From the NCBI RefSeq assembly GCF_907163085.1, contig NZ_CAJQTX010000002.1, positions 248,001 to 312,000 of the forward strand: DNA of 64,000 nucleotides, read 5' to 3'. Positions within the stretch are counted from its first letter, which is position 1. Every line of letters begins with the position of its first letter. Positions 1 to 64,000 of the stretch are shown here, piece after piece. Both the position numbers and the translations under genes were made by a program. The DNA is from Candidatus Accumulibacter sp. ACC003 (GTDB lineage: Bacteria; Pseudomonadota; Gammaproteobacteria; Burkholderiales; Rhodocyclaceae). The notes under the pieces are model-generated. The model was not told where the DNA came from, made no database searches, and saw only the letters and a list, made by a program, of their open reading frames with translations.

Positions 1-452
1 GCGTCGGCTCGATCGACAACACGACGAACCAGATCGGCGTGCAGCTCAACATCCCTATTTTTCAGGGCGGCGCCGTCAACTCGAAGACTCGCGAAGCCGT
101 AGCCAAACGTGACGCCGAACAGGCGGCGCTGGACAACGCCAAGCGCAGCTCGGCGCTCGGCGCGCGCCAGTCGTACCTCGGCGTGGTTAACGGCCTGGCT
201 GGCGTGCGCGCGCTGGAAGCGGCGCTGGTGTCTGGCCTCAGCTCACTGGAATCGAACCGGCTCGGTTACGAAGTCGGCGTGCGCATCAACATCGACGTCC
301 TCAACGCCGAAAACCAGGTCTACGTGACCCGGCGAGACCTCGCCAAGACGCGTTTCGATACGCTGCTCGCGCAGCTCAAGCTGAAGGCGGCTGTCGGCGC
401 GCTCGGCGAAGCCGACCTGGAGCGGATCAACACGCTTTTCGAGGCGCCATGA
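1..452 (+). CDS. TolC-family outer membrane efflux/secretion protein, C-terminal part
   Basis: This is the 3' end of a gene that enters from the left edge; the frame is open from base 3. The visible ~149 residues match the second half of a TolC-type protein: a beta-strand (GVQLNIPIFQGG) followed by long Ala/Glu/Arg-rich helices and a second strand region (GYEVGVRINIDVLNAENQ), typical of type I secretion outer membrane channels. It would form part of a trimeric beta-barrel/alpha-tunnel spanning outer membrane and periplasm. Its last 26 bases overlap the convergent waaA gene. Partner genes (ABC transporter, HlyD protein) are not in the window, so the substrate is unknown. Confidence 0.85.
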   Translation, partial: VGSIDNTTNQIGVQLNIPIFQGGAVNSKTREAVAKRDAEQAALDNAKRSSALGARQSYLGVVNGLAGVRALEAALVSGLSSLESNRLGYEVGVRINIDVLNAENQVYVTRRDLAKTRFDTLLAQLKLKAAVGALGEADLERINTLFEAP

Positions 453-1701
453 TCGACGCGATCAACGCCAGCGTGCGCGCCGTCGCGCCGCGGTGCGCCT
501 GACTGAAATGCGTCGCCGCGTCGCGCATCGCCAGCAGTCGTCGCGGCTCCCTGAGTAGTTCGCCGACCACTGCCGCGGCCTCGGCGGCGTCGGCTACCCG
601 CTGCGCTGCGCCGCACGTGATGGCGTCTTCGCTGGCTTGCGCAAAGTTGAAAGTGTGCGGTCCGAGCAGAACCGGGCAGCCGCAGGCCGCCGCCTCTATC
701 AGGTTCTGGCCACCGAAGGGCAGCAGCGTGCCGCCGATCAGCGCCACATTCGCCAGCGCATAGTACGCGGCCATTTCGCCCATGCTGTCGCCCAGCCAGA
801 CCTGCGTCTCGGCGCTCGGCAGCACACCCGAACTTCTTCGGCAAAAAGCCAGCCGACGCCCGGCGACAAGCCCGGCAAGCTCGGCAAATCGTTGCGGGTG
901 CCGCGGCACCACGAGCAACAACAAGTCCGGGATGCGCAGCGCCGCGAAAGCCTCGAGGACCAGCGCTTCCTCTCCTTCACGGCTGCTGGCCAGCAGCCAC
1001 ACCGGACGCTGACCGAGCGCCAGCCGCCAGCTGGCACCCAACTGCAGCATGTCGGCCGCTGGCACGACATCGAACTTCAGGTTCCCGCAGACCACCGGCT
1101 GGTGTGCGCCGAGCTGCTGCAAGCGCTCGGCGTCGCCAGCGGTCTGTGCAGCAAGCGCGCTCAGCGACGCCAGTGCCGGCTGCATCAGACTCGCCAGGCG
1201 CGCGTAGCCACGCTGCGAACGGACCGACAACCGGGCGTTTATCAGCAGCAGCGGCAAGCGACGTCGCCTGGCCGCGTCGATCAGGTTGGGCCATAGCTCG
1301 GTTTCCATCAGTAGCCCGAGCTGCGGCTGGAAGTGCTCGAGGAAGCGCGCGCAGGCGGCCGGCAGATCGTAGGGCAGGTAGACCTGCGTCAGCCGCTCCG
1401 GAAACCTCGCCAGCAGCGCCTGCGCACTGGCTCGGCCGGTCGGCGTCATCTGCGTCAACAGCAGGCCGTGCGCCGGGTAGGCGTGCAGCAGAGCGTCAAT
1501 CAGCGGCTCGGCGGCGCGGGTCTCGCCGACCGAGACAGCGTGCAGCCAGATCAGCGGGCGCGCTGGACGCTGGCGGTAGAACCCGTGCCGCTCACCCAGA
1601 TGCTGCAGATACTCGGGCTGCCGGCGAGCCCGCCAGAGCAGCCGTAGCCAAACCAGCGGCATCGCCAGGTAGAAGAGCAGCGAATAGAGCAGGCGAGCCA
1701 T
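427..1701 (-). CDS. waaA: 3-deoxy-D-manno-octulosonic acid (Kdo) transferase
   Basis: 424 residues, the usual length for WaaA/KdtA, which transfers Kdo from CMP-Kdo to lipid IVA at the inner face of the cytoplasmic membrane. Visible features are an N-terminal membrane anchor (about residues 4-23), the GERHG segment holding the putative catalytic Glu37, the SVGE motif near residue 57, the TPTGR segment and METELWPN in the middle, and a C-terminal GT-B half. The start overlaps the waaC stop (TGATG), so the two are translationally coupled. The 3' end overlaps the tolC-like gene by 26 bp. Only one gene is seen, so whether it adds one or two Kdo residues cannot be told. Confidence 0.95.
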   Translation of the reverse strand: MARLLYSLLFYLAMPLVWLRLLWRARRQPEYLQHLGERHGFYRQRPARPLIWLHAVSVGETRAAEPLIDALLHAYPAHGLLLTQMTPTGRASAQALLARFPERLTQVYLPYDLPAACARFLEHFQPQLGLLMETELWPNLIDAARRRRLPLLLINARLSVRSQRGYARLASLMQPALASLSALAAQTAGDAERLQQLGAHQPVVCGNLKFDVVPAADMLQLGASWRLALGQRPVWLLASSREGEEALVLEAFAALRIPDLLLLVVPRHPQRFAELAGLVAGRRLAFCRRSSGVLPSAETQVWLGDSMGEMAAYYALANVALIGGTLLPFGGQNLIEAAACGCPVLLGPHTFNFAQASEDAITCGAAQRVADAAEAAAVVGELLREPRRLLAMRDAATHFSQAHRGATARTLALIASIMAPRKAC

Positions 1702-2654
1702 CAGCGCAGAGCCTGCGCGGCGACCGCCAGCACCTCCTCGACCGACGGAGGCGCGCCGCTGCAGCCGAGATTGCGCGCAAAACCAGTCCCGCAGACGCCG
1801 GTCAGCGACGGCTCGGTGGCCACGTACAGGGCGACGACCGGCACCCGCAAGGCTGCCGCCAGGTGCACCAGACCGGTATCGACACCGATCGTCAGACTGG
1901 CACGCGCCAGCAGCGCTGCCAACTGCCGCAAATTCAGCGGCGGCGGCACGACGGCGCGCGCCAGCGTCGCCGCGATTCGCTCGGCGCGCTGGCGCTCAGA
2001 CGCACTGCCCGCCGGCAGGACCGGCGTCAGTCCACGCTCGAGCAGCGCCTGGCCGACCGCGCACCAGCGCTCTTCGTCCCACAGCTTGTCGTCACGACTG
2101 GTGGCCGTCAACAGGACAACCGACGCGCCGTCGGCGCACGCCGCGACGTCCAGCTCTGGCGAAGCGACGCCGTAATCGAGTGGCAGGCCGAGGTGATAGT
2201 CGAAAGCGGCAGCGGCGAGCCAACGGTTGCGTTGTACGGCGTGCACATTGCGCGGAATGACGAAGGTCGCATCGTAGAAACGCGCAGCGAACGGTTCGCG
2301 GGCGACCTCGGCGGCGTAGCCGCAGCGCCGGCCGCGGGCTTGCCTGGCAATCAGCGCGCTCTTCAGCAAGCCCTGCGTATCGAGCACGACATCGTAGTCC
2401 TGCTCGCCGATTCGTCGCCGGAAGTCGCGCAGTTCGCGCCAGCTGCCGAGTTGGCCGAGGTGCTTGCGCCAGCGGCGAACGGCCACCGGGATGACCTGGT
2501 CTACGCCCGGGTGCAAACGCGGGATATCGGCAAAGACTTCCTCGACGCACCAGTCGATTTTCGCTTCCGGAAAATTGTGGCGCAGGTCGCTGACCACCGG
2601 CAGATTGTGCACTACGTCACCGAGCGACGAGGTTTTTACCAATAGGATGCGCAT
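1701..2654 (-). CDS. waaC: Lipopolysaccharide heptosyltransferase I
   Basis: 317 residues. The ATG at 2654 is chosen because it begins directly with MRILLVKTSSLGDVVH, the standard N-terminus of this GT9 family; the frame stays open further upstream but without similarity. The SLGD motif and the late GVDTGLVHLAAAL segment (DTG-x-x-H) are family hallmarks. The enzyme adds the first L-glycero-D-manno-heptose to Kdo in the LPS inner core. It is the first gene of a two-gene unit with waaA, overlapping it by one base. A perfect minus-strand TATAAT lies about 45 bp upstream of the start. Confidence 0.93.
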   Translation of the reverse strand: MRILLVKTSSLGDVVHNLPVVSDLRHNFPEAKIDWCVEEVFADIPRLHPGVDQVIPVAVRRWRKHLGQLGSWRELRDFRRRIGEQDYDVVLDTQGLLKSALIARQARGRRCGYAAEVAREPFAARFYDATFVIPRNVHAVQRNRWLAAAAFDYHLGLPLDYGVASPELDVAACADGASVVLLTATSRDDKLWDEERWCAVGQALLERGLTPVLPAGSASERQRAERIAATLARAVVPPPLNLRQLAALLARASLTIGVDTGLVHLAAALRVPVVALYVATEPSLTGVCGTGFARNLGCSGAPPSVEEVLAVAAQALR

Positions 2655-2699
2655 CGGTGGACCAATGGTGGGAAGCAGAACGAGAGGCAGCAAGTACGC

Positions 2700-2705
2700 A
2701 TTATA
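2700..2705 (-). promoter_or_regulatory. Possible -10 box for waaC-waaA
   Basis: On the minus strand this reads TATAAT, a perfect -10 hexamer. The sequence 17 bp upstream (AGACGG) is a poor -35, so the assignment rests on the -10 and on its position in the divergent waaC/manC gap. Confidence 0.4.
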
Positions 2706-2817
2706 GGAGATGCCACGAGCAGCCGTCTGTCTCGCGCGCCGGCAAGAGCTCTCGGTACGTCTGCACCCGCCGCGCCCGCCACCGCTCGCGGTCAAGACTG
2801 GCAGCGAGTCACAGCGC

Positions 2818-2823
2818 TATAAT
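2818..2823 (+). promoter_or_regulatory. Possible -10 box for manC
   Basis: Perfect TATAAT 53 bp before the manC start, inside the 222-bp divergent waaC/manC gap. No good -35 hexamer is seen 16-18 bp upstream, so it may need an activator or be weak. Confidence 0.45.
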
Positions 2824-2876
2824 GCCGCCTCCCGAATCCGCTCGCGGCGAGGCTGCGCCGACTGGAGACCGCACCG

Positions 2877-4298
2877 ATGAACACCCCTGTCATTCGCCCC
2901 GTAATCCTCTGTGGAGGCTCGGGGACGCGTTTGTGGCCGCTGTCGCGAACGCATTATCCGAAGCAATTCCTCCGTCTGGTCGATGATTTCTCGCTGCTGC
3001 AGAATACCGTGCGGCGCCTCGAAGGCCTCGCAGGACTCGGCGTGACGATTGCCGTAGCCAACGAAAACCACCGTTTCCTGGTCGCCGAACAGCTGCTCGA
3101 GATCGGTTTGAAGGCCGATATCCTGCTCGAACCGGCGGCACGCAACACGGCTCCGGCGGTCGCTGCAGCGGCCGTGCACAGCATGCCGCCAGGCGATCAG
3201 CAAGCGCCCCCCCTGCTCCTGGTGCTGCCCTCTGACCATGTCATCACCAACGTCGCGGCTTTTCAGGACGCCGTCAGAAAGGCGATTCCGCACGCCAGCG
3301 AGGGTGCTCTGGTGACCTTTGGCGTCGTCGCTGACCGCCCGGAAACGGGCTACGGCTACATCCGCCGCGGCGACACCGTCGCCGGTGGCTACGCACTCGA
3401 TCGCTTTGTCGAAAAGCCCGACGCCGAGACCGCGCAAGCCTATCTCGATTCTGGCGACTATTTCTGGAACAGCGGCATGTTCCTGTTCCGCGCCGACACC
3501 TACCTGGAGGCACTCGACCGCTTTGCGCCGGCTATCCGCGAGTGCGTCACCGCCGCGGTGAGCAGCGAGCGCTGCGACCTCGACTTCGTACGCCTTGATC
3601 GCGCCGCTTTCGTTGCCAGCCCATCGAAATCGATCGACTATGCCGTGATGGAAAAGACCGAGCATGGCGTCGTCATCCCGCTCGACGCCGGCTGGAACGA
3701 TATCGGCGCCTGGGACGCGCTGGCCGGTCTCGGTCTCGCCGATGGCCAGGGCAATACTCAGCGCGGCGACGTGCTCAGCATCGACACCCGCGACTCGATC
3801 CTGTTGTCCGAAGGGCGCTTGCTGGCGACCATCGGCGTCACCAACCTGATCGTCGTCGCCACTCCCGACGCCGTGCTGGTCGCCGACAAGTCAAAGGCGC
3901 AGGAGGTCAAGGAGCTGGTCGAGAAACTGAAAGGCTCGGGACGCGACGAGACCGAATTCCGGCACATCGTGCACCGCCCCTGGGGTAGCTACGAAGGCGT
4001 CGCGCACGGCCCCCGCTATCAGGTCAAGCGCATCGTGGTCAAAGCCGGCGCCAGCCTGAGCCTGCAGAAGCATCACCATCGTGCCGAACACTGGATCGTC
4101 GTCAAGGGCACCGCGGCGATCGTGCGCGGCGACGAGTCGCTGCTGCTCTCCGAGAACCAATCGACGTACATCCCGCTCGGCGTCGTTCATCGCCTGGAAA
4201 ACCCGGGCCGGATCGACCTGGAAATGGTCGAGGTGCAGTCCGGCAGCTACCTCGGTGAGGATGACATCGTCCGACTGGATGACAGCTACGGCCGCTAG
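2877..4298 (+). CDS. manC: Mannose-1-phosphate guanylyltransferase / mannose-6-phosphate isomerase
   Basis: 473 residues, the normal length of the bifunctional type II PMI-GMP enzymes (ManC/CpsB/AlgA). The N-terminal nucleotidyltransferase domain shows LCGGSGTRLWPLSR at residues 11-24, RFVEKP, and FWNSGMF. The C-terminal cupin domain begins about residue 360 with HRPWGSYE and continues with the metal-binding QKHHHRAEHW. It makes GDP-mannose from mannose-6-phosphate by way of mannose-1-phosphate, for exopolysaccharide or O-antigen. It stands before rfbB-rfbD, suggesting a sugar-nucleotide island serving surface polysaccharide. It is divergent from waaC. Confidence 0.94.
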   Translation: MNTPVIRPVILCGGSGTRLWPLSRTHYPKQFLRLVDDFSLLQNTVRRLEGLAGLGVTIAVANENHRFLVAEQLLEIGLKADILLEPAARNTAPAVAAAAVHSMPPGDQQAPPLLLVLPSDHVITNVAAFQDAVRKAIPHASEGALVTFGVVADRPETGYGYIRRGDTVAGGYALDRFVEKPDAETAQAYLDSGDYFWNSGMFLFRADTYLEALDRFAPAIRECVTAAVSSERCDLDFVRLDRAAFVASPSKSIDYAVMEKTEHGVVIPLDAGWNDIGAWDALAGLGLADGQGNTQRGDVLSIDTRDSILLSEGRLLATIGVTNLIVVATPDAVLVADKSKAQEVKELVEKLKGSGRDETEFRHIVHRPWGSYEGVAHGPRYQVKRIVVKAGASLSLQKHHHRAEHWIVVKGTAAIVRGDESLLLSENQSTYIPLGVVHRLENPGRIDLEMVEVQSGSYLGEDDIVRLDDSYGR

Positions 4299-4382
4299 TC
4301 GATGACGTTTGGAGCCCCGTGCGCAGGCGCTGAATCGCCTCGCCCGCACGACCACCCACCGCGACACTTGAAAGGGCTGCAC

Positions 4383-5450
4383 ATGATCCTGGTTACCGGC
4401 GGCGCCGGCTTCATCGGAGCAAACTTCGTTCTCGACTGGCTGGCTCAAAGCGACGAAACAGTCATCAACCTCGACAAACTGACGTATGCCGGCAATCGCG
4501 AGAATCTCGCAGCGCTGGCCAACGACCAGCGGCACGTCTTCATTCACGGAGACATCGGCGACAGCCAGCTGAGCAGCCGCGTGCTGGCGCAGTACCAGCC
4601 GCGCGCGATCGTAAACTTCGCCGCCGAGTCGCACGTCGATCGCTCGATCCATGGTCCGGAGGACTTCATCCAGACCAACATCGTCGGCAGCTTTCACCTG
4701 CTCGAAGCGGCGCGCGCCTACTGGGGATCGCTCGCTGACGGAGCCAGGCAGGCCTTCCGCTTTCTGCACGTGTCTACCGACGAAGTGTATGGTTCGCTGC
4801 GCAACGACGAGCCGGCTTTCAGTGAAACGCACGCCTACGAACCGAACAGCCCTTACTCGGCAAGCAAGGCCGCCAGCGACCATCTGGTCCGCGCCTATCA
4901 TCACACCTACGGCCTGCCGGTGCTGACGACCAACTGTTCGAACAACTACGGACCCTACCATTTCCCCGAGAAGTTGATTCCGCTGATGATCGTCAATGCG
5001 CTCGCTGGCAAGCCTTTGCCGGTCTATGGCGATGGCCAGCAGATTCGCGACTGGCTGTACGTCACCGATCACTGCAGCGCCATCCGGCGCGTCCTTGAGG
5101 CCGGGCGGCCGGGCGAGACGTATAACGTCGGCGGCTGGAACGAAAAGCCCAACCTGGACATCGTGCATACCGTTTGCAGCCTGCTCGACGAGCTTCGCCC
5201 GCGCGCCGACGGCAAGCCCTACAGCGAACAGATCACCACCGTCGCCGACCGCCCGGGGCACGATCGCCGCTACGCGATCGACGCGCGCAAGATCGAGCGG
5301 GAACTCGGCTGGAAGCCCGCCGAGACCTTCGCCACCGGCATCCGCAAGACGGTACACTGGTATCTGAACAACCAGCAGTGGGTCAGCAACGTGCAGTCAG
5401 GCAACTATCGCGACTGGGTCGAGAAGAACTACGGCGAGCGCCAGGAATGA
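4383..5450 (+). CDS. rfbB: dTDP-glucose 4,6-dehydratase
   Basis: 355 residues. The ATG at 4383 is preceded by GAAAGGG at good spacing and begins [16 protein letters not shown], the canonical NAD-binding start; the longer frame upstream (from 4302) has no similarity. Catalytic features of this extended SDR are visible: STDEVYG, the Tyr-x-x-x-Lys as YSASKAASD, and [18 protein letters not shown]. It converts dTDP-glucose to dTDP-4-keto-6-deoxyglucose in L-rhamnose synthesis. It overlaps rfbD by ATGA. The usual partners rfbA and rfbC are not adjacent. Confidence 0.96.
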
Positions 5451-6343
5451 AGATCCTTATTTTCGGCAAACGCGGACAGGTCGGCTGGGAGTTGCAACGC
5501 AGCCTGGCGCCGCTCGGGCAGATCGTCGCTCTCGATCACGAAGGTGACGGCCAGCTGTGCGGCGACTTCAGCGATCTCGCCGGCCTGGCCGCGACCGTTC
5601 GCGCGGTCGCGCCGGACGTCATCGTCAACGCCGCCGCGCATACCGCGGTCGACCGCGCCGAGTCGGAACCCGAACTGGCGACAACGCTCAACGCGCTGGC
5701 GCCCGGGGTCCTCGCCGCGGAAGCCGCGCGCCTCGGCGCCTGGCTGGTGCACTACTCGACCGATTACGTTTTCGACGGCAGCGGTGATAGACCGTGGCAC
5801 GAGGACGACGCGACGGCTCCGCTCAGCGTTTATGGGCGGAGCAAGCTCGCCGGCGAGCACGCCGTTGCCGGCTGCGAACGCCATTTGATCTTTCGGACGA
5901 GTTGGGTCTACGCGGCGCGTGGCAACAACTTCGCCCGCACGATGCTGCGCCTGGCGAGCGAACGCGAGCAGCTCAAGGTCATCGCCGATCAGATTGGCGC
6001 ACCGACCAGCGCCGAGCTGCTGGCCGACGTCACCGCGCACGCCATTCGCCGCGTCCGGCGACAAGCCGGGCTAGCCGGCCTCTACCATCTGGTCGCCGCT
6101 GGCGAAACCAGCTGGCACGGCTACGCCCGGCACGTCATCGACTTCGCCCGCCAGACCGGGCAGCCGATCCGCGTCGCAGCGGCAGCAATCGAAGCCGTGC
6201 CGAGCAGCGCCTATCCCCTGCCGGCGCCGCGCCCGCATAACTCGCGCCTGGATACGCGCAAGCTGCAGGCAGCCTTCGACCTGCGACTGCCGGAATGGCA
6301 AGTCGGCGTCGACCGCATGCTGACCGAGGTTCTCGACGACTGA
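5447..6343 (+). CDS. rfbD: dTDP-4-dehydrorhamnose reductase
   Basis: 298 residues. The start at 5447 overlaps the rfbB stop (ATGA) and opens with [17 protein letters not shown], the family's Rossmann glycine motif. STDYVFDG and the YGRSKLAGE segment (Tyr/Lys catalytic pair) follow. It reduces dTDP-4-dehydro-L-rhamnose to dTDP-L-rhamnose with NAD(P)H, the last step of the pathway. rfbC (epimerase) and rfbA are absent from this cluster, so those steps must be encoded elsewhere or lie outside the window. Confidence 0.95.
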
Positions 6344-6469
6344 GCAGGAAAATCAGCTGATCGCTGCGCCCGCCATGCATGGACGCAGATTGATCGGCGC
6401 GCGCTCGTTGACGCGGCGAATCGTGGGATCATCTGACGTCTGATGCACAGGTCCTGAAGGGAGTCAATC

Positions 6470-7270
6470 GTGGTCTGGTGGCTGGCATATATCGCGCTGG
6501 GTTTGTTTGGCGGCTTTTTCGCCGGCATGCTCGGCATCGGCGGCGGCCTGGTGATGGTCCCGACATTGACCATGATGTTCGCCGCGCAGGCCGGTTTTCC
6601 CGCGGCGGAGGTGCTGCATCTGGCGCTCGGTACGTCAATGGCGGCGATCATCTTCACGGCGCTGGCCAGCGTGCGCGCGCACCACCAGCACGGCGCCGTG
6701 CTGTGGTCGGTCGTCGTGCAGATCACGCCGGGAATTCTCATCGGCACGCTGGTCGGCACGCTGTTCGCCGGCAGCATTCCGTCGAAACCGCTGGCCTTGT
6801 TTTTCACCGCTTTCGTCTGCCTGGTTGCCGCGCAGATGATCTTCGGCCTGAAGCCCAAACCAGCGCGCGAATTGCCCGGTGCGCTCGGCGTGTTTGGCGT
6901 CGGCACCGGCATCGGCGCGCTCTCGGCGCTGGTCGCCATCGGCGGCGGCTCACTCACCGTCCCCTTCCTGACCTGGTGCAACGTGCGCGTGCAGAATGCC
7001 ATCGCGACTTCCGCCGCGGTCGGCTTTCCGATCGCCGTCGGCGGCTCGCTGGGTTACATCTTCAATGGTTGGGGGCACGCCGGGCTTCCGCCGGGGAGTC
7101 TCGGTTACGTCTACCTGCCGGCGCTGCTCTGGTTGGTGCCGTCGAGCATGCTGATTGCGCCGCTCGGCGCGCGCTTGGCACACCGCTTGCCGGTGGCCAC
7201 TCTGAAACGTCTCTTTGCCGGCATCCTGATCGTGCTGGCGGCGAAGATGGCCTGGGGTCTGTTCGCCTAG
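6470..7270 (+). CDS. TauE/SafE-family sulfite/anion exporter
   Basis: 266 residues, almost entirely hydrophobic, with about eight predicted membrane segments. It begins with GTG at 6470, preceded by an AAGGGA ribosome site. The family signature is clear near the N-terminus (GLFGGFFAGMLGIGGG) and is repeated in the second half (SALVAIGGGSLTVPFL), as expected for the internal duplication of TauE/SafE permeases. Family members move sulfite, sulfoacetate or other organosulfur anions across the inner membrane. No sulfur gene is next to it, so the substrate is open. It converges with the crotonase gene 9 bp away. Confidence 0.88.
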   Translation: MVWWLAYIALGLFGGFFAGMLGIGGGLVMVPTLTMMFAAQAGFPAAEVLHLALGTSMAAIIFTALASVRAHHQHGAVLWSVVVQITPGILIGTLVGTLFAGSIPSKPLALFFTAFVCLVAAQMIFGLKPKPARELPGALGVFGVGTGIGALSALVAIGGGSLTVPFLTWCNVRVQNAIATSAAVGFPIAVGGSLGYIFNGWGHAGLPPGSLGYVYLPALLWLVPSSMLIAPLGARLAHRLPVATLKRLFAGILIVLAAKMAWGLFA

Positions 7271-7279
7271 CGAGCGCGC

Positions 7280-8059
7280 TCAGCGGCCGTGGAAAGTCGG
7301 CTGCCGCTTTTCGAGGAAGGCCGCCAGCCCCTCACGATAGTCGTCGGTATCGAGAAAGGCGAAGGAGGCCCGTAGCTCCTGCGGCTCCAGCGGCCGCTCG
7401 TCCTGCAGCCGCCGCACCCACTGCTTGTGCCAGCGAGCGACCAGCGGCGCGCCGGCACAAATTCGACGAGCACTGGCGTAAGCCTCATCGACCACCGCAT
7501 CGTCGGCGACAACACGACTGACTAGGCCCTTGGCCAGCGCTTCGGACGAGTCGAGGATGCGGCCTTCGAGCAGCAGCTCGAGTACCGTTGCCGGGCCGGC
7601 AAGACGCAGCAGGCCAGCCATTTCTGCGGGATACATCGAGAAGCCGAGCCTGTTGATCGGCGCACCGAAGCGCGACGACTCGCTGCAGATGCGCAGGTCA
7701 CACTGCGCGGCGACCTCCAGACCGCCGCCGATACACGCCCCCTGCACCAGCGCGATGGTCGGGTGACGACAGTCGAACAGCGCCTGCAGCGCCGCCCCCG
7801 CCTGGCCGTGGTAGGCCATCGCCTGCTCCAGGGTGGCGCGTTTGCTCACGAATTCCTCGAGGTCACCGCCAGCGGCGAAAGCCTGCTCGCCCGCACCGCG
7901 AACGAGCACGCAGCGCAAGCCCTCGTCGGCCGACAGATCGGCGATGATCGCCGCCAGGCTCTGCCACATTGCCAGGTCGATGGCGTTGCGTTTTTCGGGA
8001 TTTGATAGTGTCACGGTGGCGATCGTCGCTTCCCGGCGGCAAAACACGCGACCGCTCAC
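7280..8059 (-). CDS. Crotonase (enoyl-CoA hydratase/isomerase)-family protein
   Basis: 259 residues, the standard length of single-domain crotonases. The CoA-binding AAGGDLEEF oxyanion segment and the GGGLEVAAQCDL segment are present. The second catalytic Glu of true hydratases, normally in a Pro-Glu just after the FG, is replaced: the sequence reads FGAPINRLGF. A plain hydratase role is therefore doubtful. Its ATG overlaps the stop of the upstream GntR gene (4 bp), so the pair is one operon, divergent from methylmalonyl-CoA mutase. A CoA-thioester isomerase or decarboxylase linked to that pathway is possible; function is inference. Confidence 0.85.
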   Translation of the reverse strand: MSGRVFCRREATIATVTLSNPEKRNAIDLAMWQSLAAIIADLSADEGLRCVLVRGAGEQAFAAGGDLEEFVSKRATLEQAMAYHGQAGAALQALFDCRHPTIALVQGACIGGGLEVAAQCDLRICSESSRFGAPINRLGFSMYPAEMAGLLRLAGPATVLELLLEGRILDSSEALAKGLVSRVVADDAVVDEAYASARRICAGAPLVARWHKQWVRRLQDERPLEPQELRASFAFLDTDDYREGLAAFLEKRQPTFHGR

Positions 8060-8754
8060 GGCAGCGACTCCTGATGCGCGTGACTCCTGGCCAGCGCCTG
8101 CCGTCCCGACAGAATATGATCGTGCATCGCCGTCTGCGCAGCCAGCGCGTCGCCAGCCTTGATTGCCGCCAGAATGACCGCGTGCTCGGCGAGCGACTGC
8201 CGCAGACGGCCGTCGATGCTCAGCGAAAACAGGCGCGTCAGCTTGAGCACCTTGCGCAAATCCTGAATCACCTGTCGGAGCCGGCGATTCCCCGACAGCT
8301 CCTGGATCTGGAAGTGAAACTCCTGGTTCGCCTCGAAGAAACGCTTGATCTCGTTGCTGCCGGCAAAGTGCTCGAGCTCGGCGTGGATCGCGTCCAGTCG
8401 AGCAAGATCCTCGGGCTGCGCACGCCTGGTCGCTTCCAGCGCACAGCGCGCTTCGAGCATCGCCATCAAGGGGAAGATGTCGTCGAGATCCTGCTCCGAG
8501 ACCTCGGTGACAAAGCAGCCGCGGCGTGGCCGCAAGGTCACCAGCCCCTCGCCAGCCAGAACCTTCAGCGCTTCGCGCAGCGGCGTCCGGCTGATCCCGT
8601 AATCAACCGTCAAGGCCTGCTCGTCGATGCGCGTTCCCGGCGGCAACTCGTGCGAAAAAATTCGCTGCCGTAGTCTTTCAGCGACTTCCTGGTAGAGGGC
8701 AGTCTGGGCTATTTGACTCGGATCCATCGATCTCTTCTTCGCTGATTCGTTCAA
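8056..8754 (-). CDS. GntR-family regulator with FCD domain
   Basis: 232 residues. The N-terminal winged helix carries the GntR pattern (ALYQEVAERLRQRIFSHEL, then GISRTPLREALKVLAGEGL), and the C-terminal ~150 residues form an all-helical FCD ligand domain (EARCALEATRR; FHFQIQELSGN; later HAVILAAIKAGD). FCD regulators typically bind an organic acid or acyl-CoA with a metal. An alternative start is the Met at residue 10 (8727). It is co-transcribed with the crotonase and faces methylmalonyl-CoA mutase across a gap holding a palindrome that overlaps its own -10, so autorepression and control of the mutase operon are likely. Confidence 0.93.
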   Translation of the reverse strand: MNESAKKRSMDPSQIAQTALYQEVAERLRQRIFSHELPPGTRIDEQALTVDYGISRTPLREALKVLAGEGLVTLRPRRGCFVTEVSEQDLDDIFPLMAMLEARCALEATRRAQPEDLARLDAIHAELEHFAGSNEIKRFFEANQEFHFQIQELSGNRRLRQVIQDLRKVLKLTRLFSLSIDGRLRQSLAEHAVILAAIKAGDALAAQTAMHDHILSGRQALARSHAHQESLP

Positions 8755-8778
8755 GGCCCCCCGCGAGACCTTGCGTTC

Positions 8779-8800
8779 ATAATTATGGATACAGTATTAT
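8779..8800. promoter_or_regulatory. Candidate operator for the GntR/FCD regulator
   Basis: An imperfect 22-bp palindrome, left half ATAATTATGGA and right half TACAGTATTAT, matching at 8 of 11 positions around the centre at 8789.5. Its AT richness stands out from the GC-rich surroundings. It covers the -10 hexamer of the gntR promoter, as expected for an autoregulated FadR/FCD-type repressor. Binding is inferred. Confidence 0.5.
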
Positions 8801-8819
8801 TCGTTGACAGGAGTGTCAA
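8791..8819 (-). promoter_or_regulatory. Promoter for gntR-crotonase operon
   Basis: On the minus strand a consensus -35 TTGACA (8819-8814) is followed after exactly 17 bp by TACTGT (8796-8791), a fair -10. The -35 is one arm of a perfect palindrome TTGACAGGAGTGTCAA (8804-8819), so a TTGACA also points toward the mutase gene, though that side has no good -10 at 17 bp. Confidence 0.6.
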
Positions 8820-8860
8820 GCTTTAAAGCGCCCTTGAGCGATTACGCCGCTCTGGGTCGG

Positions 8861-8866
8861 TATAAT
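8861..8866 (+). promoter_or_regulatory. Possible -10 box for the methylmalonyl-CoA mutase operon
   Basis: Perfect TATAAT 62 bp before the mutase start. No consensus -35 lies at 16-18 bp (GCGATT), and the nearest TTGAGC is 21 bp upstream, which fits an activator-dependent or weak promoter. Confidence 0.45.
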
Positions 8867-8927
8867 CCTTGCGTCGTCCCTGACGACAACCCCAACTCAT
8901 TCCACAGATTCCGTGAAAGGCTCCGTC

Positions 8928-11099
8928 ATGTCCAACGCGAACAATCCCGCACCAGCCGATTCAGCCAGCCTTGATGCCTGGAAAAAAGCCGCCGCCAAAG
9001 CTCTGCGCGGTGCCGAACTCGATAGCCTGAATTGGGTGACGCCCGAAGGTGTCGTCGTCAAGCCTCTGTACACCCGCCAGGACCTCGATGGGCTGCCCTA
9101 CACCGATACCCTGCCGGGCCTTGCTCCTTTCGTCCGCGGTCCGCAGGCGACGATGTACACCGGCCGGCCATGGACCATTCGTCAGTACGCCGGCTTCTCC
9201 ACCGCTGAAGCTTCGAACGCTTTCTATCGCAAAGCGCTGGCCGCTGGCGGTCAGGGCGTCTCGGTAGCCTTCGATCTGGCCACCCACCGTGGCTACGACT
9301 CCGACCATCCGCGCGTCACCGGCGACGTCGGCAAGGCTGGCGTGGCGATCGACTCGGTCGAAGACATGAAAATCCTCTTCGACAGCATCCCGCTCGAGAA
9401 GGTCTCGGTGTCGATGACCATGAACGGCGCCGTGCTGCCGATTCTCGCCGGCTACATCGTTGCCGCCGAAGAGCAGGGCGTGCCGCAGGACAAACTCTCG
9501 GGGACCATCCAGAACGACATCCTCAAGGAGTTCATGGTCCGCAACACCTACATTTACCCGCCGAAACCGTCGATGAAGATCATCTCCGACATCATTGGCT
9601 ACACCGCGCAGCACATGCCGAAGTTCAACTCGATCTCGATTTCGGGTTATCACATGCAGGAAGCCGGTGCGACGCAGGCGCTCGAACTGGCATTCACCAT
9701 TGCCGACGGTCGCGACTACGTGCGCACGGCAATCGCTTCCGGCCTCGACGTCGATGCCTTTGCCGGCCGACTGTCGTTCTTCTTCGCCATCGGCATGAAC
9801 TTCTATCTCGAAGTCGCCAAGCTGCGCGCCGCCCGCCTGCTGTGGTGGAAAGCGATGCAGGAGTTCGAGCCGAAGAGTCCCAAGTCGAGCATGTTGCGCA
9901 CGCACTGCCAGACCTCGGGGTGGTCGCTGACCGAGCAGGACCCCTACAACAACGTCGTGCGGACGACCATTGAAGCAATGGCCGCGGTTTTTGGTGGCAC
10001 GCAGTCGCTGCACACCAATGCTCTCGACGAGGCAATCGCCCTGCCGACGGAATTCTCGTCGCGCATCGCGCGCAACACGCAGCTGGTGATCCAGGAAGAA
10101 ACGCACATCACCAACGTCATCGACCCGTGGGCTGGCTCGTACATGATGGAGCGACTAACGCAGGACCTCGCCGACGAGGCCTGGAAGATCATCGAGGAAG
10201 TCGACAGCATGGGCGGCATGACGCACGCCGTCGAATCCGGCTGGGCAAAAATGAAGATCGAAGCCTGCGCGGCCGACAAGCAGGCACGCATCGATTCCGG
10301 CAAGGACGTGATCGTTGGTGTGAACAAATACAAGCTGGCCAAGCAGGACGACCTCGAGATCCGCGACATCGACAACAACGCCGTCCGCGATTCGCAGATT
10401 GCCCGTCTCAAGACGATGCGCGACGCCCGCGACAGCGAGCAGGTCAACGCCGCCTTGGCTGAGCTGACGCGTTGCGCCGAAACCGGCGAAGGCAACCTCC
10501 TCGACCTGACGGTCAAGGCCATGCGCCTGCGCGCTTCGGTCGGCGAAGTCTCCGACGCGATGGAGAAGATCTTCGGACGTTTCCGCGCCACGCAACAGAC
10601 CGTCTCGGGCGTCTACGGCGCCGTGCTTGACGGCATCTCGAGTTGGGAAACGCTGAAAGCCGAGATCAACAAGTTCAATGAGGACGAAGGCCGTCGGCCG
10701 CGGATCATGGTCGCCAAGCTCGGCCAGGACGGCCACGACCGTGGCGCCAAAGTCGTCGCCACCGCTTTTGCCGACCTCGGTTTCGACATTGACGTTGGTC
10801 CGCTCTTCCAGACCCCCGAAGAAGCTGCCCGTCTGGCGATTGAAAACGACGTGCACGCAGTTGGCGTCTCGTCGCTCGCCGCCGGACACAAAACCTTGCT
10901 GCCGGCGCTGGTCAAGGCGCTCAAGGATCAGGGCGCCGACGACATCATCGTCTTCGCCGGCGGCGTCATCCCGGCGCAGGACTACGACTTCCTCTTCAAG
11001 TCGGGCGCCAAGGCCATTTTCGGGCCGGGAACGCGCATCGAGGACTCGGCGATGACCGTCCTGGCCGAAATCCGCAAAGCGCGCGCCGCCAGCGCCTGA
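8928..11099 (+). CDS. scpA: Methylmalonyl-CoA mutase, single-chain
   Basis: 723 residues. I choose the ATG at 8928 ([14 protein letters not shown]) because AAAGG lies 7 bp before it; an in-frame GTG at 8913 would overlap that ribosome site. The N-terminal ~560 residues form the TIM-barrel catalytic domain ([35 protein letters not shown]). The C-terminal cobalamin domain carries DGHDRG with the cobalt-ligating His at about residue 603. It interconverts (R)-methylmalonyl-CoA and succinyl-CoA with adenosylcobalamin. Followed by meaB, pccB and pccA: a propionyl-CoA carboxylation/succinate-propionate module. No epimerase gene is in the cluster. Confidence 0.97.
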
Positions 11100-11124
11100 G
11101 CAAGCCGAAGACCAGCTGTCAAGC

Positions 11125-12132
11125 ATGGATATGACCCACAAATCAACCGCCCCAGCCATGGCTCCAGCAGACCAGCACCTCGTCGACGGCGTTCTCGCCG
11201 GTCGGCGACGGCCGCTGGCCAAAGCCATCACCCTCGTCGAGTCGACGCGCAGCGATCACCAGCGGCGCGCTCGGCAGGTGCTTACGGCCTTGCTGCCGCA
11301 CACCGGGCAGACCATCCGGGTCGGCATTTCCGGCGCGCCAGGCGCCGGCAAGTCAACTTTCATCGAGTCACTCGGCATCCATCTGATCGACGCTGGCAAG
11401 CGCGTGGCGGTGCTTGCCGTCGACCCCTCATCGTCGGTTTCCGGTGGCTCGATCCTCGGCGACAAGACGCGCATGGAGTTGCTCTGCCAGCGCGACGAGG
11501 CTTTCATCCGTCCCAGCCCGTCGTCGGGATCGCTCGGCGGCGTCGCCGACAAGACGCGCGAAGCGATGCTGCTTTGCGAGGCAGGCGGCTTTGACGTGAT
11601 CATCGTCGAGACCGTCGGCGTCGGTCAGTCCGAAACGACCGTCGCCGGCATGGTCGACGCCTTCGTGCTGTTGCAACTGCCCAACCAGGGCGATGACCTG
11701 CAGGCAATCAAGAAGGGCATCGTCGAGATCGCCGACATGGTGGTCTTCAACAAGGCCGACATCGACGAGCGCGCCGCGGCCTTTGCCCGCGGCCAGATGA
11801 AGGCGGCGCTGACCATGCTGCGCAGCGCCAGCCCCAACTGGCGGCCACCGGTGCTCACCGTCAGCGCGCTGGCCAAGCGCGGCATCGCCGAGTTCTGGGC
11901 CGAAATCGAGCGCTACCAGAAAACCATGAGCACCAGCGGCGAATTCGAGCAAAAGCGCCGCCGGCAGGCGGTCGACTGGATGTGGAGCCTGATCGACTCT
12001 GGCCTGCGCCGCGATTTCCGCAGCCATGCGGCGGTGCGCGCCGCGCTGCCGGAACTGTCGGCCGATGTCGCCGAAGGGCGGACGACGCCCGGCGCGGCCG
12101 CGGCCAGGCTGCTGGCGTTTCTGAAACACTGA
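11125..12132 (+). CDS. meaB: Methylmalonyl-CoA mutase-associated G-protein chaperone
   Basis: 335 residues, a G3E-family GTPase. The P-loop GAPGAGKST is at about residues 70-78, followed by VDPSSSVSGGSILGDKTRM, the Walker B-like ETVGVGQSE, and NKAD as the guanine-specificity motif. The family protects and reloads adenosylcobalamin in the mutase. It sits 25 bp after the mutase gene, which fits that role directly. The C-terminal dimerisation arm (WMWSLIDSGL onward) is present, so the protein looks complete. Confidence 0.96.
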   Translation: MDMTHKSTAPAMAPADQHLVDGVLAGRRRPLAKAITLVESTRSDHQRRARQVLTALLPHTGQTIRVGISGAPGAGKSTFIESLGIHLIDAGKRVAVLAVDPSSSVSGGSILGDKTRMELLCQRDEAFIRPSPSSGSLGGVADKTREAMLLCEAGGFDVIIVETVGVGQSETTVAGMVDAFVLLQLPNQGDDLQAIKKGIVEIADMVVFNKADIDERAAAFARGQMKAALTMLRSASPNWRPPVLTVSALAKRGIAEFWAEIERYQKTMSTSGEFEQKRRRQAVDWMWSLIDSGLRRDFRSHAAVRAALPELSADVAEGRTTPGAAAARLLAFLKH

Positions 12133-12207
12133 TTGCAGGAGTCGGGCCAGGATTGCCCGGCTTGTTTGAGTAGTTCTGATTGACCCGACCGTTAGGGAGT
12201 AAACCTT

Positions 12208-13740
<1,533 letters not shown>

Positions 13741-13759
13741 TCGACGGGGAGAAATAGAG

Positions 13760-15748
13760 ATGTTCAAGAAAATACTGATCGCCAACCGAGGCGAAATCGC
13801 CTGTCGCGTGATGAAGACCGCCAAGAAGATGGGCATCGCGACGGTGGCCGTTTATTCCGAAGCCGACAAGGATTCGATGCACGTGCTGATGGCCGACGAG
13901 GGCGTGTGTATCGGCCCGGCGGCGTCCAAGGAATCGTATCTGGTGATCGACAAGATCATCGACGCCTGCAAACAGACCGGCGCCGAAGCCGTGCACCCGG
14001 GCTACGGATTCCTCTCCGAAAACGAGGAGTTCTCGCGTCGCCTCGAAGAAAACGGCATCATTTTTATCGGCCCGAAGCACCATTCGATAGCCGCCATGGG
14101 CGACAAGATCGCCTCCAAGAAGCTCGCTGAAGAAGCCAGGGTCAACACCATCCCCGGTCACAACGCGGCCATCGAGGACGCCGCCACAGCCGTCGGCATC
14201 GCCAAGAAGATCGGTTACCCGGTGATGATCAAGGCCTCGGCCGGTGGTGGCGGCAAGGGTCTGCGCGTCGCCTACGACGACAAGGAAGCCTCGGAAGGCT
14301 TTGACGCCTGCCGCAACGAAGCGCGCAACAGTTTCGGCGACGACCGCGTGTTCATCGAGAAATTCGTCGAGGGACCGCATCACATCGAGATCCAGCTCAT
14401 CGCCGACTCCTTCGGCAACACCATCTACCTGCTCGAACGCGAATGCTCGATTCAGCGCCGGCACCAGAAAGTCCTCGAGGAAGCGCCGTCGCCGTTCATC
14501 GATGACAGCATCCGCAAGGCGATGGGCGAGCAGGCGGTGGCGCTGGCCAAAGCGGTGAAGTATCAGAGCGCCGGTACCGTCGAATTCGTCGTCGGCTCGG
14601 ACAAGTCTTTCTACTTCCTGGAAATGAACACCCGCCTGCAGGTCGAGCACCCGGTCACCGAGATGATCACCGGCGTCGACCTGGTCGAGTTGATGATCCG
14701 CGTCGCGGCTGGCGAGAAGCTGCCCTTCGTGCAGGACGACATCAAGGCCAAGGGCTGGGCGATCGAGTGCCGGATCAACGCCGAAGACCCCTTCCGCGGC
14801 TTCCTGCCGTCGATCGGCCGGCTGGTCAAGTATCGTCCGCCGGAAACCGTCGACGGTCAGGTCCGGGTCGATACCGGCGTTTTCGAAGGCGGCGAGATCT
14901 CGATGTATTACGACTCGATGATCGCCAAGCTGATTTGCCACGGGGCAACTCGCCAACAAGCCGTCGAGCGCATGCGCGACGCGCTCAACGCCTTCGTCAT
15001 TCGCGGCATCAGTTCGAACATCCCGTTCCAGGCGGCGCTGATGCAAAACACGCGCTTTCTCTCGGGAACCTTCACCACCTCGTTCATGGCCGACGAGTAT
15101 CCAAGCGGTTTCGTTGCCTCTGACGTCATCCACGAGGACCCGGGCCTGCTGGCCGCCGTCGCCGCTTTCGGGCGTCGTCGCTACATCGACCGTGCGGTCA
15201 AGGTCAGCGGCCAGATGCCGGGGCACCAGCGCAAGGTCGGCAGCGAGTGGGTCGTCCAGATGGAAGGCAAGGATTACGCGGTAGTCGTCACGCCGATCCC
15301 TGGCGGCTACTCGGTGACCTACGGCGACGATCGCTACGATCTCGTTTCCGACTGGAAGTTTGGCGAACTGGTCTTCCACGGCAGCTGCAACGGCGAGCCG
15401 CTGTGCCTGCAACTCGAACGCATTGGCCTGCTCTATCGCGTCGTCCACTTCGGCAAACAGGTCAAGGCCACGGTGATGACCGCCAATGCCGCGCGGATGC
15501 TGGCACTGATGCCCAAGAAGGTGCCACCGGATCTCTCCAAGTTCCTGCTCTCGCCGATGCCGGGCTTGCTGCGCGAAGTCTCGGTCAAGGCCGGCGAGCA
15601 GGTCAGTGCCGGCGAAAAACTCGCCGTCATCGAAGCGATGAAGATGGAGAACGTCCTCAAGGCCGAACGCGATTGCAAGGTCAAGAAAGTCGTCGCCACG
15701 GCTGGCGAGAGCCTGTCGGTCGATCAGGTGATCATCGAGTTCGAGTAA
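13760..15748 (+). CDS. pccA: Propionyl-CoA carboxylase alpha chain (biotin carboxylase + BCCP)
   Basis: 662 residues. It is preceded by GGGGAGAAA at good spacing. The biotin carboxylase half starts MFKKILIANRGEIACRVMKT and includes the ATP-grasp glycine loop KASAGGGGKGLRV, a Cys-containing ERECSIQRRHQK, and the active-site EMNTRLQVEHPVTE. The linker (about residues 450-580) precedes a biotinyl domain with the biotinylation motif EAMKMEN near the C-terminus. It carboxylates its own biotin with ATP and bicarbonate and partners with the beta chain upstream. It is the last gene of the mutase-meaB-pccB-pccA run; a strong terminator follows. Confidence 0.97.
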   Translation: MFKKILIANRGEIACRVMKTAKKMGIATVAVYSEADKDSMHVLMADEGVCIGPAASKESYLVIDKIIDACKQTGAEAVHPGYGFLSENEEFSRRLEENGIIFIGPKHHSIAAMGDKIASKKLAEEARVNTIPGHNAAIEDAATAVGIAKKIGYPVMIKASAGGGGKGLRVAYDDKEASEGFDACRNEARNSFGDDRVFIEKFVEGPHHIEIQLIADSFGNTIYLLERECSIQRRHQKVLEEAPSPFIDDSIRKAMGEQAVALAKAVKYQSAGTVEFVVGSDKSFYFLEMNTRLQVEHPVTEMITGVDLVELMIRVAAGEKLPFVQDDIKAKGWAIECRINAEDPFRGFLPSIGRLVKYRPPETVDGQVRVDTGVFEGGEISMYYDSMIAKLICHGATRQQAVERMRDALNAFVIRGISSNIPFQAALMQNTRFLSGTFTTSFMADEYPSGFVASDVIHEDPGLLAAVAAFGRRRYIDRAVKVSGQMPGHQRKVGSEWVVQMEGKDYAVVVTPIPGGYSVTYGDDRYDLVSDWKFGELVFHGSCNGEPLCLQLERIGLLYRVVHFGKQVKATVMTANAARMLALMPKKVPPDLSKFLLSPMPGLLREVSVKAGEQVSAGEKLAVIEAMKMENVLKAERDCKVKKVVATAGESLSVDQVIIEFE

Positions 15749-15782
15749 TCCCGGCGTAGCGAGCGCCTCGCCGACGCGTCGA

Positions 15783-15806
15783 AGCCCGCCTCCCGGCGGG
15801 CTTTTT
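15783..15806 (+). terminator. Rho-independent terminator after pccA
   Basis: Perfect 8-bp stem AGCCCGCC / GGCGGGCT with a TCCC loop, running into TTTTT. It starts 35 bp after the pccA stop and ends the methylmalonyl-CoA operon. Confidence 0.9.
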
Positions 15807-15895
15807 GCGTTTTGTGGCCGCCCTATTCGAAGAATGCCTGGCGTAACTCGCCGAGCACCAGCAGGCAGACGTCGCGCCGCTTTGTCAGAACGCCG

Positions 15896-16342
15896 TCACC
15901 GCTGCTCATCGCCGGCGACGAGGTGCACCTTGATCAAATGCTGCAGGACGGCCATCAGCGCCGCGCTGGTGATGCCGAACATCAATACCCCGTTGGCCGC
16001 CTCCAGGGCCCCCAGTAACTTCCACGGCTCGCTCATCACCACGTCGCCATAGCCCAGCGACGTGTAATTGACCGCCGAATGGTAGACCGCTGGATAAAAG
16101 GCGTCGAACTCGCCGAGCACGATAAACAGGCCTGCCCAGAGAGCCATCTGCAGCAGGTTGCCGGCCATCATTATGACCATCACCACCAGCAGCGGCCTGA
16201 CCCCGGCAACCAGGCCACTTGCCGACAGCTGGCGGGCGGCCTGCCGCATATAGTAGCGAACGCTCCAGAAGGTCACCGTTGCCTGCATCACCAGGCACGC
16301 CAACATCGTCGGCAAGCCGATTGCCAGATTCATCCAGGTCAC
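15896..16342 (-). CDS. Small potassium-channel-like membrane protein
   Basis: 148 residues from a GTG at 16342, which has GGAGG seven bases upstream; the ATG at 16333 (MNLAIGLPTM) is the alternative. About three hydrophobic segments are followed by a pore loop with YTSLGYGDVVMS, a close variant of the TVGYGD selectivity filter, and then a last helix. It resembles the pore module of two-TM ion channels without any cytosolic ligand or voltage domain. It follows the DUF2955 efflux gene by 14 bp, so it is probably the last gene of that operon. What ion it carries, and why it travels with an efflux pump, is unknown. Confidence 0.8.
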   Translation of the reverse strand: MTWMNLAIGLPTMLACLVMQATVTFWSVRYYMRQAARQLSASGLVAGVRPLLVVMVIMMAGNLLQMALWAGLFIVLGEFDAFYPAVYHSAVNYTSLGYGDVVMSEPWKLLGALEAANGVLMFGITSAALMAVLQHLIKVHLVAGDEQR

Positions 16343-16356
16343 GTCACATCCTCCAG

Positions 16357-17385
16357 TCAGCCGCGCTTGAAGAAAAGCGCCTGCGAGCGCGAGGCGCGCC
16401 AGCGCTCGAGCGCCCAGACCGTTGCCCAGGCGTAGAGAGAGACGCCAAGGAAGAGGACGATGCGACTCGCCGACGCTTGCCAGACGTCCTTGCCGTTGGC
16501 GCTGTCCTCGATCGCTGGCCCGAGCACGATGAACATGGTCATCAGCGCATTGCTCCAGAACGAGGGCGAAAACGCACTCGCCTTGACCCCGAAAATACGC
16601 GCGCCGCTCCACAGGGCGGCGCCCGTGATCCACAGCATCAACATCCACAGGTTGGGCCACAGCGACAAGCCGAACCAGACCAGCAGCGCCATCCAGGCGC
16701 CCATCAGCGTCGAGCCGACGAGTTCCTGCCCCGCCGACCGGGCTCGGGCAGAACCCGCCTGCTGCGCCAGCGCGACCGTTTTCATGATCGCTGCCAGATA
16801 GAAGGACGGATTGCTCAGCGCCAGGACGAAAACCGGCACGACGATCAGCGTCGCCCGCAGGGCAATCCAGCTCGCCGCCTCGCGGCCGATTGGCGGTGGC
16901 CTGGCGGTCGTTCCCGGGAGTTCGGGAGGATCGGGAAAGAAAGCGTGCGAAAGGCCATTGACGACCAGCCCGACCAGCACCCCGGCAACCAGAGCGACGC
17001 TGATCACGGTCACCAACGCCTGCGCCGCCACGCCGGCGACCGGCACCAGGGTGAAAGAGACGACCAGAATCATCGTCAGCGGATTGTCCCTGCGCAGGCC
17101 AAAGTAGAACAGCGCGTAGAGCACCGCGCCCGTCAGCATGACGCCACTCAGCGCATAGTGCTGCAACAGCGGCACCATCAGCACACCGCCGACGATCAAG
17201 GAACCGAGCAGCAGCGCGACCACGAAACCCTTGAGCATCGGCAGCGGCGGCCCCGGCTTGCAGAGCATCATTAGCGCCAGCAGACAGACCACGAATGGCA
17301 TTGGCAAGGCCAGGCCATAGGCCAGCAGCACCGCCAGAAACAGTCCGCTGGCCAGGCGCAGAACCGCCTTGTCGGGCCGCGTCAT
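16357..17385 (-). CDS. DUF2955 inner-membrane protein of an efflux system
   Basis: 342 residues with about ten hydrophobic helices in two blocks separated by a soluble loop (about residues 150-170, PDPPELPGTTARPPPIG). This organisation matches DUF2955/FUSC-like aromatic-acid exporter subunits, which pair with a HlyD-type adaptor. The HlyD gene ends 10 bp upstream and an outer membrane factor gene precedes that, so together they make a complete tripartite exporter. Substrate is unknown; hydrophobic acids or drugs are typical of the wider family. Confidence 0.82.
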   Translation of the reverse strand: MTRPDKAVLRLASGLFLAVLLAYGLALPMPFVVCLLALMMLCKPGPPLPMLKGFVVALLLGSLIVGGVLMVPLLQHYALSGVMLTGAVLYALFYFGLRRDNPLTMILVVSFTLVPVAGVAAQALVTVISVALVAGVLVGLVVNGLSHAFFPDPPELPGTTARPPPIGREAASWIALRATLIVVPVFVLALSNPSFYLAAIMKTVALAQQAGSARARSAGQELVGSTLMGAWMALLVWFGLSLWPNLWMLMLWITGAALWSGARIFGVKASAFSPSFWSNALMTMFIVLGPAIEDSANGKDVWQASASRIVLFLGVSLYAWATVWALERWRASRSQALFFKRG

Positions 17386-17395
17386 CGGCCGCGGC

Positions 17396-18538
17396 TCAAT
17401 AGAGATACGAGAGCAGGCTCAGCAGCCGGATGTAGCCCGCCCCGAGAAAATTCATCAGCGGATGCTCGCCGGTATAGACCAGCACCTCGGCCTGGCCGCC
17501 GATCCGTATGGTCGGCAAACGCTGGCCTTCGGCCGGGTCGAACTCGATCGCCACCGGAAAGCGCTGCGCCTGGCGCAGCCAGTCGCGGCTGTTGTCGATC
17601 GTCGGCAGCGTCCCGGGCGAGGCCTGCTTGCCCGAACTGACGCCGCTGCCGATACTGCGCACGCGGCCCTTGAACACTTCGCCAGGCGACACGTCGAGCA
17701 CGATGGCGACCTCGTCGCCGGCGTCGACATGGCCGAGGTTGTTCTCGGTGAGGTCGGCATTGATCCAGAAATCGTCGATCGAGATCAAGGTCATTGCCGG
17801 CGCCCCAGCCTGCGCAAACAGCCCGACTTCGGTACGCAAATCGGTGACCAGACCGCGGCCGGGCGCCAGCACCCGGGTGCGCAGCAAGTCAAGCTCGGCC
17901 TTCTCGATCGCCGCACTCGCGCTCAGCAACTGCGAGTTGTTTTCATCGCTCTCGCCAGCTGACTCCTGCGCCCGCCGCAGGTCGGCCTCGGCCGCCTTTT
18001 CCTGACTGCGCGCCTGCACCCGCGTCGCCTGCGCGCTCTCCAGGCGGCGCACCGAAATCGCGCCGGGATCCTCGGCGTAGAGTGTTTCCTGCCGCGTCGC
18101 GTCCTTCTCGGCCTTGACGTGATTGGCCTGCGCAGCCTGCAGCGAGGCGCGCGCCGCCTCGACCGCCGCACTCGCTGCATTGACCGAGCGGCGCACCGAT
18201 TCATAGTCCGAGCGCGCGCGTTGCACGGCGATCTGGTACTGGCTGGGATCGATGTCGAAGAGCGGCTCGCCCGCTTGCACGTCATCGTTGTTCTTGACAT
18301 GCACGCTCAGCACCTTGCCCGCGACCTCGGCCGCCACCGGCACGACAAAAGCCTGCACCCGCGCCTGCGAGGTGTAGGGCGTCAGGCGATCGGCGGCAAA
18401 ATACCAGAGCAGACTGGCGACGATCAGCGCGATAACGATCAGCGAGCCGATCCGCGTGCCGGCGCCGGGCTTCTCGGGAGGTGGCTGCGGCGCAACGGGC
18501 GCTGGCGTTTCGGTGGGTGTTAGGGCTTGTTCACTCAT
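17396..18538 (-). CDS. HlyD/EmrA-type periplasmic adaptor protein
   Basis: 380 residues. A proline-rich cytoplasmic head (about 28 residues) is followed by one membrane anchor (about 29-49), a lipoyl-like half motif (VAAEVAGKVLSVHVKNNDDV), a long Ala/Gln/Arg-rich coiled-coil hairpin, a second lipoyl half (RVLAPGRGLVTDL) and a beta-barrel domain. This is the membrane fusion protein layout. Its ATG overlaps the stop of the outer membrane factor gene by 4 bp. The C-terminus (GAGYIRLLSLLSYLY) is unusually hydrophobic for an adaptor and may touch the DUF2955 partner. Confidence 0.92.
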   Translation of the reverse strand: MSEQALTPTETPAPVAPQPPPEKPGAGTRIGSLIVIALIVASLLWYFAADRLTPYTSQARVQAFVVPVAAEVAGKVLSVHVKNNDDVQAGEPLFDIDPSQYQIAVQRARSDYESVRRSVNAASAAVEAARASLQAAQANHVKAEKDATRQETLYAEDPGAISVRRLESAQATRVQARSQEKAAEADLRRAQESAGESDENNSQLLSASAAIEKAELDLLRTRVLAPGRGLVTDLRTEVGLFAQAGAPAMTLISIDDFWINADLTENNLGHVDAGDEVAIVLDVSPGEVFKGRVRSIGSGVSSGKQASPGTLPTIDNSRDWLRQAQRFPVAIEFDPAEGQRLPTIRIGGQAEVLVYTGEHPLMNFLGAGYIRLLSLLSYLY

Positions 18539-20106
18539 TGCTCGCTCTCAAGGTTTTGTACGCCGGCCGGCAAGGAACGCGCAGCGGGCGGCAGGGGCGT
18601 GCTCAACATCTCCTGCCAGTCGCTGCGCTCGCCCATCGTCTCGCGCGTCGCGTCATCGAGCAGGGGACGGCTGCGTCCGGCCTGCCAGCCACCACCCATC
18701 GCCTTGTAGAGCGCGATCAGGCTCTTGGCGACATCACCGAGCGCGCTGACCTCGCGCTCCTGCTGGCTGAACAGCGCGCGCTGCGAATCGAGCACACGTT
18801 CGAAACCGGTCAGGCCTTCGCGGTACTGGATGTTGGCAATCGCCAGCGAGCGCCGCGCCGCGGTCACCGCTTCGGCGAGCAACAGCGTCTGCTCACGGCC
18901 TTTGGCAAAAGCAACGGCGGCGTCGTCAACCTCACGGGCAGCGCTCAGTACCGTTTCCTGGTAGCGCTCGAAGAGCTGCTGGAAGCGGGCATCCTGGACC
19001 AGCACCTGATTGCTCAAGCGGCCATGGTCGAAAACGTTCCACGTCAGGCTGGGGCCGATGGCCCAGTCGAAGCTGTTTCTCGAGCCGCTCAGGGAAGTCC
19101 CCGAGACGCCCAGCGAACCGAGCAGACTGATCGCCGGATAGAGCTCGGCCTCACTAACGCCAATCAGCGCCGACTGCGCCGCCAGTTGCATCTCGGCCGC
19201 CCGCACGTCCGGGCGGCGGCGCAGCAGATCGGCGGGCAGGTCGGCAATCAGCGCGAGCTGCGCGTTCGGAATACGGCCCCGACCGGCGGCCATTTCGGGC
19301 AGCGGCCCCGGTGCGCGGACGAGCAGCGTGCCAAGCGCGTTCTGCGCCTGCCGCAAGCCGCTCTCAAGCAGTGGGATGCTCGCCAGCGTACTCAGGTACT
19401 GGCTCTTGGCCTGCTGCACGTCAAGCTCGGCGTCATTGCCGCTCTTGAAGCGCCGCTCGGTGATTTGCAGGCTACGCGCCTGCAAGGCGGCGTTCTCGCC
19501 GGCGATCTGCAAACGTACCTCGAGGGTGCGAATCGACGCATAGAGGGTCGCCACCTGCGCCGCCATCAACACCTGCACATCGTCGTACTGCGCCAGGCTG
19601 GCAAAATAGCTGGCATCGGCAGCCTCGATACTGCGCCGAAACTTGCCCCAGAAGTCGATCTCCCAGCCGATACCGAAGCCCAGCCCATAGCTGCTGAAAG
19701 CGCTGTTCGGCCCACCATCCTGCCGCTGTCCGACGCGCAGCGCCTCGCCGCTGATCTGCTGCAGCTGCGGGTAGAGCGTGCTGCCGGCGATGCCGAGATT
19801 GGCGCGCGCCTCGATAATCCGCAGCCCGGCAATGCGCACATTGGGATTGCTGCGCAGCGCTTCGTCGATCAGCGCATCGAGCACCGGATCGTCGAGACTG
19901 CGCCACCATTCCGGACTGAGCGCCGAGGAACTCCCTTGCCGCTCGGCGGGCAGCTTGGCCAGCGATTTCAGCGATCCACCGGACCAGTCGGCCAGCCAGG
20001 AAGGCAGCAGCGGCGGCTTGAAGTCAGGTCCCAGCGTGCTGCAGGCGCTGAGTACGAAAGCCGCGTTGACGGCCAGGAGGCGCGCGCGTGTTCGACTCAG
20101 CGGCAC
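18535..20106 (-). CDS. Outer membrane factor lipoprotein (NodT/OprM family)
   Basis: 523 residues. The signal peptide ends in a lipobox (VLSACSTLGPDF, Cys22), so it is a lipid-anchored outer membrane channel. The body shows the two-fold repeated OEP pattern: a first repeat around NPNVRIAGLRIIEARANLG and a second around RRPDVRAAEMQLAAQSALIG. It provides the outer membrane exit for the HlyD and DUF2955 proteins encoded directly downstream. It is the first gene of that efflux operon and begins 13 bp after the AI-2E transporter gene. Confidence 0.93.
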   Translation of the reverse strand: MPLSRTRARLLAVNAAFVLSACSTLGPDFKPPLLPSWLADWSGGSLKSLAKLPAERQGSSSALSPEWWRSLDDPVLDALIDEALRSNPNVRIAGLRIIEARANLGIAGSTLYPQLQQISGEALRVGQRQDGGPNSAFSSYGLGFGIGWEIDFWGKFRRSIEAADASYFASLAQYDDVQVLMAAQVATLYASIRTLEVRLQIAGENAALQARSLQITERRFKSGNDAELDVQQAKSQYLSTLASIPLLESGLRQAQNALGTLLVRAPGPLPEMAAGRGRIPNAQLALIADLPADLLRRRPDVRAAEMQLAAQSALIGVSEAELYPAISLLGSLGVSGTSLSGSRNSFDWAIGPSLTWNVFDHGRLSNQVLVQDARFQQLFERYQETVLSAAREVDDAAVAFAKGREQTLLLAEAVTAARRSLAIANIQYREGLTGFERVLDSQRALFSQQEREVSALGDVAKSLIALYKAMGGGWQAGRSRPLLDDATRETMGERSDWQEMLSTPLPPAARSLPAGVQNLESEQ

Positions 20107-20118
20107 CCGCAGCGGCCC

Positions 20119-21243
20119 TCAGGCGAGCGGCTGCGAATCATCCTCTAGCGCTTCCACGTCGTCGCGTGCGTCCACCCAGCCCATGAAGATCTGGTAACCC
20201 AGGGCCAGCAAGGTGGCACCGACGAACATCCCGAGGATGCCGCTGCTGGCCATGCCGCCCAGCGCCCCGAGCAAGACCACGGGCATCGGCGCATCGACAC
20301 CGCGACCGAGCATCAGGGGCTTCAGCACGTTGTCGGCCGAACCGGCAACGATCAGCAGGACGCTGTAACTCGCCGCGGCAACCGTTCCGTAATCGCCGAT
20401 GGTCCACATGTAGGCGATCGCCGGCAAGGTCACCAACAGCGCTGGAACCTGCGCAATGCCGAGCAGCAACATGATCAGCGACAACACGCCCGCCCACGGT
20501 ATGCCGGCGACCAGCAAGGCCAGGCCGACGATGATCGCCTGGATGCAGGCCACGCCGATGACGCCCATGGCGACCGCACGCACCGTTGCCGTCGACAGCT
20601 TGTTGAACTCTTCACCGCGCGCCTGGCCAGCCAGGCGATCAAATATCGCCCGCGCACCGCGCTCGCCCGACTCGCCGAAGGCCATGATCACGCCGGCAAT
20701 GATGAACGAGAACAGGAACAGCAGCATGCCGCCGGCGATGCCGGCGACGACGCCCAGGGCTTCTTTGGCCAGACTACCAATCTTCGGTTGCAGCTTCTGA
20801 AGCAGCGCCGGCAGGTCGGCGTGCGCCATCGACCAGACGGCCGCAAGCTTCTCGCCGACCAGCGGCCAATCGGCCACTTTTTCGGGGGGCGCCGGGATGG
20901 CGAAAGTATTGCCTTTGACGCTGGCCAGCAGTTGATGAATCGAATCGCCCATTGAACTCGCCAGCAAGGCGGTCGGCACGACGACCAAGGCGATTCCCGC
21001 CAGGACCAGCAGCGTCGCCGCGCGCCCCTGCTTGCCACCAAGGCTGCCGGCCAGCTTTTGATGCAGCGGATAGAGCGTGATCGCCAGAATCAGCGCCCAC
21101 ATCATCAAGCCCAGAAAGGGCGAAAAGATCCGGTAGCACAACATCACCAGGGCAACCACCAGGCCGGCCCTGATCAAGACGTCGAGAAGCTTGTCGGACA
21201 AGCGCTTCTCGAGTTGGCGATCGGGCTTGTATGGCGTATTCAT
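20119..21243 (-). CDS. AI-2E family transporter (PerM-like permease)
   Basis: 374 residues from the ATG at 21243, which has AAGGGA eight bases upstream; the frame extends to 21270 without a ribosome site. About seven to eight membrane helices occur, with the typical long soluble section between helices 3 and 4 and the conserved late motif PMLMGRGVDAPMPVVLLG-like region (seen as PLMLGRGVDAPMPVVLLGA) near the C-terminus. Family members include autoinducer-2 exporters and Na+/H+ antiporters. It heads the minus-strand run leading into the efflux genes; a functional link is not shown. Confidence 0.88.
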   Translation of the reverse strand: MNTPYKPDRQLEKRLSDKLLDVLIRAGLVVALVMLCYRIFSPFLGLMMWALILAITLYPLHQKLAGSLGGKQGRAATLLVLAGIALVVVPTALLASSMGDSIHQLLASVKGNTFAIPAPPEKVADWPLVGEKLAAVWSMAHADLPALLQKLQPKIGSLAKEALGVVAGIAGGMLLFLFSFIIAGVIMAFGESGERGARAIFDRLAGQARGEEFNKLSTATVRAVAMGVIGVACIQAIIVGLALLVAGIPWAGVLSLIMLLLGIAQVPALLVTLPAIAYMWTIGDYGTVAAASYSVLLIVAGSADNVLKPLMLGRGVDAPMPVVLLGALGGMASSGILGMFVGATLLALGYQIFMGWVDARDDVEALEDDSQPLA

Positions 21244-21337
21244 CAAGCGACTCCCTTCCCAGACGGTCATGACAATTTGCGACAGCGGCGATGATCATAG
21301 TAACGCTGCGGCCAGCGCCTGTCGCGCCGGCCGCGCC

Positions 21338-21943
21338 CTACTGCTCGCCGGCCGGCGCCGGCAGGTTGCGCTGCATCAGCGCGAAGAAACGATCGTAGAA
21401 AGGTCCGGCGGGAATCGTTTCGCTGGCCACCTTGACCAGCGAGTCGCCGGACGCCGTCAGCGGAATCGACAAGGAGCCGATCGCCGCGACGCCGAAGCTC
21501 GCCGAGTTCGGGTTCTTTTTCAGCGCGTAGCGGTCCTGGACCGCGCTCACGTAAGCAGTCGCCAGCTTGCCGCCCGTACCCACCGGCGCACAAACGACGT
21601 TGAAGACGATCTGCACGTGCACCTCGCCCTCGGGCTGGAAGCTCTTGCTGGCGCTGATGAAGTCGTTCTTTTCGGTAGTCGGCCGGTAACCCTGGCTGAG
21701 TAGTGCGCGCCGCGCCGCCTCGCAGGTCGCCTCGACGCTGGCGTCGAACAGGCGCGAGAAGGTCTCGTTGGCCTCGAAGCCTTCCCTCTGGTAGACGGCA
21801 ACGCGGTCGGGCGAACTCGTGCACGCGGCCAGCACGCCGAGCAACAGGAATCCGGCCAGCGCCTGGCGAACAGCAGACGGCAGCAGGCGCTCGGCGCGCC
21901 GGCGCCACCTATTTTCCGTCAAGGATTCGTCGCCAGTAGGCAT
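21338..21943 (-). CDS. DUF2242-type lipoprotein
   Basis: 201 residues. A basic N-terminal stretch, a hydrophobic segment (LAGFLLLGVLAAC) and a lipobox with Cys41 mark a lipoprotein. The n-region of about 26 residues is long, so the true start may be internal, but no better start codon is evident. The mature part (VYQREGFEANETFSR; CEAARRALLSQGY; FISASKSFQPEGEVHVQI) fits what I remember of the DUF2242 family of betaproteobacterial lipoproteins of unknown function. It is separated from both neighbours by about 100 bp and probably transcribed alone. Confidence 0.78.
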   Translation of the reverse strand: MPTGDESLTENRWRRRAERLLPSAVRQALAGFLLLGVLAACTSSPDRVAVYQREGFEANETFSRLFDASVEATCEAARRALLSQGYRPTTEKNDFISASKSFQPEGEVHVQIVFNVVCAPVGTGGKLATAYVSAVQDRYALKKNPNSASFGVAAIGSLSIPLTASGDSLVKVASETIPAGPFYDRFFALMQRNLPAPAGEQ

Positions 21944-22042
21944 CGCCGCCCTCCCCTTGGCTGGCGCGCAGAAAGGGCCCTATTCGGCAGCGCTGCGCGG
22001 TCGCAATCGTGACGCCTGGCACGGCGACACCGTCTCAGCGTA

Positions 22043-22729
22043 TCAGGCACGCGTTCGATACGGCTCTTCGAAGTCCAGGAAGTCGTTCTCGGCGAGCGCG
22101 CCCTCGCTCCAGGCGACCACGCCGGGTAGCGCCTGCACACGCTCGATATACGCGGCGATCAGCGGCGGCACCGGCACCGCGTAGCTCACCAGGCGCTTGA
22201 CGACCGGCGCGAAATAGGCGTCGGCGATCCCGAACTCGCCGAACAGCATCGGTCCGCCGTGCGCCGCCAGCAAGTCGCTCCACATTTGCAGCAGGCGATC
22301 GACATCGGCACGCACCGGCGCTTGCTCACGCAGCACGCGCTGCCCGACTTCGGGCAGGGACGCTTCGATGTTCATCGGGAAATGGCTGCGCAAGGCGGCG
22401 AAGCCGGCGTGCATCTCGGCGCAGACGCTGCGCGCACGCGCCCGCGCTTGCGCGTCGACGGGCCACAGCTGCCGGTCCGGAAACTTCTCGGCCAGGTACT
22501 CGGCGATTGCCAGCGTGTCCCAGACGGCAAAACCCTCGTCGACCAGCACCGGCACGCGGCCGGCCGGACTGAAATGGGCGAGAGTGGCCTTGAACTTCGA
22601 CTCGGGCGTGAAGGCGTCGAAGCGGAGCATCACCTCTTCGAAGCGAATTCCCGCCTGCGTCAGCAGTACCCAGGGGCGCATCGACCACGACGAGTAGTTC
22701 TTGTTACCGATATGCAGTTGCATCGACAT
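22043..22729 (-). CDS. Glutathione S-transferase family protein
   Basis: 228 residues. The N-terminal thioredoxin-like domain begins LHIGNKNYSSWSMRPWVLL, with the Ser-containing catalytic stretch, and includes the GRVPVLVDEG turn with the cis-proline and a following D-T-LAIAEYLAE segment that binds glutathione. The C-terminal half is all helical. The NKNYSSWSMRPW pattern is typical of a proteobacterial GST subgroup annotated only by fold. It would act in the cytosol on electrophiles; substrate unknown. An alternative start is the second Met two codons in. Confidence 0.9.
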   Translation of the reverse strand: MSMQLHIGNKNYSSWSMRPWVLLTQAGIRFEEVMLRFDAFTPESKFKATLAHFSPAGRVPVLVDEGFAVWDTLAIAEYLAEKFPDRQLWPVDAQARARARSVCAEMHAGFAALRSHFPMNIEASLPEVGQRVLREQAPVRADVDRLLQMWSDLLAAHGGPMLFGEFGIADAYFAPVVKRLVSYAVPVPPLIAAYIERVQALPGVVAWSEGALAENDFLDFEEPYRTRA

Positions 22730-22797
22730 GCCAGGATCCTTTCATGAACACGACGGACGGCAAGCCTGCGCAAAACGGCTTGCGATCCGCATTTTTC

Positions 22798-24195
22798 TCA
22801 GTGATGGAAGCCGGCGGCTTCCTCGGCGCTCATCGGCGTCGGCGGCTGGTGCCTCGCGAAGTGGTCCAGCGCGCGCTCGATGTCCTCGACCAGCAGCGTC
22901 GCCAGGTCACGACTGACGCCGTGGCGGACGAGGATACGCTGGATCACCAGCTCCTGACGATTCGCCGGCAGCGCGTACGCGGGCACCTGCCAGCCGCGGC
23001 TGCGCAGGCGGTCGGCCAGGTCGTAGAGGCTGAAGCCCGGATCGATACCCTCCTTCATCTTCCAGCATAAGGCCGGGATACCCGTGCCGACCTCGCCGCC
23101 GTAGATGATCTCGAAAGGCCCGAGCCTGGCGATCCTGCTCGCCAGGTAGGCGGCGGTCTCGTAGCAGGCGCTGTGGATCTTGCGGTAACCCTCCTTGCCG
23201 AGACGCAGAAAGTTGTAATACTGGCAGACCACCTGCCCGCCCGGCCGCGAGAAGTTCAGGGCGATGTCGCGCATGTTGCCACCCAGGTAATTGACCCAGA
23301 AAATCATTTCCTCGGGCAGGTCGACGGCTTCCCGCCAGATGATCCAGCCGACACCGAGCGGCGACAGACCGAATTTGTGGCCCGAGGTGTTAATCGACTT
23401 GACGCGCGGGATACGGAAATCCCAGACCAGATCGGGTGCGCAGAAAGGTGCGAGAAAACCACCGCTGGCGCCGTCTACGTGGATAGCGATATCCAGCCCC
23501 TGCTCTTTCTGCAACTCGTCGAGCGCGTCGGCGACCGCCTGCACCGGCTCGTACTGGCAGGTGAAAGTCACCCCCAGCGTCGGCACAACGCCGATCGTGT
23601 TTTCGTCGCAACGTTTGACAACCTCGGCGGGCGTCATCAGCAAGCGCTCGCCTTCGAGCGGGATCTCGCGCAGTTCGATGTCCCAGTAGCGGGCGAACTT
23701 GTGCCAGCAGATCTGCACCGGACCGGTAATCAGGTTGGGCTTGTCGATTGGCTTTCCGGCGGCTTTTCGCCGGGCTTCCCAGCGCCGCTTCATGGCCATG
23801 CCGCCGAGCATCGCCGCTTCGCTCGAGCCGGTCGTCGAGCAACCAATGGTATTCGCCGCCGCCGGCGAGTTCCACAGGTCGGCGAGCATGTGCACGCAGC
23901 GCGCCTCGATTTCGGCGGTCTGCGGATACTCGTCCTTGTCGACCATGTTCTTGTCCATGCACTCGTCCATCAGCTGGTGGACTTCGGGCTCGGCCCAGGT
24001 CTGGCAGAAGGTCGCCAGATTCTGACGCGCATTGCCGTCGAGCATCAGCTCGTCATGGACGACCGCGTAGGCGTGGCGTGGATCGTGCTCCAGATCGGGA
24101 AACCGATACTTCGGCATGCTGACCGACAGGTCGGCCGACGCGTACACCTCGTCATCCAGTTTTTCCCGGACGGTTTCTTTCTCGTGTAGGGGCAT
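22798..24195 (-). CDS. gadB: Glutamate decarboxylase
   Basis: 465 residues from the ATG at 24195 ([13 protein letters not shown]), almost the length of the E. coli enzyme; the frame upstream of this start has no similarity, and GGAAAGG lies just before it. The PLP-binding lysine sits in [13 protein letters not shown], and the substrate-binding N-terminal region ([28 protein letters not shown]) is complete. The C-terminal pH-sensing tail ends EEAAGFHH. It turns glutamate into GABA and consumes a proton. No GABA antiporter gene is adjacent, so an acid-resistance role is uncertain. Confidence 0.96.
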
Positions 24196-24259
24196 GCTTT
24201 CGTGCCTTTCCGTGGCTAAAGAAGAAAATGGGGTCCGACCGCCAGCGCTCGCGCCAGCG

Positions 24260-27028
24260 TCAGTGCGCCTCGTCCCAGTTGTTGCCGATGCCGACGTCGA
24301 CCAGCAGCGGCACACGCAACGTCGCCACTTCGCTCATCAGTCGCGGCAACTCGGCGCGCAGCTGCTCGAGTTCGTCGTCGGGAACTTCGAGGATCAGCTC
24401 GTCATGCACCTGCAGCAGCAAGCGCGTCTGCAGGCGCTCGGCGTCGAGCCAGCCCTGCACGGCGATCATCGCCGACTTGATCAGGTCGGCCGCCGAACCC
24501 TGCATCGGCGCGTTGATCGCCGCGCGCTCGGCGCCCTGGCGACGCGCCGCCTGGCTCGAGCGGATTTCCGGAAGCCACAGGCGACGACCGAAAACGGTGT
24601 CGACATAGCCCTGCGTCCTGGCCATCTCGCGCGTCCTGGCCATGTAATCGGCGACGCCGGGATAACGCGCGAAATAGCGCTCGCTGTACGCTTGCGCAGC
24701 GCTGCGTTCGAGGTCGAGCTGACGCGCGAGACCGAAAGCGCTCATGCCGTAGATCAGACCGAAGTTGATGACCTTGGCGACGCGTCGCTGATCCGGGCCG
24801 ACGTCAGCGACGCTGACGCCGAAGATTTCGGCCGCCGTCGCCCGATGCACGTCCTCGCCCTGGGCAAAAGCTTCGAGCAGACGCGGGTCCTCCGAAAGGT
24901 GCGCCATGATCCGCAGTTCGATCTGCGAATAGTCGGCCGAAACGATGGTGCTACCCGCCGGGGCGATGAAAGCGGCGCGGATACGCCGCCCTTCAGGCGT
25001 CCTGACCGGGATGTTCTGCAGGTTGGGGTCGCTCGACGACAGCCGACCGGTGACCGCCACCGCCTGCGCGTAGCTGGTGTGCACGCGGCCGGTCTGGGCG
25101 TTGACCATCTTCGGCAACTTGTCGGTATAGGTACCCTTGAGCTTGGCGAGCTGCCGCGATTCGAGCAGGATCTTCGGCAGCGGGTAGTCGAGAGCCAACT
25201 CCGAGAGCACCTCTTCGTCGGTTGACGGTCCTCCCGACGGCGTTTTTTTCTTGACCGGCAGGCCGAGCGTGCCGAAGAGGATTTCGGCCAGCTGCTTCGG
25301 CGAGTTGACGTTGAACGGCTGCCCGGCCGCGGCGTACGCCTGCGCCTCGAGTTCGAGCAGGCGCTTGCCGATTTCATTGCTTTGCCGGCTCAGTAGCTGC
25401 GCATCGATGAGCACACCGTTGCGCTCCATGCGGAAAAGGATGTCGCGCACCGGCATTTCGATCGTTTCGTAGACCCGCGTCAGGCCGGCGTCGGCGGCGA
25501 TCTGCGGATAGAGCCTGGCGTGCAGACGCAGGCACAGGTCGGCGTCTTCGGCGGCGTATTCGGCGGCCTGCTCGATCGCCACCTGCGCGAAGCTGATCTG
25601 CTTGGCGCCCTTGCCACACAGCGCTTCGTAGGGGATCGTCGCCAGTCCGAGATGGCGCATCGCCAGGCGACCGAGATCGTGACCGCGGGCGCCGTCCTTG
25701 CCAGACTCGAGAACGTAGGACTGCAGCAGCGTGTCGTGCGCAACGCCAGCCAGCGCGATGCCGTGGTTGGCCAGGACGTGCTGATCGTATTTGAGGTTCT
25801 GGCCGATCTTGGCGTGCAGCGTCGATTCCAGCCACGGCTGCAGGCGCGCCAGCGTTGCCTCGCAGGGCAACTGCTGCGGCCCGCCGGGATGTTGATGGGC
25901 GAGCGGCAGGTACGCCGCTTCGCCTTCGGCGACGGCCAGCGAGAGGCCGACGATGCGCGCCGCGAAGGGATCGAGGCTGGTCGTTTCGGTGTCCAGGGCG
26001 GTCAGCGCGCTGGCGTCGATCTTCGCCAGCCAACGCACCAGGGCCTCCTCGTCAAGGATCGTCTCGTAAGCCGCACGGTGCGCGCCGTCGGCCAGCAGTT
26101 CGAGCGGCGCGCTGGCCAGGGCGTCGGGCTCGTCGCTCTGCGGCGGCTCGTCGAGCGAGCCCGCCGCGGCCGGCGCGGCCTGGACTTCCCGCAGCCACGA
26201 GCGCATTTCGTAGTGTGCGAACAGTTCACCGAGTCGCTCGCGGTCAGGCGCGCGTGGCGCCAGCTCGGCCAGAGAAAGCGGTAACTCGAGGTCGCAGCGA
26301 ACGGTCACCAGGCGCCGCGCCAGCGGCAGGAAGTCGAGCGCGCGGCGCAGGTTCTGGCCAACGACGCCGCCGATGTCAGCGGCAGCGGCAATAACGCCGT
26401 CGAGCGAGCCATACTGGCTGAGCCACTTGACGGCGGTCTTGGCACCGACCTTGTCGACACCCGGCACGTTGTCGACGGTATCGCCGACGAGCGCCAGGTA
26501 GTCGACGATACGCGCCGCCGGCACGCCGAATTTGGCCAGCACGCCGGCTTCGTCGAGTACCTCGTTGCTCATGGTGTTGACCAGTTGCACCTGCGGACCG
26601 ACCAGCTGCGCCAGATCCTTGTCGCCGGTCGACACCACCACCGCAACGCCCTGCGCCGTCGCCTGCTGCACCAGCGTGCCGATGACATCGTCGGCTTCGA
26701 CGCCTTCGACGCTCAGCAGCGGCCAGCCGAGCGCCGCGATGGCGGCGTGCAGGGGCTCGATCTGCGACACCATGTCGTCGGGCATCGGCGGCCGATTGGC
26801 CTTGTATTGCGGATACCAGTCGTCGCGGAAGGTCTTGCCCTTGGCGTCGAAGACGCAGGCCTTGTAGGCGACGTCGGAGCTCTGGTAGTCGCTTTCGAGT
26901 CGGCGCAGCATGTTCAGCACGCCGTGCAGCGCGCCGGTCGGCTCGCTGCGCGTCGTCCGCAGGTCGGGCATGGCGTGGAAAGCGCGGTAGAGGTAGGACG
27001 ATCCGTCGACCAGTAGCAGGGTGGGCAT
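24260..27028 (-). CDS. polA: DNA polymerase I
   Basis: 922 residues from the ATG at 27028 ([20 protein letters not shown]), the usual polA start; a longer frame to 27217 lacks similarity. All three domains are present. The 5'-3' exonuclease is N-terminal. The proofreading domain keeps its Asp-x-Glu ([11 protein letters not shown]), so 3'-5' exonuclease is likely active. The polymerase has motif A ([15 protein letters not shown]), motif B ([14 protein letters not shown]) and motif C ([13 protein letters not shown]). It fills gaps in repair and Okazaki fragment processing. It is divergent from the DUF2782-thrB pair. Confidence 0.97.
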
Positions 27029-27369
27029 CAGTGGGCAGCGAAAGTGTTGGTGGCAGTGAAAGAGATCGAAAAATGACATCGGCCAAGGGAAAACAAGGCC
27101 CCGCCGCGAGCGACGAAAGCGCTGGCGATGGACGCACTGCGCGAGATCTTGCCGATCGTTCCGGAGCATCGGGCGCCAGCGTTTAGCGGGCATTATGGCA
27201 GACTTCGGCGAGGCCACCGAGAGCCGCCCAGCGCGCTGGCACGCCGGCAGGTGGTGGCTGATGCTAGGGCCGCCGGCGCGGCCAGCGGCGCCTGATTCAG
27301 TATCCTTGAACTAAAATCGACTTTGAACGATGATGCTCATCGTTTGATCAACCATCCGGAAATCTCGTC
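27029..27369. other. Divergent intergenic region polA / DUF2782
   Basis: 341 bp without a supported gene. It must hold the promoters of both divergent units, but neither shows a consensus pair. The most distinct element is the inverted repeat at 27326-27344 near the DUF2782 start. Confidence 0.5.
27326..27344. promoter_or_regulatory. Perfect inverted repeat upstream of the DUF2782 gene
   Basis: AACGATGA-TGC-TCATCGTT, 8-bp arms with a 3-bp centre, ending 25 bp before the start codon. It could be an operator or a short 5' hairpin in the leader; nothing else in the sequence decides between them. Confidence 0.4.
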
Positions 27370-27714
27370 ATGCGCAGCATCCACGCCATCCTGATCGCCC
27401 TGGCCCTCGCCGCCGCACCGGCACTGGCGCAGCAGCCAACCGATCTGCAACCGCTGCCGGCCATCCCGCCACCGCCACCCGAAATGGCTCCTCTCGACGA
27501 GAGCCTTGCCGAACCCGTCGTGACGATCAAGAAGCGCGAAGGCGACACCATAGAAGAGCACCGCATCAACGGCAAGCTCTACAAGATCGTCGTGACTCCC
27601 GAGCACGGCGTTCCCTACACGCTGATCGACCGCGAAGGCGAAGGCAACTTCAGCCGCGTCGAGATGGGCACGCCGACGCTGAGCGTGCCGATGTGGGTGA
27701 TCGGAACGTTCTGA
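27370..27714 (+). CDS. DUF2782 secreted small protein
   Basis: 114 residues with a clear signal peptide (cleavage likely after ALA at residue 19 or 20, before QQPTDLQPL), then a proline-rich linker and the conserved core VTIKKREGDTIEEHRINGKL followed by a GVPYTLID turn. DUF2782 proteins are small periplasmic proteins of unknown function often found beside polA and thrB in betaproteobacteria. It is followed 76 bp later by thrB. A decayed paralogue of its core occurs at about 32.1 kb. Confidence 0.85.
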   Translation: MRSIHAILIALALAAAPALAQQPTDLQPLPAIPPPPPEMAPLDESLAEPVVTIKKREGDTIEEHRINGKLYKIVVTPEHGVPYTLIDREGEGNFSRVEMGTPTLSVPMWVIGTF

Positions 27715-27790
27715 GTCACTGAATCGCTGACGGCGCCGAGGGCGGCGTGCTGCTCGCCTGTCGCCGCCTGGCACATCCGGTCCGAGGCTC

Positions 27791-28738
27791 ATGTCGGTAT
27801 TCACCCAGCTGAGCGCCGCGCAGGTCGCCGCCTGGCTCGAGTCGTATTCCCTGGGAACGCTGCAATCGCTGACCGGGATCAGCGAAGGCGTGCAGAATTC
27901 CAACTTCTTTCTGAGCACGACGCACGGCGACTACGTGCTGACCGTCTTCGAACAGGTGCCGGCGGCGCAGGTCCCGCGCTACGTCCAGCTGCTGGCGCAT
28001 CTCGCGCAGCACGGCCTGCCGTGCCCGGCGCCGGTCGCCGACCGCTCCAGGCGGTACGTCAGCGCTCTCGGCGGCAAGCCGGCGGTGATCGTCAGCCGAC
28101 TCGCCGGCCGCTCCGAGAAATCGCCGAACGTCGCCCAATGCACGGCCATCGGCGACATGCTCGCGCGCCTGCACCGTGTCGCCGGCTCGTGGCCCGAAGC
28201 ACTGCCGCATCAACGCGACAGCCACTGGTGCGCCACCGTCGCGAGCGAGATCGCGCCCTTGCTCGACGACGCCGACGGCCGCCTGCTGCGCGACGAAGTC
28301 GCCCATCAGCAGGCGCAGCGGCCCGGCGACCTGCCACGCGGCGTCATCCACGCCGACCTCTTCCGCGACAACGCCCTGTTCACCGGCGACCGCCTCAGCG
28401 GCGTCCTCGACTTCTATTTCGCCGGTGTCGACGACCTGTTGTTCGACCTCGCGGTCACCGTCAACGACTGGTGCGCGCGGCCCGACGGCACACTCGACGA
28501 CCGCCGCTGCGCAGCGCTGCTTGACGCCTATCACGCGCAGCGACCGCTGCTCGCCGCCGAACACGCCGCCTGGCCGACGCTGCTGCGCGCCGCGGCGCTG
28601 CGTTTCTGGCTATCACGCCTGCACGATCGGCATCTGCCGCGCGCCGGCGAACTGATCACCGAGCGCGATCCCGACGCCTACCGAACGATCCTGCGGGCGC
28701 GCATCGCCAGCGGCAGTGACTGCCCCTGGCGATCATGA
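27791..28738 (+). CDS. thrB: Homoserine kinase (ThrB, aminoglycoside-phosphotransferase fold)
   Basis: 315 residues. It starts MSVFTQLSAAQVAAWLE and shows the nucleotide-binding N-lobe (ISEGVQNSNFFL; DYVLTVFE) and the catalytic segment IHADLFRDNALF with the Asp base, followed by the metal-binding VLDFYFAGVDDLLFDLA. This is the APH-fold ThrB of Pseudomonas and betaproteobacteria, not the GHMP type. It phosphorylates homoserine in threonine synthesis; homoserine dehydrogenase lies at 57.1 kb. Two partial, decayed copies of this gene occur at 32.2 and 34.8 kb. Confidence 0.95.
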   Translation: MSVFTQLSAAQVAAWLESYSLGTLQSLTGISEGVQNSNFFLSTTHGDYVLTVFEQVPAAQVPRYVQLLAHLAQHGLPCPAPVADRSRRYVSALGGKPAVIVSRLAGRSEKSPNVAQCTAIGDMLARLHRVAGSWPEALPHQRDSHWCATVASEIAPLLDDADGRLLRDEVAHQQAQRPGDLPRGVIHADLFRDNALFTGDRLSGVLDFYFAGVDDLLFDLAVTVNDWCARPDGTLDDRRCAALLDAYHAQRPLLAAEHAAWPTLLRAAALRFWLSRLHDRHLPRAGELITERDPDAYRTILRARIASGSDCPWRS

Positions 28739-28973
28739 TCGCCAACCCGGGCCGCGCGCGTCCTGGCGGCCATTACCGCCGCCGTGTTTGCCGACCCGTG
28801 ACCGCCGCCCAAAGCGACCTCGTCGAATCTTGACGGACTTTCCTTCGGCTCTGCTGGCCGACAATCACGACGGTGGGCGAGGACCTGACGATGTCGATCG
28901 CCAAGCGCTGGCTTTACCAAGGCCGGTGCACTATAACTAGACACATTCTTCGTCGGCTGGATGAGGTGCGCAA

Positions 28974-29651
28974 ATGAACGGTTGCCAAGGTGGAGGGTCG
29001 ATCGCCCCGCGCCCAGCGACGTGGCGATTCATGCCGCTGCAGGCCTCGTGCCTGGCGGCCTGCGCAACAACCGCGGCGGTGGACCAGATCAAGTACTTCT
29101 CGCAAGCCTTCGGGGCGGTCAACGCGGTCGGCCAAGCGCTGCTCGACGACCTGGCGATGGCCGAACGGACGCAGGGGCAGCAAATCGCCAGCCGCCGCGC
29201 CAAGGGCGAGAGCCAGGTCGGCGCTGACGACTGCCCCAGGGACCAGATCAGCTGGCAAGGGGCGGCTGGCAAACCCGGCATCATCCGCGGCTTCTGCCTG
29301 CACGATGCCGCGTACTTCTCCGACCTCGATGATCCGCCAGCGACGGCGCAACTGCGTGCGGCTCTGACGATCATCGAGCGCTACGCCGACCTGCTGTCCG
29401 CACTGAGTAATGGCCACAGCAGCGAAGCGGCACTCGGCGCTGTCGATGCCCTCAGCCATAACGTGAGCGGACTGCTGGGCAAGCTGCAAACCGCCTGGAA
29501 GCTCACCGTAGCCGCGGCCAATGCCCTACCGGGCAAAATCCCGCTCACCGTCCTGGTGCAGCAGAGCGCAACGCTCAAGGCTGACGCCGACGCCGCTCGA
29601 CGCATCTTCTCGATCCTGCGATCCGGCGCAATGGCGACGTCGGCCAGGTAG
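28974..29651 (+). CDS. Hypothetical helical protein, possible lipoprotein
   Basis: 225 residues, no family recognised. Near the N-terminus CLAACATTAAVDQ gives a lipobox-like LAAC (Cys30), but the hydrophobic stretch before it is short and polar, so export is uncertain. The rest is mostly Ala/Leu-rich helix (residues 40-60 and 105-220), with one Cys pair (about residues 83 and 105). It begins the accessory stretch after thrB, 235 bp away, and is followed by the lysozyme-like and DUF2235 genes in the same direction. AGG occurs about 7 bp before the ATG. Confidence 0.6.
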   Translation: MNGCQGGGSIAPRPATWRFMPLQASCLAACATTAAVDQIKYFSQAFGAVNAVGQALLDDLAMAERTQGQQIASRRAKGESQVGADDCPRDQISWQGAAGKPGIIRGFCLHDAAYFSDLDDPPATAQLRAALTIIERYADLLSALSNGHSSEAALGAVDALSHNVSGLLGKLQTAWKLTVAAANALPGKIPLTVLVQQSATLKADADAARRIFSILRSGAMATSAR

Positions 29652-29807
29652 TCTGGAGCAAGCAGAAAGGAGCATCTTGCCGGTTACTTCCCGCCACCGG
29701 AACAGTGCGACCTTGCCTCGAAACCGCCAGGTGGCGCGCATTTCCTGCCACGCTGGCAGCCCGTCGCACAGTGCTTTCGCCGTGGTTTTTTGAGAAAAGG
29801 AGAGGCC

Positions 29808-30764
29808 ATGAACACATCAAGCAAGGCTGAGATCGTGAGCGCCATGAACGTGCTCGTCACGCGTCGAGGCAATACCACCGACGCCGCCGAGAAAGCGGTG
29901 ATCAACGAGGTCCTCAAGAGCTTGTCGGAGTCACTTCAGGACCTGGACCATGCCGCGCTGCTCGAAGCCGCGCAGATCGTGGCGAATGCCACCGACGAAC
30001 TGGAGACGGTGGTCGCCGCGGCGCGCGTCGGCCCGTTCGACTCCTTCCTGTCCGACATCCAGAGCTCAATGCAGCGTCTACAGCACGAGCAGGCGGCCAT
30101 GCACGCCGTCGAGACCCTGCCGGTGGCGGAATTCGACGCCGCACCGCCGGCGCGCGCCGCGCCCGTGTCGGCCGCTGACGCGACGCCCAAGCCGCTCGAC
30201 AGCAAGGTATTCGACGACCTGCGTGCCGAATACCAGGACTTCTTCGACCGTTGCCAGATGCGCACGGAGTTCGCTGGCAACGTCGACTTTTACGTCTCGC
30301 GGCTGCTCAAGTTCAGGGACGTCTACCGCGACGTCGCTACTCCCCTGGGCATTCCCTGGTTCTTCATCGGCATTTTGCACGGCATGGAATGCGGCTTTGA
30401 TTTCGCCACCCACCTGCACAACGGCGACGTCCTGACCGCGCGCACCGTGCACGTGCCAAAAGGCCGTCCGGCGACCGGCATGCCACCCTTCAGCTGGCGT
30501 GAGAGCGCCCGCGACGCGCTGATTCTCAAGGGCTACAACCACGAGAGCGACTGGACTCTACCGCGCCAGCTCTACCTGTTCGAGAAATACAACGGCTTCG
30601 GCTACCGCCCTCTCGGGGTGCCATCGCCCTACCTGTGGAGTTTCTCGAACCTGTATACCAAGGGCAAGTTCGTTGGCGACCACGAGTTCAATCCGGACGC
30701 CCGCTCGCGGCAGTGCGGAACAGCGCTGATGATCAAGGCGCTGCAGAGCAAGGGCGCATTGTAG
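29808..30764 (+). CDS. Lysozyme-like peptidoglycan hydrolase domain protein
   Basis: 318 residues from the ATG at 29808, which has AAAGGAGAGG upstream. Residues 1-150 are a helical, Ala/Glu-rich region with a Pro/Ala linker at 112-130. Residues about 155-318 form a conserved domain I know from bacterial proteins described as lysozyme-like: FIGILHGMECGFDFATHLHN with Glu194 as likely catalytic acid, then ARTVHVPKGRP, PFSWRESARDAL, and late YNGFGYR and SPYLWSFSNLY. No signal peptide is visible, so it would need a dedicated exit route, lysis, or act in the cytosol. It lies between a possible lipoprotein and a DUF2235 hydrolase. Confidence 0.75.
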   Translation: MNTSSKAEIVSAMNVLVTRRGNTTDAAEKAVINEVLKSLSESLQDLDHAALLEAAQIVANATDELETVVAAARVGPFDSFLSDIQSSMQRLQHEQAAMHAVETLPVAEFDAAPPARAAPVSAADATPKPLDSKVFDDLRAEYQDFFDRCQMRTEFAGNVDFYVSRLLKFRDVYRDVATPLGIPWFFIGILHGMECGFDFATHLHNGDVLTARTVHVPKGRPATGMPPFSWRESARDALILKGYNHESDWTLPRQLYLFEKYNGFGYRPLGVPSPYLWSFSNLYTKGKFVGDHEFNPDARSRQCGTALMIKALQSKGAL

Positions 30765-30891
30765 GGCCGGCGCCGCGCCGCAAGACGACGCCACGGACGC
30801 GGCCCGGAAAACCAGATGGCGTCACTCGCGAGCAGCGCAGCAATTCACTGTTCTGCTACAGATCCAGTTCCACCACGGAAAGGAATTCGAG

Positions 30892-32034
30892 ATGGCAAAG
30901 AACATTGTCTTTTGTGCCGACGGGACGTGGAACAACCCCGACCAGGATGCCGACGCCGACCATACCGCCGACCCCACGAACGTCTACAAGCTGTTCCTGT
31001 GCCTGGCCGGAACGCTGTCGAGCGACTCCTTGCGGCAGGCCGACGAGCAGGAAAAGGTCCTGACCGGCGGCGCGATCGAGCAGGTCGCCAAATACATTCA
31101 CGGCGTCGGCGATTCCCGCAATCCGATCAAGAAGTTGATGGGAGGAGCTTTCGGCGCAGGCATCATTTCGCGTGTCGTCCGAGGCTATACGTTCATTTCG
31201 CGGAACTACGAACCGGGAGCGAACATTTTCATTACCGGCTTCAGTCGGGGTGCCTACACGGCGCGCGCGCTGGCGGGGCTGATCGTATCGCAGGGGCTGC
31301 TGACGAGAAAGCTGACCGAAGACAAGGAGCAAGCCTACCGGCTGGGTGCCGAGGCGTGGTATGGCTACCGCAAGACGACCATCAAACCGTCGAGTCTGCA
31401 CGGGCTAGCGGAAATCGCTGCCGATCTGCCGGCCTTCCTTTCGCGCGACAGGCTCGCGCCGACGGACCGCGTGCCGGTCGACCGCCTGGCGGCCGTCGCC
31501 GTATGGGATACTGTCGGCGCGCTGGGCATTCCGACCTATGCGGGTGGCAAGCACGTGGACACCTTCCAGTTTGCCGATACCAGGCTGAGCGAGAAAGTAG
31601 GCCACGGTTTTCACGCGGTTTCGCTCGACGAGCGCCGCAATGACTTCACGCCGACGCTGTGGGATCAGGCAGACAATGTGACGCAGGTGCTTTTCCCGGG
31701 TGCTCACGCCGACGTTGGCGGCGGTTACCCGGTGGCCAATCACGAGAGTGGCCTGTCGGATGGCGCCTTGCAGTGGATGCTCGACCGCCTGCAGGCGACT
31801 GGCGTTCTGCTGGCCAGCGCGCCAGCGTGGCCGATTGCGCCGAACCCGGCCGGCACCGCCCACCAGCCCTGGCAGCACAGGCCGTGGACACTTCCCGGCG
31901 TCTCGCTCGGGGCGAGGAGTTTTCCACCAGGGACGCCCGCGGACCCATCGATTGCCGCGCGTCGCGGCGCCGGCAAAGTCGTTGCGGAACCCGGCGAAGC
32001 CGCCCGGCCTTATCAACCGGCAAACCTGCCATGA
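30892..32034 (+). CDS. DUF2235 alpha/beta hydrolase (putative phospholipase/esterase)
   Basis: 380 residues. The start KNIVFCADGTWNNPDQD and the nucleophile elbow ITGFSRGAYTARAL (Ser118) identify the DUF2235 hydrolase family, which includes type VI secretion Tle1-type phospholipases and stand-alone enzymes. Later conserved pieces are VAVWDTVGALG (acid residue) and FPGAHADVGGGYP (His). The catalytic triad looks intact. No VgrG, PAAR or immunity gene is visible next to it. It follows the lysozyme-like gene by 127 bp and ends only about 30 bp before a decayed DUF2782-thrB fragment. Confidence 0.85.
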   Translation: MAKNIVFCADGTWNNPDQDADADHTADPTNVYKLFLCLAGTLSSDSLRQADEQEKVLTGGAIEQVAKYIHGVGDSRNPIKKLMGGAFGAGIISRVVRGYTFISRNYEPGANIFITGFSRGAYTARALAGLIVSQGLLTRKLTEDKEQAYRLGAEAWYGYRKTTIKPSSLHGLAEIAADLPAFLSRDRLAPTDRVPVDRLAAVAVWDTVGALGIPTYAGGKHVDTFQFADTRLSEKVGHGFHAVSLDERRNDFTPTLWDQADNVTQVLFPGAHADVGGGYPVANHESGLSDGALQWMLDRLQATGVLLASAPAWPIAPNPAGTAHQPWQHRPWTLPGVSLGARSFPPGTPADPSIAARRGAGKVVAEPGEAARPYQPANLP

Positions 32035-32065
32035 CGCGCCAGGAACATCGCCACCTGGCGCACCG

Positions 32066-32385
32066 CCGCCGCTGCCGGGAATCCTGCCACTGGCGACCGC
32101 TCCGCTCGACGAGAGCCTGGTTGATCCGGTGATGACGATCAAGAAGCGCGTAGGCAACAGCCGCGAAGAGCAACGCATCACCGGCAAACTCGACAGGATC
32201 GTCGTGACTCCGAGCACGGCGTGATTCACGCTGACCGCCTTCACGACAACGCACTGTTTGCCGGCGACCGCCTCAGCGGCGTCCTCAACTTCCATTTCGC
32301 CAGCGTCGACGACCTGCTGTTCGACCTCGCGGTCACGGCCAATGACTGGAGCGCGCCGCCCGGCGGCGCGCTCGACGAATCGATG
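32066..32385 (+). pseudogene. Decayed second copy of DUF2782 fused to thrB middle part
   Basis: Bases 32066-32222 align with the intact DUF2782 gene at about 27445-27606 (shared CTCGACGAGAGCC, ATGACGATCAAGAAGCGCG-like and ATCGTCGTGACTCC segments). Bases 32222-32385 align with the middle of thrB at about 28343-28505 (GCGACCGCCTCAGCGGCGTC, GACCTCGCGGTCAC). The joint falls at CACGGCGT, a short sequence similar in both genes, so the thrB 5' end and DUF2782 3' end were lost by deletion. There is no signal peptide and no complete frame. Identity looks high but clearly below 100 percent, so the copy is old or came from a relative. Confidence 0.85.
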
Positions 32386-33020
32386 GCGACGATGGAACGA
32401 TCCATATCGCGCATTGATCGCTCCATGCGGGCGATGCACCGATGGCTACGGAAGTACGAGCGCCGGATCAAAAAATATCAGCACTGGCTCGGCAAGGATG
32501 AAGAATGGACCAGAAAGATTGAAGCGTGATCGACGCGCATGCAGCGGCAGATCGATCCGATCCAGGCTTCGCTGGCGGCGATCTGCACGTTTATCGAAAA
32601 CAGCCAGCGATCACCGTCGCGCAGCGAAGTTTTCATCGCCGCGATGAAGCAATCGCCGCCGACGATCGACGGCTCGCCTGACGGCGTCCAGGCCTCGACT
32701 CGCGCCGTTCGAATGCCTGGCGCCCGAGCCGGCGAAAGCCAGTGCCACCTGCTCGCCGGAAGCTGCGCGAGGAATCGCGCGTTCACGACAAGGCGTCCGA
32801 CGACGACGGCCGCTGCTGCGGCAGGATTGCAGTGCCATGAGTTCGAACTGGGCGATCGAGGCGTGTTCTTTGCGCTCGTGCCATGAACATTCTAATGTTG
32901 GTGAGGTTCTGGGCGTCGCGCTTGCCTTCACTCCGCGCCCAAGTGCCCTGCCGCACGACCCCTTTGACCAAACCGCGTCGTTGGACGTTTCGACAATCGA
33001 CCAAAACGGTGAACGACGCG
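32386..33020. other. Gene-poor remnant region
   Basis: No supported gene. The frame that carries the thrB fragment runs on to 32529 and would encode a short, charged helical stretch (MERSISRIDRSMRAMH and onward), rich in Arg, Lys and aromatic residues, but it has no ribosome site of its own and looks like readthrough of debris. The remainder shows no conserved coding pattern in any frame that I recognise. Confidence 0.5.
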
Positions 33021-33066
33021 GTCAGGTCTTTGTCCGCCGTGCCTTGGGCAAAAGTCAAGACCTGAC
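33021..33066. repeat. REP-like hairpin element, intact copy
   Basis: Perfect 10-bp inverted repeat GTCAGGTCTT (33021-33030) and AAGACCTGAC (33057-33066) with a 26-bp loop. A related but degenerate copy lies at 34711-34751. It resembles the scattered palindromes linked to REP-associated transposases, from memory. Confidence 0.6.
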
Positions 33067-33088
33067 CCCTTTGTATGCTTTTCAAGGA

Positions 33089-33319
33089 TCGGAGCTTCCC
33101 CGCGGCGTCGGGATGCTTCCCGGATGCGTTGGGATACTTCCACGAGGTGTCGGGATACTTCCACGAGGTGTCGGGATGCTCCCCGGATGCGTCGGGATGC
33201 TTCCATGAGGTGTCGGGATGCTCCCCGGATGCGTCACGATGCTTCAACGAGGCGTCACGATGCTTCCCTGATGCGTCACGATGCTTCAACGAGGCGTCAC
33301 GATGCTTCCCCGATGCCTG
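33089..33319. repeat. 21-bp tandem repeat array, about 11 units
   Basis: Eleven consecutive 21-bp units with no spacer; typical units are GGGATGCTCCCCGGATGCGTC, shown here by its halves GGGATGCTCC and CCGGATGCGTC, and ACGATGCTTC plus AACGAGGCGTC. Two unit types alternate in places, which suggests growth by duplication of 42-bp pairs. Because 21 is a multiple of three, all frames stay open and give 7-residue repeats, for example KHRDASG and EHPDTSW on the minus strand, CFPDAS/CFNEAS on the plus strand. Confidence 0.9.
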
Positions 33320-33515
33320 CGGCCGCCTCCCTGCTCATCCAGTGGCCGATTCGGCAGGAGAGATTGCCGGCACGGATCAAGCTGTGCGCATTATCGGCGT
33401 CAAAGACCAGGTCATCGCCCAATTCGGGCCCAATTCCGACCAGGTCGCCTCGCTGGGCCTGAAGAAGAAATCCGAGCGCAAGTCACCGGCCCGCGCCAGC
33501 AAACCTGCCGCGTAG
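33320..33515 (+). pseudogene. Possible 3' remnant of a hypothetical gene
   Basis: The plus-strand frame that reads through the tandem repeats continues for about 65 codons after them, with a plausible protein-like end (VKDQVIAQFGPNSDQVASLG, then a Lys/Arg/Ser-rich tail KKKSERKSP and a stop at 33515). The basic tail and FGPNSD segment look like a real C-terminus whose 5' part is missing or replaced by the repeat. I know no family name for it. Confidence 0.35.
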
Positions 33516-33647
33516 ATCGGCGCCTGTGATTTGGCACGCGTTCAGGATGGCCGAACACAGGGGAGGCGGGGAACAGGCGGAAACAGCGGACGCACCACGG
33601 TTTTCCGGAGCCAGGATCGCATTAAGGACGTCCAAAACTCGGTTCTA

Positions 33648-33708
33648 AACCGTGATCTGTCCCCGAATCTCGCCCGAATCTCCGAACCGTGGTCTGTCCC
33701 CGAATCTC
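33648..33708. repeat. Two 24-bp direct repeats
   Basis: AACCGTGATCTGTCCCC followed by GAATCTC at 33648-33671 recurs with one mismatch (GTGGTCTG) at 33685-33708. The inverse form, GGGGACAGACCACGG, resembles a widespread REP-type sequence from memory. The pair lies between the debris region and the PEP-CTERM terminator. Confidence 0.6.
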
Positions 33709-33760
33709 ATCCCTTTGAACAAACCGCGCCGCGCGTATGACCCCGTCGTGCGGGATCCGG

Positions 33761-33790
33761 AAAAAACAAGACCCCGCCGAAGCGGGGTCT
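33761..33790 (-). terminator. Rho-independent terminator of the PEP-CTERM gene
   Basis: On the minus strand a perfect 9-bp stem (AGACCCCGC / GCGGGGTCT) with a 4-base loop is followed by TTGTTTTTTCC. It begins 19 bp after the stop codon of the PEP-CTERM gene. Confidence 0.9.
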
Positions 33791-33808
33791 GTGGCCGTAA
33801 TTGCGACA

Positions 33809-34474
33809 CTACGCTTTCTTGCGGCGTCCGAATCCGAGGCCGGCCAGGCCAAGACCGAGAAGGGCAAGACTGGCGGGCTCGGGAACCGCACCGGGATCGA
33901 CTTTGGTGACCGTGAAATCGATGTTGTCGATCGCGGTGTCGTAGGAGTCGGGGCCAAAATAGATGTAAATACCGGAACTTGACGTATAGGGCCCGGAGAT
34001 AGACACATGCCCCGACTGTGGGAATGTCAGGGTAGCGTTATAGAGTGGCGCGTTATTTCCGTCCTCAATCGTGACGACGGTCGTGTAGTTCTGGAAATAC
34101 CCACCCCCGTCGAAACCATTCAGCGTCACTTGATATCCTGCAAGTGGCTTCAGGAAGACACCCGCTGCACCCGCAGCAACGGTCGCCCCGTAGATGACAT
34201 TTGTCAGGTTACCGTAATTAGAGTTAAACCAAAGCATCCTACCGCTGGGCATACCCCAGTTGGCGCCGATCCCGGTATTGTTGTTGTACTGGACGTCAAG
34301 CTGGCCGACGACGTCACCGTAAGTTTGGTCGACCGGGCGCCCTTGGGTGCAAGCAGAGCCGCCATCGCAAATATCACCATCGAAAGTCAGTACATAGGCG
34401 TTGGCTCCGCTAGCGACCACAGTGAGGCTGGCGATAGTGGCCGCCACTGCCAGCAGTGAGGTTCTGGTCTTCAT
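33809..34474 (-). CDS. PEP-CTERM sorting-domain exported protein
   Basis: 221 residues. A signal peptide (MKTRTSLLAVAATIASLTVV, cleavage after ANA) is followed by a beta-rich, Gly/Asn/Tyr-rich body with one Cys pair (CDGGSAC). The C-terminus is a textbook PEP-CTERM: VPEPASLALLGLGLAGLGF then RRKKA. Exosortase would cut at PEP and the protein would be displayed or released with exopolysaccharide. No exosortase is in the window. AAGGGG precedes the ATG. A sigma-54-type promoter lies 73-87 bp upstream. Base use is less GC-rich than in the neighbours. Confidence 0.95.
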   Translation of the reverse strand: MKTRTSLLAVAATIASLTVVASGANAYVLTFDGDICDGGSACTQGRPVDQTYGDVVGQLDVQYNNNTGIGANWGMPSGRMLWFNSNYGNLTNVIYGATVAAGAAGVFLKPLAGYQVTLNGFDGGGYFQNYTTVVTIEDGNNAPLYNATLTFPQSGHVSISGPYTSSSGIYIYFGPDSYDTAIDNIDFTVTKVDPGAVPEPASLALLGLGLAGLGFGRRKKA

Positions 34475-34546
34475 GTGTGCAACCCCTTTCTTGAGGAAAA
34501 TAGTGGCCGGCCTGAAAGGTCGGAATGGTGCTACGCAGATCCCAAA

Positions 34547-34561
34547 GCAGAACTTGTGCCA
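34547..34561 (-). promoter_or_regulatory. Sigma-54 (RpoN) promoter for the PEP-CTERM gene
   Basis: On the minus strand TGGCACAAGTTCTGC matches the -24/-12 consensus TGGCACGnnnnTTGC at all but two places, with correct spacing between GG and GC. It predicts a transcript start near 34535, giving a leader of about 60 bases. PEP-CTERM genes are known to be controlled by the PrsK/PrsR-RpoN system in floc-forming betaproteobacteria. Confidence 0.75.
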
Positions 34562-34794
34562 CTTAGCAAAATTTCGACGTTTATTGGCTAAGAAACAGAT
34601 GGTTAGGAACTTCCGCTCCTAGTGGTCCCTGCCCGGCCAGGAGCCTTGGTGTAAAGAATTCCGACACTTCCGCTTGACACTGGGGGAAAAGTAGTGTTGT
34701 TCGCGGGCTAGCAGGTCTTTTCCCGTGCCTTTGGCAAAAGTCGAGACCGGCCCCCTTCGCCTCTGCGCACGGTACCGCCATCGGCGGCATGTTC
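34562..34794. other. Upstream region of the PEP-CTERM gene
   Basis: No gene seen. The stretch is AT-richer next to the sigma-54 site and would be where an enhancer-binding activator binds; no clear palindromic site stands out. The degenerate REP-like element lies at its far end. Confidence 0.4.
34711..34751. repeat. REP-like hairpin element, degenerate copy
   Basis: GCAGGTCTTTT, then GTGCCTTTGGCAAAAGTCGAGACCGGC, follows the same order as the intact copy at 33021-33066 (shared core GGCAAAAGTC), but the arms no longer pair fully. Confidence 0.5.
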
Positions 34795-34935
34795 GCCCGC
34801 TTGCAGCGCGACAAAGTCCCCATCAGCAGGCGCAGCGACCCGGCGAGCTGATCGCCGAGCACCACCCCGACGCCTACCGAGCGATCATGCGGGCGCACAT
34901 CGCCAACGGCAGCACCTGCCCCTGGCGACGATGAC
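34795..34935 (+). pseudogene. Decayed thrB fragment with internal deletion
   Basis: Bases 34800-34850 match thrB around 28283-28334 (CATCAGCAGGCGCAGCG is identical). From there to 34935 the sequence matches the very end of thrB, 28643-28738 (GACGCCTACCGA, ATCGCCA-CGGCAG, TGCCCCTGGCGA, then the stop). The junction is at CCGGCGAnCTG, which occurs at both places in the intact gene, so about 310 bp were deleted between short direct repeats. It lies 230 bp before the BPSS1780 gene. Confidence 0.85.
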
Positions 34936-35162
34936 CGAACACCGTGATCTGGCGGAAGAAGACGATTTTGCAGCACGTGACGAAATCCGCAAGCCGATCA
35001 AGCGTATCCTAGTGAGCCGCCGGAGCAGCGCCGACGACTGCCGTGGCAGCCCGGCGCGAATCCTGGCAGCGCTGGCGTCCGGCGCAGCGCACGCGTTCCT
35101 TGCCTCGTCAGCGGCGGGCCGCTAGCATCTGATTTATCAACCTCTTCGATACGAGGATCGTC
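34936..35162. other. Intergenic region before the BPSS1780 genes
   Basis: No supported gene. A short open frame continues from the thrB remnant (ARDEIRKPIKRILVS) to 35125 but shows no family features. The promoter for the membrane-protein pair should be near 35100-35150; no consensus pair is evident. Confidence 0.4.
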
Positions 35163-35900
35163 ATGCAAGCGTTCCCGATACCGGCGCCGCGGTTCACCGG
35201 CGGCAGCCGCCGCGTCGACGCCGGCAGCGCCTGGAACTGGCTCACGCAGGGCTGGGCCATGTTCATCGCCCATCCCGGCACCTGGATAGCGATGATGGTC
35301 ATTCTGATCGTCATCTATCTGGGGCTGGCGATCGTGCCACTGGTGGGGCAACTGGCGGCGCACGTGCTCACCCCGGTTCTTGCCGGCGGCATGCTGATCG
35401 CCTGTCAGAAGGTTGCGGACGAACAGACGCCGGCAATCGCCGACCTTTTCGCCGGCTTCCAGCGCAGCACCGGCGCGCTGGCGACGCTCGGCGTGCTGTA
35501 CATGCTGGGCATGCTGGCAGTCTTTCTGGTCATCGTGCTGCTGGCCGGTGGCGGCCTCGCTGGTGGCATGATGCTCAACCAGTCGCTCGCAGCCGGCATC
35601 GCCGTCGGCAGCCTGTTGCTGGCCATGCTGCTCGGGATGCTACTGACGGTACCGCTGTTGATGGCCATCTGGTTCGCGCCGGCGCTGGTCGTTTTCAACG
35701 GCATGCAGCCGGTCGACGCGCTCAAGGCCAGCTTCAACGCCTGCCTGAAGAACGTCCTGGTGTTCACGGTCTACGGTCTGTTCACCATGGTGCTGTGCTT
35801 TTTCGCCGCACTGCCCGTCGGCTTGGGGTTTCTGGTCCTTGGGCCGGTACTCGCCGGCTCCGTGTATGCTTCCTACAAAGATATCTTCCTGGCCACCTGA
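35163..35900 (+). CDS. BPSS1780-type membrane protein (first of two)
   Basis: 245 residues with five to six hydrophobic helices. The N-terminal soluble start (PIPAPRFTGGSRRVDAGSAW) followed by W-x-x-QGWAMFIAHPGTW is typical of BPSS1780-family membrane proteins of unknown function. The segment FNGMQPVDALKASFNACLKN before a helix, and the C-terminal LAGSVYASYKDIF, are also characteristic. It is paired with a homologous gene 17 bp downstream, so the two probably form one complex or arose by duplication. Confidence 0.82.
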   Translation: MQAFPIPAPRFTGGSRRVDAGSAWNWLTQGWAMFIAHPGTWIAMMVILIVIYLGLAIVPLVGQLAAHVLTPVLAGGMLIACQKVADEQTPAIADLFAGFQRSTGALATLGVLYMLGMLAVFLVIVLLAGGGLAGGMMLNQSLAAGIAVGSLLLAMLLGMLLTVPLLMAIWFAPALVVFNGMQPVDALKASFNACLKNVLVFTVYGLFTMVLCFFAALPVGLGFLVLGPVLAGSVYASYKDIFLAT

Positions 35901-35917
35901 GCGCCCGACGACAAATC

Positions 35918-36691
35918 ATGCAAGCACTGACTCTTCCCGCCGCGCACGGCTGGCGCTGGCTCAACGACGGCTTCCGCCTGTTCCGCAAGAACCACCTGCT
36001 GCTGACCTTTTTGGTCGTCAGCTACTGGCTGCTGATGGCGCTGGTGAACGTCATCCCGGTGCTCGGCACGATCGCCACGACGCTGTGCATCCCGGCGTTC
36101 TCGGTCAGCCTGATGAACGCCTGCCGCAACATCGATCGCGGCGTCCCGCTCGCTCCGCAACTGCTGTTCTCGGGTTTCGAAAACAACCTGCGCTCGCTGC
36201 TCTCGCTGGGCGCCATCTATCTGGTGGCGACGGTCGGCATTCTGGCGATCTCGGCGCTGGCCGACGACGGCGCGCTGATGCGCATGATGCTGGCCGGCGA
36301 GAAACCCGATGAGGCGGCGCTGAACAGCGGCAACCTGCTGCTGGCGACGCAGATTGCGCTGCTGCTGCTGTGCCCGCTGGTGATGGCCTACTGGTATGCG
36401 CCGGTGCTCGTCGGCTGGCACGCGCTGTCGCCGGGCAAGGCGCTGTTCTTCAGCTTCGTCGCCTGCCTGCGCAACTGGCGCGCCTTCCTGGTCTACTCGC
36501 TGGCGGTGATGGTCGCGGCGATGCTGGTGCCGCTGCTGCTCGGAGTCGTCGCCGCGCTGCTGCCGAACATCGCCGGGCTGCTGACGGTGCTGATGACCAT
36601 CCTGCTCATTCTGATTCTCGCGCCAACACTGTTTGCCAGCTTCTACGTCAGTTATCGGGACGTTTTCGTGAGCACCAGCGGCGATGCCTGA
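35918..36691 (+). CDS. BPSS1780-type membrane protein (second of two)
   Basis: 257 residues from the ATG at 35918 (MQALTLPAAHGWRWL); the open frame upstream lies inside the previous gene. It shares the layout of its neighbour: GWRWLNDGFRLFRKN before the first helix, a mid segment WHALSPGKALFFSFVACLRN matching the other's late segment, and a C-terminal FASFYVSYRDVF. Function is unknown. Its last 8 bases overlap nadD, which suggests co-transcription with the nadD-rsfS-rlmH-maf run. Confidence 0.82.
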   Translation: MQALTLPAAHGWRWLNDGFRLFRKNHLLLTFLVVSYWLLMALVNVIPVLGTIATTLCIPAFSVSLMNACRNIDRGVPLAPQLLFSGFENNLRSLLSLGAIYLVATVGILAISALADDGALMRMMLAGEKPDEAALNSGNLLLATQIALLLLCPLVMAYWYAPVLVGWHALSPGKALFFSFVACLRNWRAFLVYSLAVMVAAMLVPLLLGVVAALLPNIAGLLTVLMTILLILILAPTLFASFYVSYRDVFVSTSGDA

Positions 36692-37358
36692 GCGGCTACA
36701 CGACAAGCCGCTGGGGATTTTTGGCGGCACCTTCGATCCGGTTCATTTCGGTCACTTGCGTCTCGCCGAAGAGGCCGCCGACCAGCTCGACCTGGCCGGC
36801 GTGCGCTGGATTCCGGCCGGTCAGCCGGCGCTGCGCGAAGCGCCGCAGGTGACCGCGCAGCAACGCCTGGCGATGGTCCGCATGGCCACCGCCGAGAACC
36901 GCAGCTTCGACGTCGATGCCGCCGAAGTGCACGCCGCCCAACCCAGCTACACGGTGCTCACCCTCGAACGCCTGCGCCAGGCCGATCAGTGCGGCGGGCT
37001 GCGGCCGCTGGTCCTGCTGCTCGGTGCCGACGCCTTCACCGCCCTGACCGGCTGGCACCGCTGGCAGTCCTTGCTCGAGCTGGCGCACATCGCCGTCGCC
37101 CATCGACCCGGTTTCCCGATCGACGTCGACGCGCTGCCGGAGGCACTGGCCGCGTGCTGGCGCGAGCGCTTCTGCAGCCACCCGGCGGCGCTGGCCGAAG
37201 CGCCCGCCGGGCGTATCGCCAGCTTCGCGATGACCCAGTTGGCGATTTCGGCGACGCAGATTCGCACGCTCCTGGCCAACGGCCGCAGTCCTCGCTATTT
37301 GCTGCCTGACGAGCTTATCGCTTATATTCGAAACCAACACCTTTACCCGGAGTACTGA
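36684..37358 (+). CDS. nadD: Nicotinate-nucleotide adenylyltransferase
   Basis: 224 residues. The nucleotidyltransferase signature GIFGGTFDPVHFGHLRLAEE is close to the N-terminus, and the C-terminal MTQLAISATQIRTLLANGRS segment carries the conserved SxTxIR. It makes nicotinate adenine dinucleotide from NaMN and ATP in NAD synthesis. It starts inside the end of the second BPSS1780 gene and is followed by rsfS after 7 bp, the usual nadD-rsfS-rlmH order. Confidence 0.96.
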   Translation: MPERLHDKPLGIFGGTFDPVHFGHLRLAEEAADQLDLAGVRWIPAGQPALREAPQVTAQQRLAMVRMATAENRSFDVDAAEVHAAQPSYTVLTLERLRQADQCGGLRPLVLLLGADAFTALTGWHRWQSLLELAHIAVAHRPGFPIDVDALPEALAACWRERFCSHPAALAEAPAGRIASFAMTQLAISATQIRTLLANGRSPRYLLPDELIAYIRNQHLYPEY

Positions 37359-37365
37359 CTTAACA

Positions 37366-37749
37366 ATGAATCTCCCGCAGCTGGAAAAACTCGTCGTCGA
37401 CGCGCTCGAAGACATCAAGGGCCGTGATATCGAGGTCATCAATACCACCCGCCTGACCTCGCTGTTCGACTGTATCGTCGTCGCCTGCGGCGACTCGAAC
37501 CGCCAGGTCAGATCGCTGGCGCGCCATGTTCAGGACAAAGCCCGCGAAGCGGGTGTGCACGTCCTTTCCTGTGAAGGTGAGGAAACGGGCGAGTGGGTCC
37601 TGGTCGACCTCGGCGACATCGTCGTCCATGTCATGCAGCCAGCCGTCCGCAGCTACTACCGGCTCGAAGAGCTGTGGGGTGGCAAAGGCCCGGCACGCGT
37701 TCGGCGGGCGGCAACCGAAGTGCAACAGGTCGCCGCCGGCGAGGAATGA
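37366..37749 (+). CDS. rsfS: Ribosomal silencing factor
   Basis: 127 residues, DUF143 family. The conserved pieces are ALEDIKGRDIEVIN near the N-terminus, FDCIVVACGDSNRQV, and late GEWVLVDLGDIVVHVM with YYRLEELWG. RsfS binds ribosomal protein uL14 and blocks subunit joining when nutrients are short. Its stop overlaps the rlmH start (ATGA). An extension of about 15 residues after the conserved end is Arg/Ala-rich. Confidence 0.96.
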   Translation: MNLPQLEKLVVDALEDIKGRDIEVINTTRLTSLFDCIVVACGDSNRQVRSLARHVQDKAREAGVHVLSCEGEETGEWVLVDLGDIVVHVMQPAVRSYYRLEELWGGKGPARVRRAATEVQQVAAGEE

Positions 37750-38216
37750 AGCTGGCCATTCTCGCCGTCGGCCACAAGCCACCGGCGTGGGTCGCCGAGG
37801 GCTGCGCCGAGTACATCAAGCGGATGCCGCGCGAACTACCGCTGGCGGTCGTCGAGGTCAAGCCGGAAAGCCGCGGCTCGAAAAACCGCGAGCAGCTGCT
37901 GGCCGCCGAGAAGCTCCGCCTGCTGGCGGCACTGCCAACCTACCAGCGAGTCATTATCCTCGACGAGCGTGGCGACGATCTGACGACGCTACAGTTGGCG
38001 CAGCGCCTGCAGGGCTGGATGCGTGCCGGTGGCGCGACAGCCTTCGTCATCGGCGGCGCTGATGGCCTTGACGAGGACCTGAAGCAGCGCGCCGACGAAA
38101 GTATCCGCCTCTCCAGTCTGACGCTGCCGCACGCCCTGGCGCGGCTGTTGCTCTGCGAGCAGCTCTATCGAGCCGGCAGCGTCGTTCGCCAACATCCTTA
38201 CCATCGGGAGGGCTGA
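37746..38216 (+). CDS. rlmH: 23S rRNA (pseudouridine1915-N3)-methyltransferase
   Basis: 156 residues from the ATG at 37746, overlapping the rsfS stop by ATGA; the upstream open frame belongs to the shadow of rsfS. The SPOUT fold is recognised by LDERGDDLTTLQLAQRL, the knot region AFVIGGADGLDEDL, and the C-terminal LLLCEQLYRAGSVVRQHPYH. It methylates pseudouridine 1915 in helix 69 of 23S rRNA on the assembled ribosome. It overlaps maf by one base (TGATG). Confidence 0.97.
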   Translation: MKLAILAVGHKPPAWVAEGCAEYIKRMPRELPLAVVEVKPESRGSKNREQLLAAEKLRLLAALPTYQRVIILDERGDDLTTLQLAQRLQGWMRAGGATAFVIGGADGLDEDLKQRADESIRLSSLTLPHALARLLLCEQLYRAGSVVRQHPYHREG

Positions 38217-38839
38217 TGTCACTCGCCAACCAGCAAGCACGTGTTCACCTGGCGTCACGCAGCCCGCGGCGGCGCGACCTACTGACGCAGATCGGCGTCG
38301 GCTTCGACACCATCGCCTTCCGCAGTGACGCGCGCGGCGACCCCGAACTCGACGAGACGCCGCTACCCGGCGAAGACCCGAGCACTTACGTCGAACGAAT
38401 TGCCCGCAACAAGGTGGACCTCGGTTGCCGAATCGTCTACTGGCGCCGACTGCTCGAACAGCCGGTGCTGGCCGCCGACACGACGATCGAGCTGGCTGGC
38501 GAGTTGATCGGCAAACCGACCGACGCCGACGACGCCAAACGCATCCTGCGCCGCCTGTCTGACCGCACGCATCGCGTGCTGACGGCGATGGCGATCGGCT
38601 TCGAAGGGCGCATTGAAGTAGCCCGCTCGGTCAGCGAGGTCAGTTTTCGCGAGCTCGACGACGGCGAGATCGATCGCTACGTGGCCAGCGGCGAACCGAT
38701 GGACAAGGCCGGTGCCTATGGCATCCAGGGTCGCGCGGCGATGTTCATCGAGCACCTCGCCGGCAGCTATACCGGCGTGATGGGCCTGCCGCTGTGCGAA
38801 ACCGCGCAGTTGCTGAAGACCTTCGGCTACCAGCCGTAG
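38216..38839 (+). CDS. maf: Maf-family nucleoside triphosphate pyrophosphatase
   Basis: 207 residues. HLASRSPRRRDLLTQIG at the N-terminus, VLAADTTIELAGELIGKP in the middle, and GAYGIQGRAAMFIEHLAGSY with GLPLCET at the end are the Maf hallmarks. The QGRAA and TGVMGLP segments point to the dTTP/UTP pyrophosphatase (YhdE-like) subgroup. It hydrolyses non-canonical or excess NTPs to NMP and pyrophosphate. Last gene of the nadD run; the two-component regulator follows after 53 bp. Confidence 0.94.
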   Translation: MSLANQQARVHLASRSPRRRDLLTQIGVGFDTIAFRSDARGDPELDETPLPGEDPSTYVERIARNKVDLGCRIVYWRRLLEQPVLAADTTIELAGELIGKPTDADDAKRILRRLSDRTHRVLTAMAIGFEGRIEVARSVSEVSFRELDDGEIDRYVASGEPMDKAGAYGIQGRAAMFIEHLAGSYTGVMGLPLCETAQLLKTFGYQP

Positions 38840-38892
38840 CCGGCCGGCACAAAGGCAACGCGGCCGCCGGATTCGCGAGGGAAACCCGTTCA

Positions 38893-39555
38893 GTGCGCAT
38901 TCTGCTGGTTGAAGACGACGCCATGCTGGCGGACGGCATCCGTGCCGGCCTGAAGCTGGCCAACTATGCCGTCGACTGGGTGCGTGACGGCGATGCCGCA
39001 CGCCTGGCGCTGCTCGACCACGCTTATCAGGCCTGCGTTCTCGATCTCGGTCTGCCCAGGCGCGGTGGTCTGTCGGTACTCGAGGAGTTGCGCGGCCGGG
39101 GCAGCCAGCTGCCGGTATTGATCCTGACCGCCCGCGACACCAGCGCCGACAAGATCGCCGGCCTCGACGCCGGCGCCGACGATTATCTGACCAAGCCCTT
39201 CGACCTCCCCGAGTTGCAGGCGCGTCTGCGAGCCCTGCTCCGGCGAGCCGGCGGCGCCGCCGTACCGACGCTGACCCACGCCGGCGTGGTCCTCGATCCG
39301 GCCAGCAAACGCGTCACCCACAATGGCCAGCCGGTCACTCTCTCGGCCCGCGAATACACCCTGTTGCACGATCTCCTGCGCCACAAGACGCACATCCGTA
39401 GCCGCGGCCAGCTCGAGGAGAGTCTCTACGCCTGGGGCGAAGAAACCGGCAGCAATACCGTCGAGGTCTACATCCACAATCTGCGCCGCAAACTCGGCGC
39501 CGACTTCATTCGCACGATTCGCGGCCTGGGCTACCAACTGCGGGACTCGGCCTGA
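38893..39555 (+). CDS. OmpR/PhoB-family response regulator (QseB/PmrA-like)
   Basis: 220 residues from a GTG at 38893 that begins VRILLVEDDAMLADGIRAGL, with GAGGGA about 10 bp upstream. The receiver domain has the acidic pair EDD, the phospho-acceptor Asp in ACVLDLGLP, the switch Thr in LILTARD and the Lys in YLTKPFDL. The winged-helix domain ends with NTVEVYIHNLRRKLG and IRTIRGLGYQL. It overlaps the kinase gene by one base (TGATG). Neighbouring targets are not obvious. Confidence 0.94.
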   Translation: MRILLVEDDAMLADGIRAGLKLANYAVDWVRDGDAARLALLDHAYQACVLDLGLPRRGGLSVLEELRGRGSQLPVLILTARDTSADKIAGLDAGADDYLTKPFDLPELQARLRALLRRAGGAAVPTLTHAGVVLDPASKRVTHNGQPVTLSAREYTLLHDLLRHKTHIRSRGQLEESLYAWGEETGSNTVEVYIHNLRRKLGADFIRTIRGLGYQLRDSA

Positions 39556-40967
39556 TGCCAACAAACTTGCCGGGGCGGCACCTGCAGTCGCTGCGCTGGC
39601 GCCTGCTGCGTACCGTCGGCCTGGCCGCGCTGCTGGGCCTGGCCGTGAGCACTGTGCTCAGCTACCGGCAGGCGCAGCACGAGGCCGAGGAACTGATGGA
39701 CGGGCATCTGGCACAATCGGCCAGACTGCTGCTGGCGCTTGCCAGCGACGACCCGCAGCAGCTCGCCGATCTGGCGACTCGCCTGCAAACGCTGGACCGC
39801 GTTGGCTCGAGTCCCTACGACCCGCCACTGGAATTCCAGATCGGCCGTAGCGACGGCTCCGTGCTGCTCCGTTCGCCGCACGCGCCCAGCGCCTCCCTGT
39901 CGGGGAAAACCGGCTACACCGCCAGCGAGCACGACGGCGGTCCCTGGCGGCTGCTGACTCTCGCCTCGACGACCGGCGGCTACCGGGTACAGATCGGTCA
40001 GTCGATCAAGCTGCGCGACCGCGCCGCGCTGGAAGTTGCCCGCCAGGCGGTCTTGCCGAACGCGCTGATTTCGCCACTCCTGCTGCTGCTGATCTACTTC
40101 TCGGTGCGGCGCGGACTGAAACCCCTCGACGACCTGGCCAGCGATGTCGCTTCGCGGTCGCCGGAAAACCTCGAAGCGCTGCCCGGACACGGTGTGCCGC
40201 GCGAAGTGCAGCCGCTGCTGAGCGCGCTCAATCGTCTGCTGCTCCGACTGCGCGAGGCCCTGAACAAGGAACGCCGCTTCACGGCCGACGCCGCGCACGA
40301 ATTGCGCACGCCGCTGGCGGTGATCAAGGTCCAGGCGCAGGTGGCACAACTGAGCAGCGACGCCGCCGACCGCCAGCACGCGCTGCGCCAGATCCTGGCG
40401 GGCAGCGACCGTGCCACGCGCGTCGTCGAACAGCTGCTGCGGCTGGCCCGCCTCGACCCCCTGGCCGGACTACCCGAGCCGAGCGACGTCGACCTTGGCG
40501 AACTGGCACAGCAGGTATTCAGCGAAGTCTGGCCGACCGTCGCGACGCACGCCATTCAGCTGCAGAGTGACGCCTCGCCGCTGCTCGTCCGGGGCGACGC
40601 CGAGCTGCTGCAAATCGTCGTCCGTAACCTGCTCGACAACGCCCTGCGCCATACGCCGCCGGGCAGCACGATCACCGTCTGCACGCGCCGCGAGCATGGT
40701 GATCTGCTGCTGGCCGTTGCCGACGACGGTCCGGGCGTTCCGCCCGCCGACTTACCGCGACTGGTCGAACGCTTCTATCGCGGCCACGAGACGCTCGCCG
40801 AAGGCAGCGGTCTCGGGCTGGCGATCAGCCAACGGATTGCCGAACTGCACGACGCCTCCCTGGAGTTCGCCAACCTCGCCGGCGGTGGTTTCGAAGCGCG
40901 TCTGCGCTGGCGCGAATCGGCGCCAGCCGCGCACGACTTCCACAGCGCGAGACGGCCAATCGAGTAG
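39555..40967 (+). CDS. Sensor histidine kinase (QseC/PmrB-like)
   Basis: 470 residues. Two membrane helices (about residues 16-33 and 160-178) flank a periplasmic domain of roughly 125 residues, which begins QAQHEAEELMDGHLAQSARLL, a pattern common in QseC/PmrB-type kinases. The HAMP-like linker leads to the H-box FTADAAHELRTPL, the N-box RNLLDNALRHTPP, G1 DDGPGVP and G2 GSGLGLAIS. It phosphorylates the response regulator encoded just before it. The signal is unknown; metal, lipid or pH cues are typical of this subgroup. Confidence 0.93.
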   Translation: MPTNLPGRHLQSLRWRLLRTVGLAALLGLAVSTVLSYRQAQHEAEELMDGHLAQSARLLLALASDDPQQLADLATRLQTLDRVGSSPYDPPLEFQIGRSDGSVLLRSPHAPSASLSGKTGYTASEHDGGPWRLLTLASTTGGYRVQIGQSIKLRDRAALEVARQAVLPNALISPLLLLLIYFSVRRGLKPLDDLASDVASRSPENLEALPGHGVPREVQPLLSALNRLLLRLREALNKERRFTADAAHELRTPLAVIKVQAQVAQLSSDAADRQHALRQILAGSDRATRVVEQLLRLARLDPLAGLPEPSDVDLGELAQQVFSEVWPTVATHAIQLQSDASPLLVRGDAELLQIVVRNLLDNALRHTPPGSTITVCTRREHGDLLLAVADDGPGVPPADLPRLVERFYRGHETLAEGSGLGLAISQRIAELHDASLEFANLAGGGFEARLRWRESAPAAHDFHSARRPIE

Positions 40968-41093
40968 CCGGCGGCGAAGGAACCGAGTAGGCCGAGCCTG
41001 GCGAGCTTGCTGGTGATAGCGGCGGCGGCCATCGATTTCCTTGAAGACCTTGCGGCGCTCCTCAAATAGACCGTTGCTACTTGATTCTGGCGC

Positions 41094-41122
41094 TTGACGC
41101 ATCCTATCCCCGGGGATAGGAT
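41094..41122 (+). promoter_or_regulatory. Promoter with overlapping CsoR/RcnR-type operator
   Basis: TTGACG (41094-41099), exactly 17 bp, then TAGGAT (41117-41122). A perfect 22-bp palindrome occupies 41101-41122: left arm ATCCTATCCCC, right arm its exact complement. G/C-tract palindromes of this type are the known operators of CsoR/RcnR/InrS repressors. The palindrome fills the spacer and the -10, so bound repressor would block polymerase. Confidence 0.85.
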
Positions 41123-41129
41123 TAGTTCC

Positions 41130-41399
41130 ATGAGTACGCACACCTCGCACCCGGAAATCATCAAGCGCCTGAAACGCGCCGAAGGCCACCTCAAGAGCAT
41201 CATCACCATGCTTGAGGGTGGCCGCAATTGCCTGGAGATCGCCCAGCAACTGCAGGCTGTCGAAAGCGCGGTCGGCAACGCCAAAAAGACGCTGGTTCAC
41301 GATCACATTGATCACTGCCTTGAACAAGCGGTGCGTAACGGCGCCCAGACCGCGGACGAAACGATCCGCGAGTTCAAAGCGATCACCAAGTACCTCTGA
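41130..41399 (+). CDS. CsoR/RcnR-family metal-sensing repressor
   Basis: 89 residues, all helical. The start at 41130 lies about 7 bp after the -10, so the mRNA may be leaderless or nearly so. Metal-ligand spacing is Cys34, His59, Cys63, with extra His4, His7, His57 and His62. Cys-x24-His-x3-Cys matches copper CsoR and the nickel sensor InrS, whereas E. coli RcnR has His at the last position. Since the next gene is an RcnA-type Ni/Co exporter, an InrS-like nickel or cobalt sensor is the better guess. The family represses without metal and releases DNA on binding it. Confidence 0.9.
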   Translation: MSTHTSHPEIIKRLKRAEGHLKSIITMLEGGRNCLEIAQQLQAVESAVGNAKKTLVHDHIDHCLEQAVRNGAQTADETIREFKAITKYL

Positions 41400-41409
41400 A
41401 AGAAGCCCG

Positions 41410-42528
41410 ATGAGCAACTTTTCTGCCTTGTTGGCGCAAGGCACGGCTAACGCCTGGCTGTTTATTCCGAGCGCAATCCTGCTCGGCAGCCTGCACGGCC
41501 TCGAGCCGGGCCATTCCAAGACCATGATGGCGGCCTTCATCGTGGCTATTCGTGGCACGGTGGCGCAAGCCGTTCTACTCGGGGTGTCGGCGACGATTTC
41601 GCACACCGCCGTGGTCTGGGTCATCGCGCTCGGCGGCATGTACTTCGGTCGGAAATGGGATGCCGAGACCAGTGAGCCGTATCTGCAGGTCGCCTCCGCC
41701 GTCGTGATTATCGCTGTCGCGCTGTGGATGATGTGGCGCAACTGGCGGCAGGGGCAGTCTGCCGAGCAGGCCCATGACCACGACCATCATCATGACGACA
41801 CGAAACGGATCGATACCGGCCACGGTTTAGTACGGCTGGAAGTTTTCGAGGACGGTGTGCCGCCGCGCTTCCGCCTGTTCCGAGAAAGCGGACACGGCCA
41901 CACGTGGGCTGCCGAGCAGGTGCGGATCGAGACCGAACGAGCGGACGGCAGCATCCAGAAATTCAGTTTCGTGCAGCGCGATGGTTTCGTCGAGTCCGAC
42001 CAGGAGATTCCCGAGCCACACGAGTTTGTCGTCCGCTTGCGCCTGGGCGATGAGCAGCACAGCCACGACTACGACGTCGAGTTCGTCGAGCACGATCACC
42101 ATCAGCACGCCATCAAGGACTACGAAGGGCTCGACGTGTCGGCTCCGGGCTACCAGGATCCGCACGAACTGGCGCACGCCAACGACATTCGCCATCGCTT
42201 CGCCAATCGCGAAGTGACGACCGGGCAGATCGTCATGTTCGGGCTCACCGGCGGGCTGATTCCCTGTCCAGCGTCGATCACCGTGCTGTTACTGTGCTTG
42301 CAACTCAAGGAGATCACCCTCGGTGCGACCCTGGTGCTGTGCTTCAGTATCGGCCTGGCCTTGACGATGGTCCTTTCGGGCGCGCTGGCGGCCTTGAGCG
42401 TGAAGCACGTTGCCAAGCGCTGGAGTGGTTTCGGCGAATTCGCTCGCCAAGCGCCGTACTTCTCTGGCGCCCTCATCCTGCTCGTTGGCATTTACCTCGG
42501 TTATCAAGGCTTGCACGCCCTGGCCTGA
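41410..42528 (+). CDS. rcnA: RcnA-like nickel/cobalt efflux protein
   Basis: 372 residues, longer than E. coli RcnA (about 270). It opens with a helix and the family segment LGSLHGLEPGHSKTMMAAF, has further helices ending near residue 115, then a long soluble loop (about 115-275) containing two His clusters (HDHDHHHDD and EHDHHQHA) and beta-rich sequence between them, and returns to membrane helices at GLTGGLIPCPASITVLLL. It should export Ni2+ or Co2+ across the inner membrane. It starts 10 bp after the repressor gene and shares its promoter. Confidence 0.92.
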   Translation: MSNFSALLAQGTANAWLFIPSAILLGSLHGLEPGHSKTMMAAFIVAIRGTVAQAVLLGVSATISHTAVVWVIALGGMYFGRKWDAETSEPYLQVASAVVIIAVALWMMWRNWRQGQSAEQAHDHDHHHDDTKRIDTGHGLVRLEVFEDGVPPRFRLFRESGHGHTWAAEQVRIETERADGSIQKFSFVQRDGFVESDQEIPEPHEFVVRLRLGDEQHSHDYDVEFVEHDHHQHAIKDYEGLDVSAPGYQDPHELAHANDIRHRFANREVTTGQIVMFGLTGGLIPCPASITVLLLCLQLKEITLGATLVLCFSIGLALTMVLSGALAALSVKHVAKRWSGFGEFARQAPYFSGALILLVGIYLGYQGLHALA

Positions 42529-42715
42529 CAGCGTGCATGCCCTTTGAGAACGCGCGTTTACAGCCCGGCGAGGATTTTGCGTGCCGGACGATGTCATGCG
42601 AGCGCACGCGCCTCGACGCTGCCAGCCTGTTTCGGGCACTTGCTGCGACCGCGCTTCGACTGCTGACACCCCCCAACACGGCAGCCGCCGGACTCTCGGG
42701 CCGGTGCCGCACGAT

Positions 42716-44251
42716 TTACCAGTAGTATTGGCTGAGCAGCAGCGCCGCCAGTAGCGCGGCGATGAGCGCCAGCAGGCGCGCCTGCTGGCGCTGCGTACGC
42801 GCCAGTTCGGCGAGCAGCGGCGCCAGATCGGACGCTTTCGGCTGCGCCAGAGCCTGGTGCACCAGCCTTGGCAGCTGCGGCAGCATGCGCGCCCAATTGG
42901 GCGCCTCCTGCTGCACGCCGCGCTGGAAAGCGCGGCGGCCGATCTGCTCGTTCATCCAGCGTTCAAGGAAAGGTTTGGCGGTCTTCCAGAGATCGAGATT
43001 GGGGTCGAGCTGGCGACCGAGGCCTTCAATATTGAGCAGCGTTTTTTGCAGCATCACCAGCTGCGGCTGGATTTCGACGTTGAAGCGGCGCGAGGTCTGG
43101 AACAGGCGTAGCAGCACGCGGCCGAAGGAGATCTCGTGTAGCGGCCGGTCAAAGATGGGCTCGCAGACCGCCCGCACGGCGGCCTCGAACTCGTCGGCGC
43201 GGGTATCGGCTGGCGCCCAGCCCGCTTCGATGTGGGCGGTCGCGACGCGCTTGTAGTCGCGCTGAAAGAAAGCCAGAAAATTCTGCGCCAGATAGTTCTT
43301 GTCGCTGTCGGTCAGCGTCCCGACGATGCCGAAGTCGAGCGCGATGTAGCTGCCGTGGTGCGCCGGGTCGGTGGCGATGAAAATGTTGCCGGGGTGCATA
43401 TCGGCGTGAAAGAAACCGTCACGGAAAACCTGCGTGAAGAAAATCTCGACGCCGGCACGCGACAGGGCCGGCAGGTCGATGCCGGCGACGATCAACGCGC
43501 CGGTCTGGCTGATCGGGATACCGCGCATGCGCTCCATGACCATCACCGTGGTCGTGCACTGATCCCAGTACACCTCCGGAACCTGCAACAACCGCGAGCC
43601 GTGAAAGTTGCGCCGCAACTGCGAGCAGTTGGCCGCTTCGCGCATCAGGTCGAGTTCGTCGTAGAGATACTTGGCGAACTCGGCAACGACTTCGCGCGGC
43701 TTCAGCCGCTTGCCATCCGACCACACCGCTTCGAGCAGGACGGCGAGCGTTTCGAGCAGCGCCAGATCGTTGGCGATGACGCCGTGCATGGATGGCCGTA
43801 GCACCTTGACCGCAACCTCGTGGCCGCCATCTTCCGGGCGCAGGCGGGCAAAGTGAACCTGCGCGATCGAGGCACTGGCCACCGGCGTCGAGTCGAACTC
43901 GGCAAATACTTCACTGGCCGGCCGGCCGTAGGCCTTCTCGATCTGCGCCAGCGCCAGCGCCGACGAAAACGGCGGTACGCGATCCTGCAACTTGGCGAGT
44001 TCGTCGGCAATATCCGGGCGCAGCAGGTCGCGGCGGGTCGACAGGACCTGTCCAAACTTGACGAAGATCGGCCCCAGCGCTTCCAGAGCAAGGCGCAGGC
44101 GAACGGCCGACGGGCTATCGAAGCGCCGCCAGAAGTGCAGCGCCCGCGACAGTGCCGCCAAGCGGCCACTGGGCTCGTGCTCGAGAATCATCTCGTCAAG
44201 ACCGTAGCGGCTGGCAATGCGAAGAATTTTGACGAGGCGGAAAAGTCGCAC
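42716..44251 (-). CDS. ubiB: UbiB/ABC1-type atypical kinase for ubiquinone synthesis
   Basis: 511 residues from a GTG at 44251 ([20 protein letters not shown]), which matches the usual UbiB start; a TTG at 44287 would add 12 residues with no better ribosome site. Typical motifs are [13 protein letters not shown] (the KxGQ loop), ASIAQVH (Ala-rich loop), the AVKVLRP lysine, DMHPGNIF and DFGIVG. Two C-terminal hydrophobic stretches anchor it ([19 protein letters not shown]). It supports the O2-dependent ubiquinone pathway by an ATPase-type role. It is divergent from argS. Confidence 0.92.
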
Positions 44252-44402
44252 GGCTGACGAGGGGGAAGGTGGTCGGTAAAGGAGCAAGTTTACACAGAAA
44301 CCACACAGAAACGAGCTTCATCGCGGTGCCGACGATTAGCTGGCCGTGCTATGGCATCGTATAATCGTCGGCTTCACCGAATCCATTAGCCGACGCCGCC
44401 CG

Positions 44403-46175
44403 ATGAGTCACGATCTGAAATCCCACCTGGCCGAGTTGATGCGCGCCGCGCTGCGCAGCGTGGCACCCGCCGAGGCCGTCAGCGAAATCCATATCGAACG
44501 GCCCAAGCAGGCCACGCATGGCGATTTTTCGTGCAACCTGGCGATGCAGCTGGCGCGCTCGCTGAAGCGCAATCCGCGGCAACTGGCACAACTGCTGCTG
44601 GCCGAGTTGCCATCGTCGCCCTTCCTCAGCAGAGCCGAAATCGCCGGCGCCGGTTTCATCAACTTCCACGTGCCGCCGGCGGCCAAGCTCGAAGTCGTTC
44701 GCGATGTTCTCGAACAGGCGGATGATTTCGGCCGCGCAACGGCTGGTGGCCAGAAGAAAGTGCTGGTCGAGTTCGTTTCGGCCAACCCGACCGGACCCTT
44801 GCACGTCGGCCATGGCCGCGGTGCCGCCTACGGTGGCAGCCTGTGCACGCTGCTCGCCTTCGCCGGCTGGGATGTGACCAGCGAATACTACGTCAACGAT
44901 GCCGGCCGCCAGATGGACATCCTGGCCTTGTCGACCTGGCTACGCTACCTGCAACTTGCCGGCAGCGACGCGGCGCAATTGGCTTTCCCGAGCAACGCCT
45001 ATCAGGGCAGCTACGTGCGCGAGATGGCTAGCCAGCTGCAGGCGGCGCATGGCGACCGCTACCTGCAACCCACGGCCAGCGTCTTCGCCGGCGTCCCCGC
45101 CATGCCCGACGTCGAGCGTACCGACGCCGAAGCCAAGCAACAGCGCGAAGCGCACCTCGACGCGCTGATTGCCAATGCCAAGCAGCTGCTCGGCGGCGGC
45201 TGGCAGTACGTGCATGAGCACGTGCTCAGCGAGCAGCTCGCCGACTGCCGCAGCGACCTCGAAGAGTCCGGTGTGCATTTCGACGTCTGGTTCTCCGAAC
45301 AATCCCTGTTCGCTGCCGGCCTGGTCGAACGCTGCGTCGAACAGCTGCAAACGGCCGGCCATCTGTACCTTCAGAATGGCGCACGCTGGTTTCGATCGAC
45401 CACTTTCGGCGACGAAAAAGACCGCGTCGTGCAGCGCGAGAACGGCCAGTACACGTACTTTGCGTCGGATATCGCGTATCACCTCAACAAGTACGAGCGC
45501 GGCTTCCAAAGGGTCATCAACGTCTGGGGCGCCGATCATCACGGCTACATTCCGCGCGTCAAAGGTGCCCTCGGCGCGCTCGGACTCGACCCCGCAAGGC
45601 TGGACGTCGCGCTGGTACAGTTTGCGGTGCTCTATCGCGGCGGCCGGAAGGCGCAGATGTCGACGCGTTCGGGCGACTTCGTGACGCTACGCACGCTGCG
45701 CGACGAAGTCGGTAACGACGCGTGCCGCTTCTTTTACGTCCTGCGCAAGTCGGATCAGCACCTCGATTTCGACCTCGACCTGGCGAAAAGCCAGTCCAAC
45801 GAAAACCCGGTCTACTACATCCAGTACGCGCACGCCCGCGTCTGCTCGCTGCTGGCGCTGTGGGCCGGCCAGCCCGAAGCACTCGCTGCCGCCGACCTGG
45901 CGCGGCTCGACAGCGTCCATGAGCTGGCGCTGGCCGCCCGCCTGGGCGAGTTTCCGGAGGTCGTCGAAGCCGCCGCCAGCGACCTGGCGCCGCACCTGAT
46001 CGCCTTTTACCTCAAGGAACTCGCCGCCGACTTCCATAGCTACTACAACGCCGAGCGGATGCTGGTCGACGATCCTGCGCTCAAGGACGCGCGCATGGCG
46101 CTGGCCGCGGCCGTCAGGCAGGTGATCCGCAACGCGATGGCGATCCTCGGCGTCAGCTGCCCGGAATCGATGTAA
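44403..46175 (+). CDS. argS: Arginyl-tRNA synthetase
   Basis: 590 residues from the ATG at 44403 (MSHDLKSHLAELMRAAL); upstream in-frame sequence has no similarity. Class I synthetase motifs: the HIGH equivalent is PTGPLHVGHGRGAAYG, and the KMSK equivalent is KAQMSTRSGDFV. The N-terminal Add1 domain (KQATHGDFSCNLAMQLA) and the C-terminal DALR anticodon-binding domain are present. It charges tRNA-Arg. A SPOR-domain gene follows after 20 bp. Confidence 0.97.
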   Translation: MSHDLKSHLAELMRAALRSVAPAEAVSEIHIERPKQATHGDFSCNLAMQLARSLKRNPRQLAQLLLAELPSSPFLSRAEIAGAGFINFHVPPAAKLEVVRDVLEQADDFGRATAGGQKKVLVEFVSANPTGPLHVGHGRGAAYGGSLCTLLAFAGWDVTSEYYVNDAGRQMDILALSTWLRYLQLAGSDAAQLAFPSNAYQGSYVREMASQLQAAHGDRYLQPTASVFAGVPAMPDVERTDAEAKQQREAHLDALIANAKQLLGGGWQYVHEHVLSEQLADCRSDLEESGVHFDVWFSEQSLFAAGLVERCVEQLQTAGHLYLQNGARWFRSTTFGDEKDRVVQRENGQYTYFASDIAYHLNKYERGFQRVINVWGADHHGYIPRVKGALGALGLDPARLDVALVQFAVLYRGGRKAQMSTRSGDFVTLRTLRDEVGNDACRFFYVLRKSDQHLDFDLDLAKSQSNENPVYYIQYAHARVCSLLALWAGQPEALAAADLARLDSVHELALAARLGEFPEVVEAAASDLAPHLIAFYLKELAADFHSYYNAERMLVDDPALKDARMALAAAVRQVIRNAMAILGVSCPESM

Positions 46176-46195
46176 TCAGAGAACAAAGGAGCGCC

Positions 46196-47017
46196 ATGAG
46201 TGTTGACATGAAACCCCCGCGCAAGGCGCCACCCCGGACGAAGTCGGGTGGCAGCACACTGCTCGGCCTGTTCATCGGTCTGGTCGTCGGAATGGTCGTC
46301 GTCGCCGCCGTGGTCTGGTATGTAAACCGGGTGCCGCTACCCTTCACGACCACCGGACAGCAACCCAAACTGCCGGCACCGGTTTCCGACGCACCGCCGC
46401 AACAGGCGAGTGCGGCGACACCCGAGATGCCGGCACTGGCGCCGGCACCGGTGCCCTTGCCCGGCAAGCCCGGCGACTCGACCGCACCCGAAAAACCGCG
46501 CTTTGACTTCTACAAGATCCTGCCCGGCAAAGCCGAAGCGATTCCCGACCCGACCGGCTCCCGACCGGCAGACGACCCGGCCGCTGTCGCTGCTCTGACC
46601 GACCGCCACGCTAGCGGCAGCAAGCCGATCGAAGCCAAGCCACTTGAGGCCAAGCCGATCGAAGCCAAGCCGCTTGAAGCCAAGCCGCTCGAGGCCAGAC
46701 CGGCCGAAATCAAGCCGGTCGAAATCAAGCCCACCGAGATCAAGCCGGCAGACAGCGGCAAAACCGATCGGGAAGCCAATTTGAAACAGGCGATCTACCT
46801 GCAAGCCGGCTCGTTCCAGAGCGTCAGCGAGGCCGACAACCAAAAAGCACGGCTGGCGATGCTCGGCGTCGAGGCACGAATCCAGCAGGTGATGTTGCAG
46901 GACAAGGTGTGGTACCGCGTCAGGCTGGGGCCGTATGTGCGAATGGACGACGTCAACGGCGTCCGCGGCGAGCTGGCCAGACAAGGAATCGACGCCAGAG
47001 TAGTCAAGAAAGATTAG
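46196..47017 (+). CDS. SPOR-domain cell-division protein (FtsN-like)
   Basis: 273 residues. A short cytoplasmic part, one membrane helix (about 23-43, LLGLFIGLVVGMVVVAAVVW) and a long Pro/Ala/Lys-rich periplasmic linker lead to a C-terminal SPOR domain (about 197-273: IYLQAGSFQSVSEADNQKARL, WYRVRLGPYVRMDDV). The linker includes nine 5-residue repeats of the type KPxEA/KPxEI between about residues 142 and 185. SPOR domains bind denuded glycan strands at the septum. It sits between argS and dsbA, as in many betaproteobacteria. Confidence 0.93.
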   Translation: MSVDMKPPRKAPPRTKSGGSTLLGLFIGLVVGMVVVAAVVWYVNRVPLPFTTTGQQPKLPAPVSDAPPQQASAATPEMPALAPAPVPLPGKPGDSTAPEKPRFDFYKILPGKAEAIPDPTGSRPADDPAAVAALTDRHASGSKPIEAKPLEAKPIEAKPLEAKPLEARPAEIKPVEIKPTEIKPADSGKTDREANLKQAIYLQAGSFQSVSEADNQKARLAMLGVEARIQQVMLQDKVWYRVRLGPYVRMDDVNGVRGELARQGIDARVVKKD

Positions 47018-47037
47018 CTCAACCAAGGAGAATGGAA

Positions 47038-47685
47038 ATGCATAGACTGACAAGCCGTTGGCTGCTGGCGATCACCCTGGCACTCCTGACCAGCGCTCTG
47101 CCGGCGCGAGCCGAAGTGCTCCTAGGACACGATTACGTGGCGATCGTCCCCGCGCAGGCAACCGACAACCCGGCCAAGGTCGAGGTTCTCGAGTTCTTCT
47201 CCTACGGTTGCCCGCATTGCAGCGACTTTAACCCGCTGGTCAGCAAGTGGGCAGAGGCATTGCCGAGCGACGTCGTCTTCAAGCGCGTGCCGATCTCCTT
47301 CGGGCGGCCGCAGTGGGCGAGCCTGTCCAGGCTGTACTACGCGCTGGCCGCCACCGGCGACCTGCGCAAACTCGACGGCGCCGTCTTCCATGCCCTGCAT
47401 CAGGAAGGCAAGAAGCTTTTCGACGACAAGAGCATCATCGCCTGGGTCGGTGCGCAAGGCGTCGATACCAAGAAATTTACCGATGCCTACAACTCCTTCG
47501 GGGTCATCAGCCAGGCCAAACGCGCCGACCAGATGGCGCAGGCCTACAAGATCCAGGGCGTCCCGGCACTGGCCGTCGACGGCAAGTATCTGATGACCGG
47601 CAAGGACATCAAGAACTACGGTGAACTGCTGACCTTGACCGACGAGGTCATCGCCAAGGCGCGTAGCGAACACGCCAAGAAGTGA
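47038..47685 (+). CDS. dsbA: Thiol:disulfide interchange protein DsbA
   Basis: 215 residues from the ATG at 47038; AAGGAG is seven bases upstream, while the ATG at 47032 is too close to it. The signal peptide (MHRLTSRWLLAITLALLTS, cleavage after ARA) is followed by FFSYGCPHCSDFN with active-site Cys58-Pro-His-Cys61, and the cis-proline loop GVPALAVDGKY. It introduces disulfides into periplasmic proteins. Its stop overlaps the next gene's GTG. Confidence 0.95.
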   Translation: MHRLTSRWLLAITLALLTSALPARAEVLLGHDYVAIVPAQATDNPAKVEVLEFFSYGCPHCSDFNPLVSKWAEALPSDVVFKRVPISFGRPQWASLSRLYYALAATGDLRKLDGAVFHALHQEGKKLFDDKSIIAWVGAQGVDTKKFTDAYNSFGVISQAKRADQMAQAYKIQGVPALAVDGKYLMTGKDIKNYGELLTLTDEVIAKARSEHAKK

Positions 47686-48473
47686 ACCGCGGCAGCGACG
47701 TGCCGCCCCGCAAGCTGTTCATCACCGGCGCCTCGTCGGGAATCGGCCAGGCACTCGCCGAACATTACGCCGCCCAGGGTGCCCAGCTCGGGCTCGCCGC
47801 ACGTCGCGCCGAGCCCTTGCAGCGCCTGGCCGAGCGCTGGCCAGGACAGGTTTGCTGCTACCCGCTCGACGTCACCGACGCGGCCGCCTTGCGCGCTGCT
47901 GGCGACGACTTCATCGACCGTCTCGGCACCCCGGATATCGTCGTCGCCAATGCCGGCGTCTCGGTCGGCACGCTGAGCGAGCACGCCAAGGATCTCGACG
48001 CCATCCGGCAGGTCATGGACACCAATTTTTTTGGCATGGTGGCAAGCTTCTCGCCGTTCATCGGCGCCATGCGTCGCGCTGGCAAGGGCCGCCTGGTCGG
48101 CGTCGCTTCGGTCGCCGGCATCCGCGGCCTGCCGGGTTCGGAAGCGTATAGCGCGTCGAAAGCTGCGGTCATCAGCTATCTCGAAAGTCTGCGCGTCGAA
48201 CTGCGCGGCTCGGGCGTCAAAGTGGTCACTCTCTGTCCCGGCTACATCCGGACGCCGATGACCGAGCGCAATCCCTTCCCGATGCCCTTCCTGATGCCTG
48301 CCGACGTCGCCGCAGCGCGTTTCGCGCAAGCCATCGAGCGCGGCAGCAGCTATGTCGTCGTCCCCTGGCAAATGGCGCTCGTTGCCAAATTGCTGCGACT
48401 GCTGCCAAACGCCGTCTACGATCGCCTGCTGGAGAAGGTGCCACGCAAACCGCGGCGTGGCTCGGCCACTTGA
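47682..48473 (+). CDS. Short-chain dehydrogenase/reductase
   Basis: 263 residues from a GTG at 47682 that overlaps the dsbA stop (GTGA); a GTG at 47700 is possible. The classical SDR motifs are present: FITGASSGIGQALAEHY, the NAG motif (VANAGV), Ser in GVASVAGIRG, and YSASKAAVISYLESL with the catalytic Tyr and Lys. GYIRTPMTERNPFPMPFLM follows. The C-terminal hydrophobic section is like that of KduD/FabG-related membrane-associated SDRs. Substrate is unknown. Confidence 0.9.
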   Translation: MNRGSDVPPRKLFITGASSGIGQALAEHYAAQGAQLGLAARRAEPLQRLAERWPGQVCCYPLDVTDAAALRAAGDDFIDRLGTPDIVVANAGVSVGTLSEHAKDLDAIRQVMDTNFFGMVASFSPFIGAMRRAGKGRLVGVASVAGIRGLPGSEAYSASKAAVISYLESLRVELRGSGVKVVTLCPGYIRTPMTERNPFPMPFLMPADVAAARFAQAIERGSSYVVVPWQMALVAKLLRLLPNAVYDRLLEKVPRKPRRGSAT

Positions 48474-48480
48474 TCGTCGG

Positions 48481-48603
48481 CGCGGCGGCACTTTCGATCG
48501 CCTCGGGGTCGCGCCCGACCATCAGCACCTGACACCCGGCGGCGGCCAGGTCGCGAGCTACCGCCAGGCCAAGAGCACGCGCGGCACCGGTCACACGGCA
48601 AGT
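48481..48603 (-). pseudogene. N-terminal remnant of another SDR gene
   Basis: Read on the minus strand, about 41 codons give VTGAARALGLAVARDLAAAG then CQVLMVGRDPEAIESAA, the nucleotide-binding beta-alpha-beta unit of a short-chain dehydrogenase. The frame then runs into the shadow of the intact SDR gene with no further similarity. No start or rest of gene remains. Confidence 0.7.
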
Positions 48604-48668
48604 TTCTGCGCTAGCATTTGTCTCTCCCCTCGCCCCCTCTCCCTTTTCCTGACTGCAAAGCGCCAAAC

Positions 48669-49490
48669 ATGCAATGGGCCGACGCAATCGGCAAGCCACA
48701 CGGCCGCTACCCGGGCCAGCCACGGATCGTCTCGCTGGTACCCAGCCTCACCGAGCTGCTGGTAGCCCTGGGGCTGGCCGACGCGCTGGTCGGCCGCACC
48801 GGCTTCTGCATCCATCCGCGGCAGGTCGTCCGGCGGCTGCCCAAGCTCGGCGGCACCAAGGGTTTCGACGTCGATAAGCTGCGCGCGCTGCGACCGACGC
48901 ACGTGCTGGTCAACATCGATGAAAACCGCCGTGAAGAAATCGAGCCGCTGCGCGACTTCGTGCCGCATCTGATCGTCACCCATCCGCTGGCCGCCGACGA
49001 TAACCTCGGGCTCTACCGCCTGCTCGGCGGCGTCTTTGGCCGCGACGCGCAGGCCGCCGCGCTGGCCGCCGACTTCACGCGCGAAGCGCTGGCGCTGGGT
49101 GCGCTGAGCGAGCGCCTGCCGCGCCAGCAGGTGCTCTACCTGATCTGGCAGAAGCCCTGGCTCAGCGTCGCCCGCGACACCTATATCTCGCGCATGCTGG
49201 CGGCCGCTGGCTGGGACACGCTGCCGGCAGCAAGCACGCTGCGCTACCCCGAAGTCGATCTGCCGAGCGTCGCCGCGCAGGCAGAAATCGTCTTCTTGTC
49301 GAGCGAGCCCTACCCCTTTCGCGAGCCGCAGCGGCGGCAGCTGGCGGAGCAGCTGGCTGGCCAGGCGCCGGGTGCGCGCGTCGCGCTGATCGATGGCGAG
49401 ATGGTCTCCTGGTACGGCAGCCGGGCGATCGCCGGCCTGGCGTACTTGCGCCAGCTGCGCGCGCGCCTGGCCAATTCGGCCGAAAATTGA
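48669..49490 (+). CDS. Periplasmic-binding-fold metal/cobalamin receptor-like protein
   Basis: 273 residues from the ATG at 48669 (MQWADAIGKPHGRYPG). The class III binding-protein fold is suggested by RIVSLVPSLTELLVALGLADALVGRT, the first lobe (LRPTHVLVNIDENR), a long backbone helix and the second lobe (VLYLIWQKPWLSVARDTY). It resembles BtuF-like cobalamin-binding proteins. No signal peptide is visible, so either export uses another start or the protein acts in the cytosol. No ABC permease genes are adjacent; the ubiU gene follows after a regulated gap. Confidence 0.8.
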   Translation: MQWADAIGKPHGRYPGQPRIVSLVPSLTELLVALGLADALVGRTGFCIHPRQVVRRLPKLGGTKGFDVDKLRALRPTHVLVNIDENRREEIEPLRDFVPHLIVTHPLAADDNLGLYRLLGGVFGRDAQAAALAADFTREALALGALSERLPRQQVLYLIWQKPWLSVARDTYISRMLAAAGWDTLPAASTLRYPEVDLPSVAAQAEIVFLSSEPYPFREPQRRQLAEQLAGQAPGARVALIDGEMVSWYGSRAIAGLAYLRQLRARLANSAEN

Positions 49491-49527
49491 CCGGTATCAA
49501 GTGCCGGCTGGCAGCGCTGTCTATACT
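49487..49527 (+). promoter_or_regulatory. FNR/ANR-type class II promoter for ubiU-ubiV-ubiT
   Basis: TTGACCGGTATCAA at 49487-49500 matches the FNR box TTGAT-N4-ATCAA in nine of ten bases, centred at 49493.5. A -10 TATACT lies at 49522-49527, predicting a start near 49535, which puts the box at about -41.5, the classic activating position. The box straddles the stop codon of the upstream gene. Confidence 0.8.
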
Positions 49528-49554
49528 GGCGACCTCCACTTGACGAGGTTCCGC

Positions 49555-51966
<2,412 letters not shown>

Positions 51967-51967
<1 letters not shown>

Positions 51968-52014
51968 CGGTCATGACGCGTGGAAACACCCCAAATCAGG
52001 AAAGTCATGACCGT
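51967..52014. repeat. Inverted-repeat element, copy 1
   Basis: Perfect 11-bp arms ACGGTCATGAC (51967-51977) and GTCATGACCGT (52004-52014) around a 26-bp loop. The right arm is embedded in GAAAGTCATGACCGTTTCC, shared with copy 2 at 52951-52998. It directly follows the ubiT stop and may also act as an RNA hairpin. Confidence 0.8.
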
Positions 52015-52030
52015 TTCCGCCTTCCCCTGG

Positions 52031-52056
52031 CCCTTCTCGCGCAGGGGGAGAAGGGA
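52031..52056. repeat. Hairpin after ubiT
   Basis: CCCTTCTC (52031-52038) pairs with GAGAAGGG (52049-52056) over a 10-base loop, then AGTTT. It could weakly terminate the ubi operon or belong to the repeat element beside it. Confidence 0.45.
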
Positions 52057-52098
52057 GTTTCGTGAGTCGCGTACGCGACTTTCACAGTAACCCGGCAA

Positions 52099-52464
52099 TC
52101 AGCTGTCGCGAGAGCCGCCGACGACTTCCGCGGGCGGGTCCTCGCCATCGGGATTGATCACCCCGAACGACGCTGGGATGCGAGTGTAGAAGATGCGCAT
52201 CTTTTCCTGGGCCAGCAGGTCGAGCAGGCGTATCGCTTCGTCGTCATTGACCACGAACTCGACCTCGATGCCGCTGCTGCCGGCGAGCTCGAAGAAGCGG
52301 TCTTCGTGCACCGCGTGCCGCCGGCCGAAACCGCCAATCGCGCGGAAAGCCGAGCCGCCACGGATACCCATCCGGTTACCTTGCTCGAGTAACCATTCCC
52401 AGAGCAGGCGGCCGTGATGCTTCTGGATTTCGTTCACGTAGAACCTCAGAAACGAACCTTCCAT
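52099..52464 (-). CDS. DUF190 protein, CrcB-associated
   Basis: 121 residues. It begins MEGSFLRFYVNEIQKHHGRL and contains GIRGGSAFRAIGGFGR, characteristic of the DUF190 family, a ferredoxin-like fold that is often encoded with the fluoride channel CrcB and resembles PII-like signalling proteins. The C-terminal tail (GEDPPAEVVGG) is unstructured. It follows crcB by 87 bp on the same strand. A regulatory or accessory role in fluoride or ion export is inferred from its neighbour only. Confidence 0.88.
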   Translation of the reverse strand: MEGSFLRFYVNEIQKHHGRLLWEWLLEQGNRMGIRGGSAFRAIGGFGRRHAVHEDRFFELAGSSGIEVEFVVNDDEAIRLLDLLAQEKMRIFYTRIPASFGVINPDGEDPPAEVVGGSRDS

Positions 52465-52551
52465 GCTTCCCTCTCTTTTTCCTGACTTCCTTGCCGCCGC
52501 ACTGCCGCAGCAAACGCTGCCGGTGATGAATAGCGGTGCGCGATCATCGCG

Positions 52552-52938
52552 TCACAGCGCCGCCCGCGCCCAGACGACCGTCGCGATGCCGGCGAAGGTC
52601 ATCAACACCGAGCCACTGACATGCACGGCGACGATGCCCAGGGCCCAGGAAAGTCGTCCTTCCTGCAACAAGGCCGCGAGTTCGGCCGAGAACGTCGAGA
52701 AGGTCGTCAGGCCGCCACAGAAACCGGTGATGATCAGTAGCCGCCATTCGGGCGAGATCGCCGAATACGACGCGAAAAACGCCACCGCGACGCCAATCAC
52801 GTAGCCGCCAAGCAGATTGGCGACCAGCGTCCCGGGCGGAATCGTCGGAAAGATACTGTTGAGCCGGATCCCCAGCTGCCAGCGCAACAATGCGCCCAGT
52901 GCAGCTCCGATCGAAATGGCGACGACTGATTTCCACAT
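52552..52938 (-). CDS. crcB: Fluoride ion channel/exporter CrcB
   Basis: 128 residues with four membrane helices. Conserved segments are [10 protein letters not shown] near the start, [29 protein letters not shown] and the last helix. CrcB/Fluc forms dual-topology dimers that export fluoride. No fluoride riboswitch is recognisable in the leader; instead an inverted-repeat element sits 13 bp upstream of the start. With the DUF190 gene it forms a two-gene unit. Confidence 0.95.
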
Positions 52939-52950
52939 ACACCTGCCCTA

Positions 52951-52998
52951 CCGGTCATGACGATTCGAGACATCCCCGGGCATGAAAGTCATGACCGT
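52951..52998. repeat. Inverted-repeat element, copy 2
   Basis: Arms CGGTCATGAC (52952-52961) and GTCATGACCG (52988-52997), 26-bp loop as in copy 1, with the same GAAAGTCATGACCGTTTCC at the right end and a similar loop. Both copies have the same orientation and bracket DUF190-crcB. Confidence 0.8.
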
Positions 52999-53248
52999 TT
53001 CCTGCACCTGCCGCTTGCGTGCGCCCTGAACTCCCGGTCGCAGCGCCGATCCTTCTCCGGCACGGGCGGCAAGGGTGAGCCGTGCGCCGCCGATACGCTG
53101 GAGCAAGGCCGGCACGCTGAACGACAAGCAACACCTGGCGCCCCGGGCGGCCAATATAGCACCGGAACTTGCCTCCTGAACAGGCGAGCAGCGAGCCGCC
53201 CGGCATTCGGCGTGCCCGGCGAGAGCGGCCAGCAACGATCGACCAGCA

Positions 53249-53277
53249 TTGAAACTTTCTCCTTATTTGGCTAGTCT
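53249..53277 (+). promoter_or_regulatory. Sigma-70 promoter for the YccA-like gene
   Basis: TTGAAA (53249-53254), 17-bp spacer, TAGTCT (53272-53277), about 40 bp before the start codon, in an AT-richer patch. The CAGGAGG ribosome site follows. Confidence 0.7.
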
Positions 53278-53317
53278 TAGCGCCGTATTCGCAATTCCAT
53301 CAACAGGAGGAAACACC

Positions 53318-54010
53318 ATGCAACCCCAGTTTCAGATGACAGGCCAGGCCAGCCGTGAAGTATCGCTGCAGCAGAACAAGGTCCTGCGCAATACCTTCAT
53401 GTTGCTCGCATTGACCATGGTGCCCACCATACTCGGCGCGCTGGCCGGCGTTCAGATGCAGTTTTCGTTCATGGCCGGCAGCCCGATGATGTCCTTCGTG
53501 CTCTTCCTCGGCATCGCCTTCGGCTTCATGTGGGGTATTGAGCGCACCAAGAACAGCGGCATGGGAGTCGTGCTGCTGCTCGGCTTCACCTTCTTCATGG
53601 GCCTGATGCTGTCGCGTATCCTGCAGGTGGCGCTTGGCTTCAGCAACGGCGCTTCGCTGATCGCCATGGCGGCAGGTGGCACCGGCGTCATTTTCTTCTC
53701 GCTGGCGACCGTGGCGACGGTGACCAAGAAGGACTTCAGCTTCCTCGGCAAGTTTCTGTTCGTCGGCATGATCGTCGTTCTGTTGGCGGCCGTGGCCAAT
53801 ATCTTCTTCCAGATCCCGGCCTTGTCGGTGACCATCTCGGCGGTCGCGGTGATGGTCTTCTCGGCGTACATCCTGTACGACATCAGCCGCATCGTGAACG
53901 GCGGCGAGGACAACTACATCTCGGCAACGCTGGCTGTCTATCTCGACATTTACAACGTCTTCGTCAGCCTGCTCAACCTGCTGATGATCTTCAGCGGCGA
54001 ACGCGACTGA
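53318..54010 (+). CDS. Bax inhibitor-1/YccA family membrane protein
   Basis: 230 residues from the ATG at 53318, preceded by CAGGAGG. Seven membrane helices follow a polar N-terminus (about 45 residues). The family segments FGFMWGIERTKNSG and late YILYDISRIVNGGEDNYISA are present, including the acidic pair thought to control pH-dependent calcium leak in bacterial homologues. In E. coli YccA modulates FtsH proteolysis of SecY. A terminator directly follows, so it is a single-gene unit. Confidence 0.93.
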   Translation: MQPQFQMTGQASREVSLQQNKVLRNTFMLLALTMVPTILGALAGVQMQFSFMAGSPMMSFVLFLGIAFGFMWGIERTKNSGMGVVLLLGFTFFMGLMLSRILQVALGFSNGASLIAMAAGGTGVIFFSLATVATVTKKDFSFLGKFLFVGMIVVLLAAVANIFFQIPALSVTISAVAVMVFSAYILYDISRIVNGGEDNYISATLAVYLDIYNVFVSLLNLLMIFSGERD

Positions 54011-54030
54011 TCGCTCAGCGACCTTGTACA

Positions 54031-54053
54031 GGGCGGCTGCGGCCGCCCTTTTT
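54031..54053 (+). terminator. Rho-independent terminator after the YccA-like gene
   Basis: 7-bp perfect stem GGGCGGC / GCCGCCC with a TGCG loop, then TTTTTC. It begins 21 bp after the stop codon. Confidence 0.9.
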
Positions 54054-54080
54054 CTTGCCAGCGCCTCGGGCCGCCGCGGC

Positions 54081-54452
54081 TCAGCGCAGCAGCAAACCGA
54101 CGGCGACCTTGCGCCCTTCAGCCATCAGAACGTTGTAGGTGCGGCACGCGGCTGGCAAGTCCATCACTTCCAGCCCCTTCTGCGCACGCACCAGTGGTCG
54201 CAGCAAGTCGGGACGCGGAAAGCGCAGCAGATTACCGGTGCCGAGCAGAACGATTTCGGCATCGAGCGAAGCCAGCAGTTCGAAGTCGTCTACCGCCAGA
54301 GTTGCGAAGCTGGCCAGCGTCCAGTCGGTAATCAGGCGCTCGGGGAGAACCGCCAGATTACAGTTGTGACGGATCCCGTTCACGCTGACATAGCCATCAC
54401 CGTAGGCGGTAAAGGTGTTCAGGCCGTCGGCTTTTTCGAGTTGCAGTTTCAT
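54081..54452 (-). CDS. Mth938-like domain protein
   Basis: 123 residues from the ATG at 54452 (MKLQLEKADGLNTFTAYGDG); a start at 54470 would add six residues. The MTH938 fold (DUF498) is suggested by YGDGYVSVNGIRHNCNLAVLP, then AEIVLLGTGNLLRFPRPDLL and the late TYNVLMAEGRKVAVGLLL. Human and bacterial relatives have no clear enzymatic role; a link to complex I assembly (NDUFAF3) is known for the eukaryotic branch. It is convergent with the YccA gene, which it faces across a terminator. Confidence 0.88.
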   Translation of the reverse strand: MKLQLEKADGLNTFTAYGDGYVSVNGIRHNCNLAVLPERLITDWTLASFATLAVDDFELLASLDAEIVLLGTGNLLRFPRPDLLRPLVRAQKGLEVMDLPAACRTYNVLMAEGRKVAVGLLLR

Positions 54453-54598
54453 GAAAATTGCGGTGCACAAAACCTTAAAGTACGATTATAGCTTTTTTGT
54501 CGATCGCCTCCAGGGATCGGGCAGCGTCCAGTCGCTACCTTGCCCCGACTTCCGACCGATGAGTCGTCAACAGCGCAGCCCTTAGCCGAGCCTGGACC

Positions 54599-55816
54599 AT
54601 GAGAGAGTTTCCCCGCATTCAACGTTTGCCACCCTACGTCTTCAGCGTCACGGCGCAGCTGAAGATGGCCGCCCGCCGGCGCGGTGAAGACATCATCGAC
54701 ATGAGCATGGGCAACCCGGACGGGCCGACGCCGCAGCACATCACCGACAAGCTGGTCGAAGCGGCGCTGCGCGAGAACACGCACGGCTATTCGGTCTCGC
54801 AAGGTATTCCACGCCTGCGCAAGGCGATTTGCGACTGGTACCAGCGGCGCTACGACGTCAGCCTCGACCCGGAAAGCGAAGCGGTGGTGACCATCGGCTC
54901 GAAGGAAGGCATCGCGCATCTGATGCTGGCCACCGTCGACCGCGGCGATACCGTGCTGGTGCCCAACCCGTCGTACCCGATTCACATCTATGGGGCGATC
55001 ATCGCCGGCGCCGACATTCGCTCGGTGCCGATGACGCCGGATGTCGATTTTTTCGAAGAACTGCAACGCGCAGTCATCGAGACGACGCCGAAACCGAAGA
55101 TGATGATCCTTGGTTTCCCGAGCAATCCGACCGCCCGCTGCGTAGACCTCGAATTTTTCGAGCGCGTCGTCGCGCTGGCCAGAGAGCACGACATCCTGGT
55201 GGTCCATGACCTGGCCTACGCCGACATCGTCTTTGACGGCTATCAGGCACCGTCGATCCTGCAGGTCGCCGGCGCGCGCGAGGTGGCGGTCGAGTTCTTC
55301 ACGATGTCCAAGAGCTATAACATGGCCGGCTGGCGGGTTGGCTACATGGTCGGCAACGAGGAGTTGTGCCGGGCGCTGGTGCGCATCAAGAGCTATCACG
55401 ATTACGGCACCTTCACGCCGATCCAGGTGGCGTCGGTGATCGCCCTCGAAGGTCCGCAGCAGTGCGTCGAAGACGTGCGCCAGACCTATCAGAAGCGCCG
55501 CAACGTGCTCGCCAAGGGGCTGCACGAAGCGGGCTGGATGGTCGAAGTGCCGAAGGCGTCGATGTACATCTGGGCCAGGATCCCCGAGTTCTACAGGCAC
55601 CTGGGGTCGATGGAGTTCGCCAAGAAACTCTTGATCGAAGCCAAGGTCGCCGCCTCGCCCGGCGTCGGTTTCGGCGAGTTCGGCGACGATCACGTGCGCT
55701 TCGCGCTGATCGAAAACGAGGAACGCACGCGGCAGGCGGTGCGCGGCATCCGCGACATGTTCAGAAAAGACGGCCTACTGCCTACCGGCAGCGGCCGCGA
55801 AAGAGCCACCCCATGA
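54599..55816 (+). CDS. alaC: Alanine transaminase, AlaC-type
   Basis: 405 residues, fold type I aminotransferase. [20 protein letters not shown] is the typical AlaC start. [11 protein letters not shown], the PLP-stacking region [27 protein letters not shown], and the PLP lysine in [16 protein letters not shown] are present. It transfers amino groups between alanine/glutamate and pyruvate/2-oxoglutarate. It overlaps a second aminotransferase gene by ATGA; hom follows. The grouping suggests aspartate-family or alanine nitrogen flow. Confidence 0.92.
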
Positions 55817-57090
55817 AAACGATTCGCAAGTCGAACAAGCTCGACAACGTCTGCTATGACATCCGCGGCCCGGTCCTCGAACAGGCCAGGAAGATGGAGG
55901 ACGAAGGCCACCACATCATCAAGCTGAACATCGGCAACCTCGCCGCTTTCGGCTTCGATTCGCCGGAGGAAATCCAGCTCGACATGATCCGTAACCTGCC
56001 CAGCGCGGCCGGCTACTCTGATGCCAAGGGTATTTTCTCGGCACGCAAGGCGGTCATGCACTACACCCAGCAGAAGCACATCAAGGGCGTCACGCTGGAA
56101 GACATCTACATCGGCAACGGCGTCTCCGAGCTGATCGTGATGGCCATGAACGCCTTGCTCAACGCCGGCGACGAAGTCCTCGTGCCGACGCCGGACTACC
56201 CGCTATGGACCGCCGCGGTCAGCCTGTCCAGCGGCACGCCGCGCCACTATCTGTGCAACGAAGCGAACGACTGGTTGCCCGACCTCAAGGATCTGCGTGC
56301 CAAGATCACGCCGCGGACGCGCGCGCTGGTGGTGATCAATCCCAACAACCCGACCGGTGCGCTCTATCCGGAACACGTGCTGCTCGAAATCGTCGACATC
56401 GCCCGCCAGCACGGCCTGATCATCTACGCCGACGAGGTGTACGACAAAGTGCTCTACGACGGCGCCACGCATACGGCGATCGCCTCGCTATCGACCGACG
56501 TGCCGACCGTCAGCTTCAACGGCCTGTCGAAGAACTACCGCTCCTGCGGCTATCGCGCCGGCTGGATGGTCGTTTCCGGCGACCTGCGGGCAGCGCGCGA
56601 CTACATCGAAGGCCTCGACATGCTGGCCTCGATGCGCCTGTGTTCGAACGTCCCTGGACAGCACGCCATCCAGACCGCGCTCGGCGGCTATCAGAGTATC
56701 GACGATCTGGTCGCGCCGACTGGCCGCATGTGCCGCCAGCGCGATCTCGCGCACGAGCTGATCACCGCCATACCCGGCGTCAGCTGCGTCAAGCCGAAAG
56801 CAGCGCTGTACATGTTCCCCCGCCTCGACCCAAAGCTCTATCCGATCAGGGACGACCAGAAATTCATCGCCGAACTGCTGCAGGAAGAACGCGTGCTGCT
56901 GGTCCAGGGCAGCGGCTTCAACTGGCCGCATGCCGATCACTTCCGCCTGGTCTTCCTGCCGCACGAAGACGATCTGCGCGACGCCATCGCGCGTATCGCG
57001 CGTTTCCTGGAAGCCTATCGCCAGCGCGCGGCCGGTGCCGGCGCCGGCCACGACTCAGCGCAGCCAGCAGACCGGCTGCTCGTCTCTTGA
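55813..57090 (+). CDS. alaA: Alanine aminotransferase, AlaA-type
   Basis: 425 residues from the ATG at 55813, overlapping the alaC stop. [20 protein letters not shown] is the AlaA-type start; [43 protein letters not shown], and the PLP lysine in [17 protein letters not shown] are present. About 20 extra C-terminal residues ([10 protein letters not shown]) are low complexity. Two different alanine-type aminotransferases in one operon with homoserine dehydrogenase is a compact amino acid unit. Confidence 0.92.
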
Positions 57091-57124
57091 TCCTCAATCC
57101 TCAACCTCTACTTCTGGCCGCTCT

Positions 57125-58435
57125 ATGAAACCTATCAACGTTGGACTTCTTGGCATCGGCACCGTCGGTGGCGGTACGTACTCGGTACTCAAGCGCAATG
57201 CCGAAGAAATCGCGCGCCGTGCCGGCCGTCCCATTCGGGTCAGCGTCGTTGCCGACCGCAACCTTGAACGGACGCGACAGCTGACCGACGGCGGCTGCCG
57301 GGTCAGCGACGACGCCTTCGCCGTGGTCGCTGACCCGGAAGTCGACATCGTCGTCGAATTGATCGGCGGTGAGGACGTCGCCAAGCAGCTGGTGCTGCAG
57401 GCGATCGCCAACGGCAAGCACGTCGTCACGGCCAACAAGGCCTTGCTCGCCAAACACGGCAACGAAATCTTTGCCGCCGCCCAGGCAAAAGGCGTGATGG
57501 TTGCTTTCGAGGCGGCCGTCGCCGGCGGTATCCCGATCATCAAGGCGCTACGCGAAGGCTTGACCGCCAACCGCATCGAATGGATCGCCGGCATCATCAA
57601 CGGCACGACCAACTTCATCCTCTCGGAAATGCGCGACAAGGGCCTGCCTTTCGAAGCCGTCCTCAAGGATGCCCAGCGTTTGGGCTACGCCGAGGCCGAC
57701 CCGACTTTCGACGTCGAGGGAGTGGACGCCGCGCACAAGCTGAGCATCATGTCGGCGATCGCCTTCGGCAACTCGATGAGCTTCGAGCACGCGCACATCG
57801 AAGGAATCAGCACGCTCGACGCCGCCGACATCCGCTACGCCGAGCAACTCGGCTACCGGATCAAGCTGCTGGGGATCACCAAGAGAACCGCCGAAGGTGT
57901 CGAACTGCGCGTCCATCCGACGCTGATCCCGAGCAAACGACTGATCGCCAACGTCGAGGGTGCGATGAACGCCGTCCTGGTCAAGGGCGACGCCGTCGGC
58001 GCGACGCTTTACTACGGCAAGGGCGCCGGCGCCGAACCGACCGCCTCGGCGGTGATCGCCGATCTGGTCGACGTGACGCGCATGCACACCGCCGACCCCG
58101 AACACCGCGTTCCGCACCTCGCCTTCCAGCCCGATGCGATGGTCGACCTGGCGATTCTGCCGATGTCCGACGTCGTCACCAGCTACTACCTGCGCTTGCG
58201 CGTCGAAGACCGGACCGGCGTCCTGGCCGACGTCACGCGCATTCTCGCCGACCACGACATCTCGATCGACGCGATGATCCAGCGCGAGCCCGGCGATGAC
58301 GAGCAGCAGACCGACATCATCATGCTCACCCACCAGACGCGCGAGAGAAACGTCGACGCGGCAATCGTCAGCATCGAAGCACTGACCGCGGTCCAGGGCA
58401 AGATCATCCGGCTGCGTCTGGAGCAGCTGCTGTAA
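57125..58435 (+). CDS. hom: Homoserine dehydrogenase
   Basis: 436 residues from the ATG at 57125 (MKPINVGLLGIGTVGGGTY), with the NAD(P) glycine loop at residues 9-16. The conserved catalytic section includes VTANKALLAKHG, FEAAVAGGIPII, INGTTNFIL and GYAEADPTFDVEGVDAAHKL. A C-terminal ACT domain (LRVEDRTGVLADVTRILADH) suggests threonine feedback. It reduces aspartate semialdehyde to homoserine, the substrate of ThrB encoded at 27.8 kb. Its end overlaps the convergent YihY gene by 32 bp. Confidence 0.97.
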   Translation: MKPINVGLLGIGTVGGGTYSVLKRNAEEIARRAGRPIRVSVVADRNLERTRQLTDGGCRVSDDAFAVVADPEVDIVVELIGGEDVAKQLVLQAIANGKHVVTANKALLAKHGNEIFAAAQAKGVMVAFEAAVAGGIPIIKALREGLTANRIEWIAGIINGTTNFILSEMRDKGLPFEAVLKDAQRLGYAEADPTFDVEGVDAAHKLSIMSAIAFGNSMSFEHAHIEGISTLDAADIRYAEQLGYRIKLLGITKRTAEGVELRVHPTLIPSKRLIANVEGAMNAVLVKGDAVGATLYYGKGAGAEPTASAVIADLVDVTRMHTADPEHRVPHLAFQPDAMVDLAILPMSDVVTSYYLRLRVEDRTGVLADVTRILADHDISIDAMIQREPGDDEQQTDIIMLTHQTRERNVDAAIVSIEALTAVQGKIIRLRLEQLL

Positions 58436-59824
58436 GGCTTTCGCCGTCGTCGGCGGCGCCCGCTGGCGGCACCGGCTCAACGGGCGACACGTCTGCCGCC
58501 GGGCGCGCCGCCAGTTCGCGCAGGCTGATGCGGCCGACCGACTCGGCCAAGGCCTGCTGCAGGCGTTCGACGACGTCGTCGACAGCCGCCGACGGCGGCA
58601 GCCAGGCGGGTGAAAAGAAGCGTTCCTCGCCGGCCTTGCGAACGGCCTCCAGGATCTGCATCACGGAGATCTGCGTCGGGTCGCGCCCGGGCAGGTAAAG
58701 CGGCGGGTCGTCGCTGCTCTGGAGCAGCAGTTTCTGCTTTTCCAACGGCTCGAAGACGGTCTGCAGAACGTGACTCGGCATGCGCAGCCGGCGAACGAAT
58801 TCGCTCAGCGAGGGCGTGCGCTCGCCAGCGACGAAGCGGTCTGCAACCAGCGCCATGGTCGCCAGCGCCAGCCGTTCGCGCATGCGGTTGCTCAGTCGCC
58901 GGTCGCCGGCGCCGAGGTAGAGGTATTCCGGATGCTGGGCGTAGAAGGCGACACTGGCGCCGAAGAGCAGGATCAGCCAGCTCAGGTATAGCCAGATCAT
59001 GAAAAGAATCAGGATCGCCAGGCTCGAATAGATCGCCGCGTACTGGTTCGACGTCGCCACGAAGGTCGCAAATCCCCAACCGGCGGTTTGCCAGGCGACG
59101 CCGCCCGCGGTGCCGCCGACCAGCGCCGGCAGCAGACGCACGCGCGCATTGGGGATGAACATGTAAACAAAGGTGAAGGCGGCAATCACCAGCAGATAAG
59201 GCGTCAATCGGCTGATCGTATGCACCAGCTGGCCGAGCATCTCGATCGCCAGCAGGCCGCGCACGGCCTCGATATTCATCACCGTGGCGGTGATTCCCAG
59301 CGCCGCGAAAACCAGTATCGGACCGACCATGAGGACGCTCAGGTAGCGGCTGAAACGATCGGCAAGCGGCCGGTGACGTTGAATGTGCCAGATGTAGTTC
59401 AGCGACTCCTCGATTTTCTGCATCAAGGAAATCGCCGTGTAGAGCAGCAGTGCCAGGCCGAGCGCACCAAGCACGCCGACGTTCATGTTCTGGATGAAAG
59501 CGACGATGTTCGACGCAATTTCCTCACCTTCCTTGCCGAGCGGCTCCAGGAACTTCAGCAGCATCGGCTGAATCTGGTTATGCACGCCGAATGCCTTGAG
59601 AACCGAAAAGCTCAGCGCCAGCAGCGGCACGATCGACAACAGCGTCGTATAGACCAGACTCATGGCGCGCAGCGTCAGCTGCCCATCCAGCACGTCGCGG
59701 ACCAGTAGCGAGAGCGTGCGCACGACCCGCAGGCCGCGCGTCTGCCATAAGGACAAGCTCGCGCCGTGTCCGCCCCAGACGATATTTTCCAGGCGACCGA
59801 GCAAATCGCCATCGCTAAGCGGCT

Positions 59825-59828
<4 letters not shown>
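58404..59828 (-). CDS. YihY/BrkB-family inner membrane protein
   Basis: 474 residues from a GTG at 59828 that overlaps the stop of the DUF748 gene (GTGA). About six membrane helices occupy residues 50-300: LTLRAMSLVYTTLLSIVPLLALSFS at the start and later NQYAAIYSSLAILILFMIWLYLSW are typical of the family once misnamed ribonuclease BN. The C-terminal ~170 residues are soluble, with a winged-helix-like section (LSEFVRRLRMPSHVLQTVFE), which only some members carry. Function is unknown. Its 3' end overlaps hom. Confidence 0.9.

Positions 59829-64000
<4,172 letters not shown>

Follow-up and report, generated by a model that had tools for sequence, protein, structure and literature searches.

Between thrB and its ancestral right neighbour, a BPSS1780-family gene, the DNA carries what we read as a composite, lineage-specific insertion built around a duplication of the DUF2782-thrB gene pair, and we put the probability of this reading at roughly three in four. 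A history of duplication, insertion and decay is well supported. The insert consists of layers: a three-gene cassette, a DUF2782'/thrB' relic, a PEP-CTERM gene amid debris of dispersed repeats, and a relic of the thrB 3' end. The window, meaning the whole stretch of 64,000 nucleotides that was analysed, corresponds to positions 248001-312000 of contig C2 in a draft genome of 5.39 Mb and 13 contigs, whose gene content resembles that of Candidatus Accumulibacter or a close relative. The features of the locus, in window coordinates, are as follows.

27370-27714, plus strand: DUF2782 gene, native copy (PF11191, 4.3e-27), adjoining polA as in relatives.
27791-28738, plus strand: thrB, native and intact (homoserine kinase equivalog NF003558, 2.3e-117, above its cut-off).
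28739-28973, no strand: left junction, the spacer that follows the stop of thrB; it does not match the G015 spacer significantly and is single-copy in the genome.
28974-29651, plus strand: first cassette gene, lipoprotein-like, 225 aa.
29808-30764, plus strand: second cassette gene, encoding a 318-aa protein without a Pfam or NCBIfam family (labelled 'lysozyme' in the preliminary description).
30892-32034, plus strand: third cassette gene, 380 aa, with a DUF2235 / Tle1-like phospholipase domain (PF09994, 8.9e-69).
32069-32378, plus strand: relic X, DUF2782' (78%) fused to thrB' (86%, from thrB 28339-28500); the same fusion junction occurs in a distant copy.
32379-32746, plus strand: dispersed repeat with a coiled-coil-like reading frame; copies in the same genome on C7 (87%), C2 (83-88%) and C7 again (76%).
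33022-33071, no strand: short dispersed motif, CAAGACCTGACCCC-like, with a second copy at 34723-34757 (the pair 89% identical over 35 nt).
33094-33316, plus strand: 21-bp tandem repeat array; a related array lies at C9:187516-187825 (80%).
33389-33712, plus strand: 3' end of a 121-aa gene, whose 5' part is missing here, and the DNA that follows it; 97% identical to C9:188184-188507.
33809-34474, minus strand: PEP-CTERM protein gene (PF07589, 6.4e-8).
34765-34937, plus strand: relic Y, three thrB pieces (83.5%, 88% and 83%) that carry two internal deletions and run up to the thrB stop.
34938-35162, no strand: native thrB-BPSS1780 spacer, matching G015 and probably holding a methyltransferase 3' end remnant recognised through G015.
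35163-35900, plus strand: BPSS1780-family gene, the ancestral right neighbour (NF041043, 6.5e-63).

The genus set comprised 28 genomes, our own included, and 24 of them contain thrB, which leaves 23 relatives for comparison. The order DUF2782-thrB is kept in all 23. BPSS1780 directly follows thrB in 17 of these, with a gap of 61-262 nt between match ends, so that the empty ancestral site expected of a lineage-specific insertion is present; the corresponding distance in the window is 6.4 kb. The remaining six (L053, L054, L055, L056, L030 and L046) carry a methyltransferase gene of about 430 aa directly after thrB, followed by BPSS1780 in four cases, while the available stretch ends before it in two. 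An order-level sample yielded thrB in 56 of 60 genomes, again counting our own. Of the 55 others, 29 supplied a locus for comparison, and a BPSS1780-like gene stands right after thrB in 25 of these 29 loci from other genera. Given these counts for the genus (17/23) and the order (25/29), the arrangement in the window is derived, and the ancestral order DUF2782-thrB-BPSS1780 suggested in the preliminary description holds. The 6.2-kb stretch is absent at this place in all 23 compared relatives. Four genus genomes (G011, G023, G025 and G016) gave no thrB match at E <= 0.001; the first three, rated 99-100% complete, perhaps use another homoserine kinase, and G016 is rated 72% complete.

The edges of the added DNA were located by comparison with G015, whose thrB is the most similar among the relatives (76%). 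Against the thrB-BPSS1780 spacer of that genome, the 225 nt that follow relic Y gave an alignment score of 131.5, compared with 81.5 +/- 8.8 (maximum 107) in 200 shuffles. The 235 nt that follow the intact thrB do not match that spacer (100 against 87.9 +/- 8.2, maximum 112.5, in 200 shuffles). Because the right spacer matches G015 and the left does not, the added DNA is 28739-34934, giving a 6.2-kb insert with its right edge at 34934-34937. The right edge had earlier been drawn at 35162, but the last ~225 bp up to that point are native and shared with G015. The G015 spacer itself resembles the 3' end of the methyltransferase (score 56-59, shuffles about 20 +/- 4, reached by 0 of 1000), and in this remnant comparison the window spacer resembles the G015 spacer (62 against 21 +/- 4, 0 of 1000 shuffles). 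Direct comparison of the window spacer with the methyltransferase was not significant, 64-121 of 1000 shuffles being equal or better. By this chain of alignments, from window to G015 to methyltransferase, the window spacer probably retains a methyltransferase 3' end remnant. In G015 the methyltransferase is reduced to a 3' end remnant, as against the six genus genomes with the gene.

Two relics of the DUF2782-thrB pair were recognised within the insert. The preliminary description was headed as an insertion bounded by broken copies of thrB. Its intact thrB ending at 28738 and its fragment of the thrB end, with stop, ahead of BPSS1780 are both borne out; of the two bounds, only the right copy is broken, which makes the heading half right. 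That fragment, the 3' part of relic Y, is homologous to thrB (34832-34934, 83.5% over 103 nt, 110 bits) and ends in an in-frame TGA at 34932-34934. Upstream of it lie two further thrB pieces, at 34794-34850 (88%, 71 bits) and 34774-34808 (83%, 37 bits). The larger relic X had been overlooked; it joins a DUF2782' part (32069-32237, 78%, 141 bits), whose recognisable homology starts no more than about 35 nt past the hydrolase stop, to an internal thrB piece (32217-32378, 86%, 189 bits). The five matches thus range from 37 to 189 bits. Inserts resampled from a first-order Markov model (n = 200, 149 with any match) reached at most 34.6 bits, so the 37-bit piece of relic Y alone barely exceeds chance. 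In our reading of the alignments, the joints between relic pieces fall at short shared words. Relic X, together with the 3' half of the DUF2235 hydrolase gene, has a second copy, Z, about 243 kb away on the same contig, and the DUF2782'-thrB' junction is common to X and Z. The distant place (C2:36549-38070; L008 6549-8070) holds a truncated DUF2235 copy, DUF2782'/thrB' and repeats, and the gene just before it presumably encodes a SulP-like permease. A further thrB match at C7:123755-123803 (49 bp, 80%, E 9.9e-4) was taken as probable chance. We also considered and rejected a new chimeric gene in frame 32221-32529 (thrB piece plus coiled coil), because in Z the thrB part contains a gap of 2 nt, so that the frame is not conserved. 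An alignment hint that the duplicated block starts exactly at the DUF2782 start codon failed a shuffle control.

The origin of the relics was addressed by their affinities and by their pattern of substitution. All five relic fragments tested are closer to the window's own copy than to any of the 23 relatives, and in the tree the own thrB groups with X and Z apart from all relatives (ultrafast bootstrap 96) and with Y (97). In the two longest thrB relic pieces, differences from the own thrB are spread evenly over codon positions (8, 5 and 10 in X; 8, 8 and 5 in Y), whereas third positions dominate between the own and G015 genes over the same segments (6, 5, 19 and 6, 5, 16; Fisher p 0.009). The relics are therefore closest to the local parent gene and have lost coding constraint, the two marks of a duplication-derived pseudogene, and on these comparisons X and Y appear to be duplicates that arose and decayed within this lineage. 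Along the insert the thrB pieces do not follow the order of the gene, which requires more than one extra copy or further rearrangement.

The three cassette genes (28974-32034) have different distributions. The 225-aa protein contains LAAC, which we take to be a lipobox-like motif; it is unmatched at E <= 0.001 across the 27 other genomes of the genus, and a sample of 368 other genomes of the class gave one relative (38%, in G369). For the 318-aa protein, the same 27 genomes gave a single match, weak and partial, and the class sample gave four relatives. Pattern searches for it returned nine relatives in named genomes (eight Hyphomicrobium and one Burkholderiales) and confirmed none in viral contigs, the search being sensitive to close relatives only; one phage match is distant (33% over 52%, E 3e-16). 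Twelve plasmid records matched, all below 60% identity and one with at least 80% coverage, and several of these relatives are annotated 'peptidoglycan-binding protein'. Among three of the twelve that were examined, hydrolase genes lie nearby in two (a patatin-like phospholipase and an S8 peptidase on a Paroceanicella plasmid, a serine protease on another) and none is evident in the third. Pfam matches of the 318-aa protein are sub-threshold only, its best PDB sequence match has E 0.019 (aBAK, profile positions 40-129), and its structural model, with a low mean pLDDT of 61, gave a best PDB fold match of E 0.83; these searches do not confirm the lysozyme label.

The third cassette protein passes the cut-off of PF09994, the catalytic domain of type VI secretion (T6SS) Tle1 effectors, and covers the whole catalytic-domain profile; its sequence match to the Tle1 phospholipase-domain structure 9j3f is weak (0.0032). 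PF09994 (DUF2235), the Tle1-like phospholipase family, is the Tox-AB hydrolase1 of PMC3482391. Members of the family occur in 25 of the 28 genus genomes, our own included, and the nearest relative (63%) is in G019, on a different contig from the thrB of that genome. Searches of PHROG and PADLOC gave no match for the three cassette proteins. A phage or plasmid origin of the cassette was rejected on the lack of a PHROG match and on the distance of the phage and plasmid matches of the 318-aa protein. In G369 (L118 6756-9714) relatives of the lipoprotein and the 318-aa protein are adjacent, and the position that the Tle1-like hydrolase occupies behind them in the window is taken by a caspase-like (Peptidase_C14) gene. 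It is tempting, if rather doubtful, to regard the cassette as an undescribed mobile lytic or defence-like module, in which a lipoprotein-like and a 318-aa peptidoglycan-related protein form a pair and the third hydrolase is exchangeable. The change of third gene from Tle1-like phospholipase here to caspase-like protease in G369, the sole carrier of both pair genes among the 368 class genomes, and the hydrolases near the Paroceanicella plasmid relative would fit such a module. Against it, of 13 compared loci that carry a 318-aa relative, only one (in G369) also has the lipoprotein, and the G019 hydrolase occurs without the pair.

The remainder of the insert is repeat debris surrounding one recognisable gene. 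The repeat families of 32379-33712 have other copies in the own genome and, at E <= 0.001, in 19 of the 27 other genus genomes; 14 candidates were scored per genome, and several genomes have matches of about 30-60 nt only. The CAAGACCTGACCCC-like motif flanks both ends of the repeat/PEP-CTERM part and is found in several genus genomes. The first part of the C9 counterpart of 33389-33712 is the end of an open 121-aa frame (L123 2946-3311). On C9 (L123 2572-3311) and in G006 (L167), a gene with a KKKSERK-type end is preceded by a 21-bp tandem array, and matches to both the array and the gene end of window 33094-33712 lie close together in several other genus genomes. Beyond its sorting tail, the PEP-CTERM protein has only weak genus relatives among the matches listed. 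The contents of the insert also bear on the earlier proposal that the whole stretch arrived together. With relics at 78-88% identity, a repeat piece at 97% and two cassette genes that lack a real match in the other genus genomes, a single arrival is unlikely, and the pieces likely differ in age and source.

Sequence and tree together show that the DUF2782-thrB pair gave rise to a duplicate on its right once this lineage had separated from the compared relatives. The left copy, next to polA, stayed intact; the extra copy or copies lost constraint and also lost segments, apparently at short shared words. From its position between the thrB stop and DUF2782', the cassette may have entered at the copy junction; the repeat debris and PEP-CTERM gene, lying between the relics, probably came later, judging from the 97% identity of one piece. 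The X region has its second copy in Z, the direction of copying being inferred. The likeliest route would be tandem duplication, or a small amplification by recombination, then insertion at the copy junction, then decay. Of the two origins offered in the preliminary description, a duplication with a decayed right copy is thus supported, but an arrival through recombination between thrB copies is not.

The strongest competitor, which we consider possible though unlikely, is a single crossover in which circular DNA from an unsampled close relative, bearing DUF2782-thrB and the cassette, recombined with the chromosomal thrB and brought both in at once. Such an event would yield the observed order of thrB, cassette, DUF2782' and thrB' with native flanks on both sides, but the relics are nearest to the own copy, the donor would need the cassette already beside thrB (found in 0 of the 27 other genus genomes), and the order of the pieces is left unexplained. 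Far less probable is a site-specific island that entered the thrB 3' end and made the gene whole again, so that the displaced 3' end came to lie on the island's far side. This would account for a thrB that is intact at one boundary and for the displaced 3' end, stop included, at the opposite one. However, no integrase, transposase or known-function phage gene was recognised in the 15 scanned of 51 insert-overlapping frames of at least 60 aa (the remaining frames mostly overlap these), and frame 34007-34459 gave the sole PHROG match of its search, to an unknown-function family (0.0041). Near-exact att repeats were likewise not found, the repeat reaching about 83% identity and no exact run beyond 15 nt, and relic X holds DUF2782 and internal thrB, which such integration does not copy. 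No thrB was confirmed in viral contigs. Assembly artefact or contamination, to which a 13-contig draft and two cassette genes without real genus matches might point, is hardly credible, because the stretch lies inside a 637-kb contig, its repeat pieces recur in the same genome and genus, that contig holds the DUF2235 tail and the relic a second time, and misassembly would give identical copies rather than divergent relics.

The favoured reading, an insertion built around duplicated DUF2782-thrB, makes the locus a case in which the opening of a conserved gene neighbourhood can be followed, with decaying duplicates marking the steps and a shared fusion junction tying together two sites far apart in one genome. 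Given more sequenced strains, the relics would permit the event to be dated, and the cassette is a lead to an uncharacterised lipoprotein/peptidoglycan/hydrolase gene group. The insertion was not found described in the titles and abstract openings of the literature searched.

Compared with the Tle1-like phospholipase family, the cassette hydrolase differs in being small and stand-alone; no delivery family was seen among the scanned insert proteins. Genomic islands that sit at the 3' end of a gene and displace a fragment of it are a known kind of element; the displaced thrB 3' end at the far boundary recalls them, whereas the lack of an integrase in the scanned frames and of an exact att-like repeat, and the inclusion of the upstream gene in a relic, set this locus apart. 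Tandem gene duplication followed by pseudogene decay is likewise a known process, and the locus resembles it in its partial extra copies beside an intact one, its even codon-position differences and its internal deletions. It differs in that a cassette and repeat debris are interspersed among the copies, which stand out of order and include one with a distant further copy. The process is ordinary, known genome evolution, of which this locus is a well-preserved new example.
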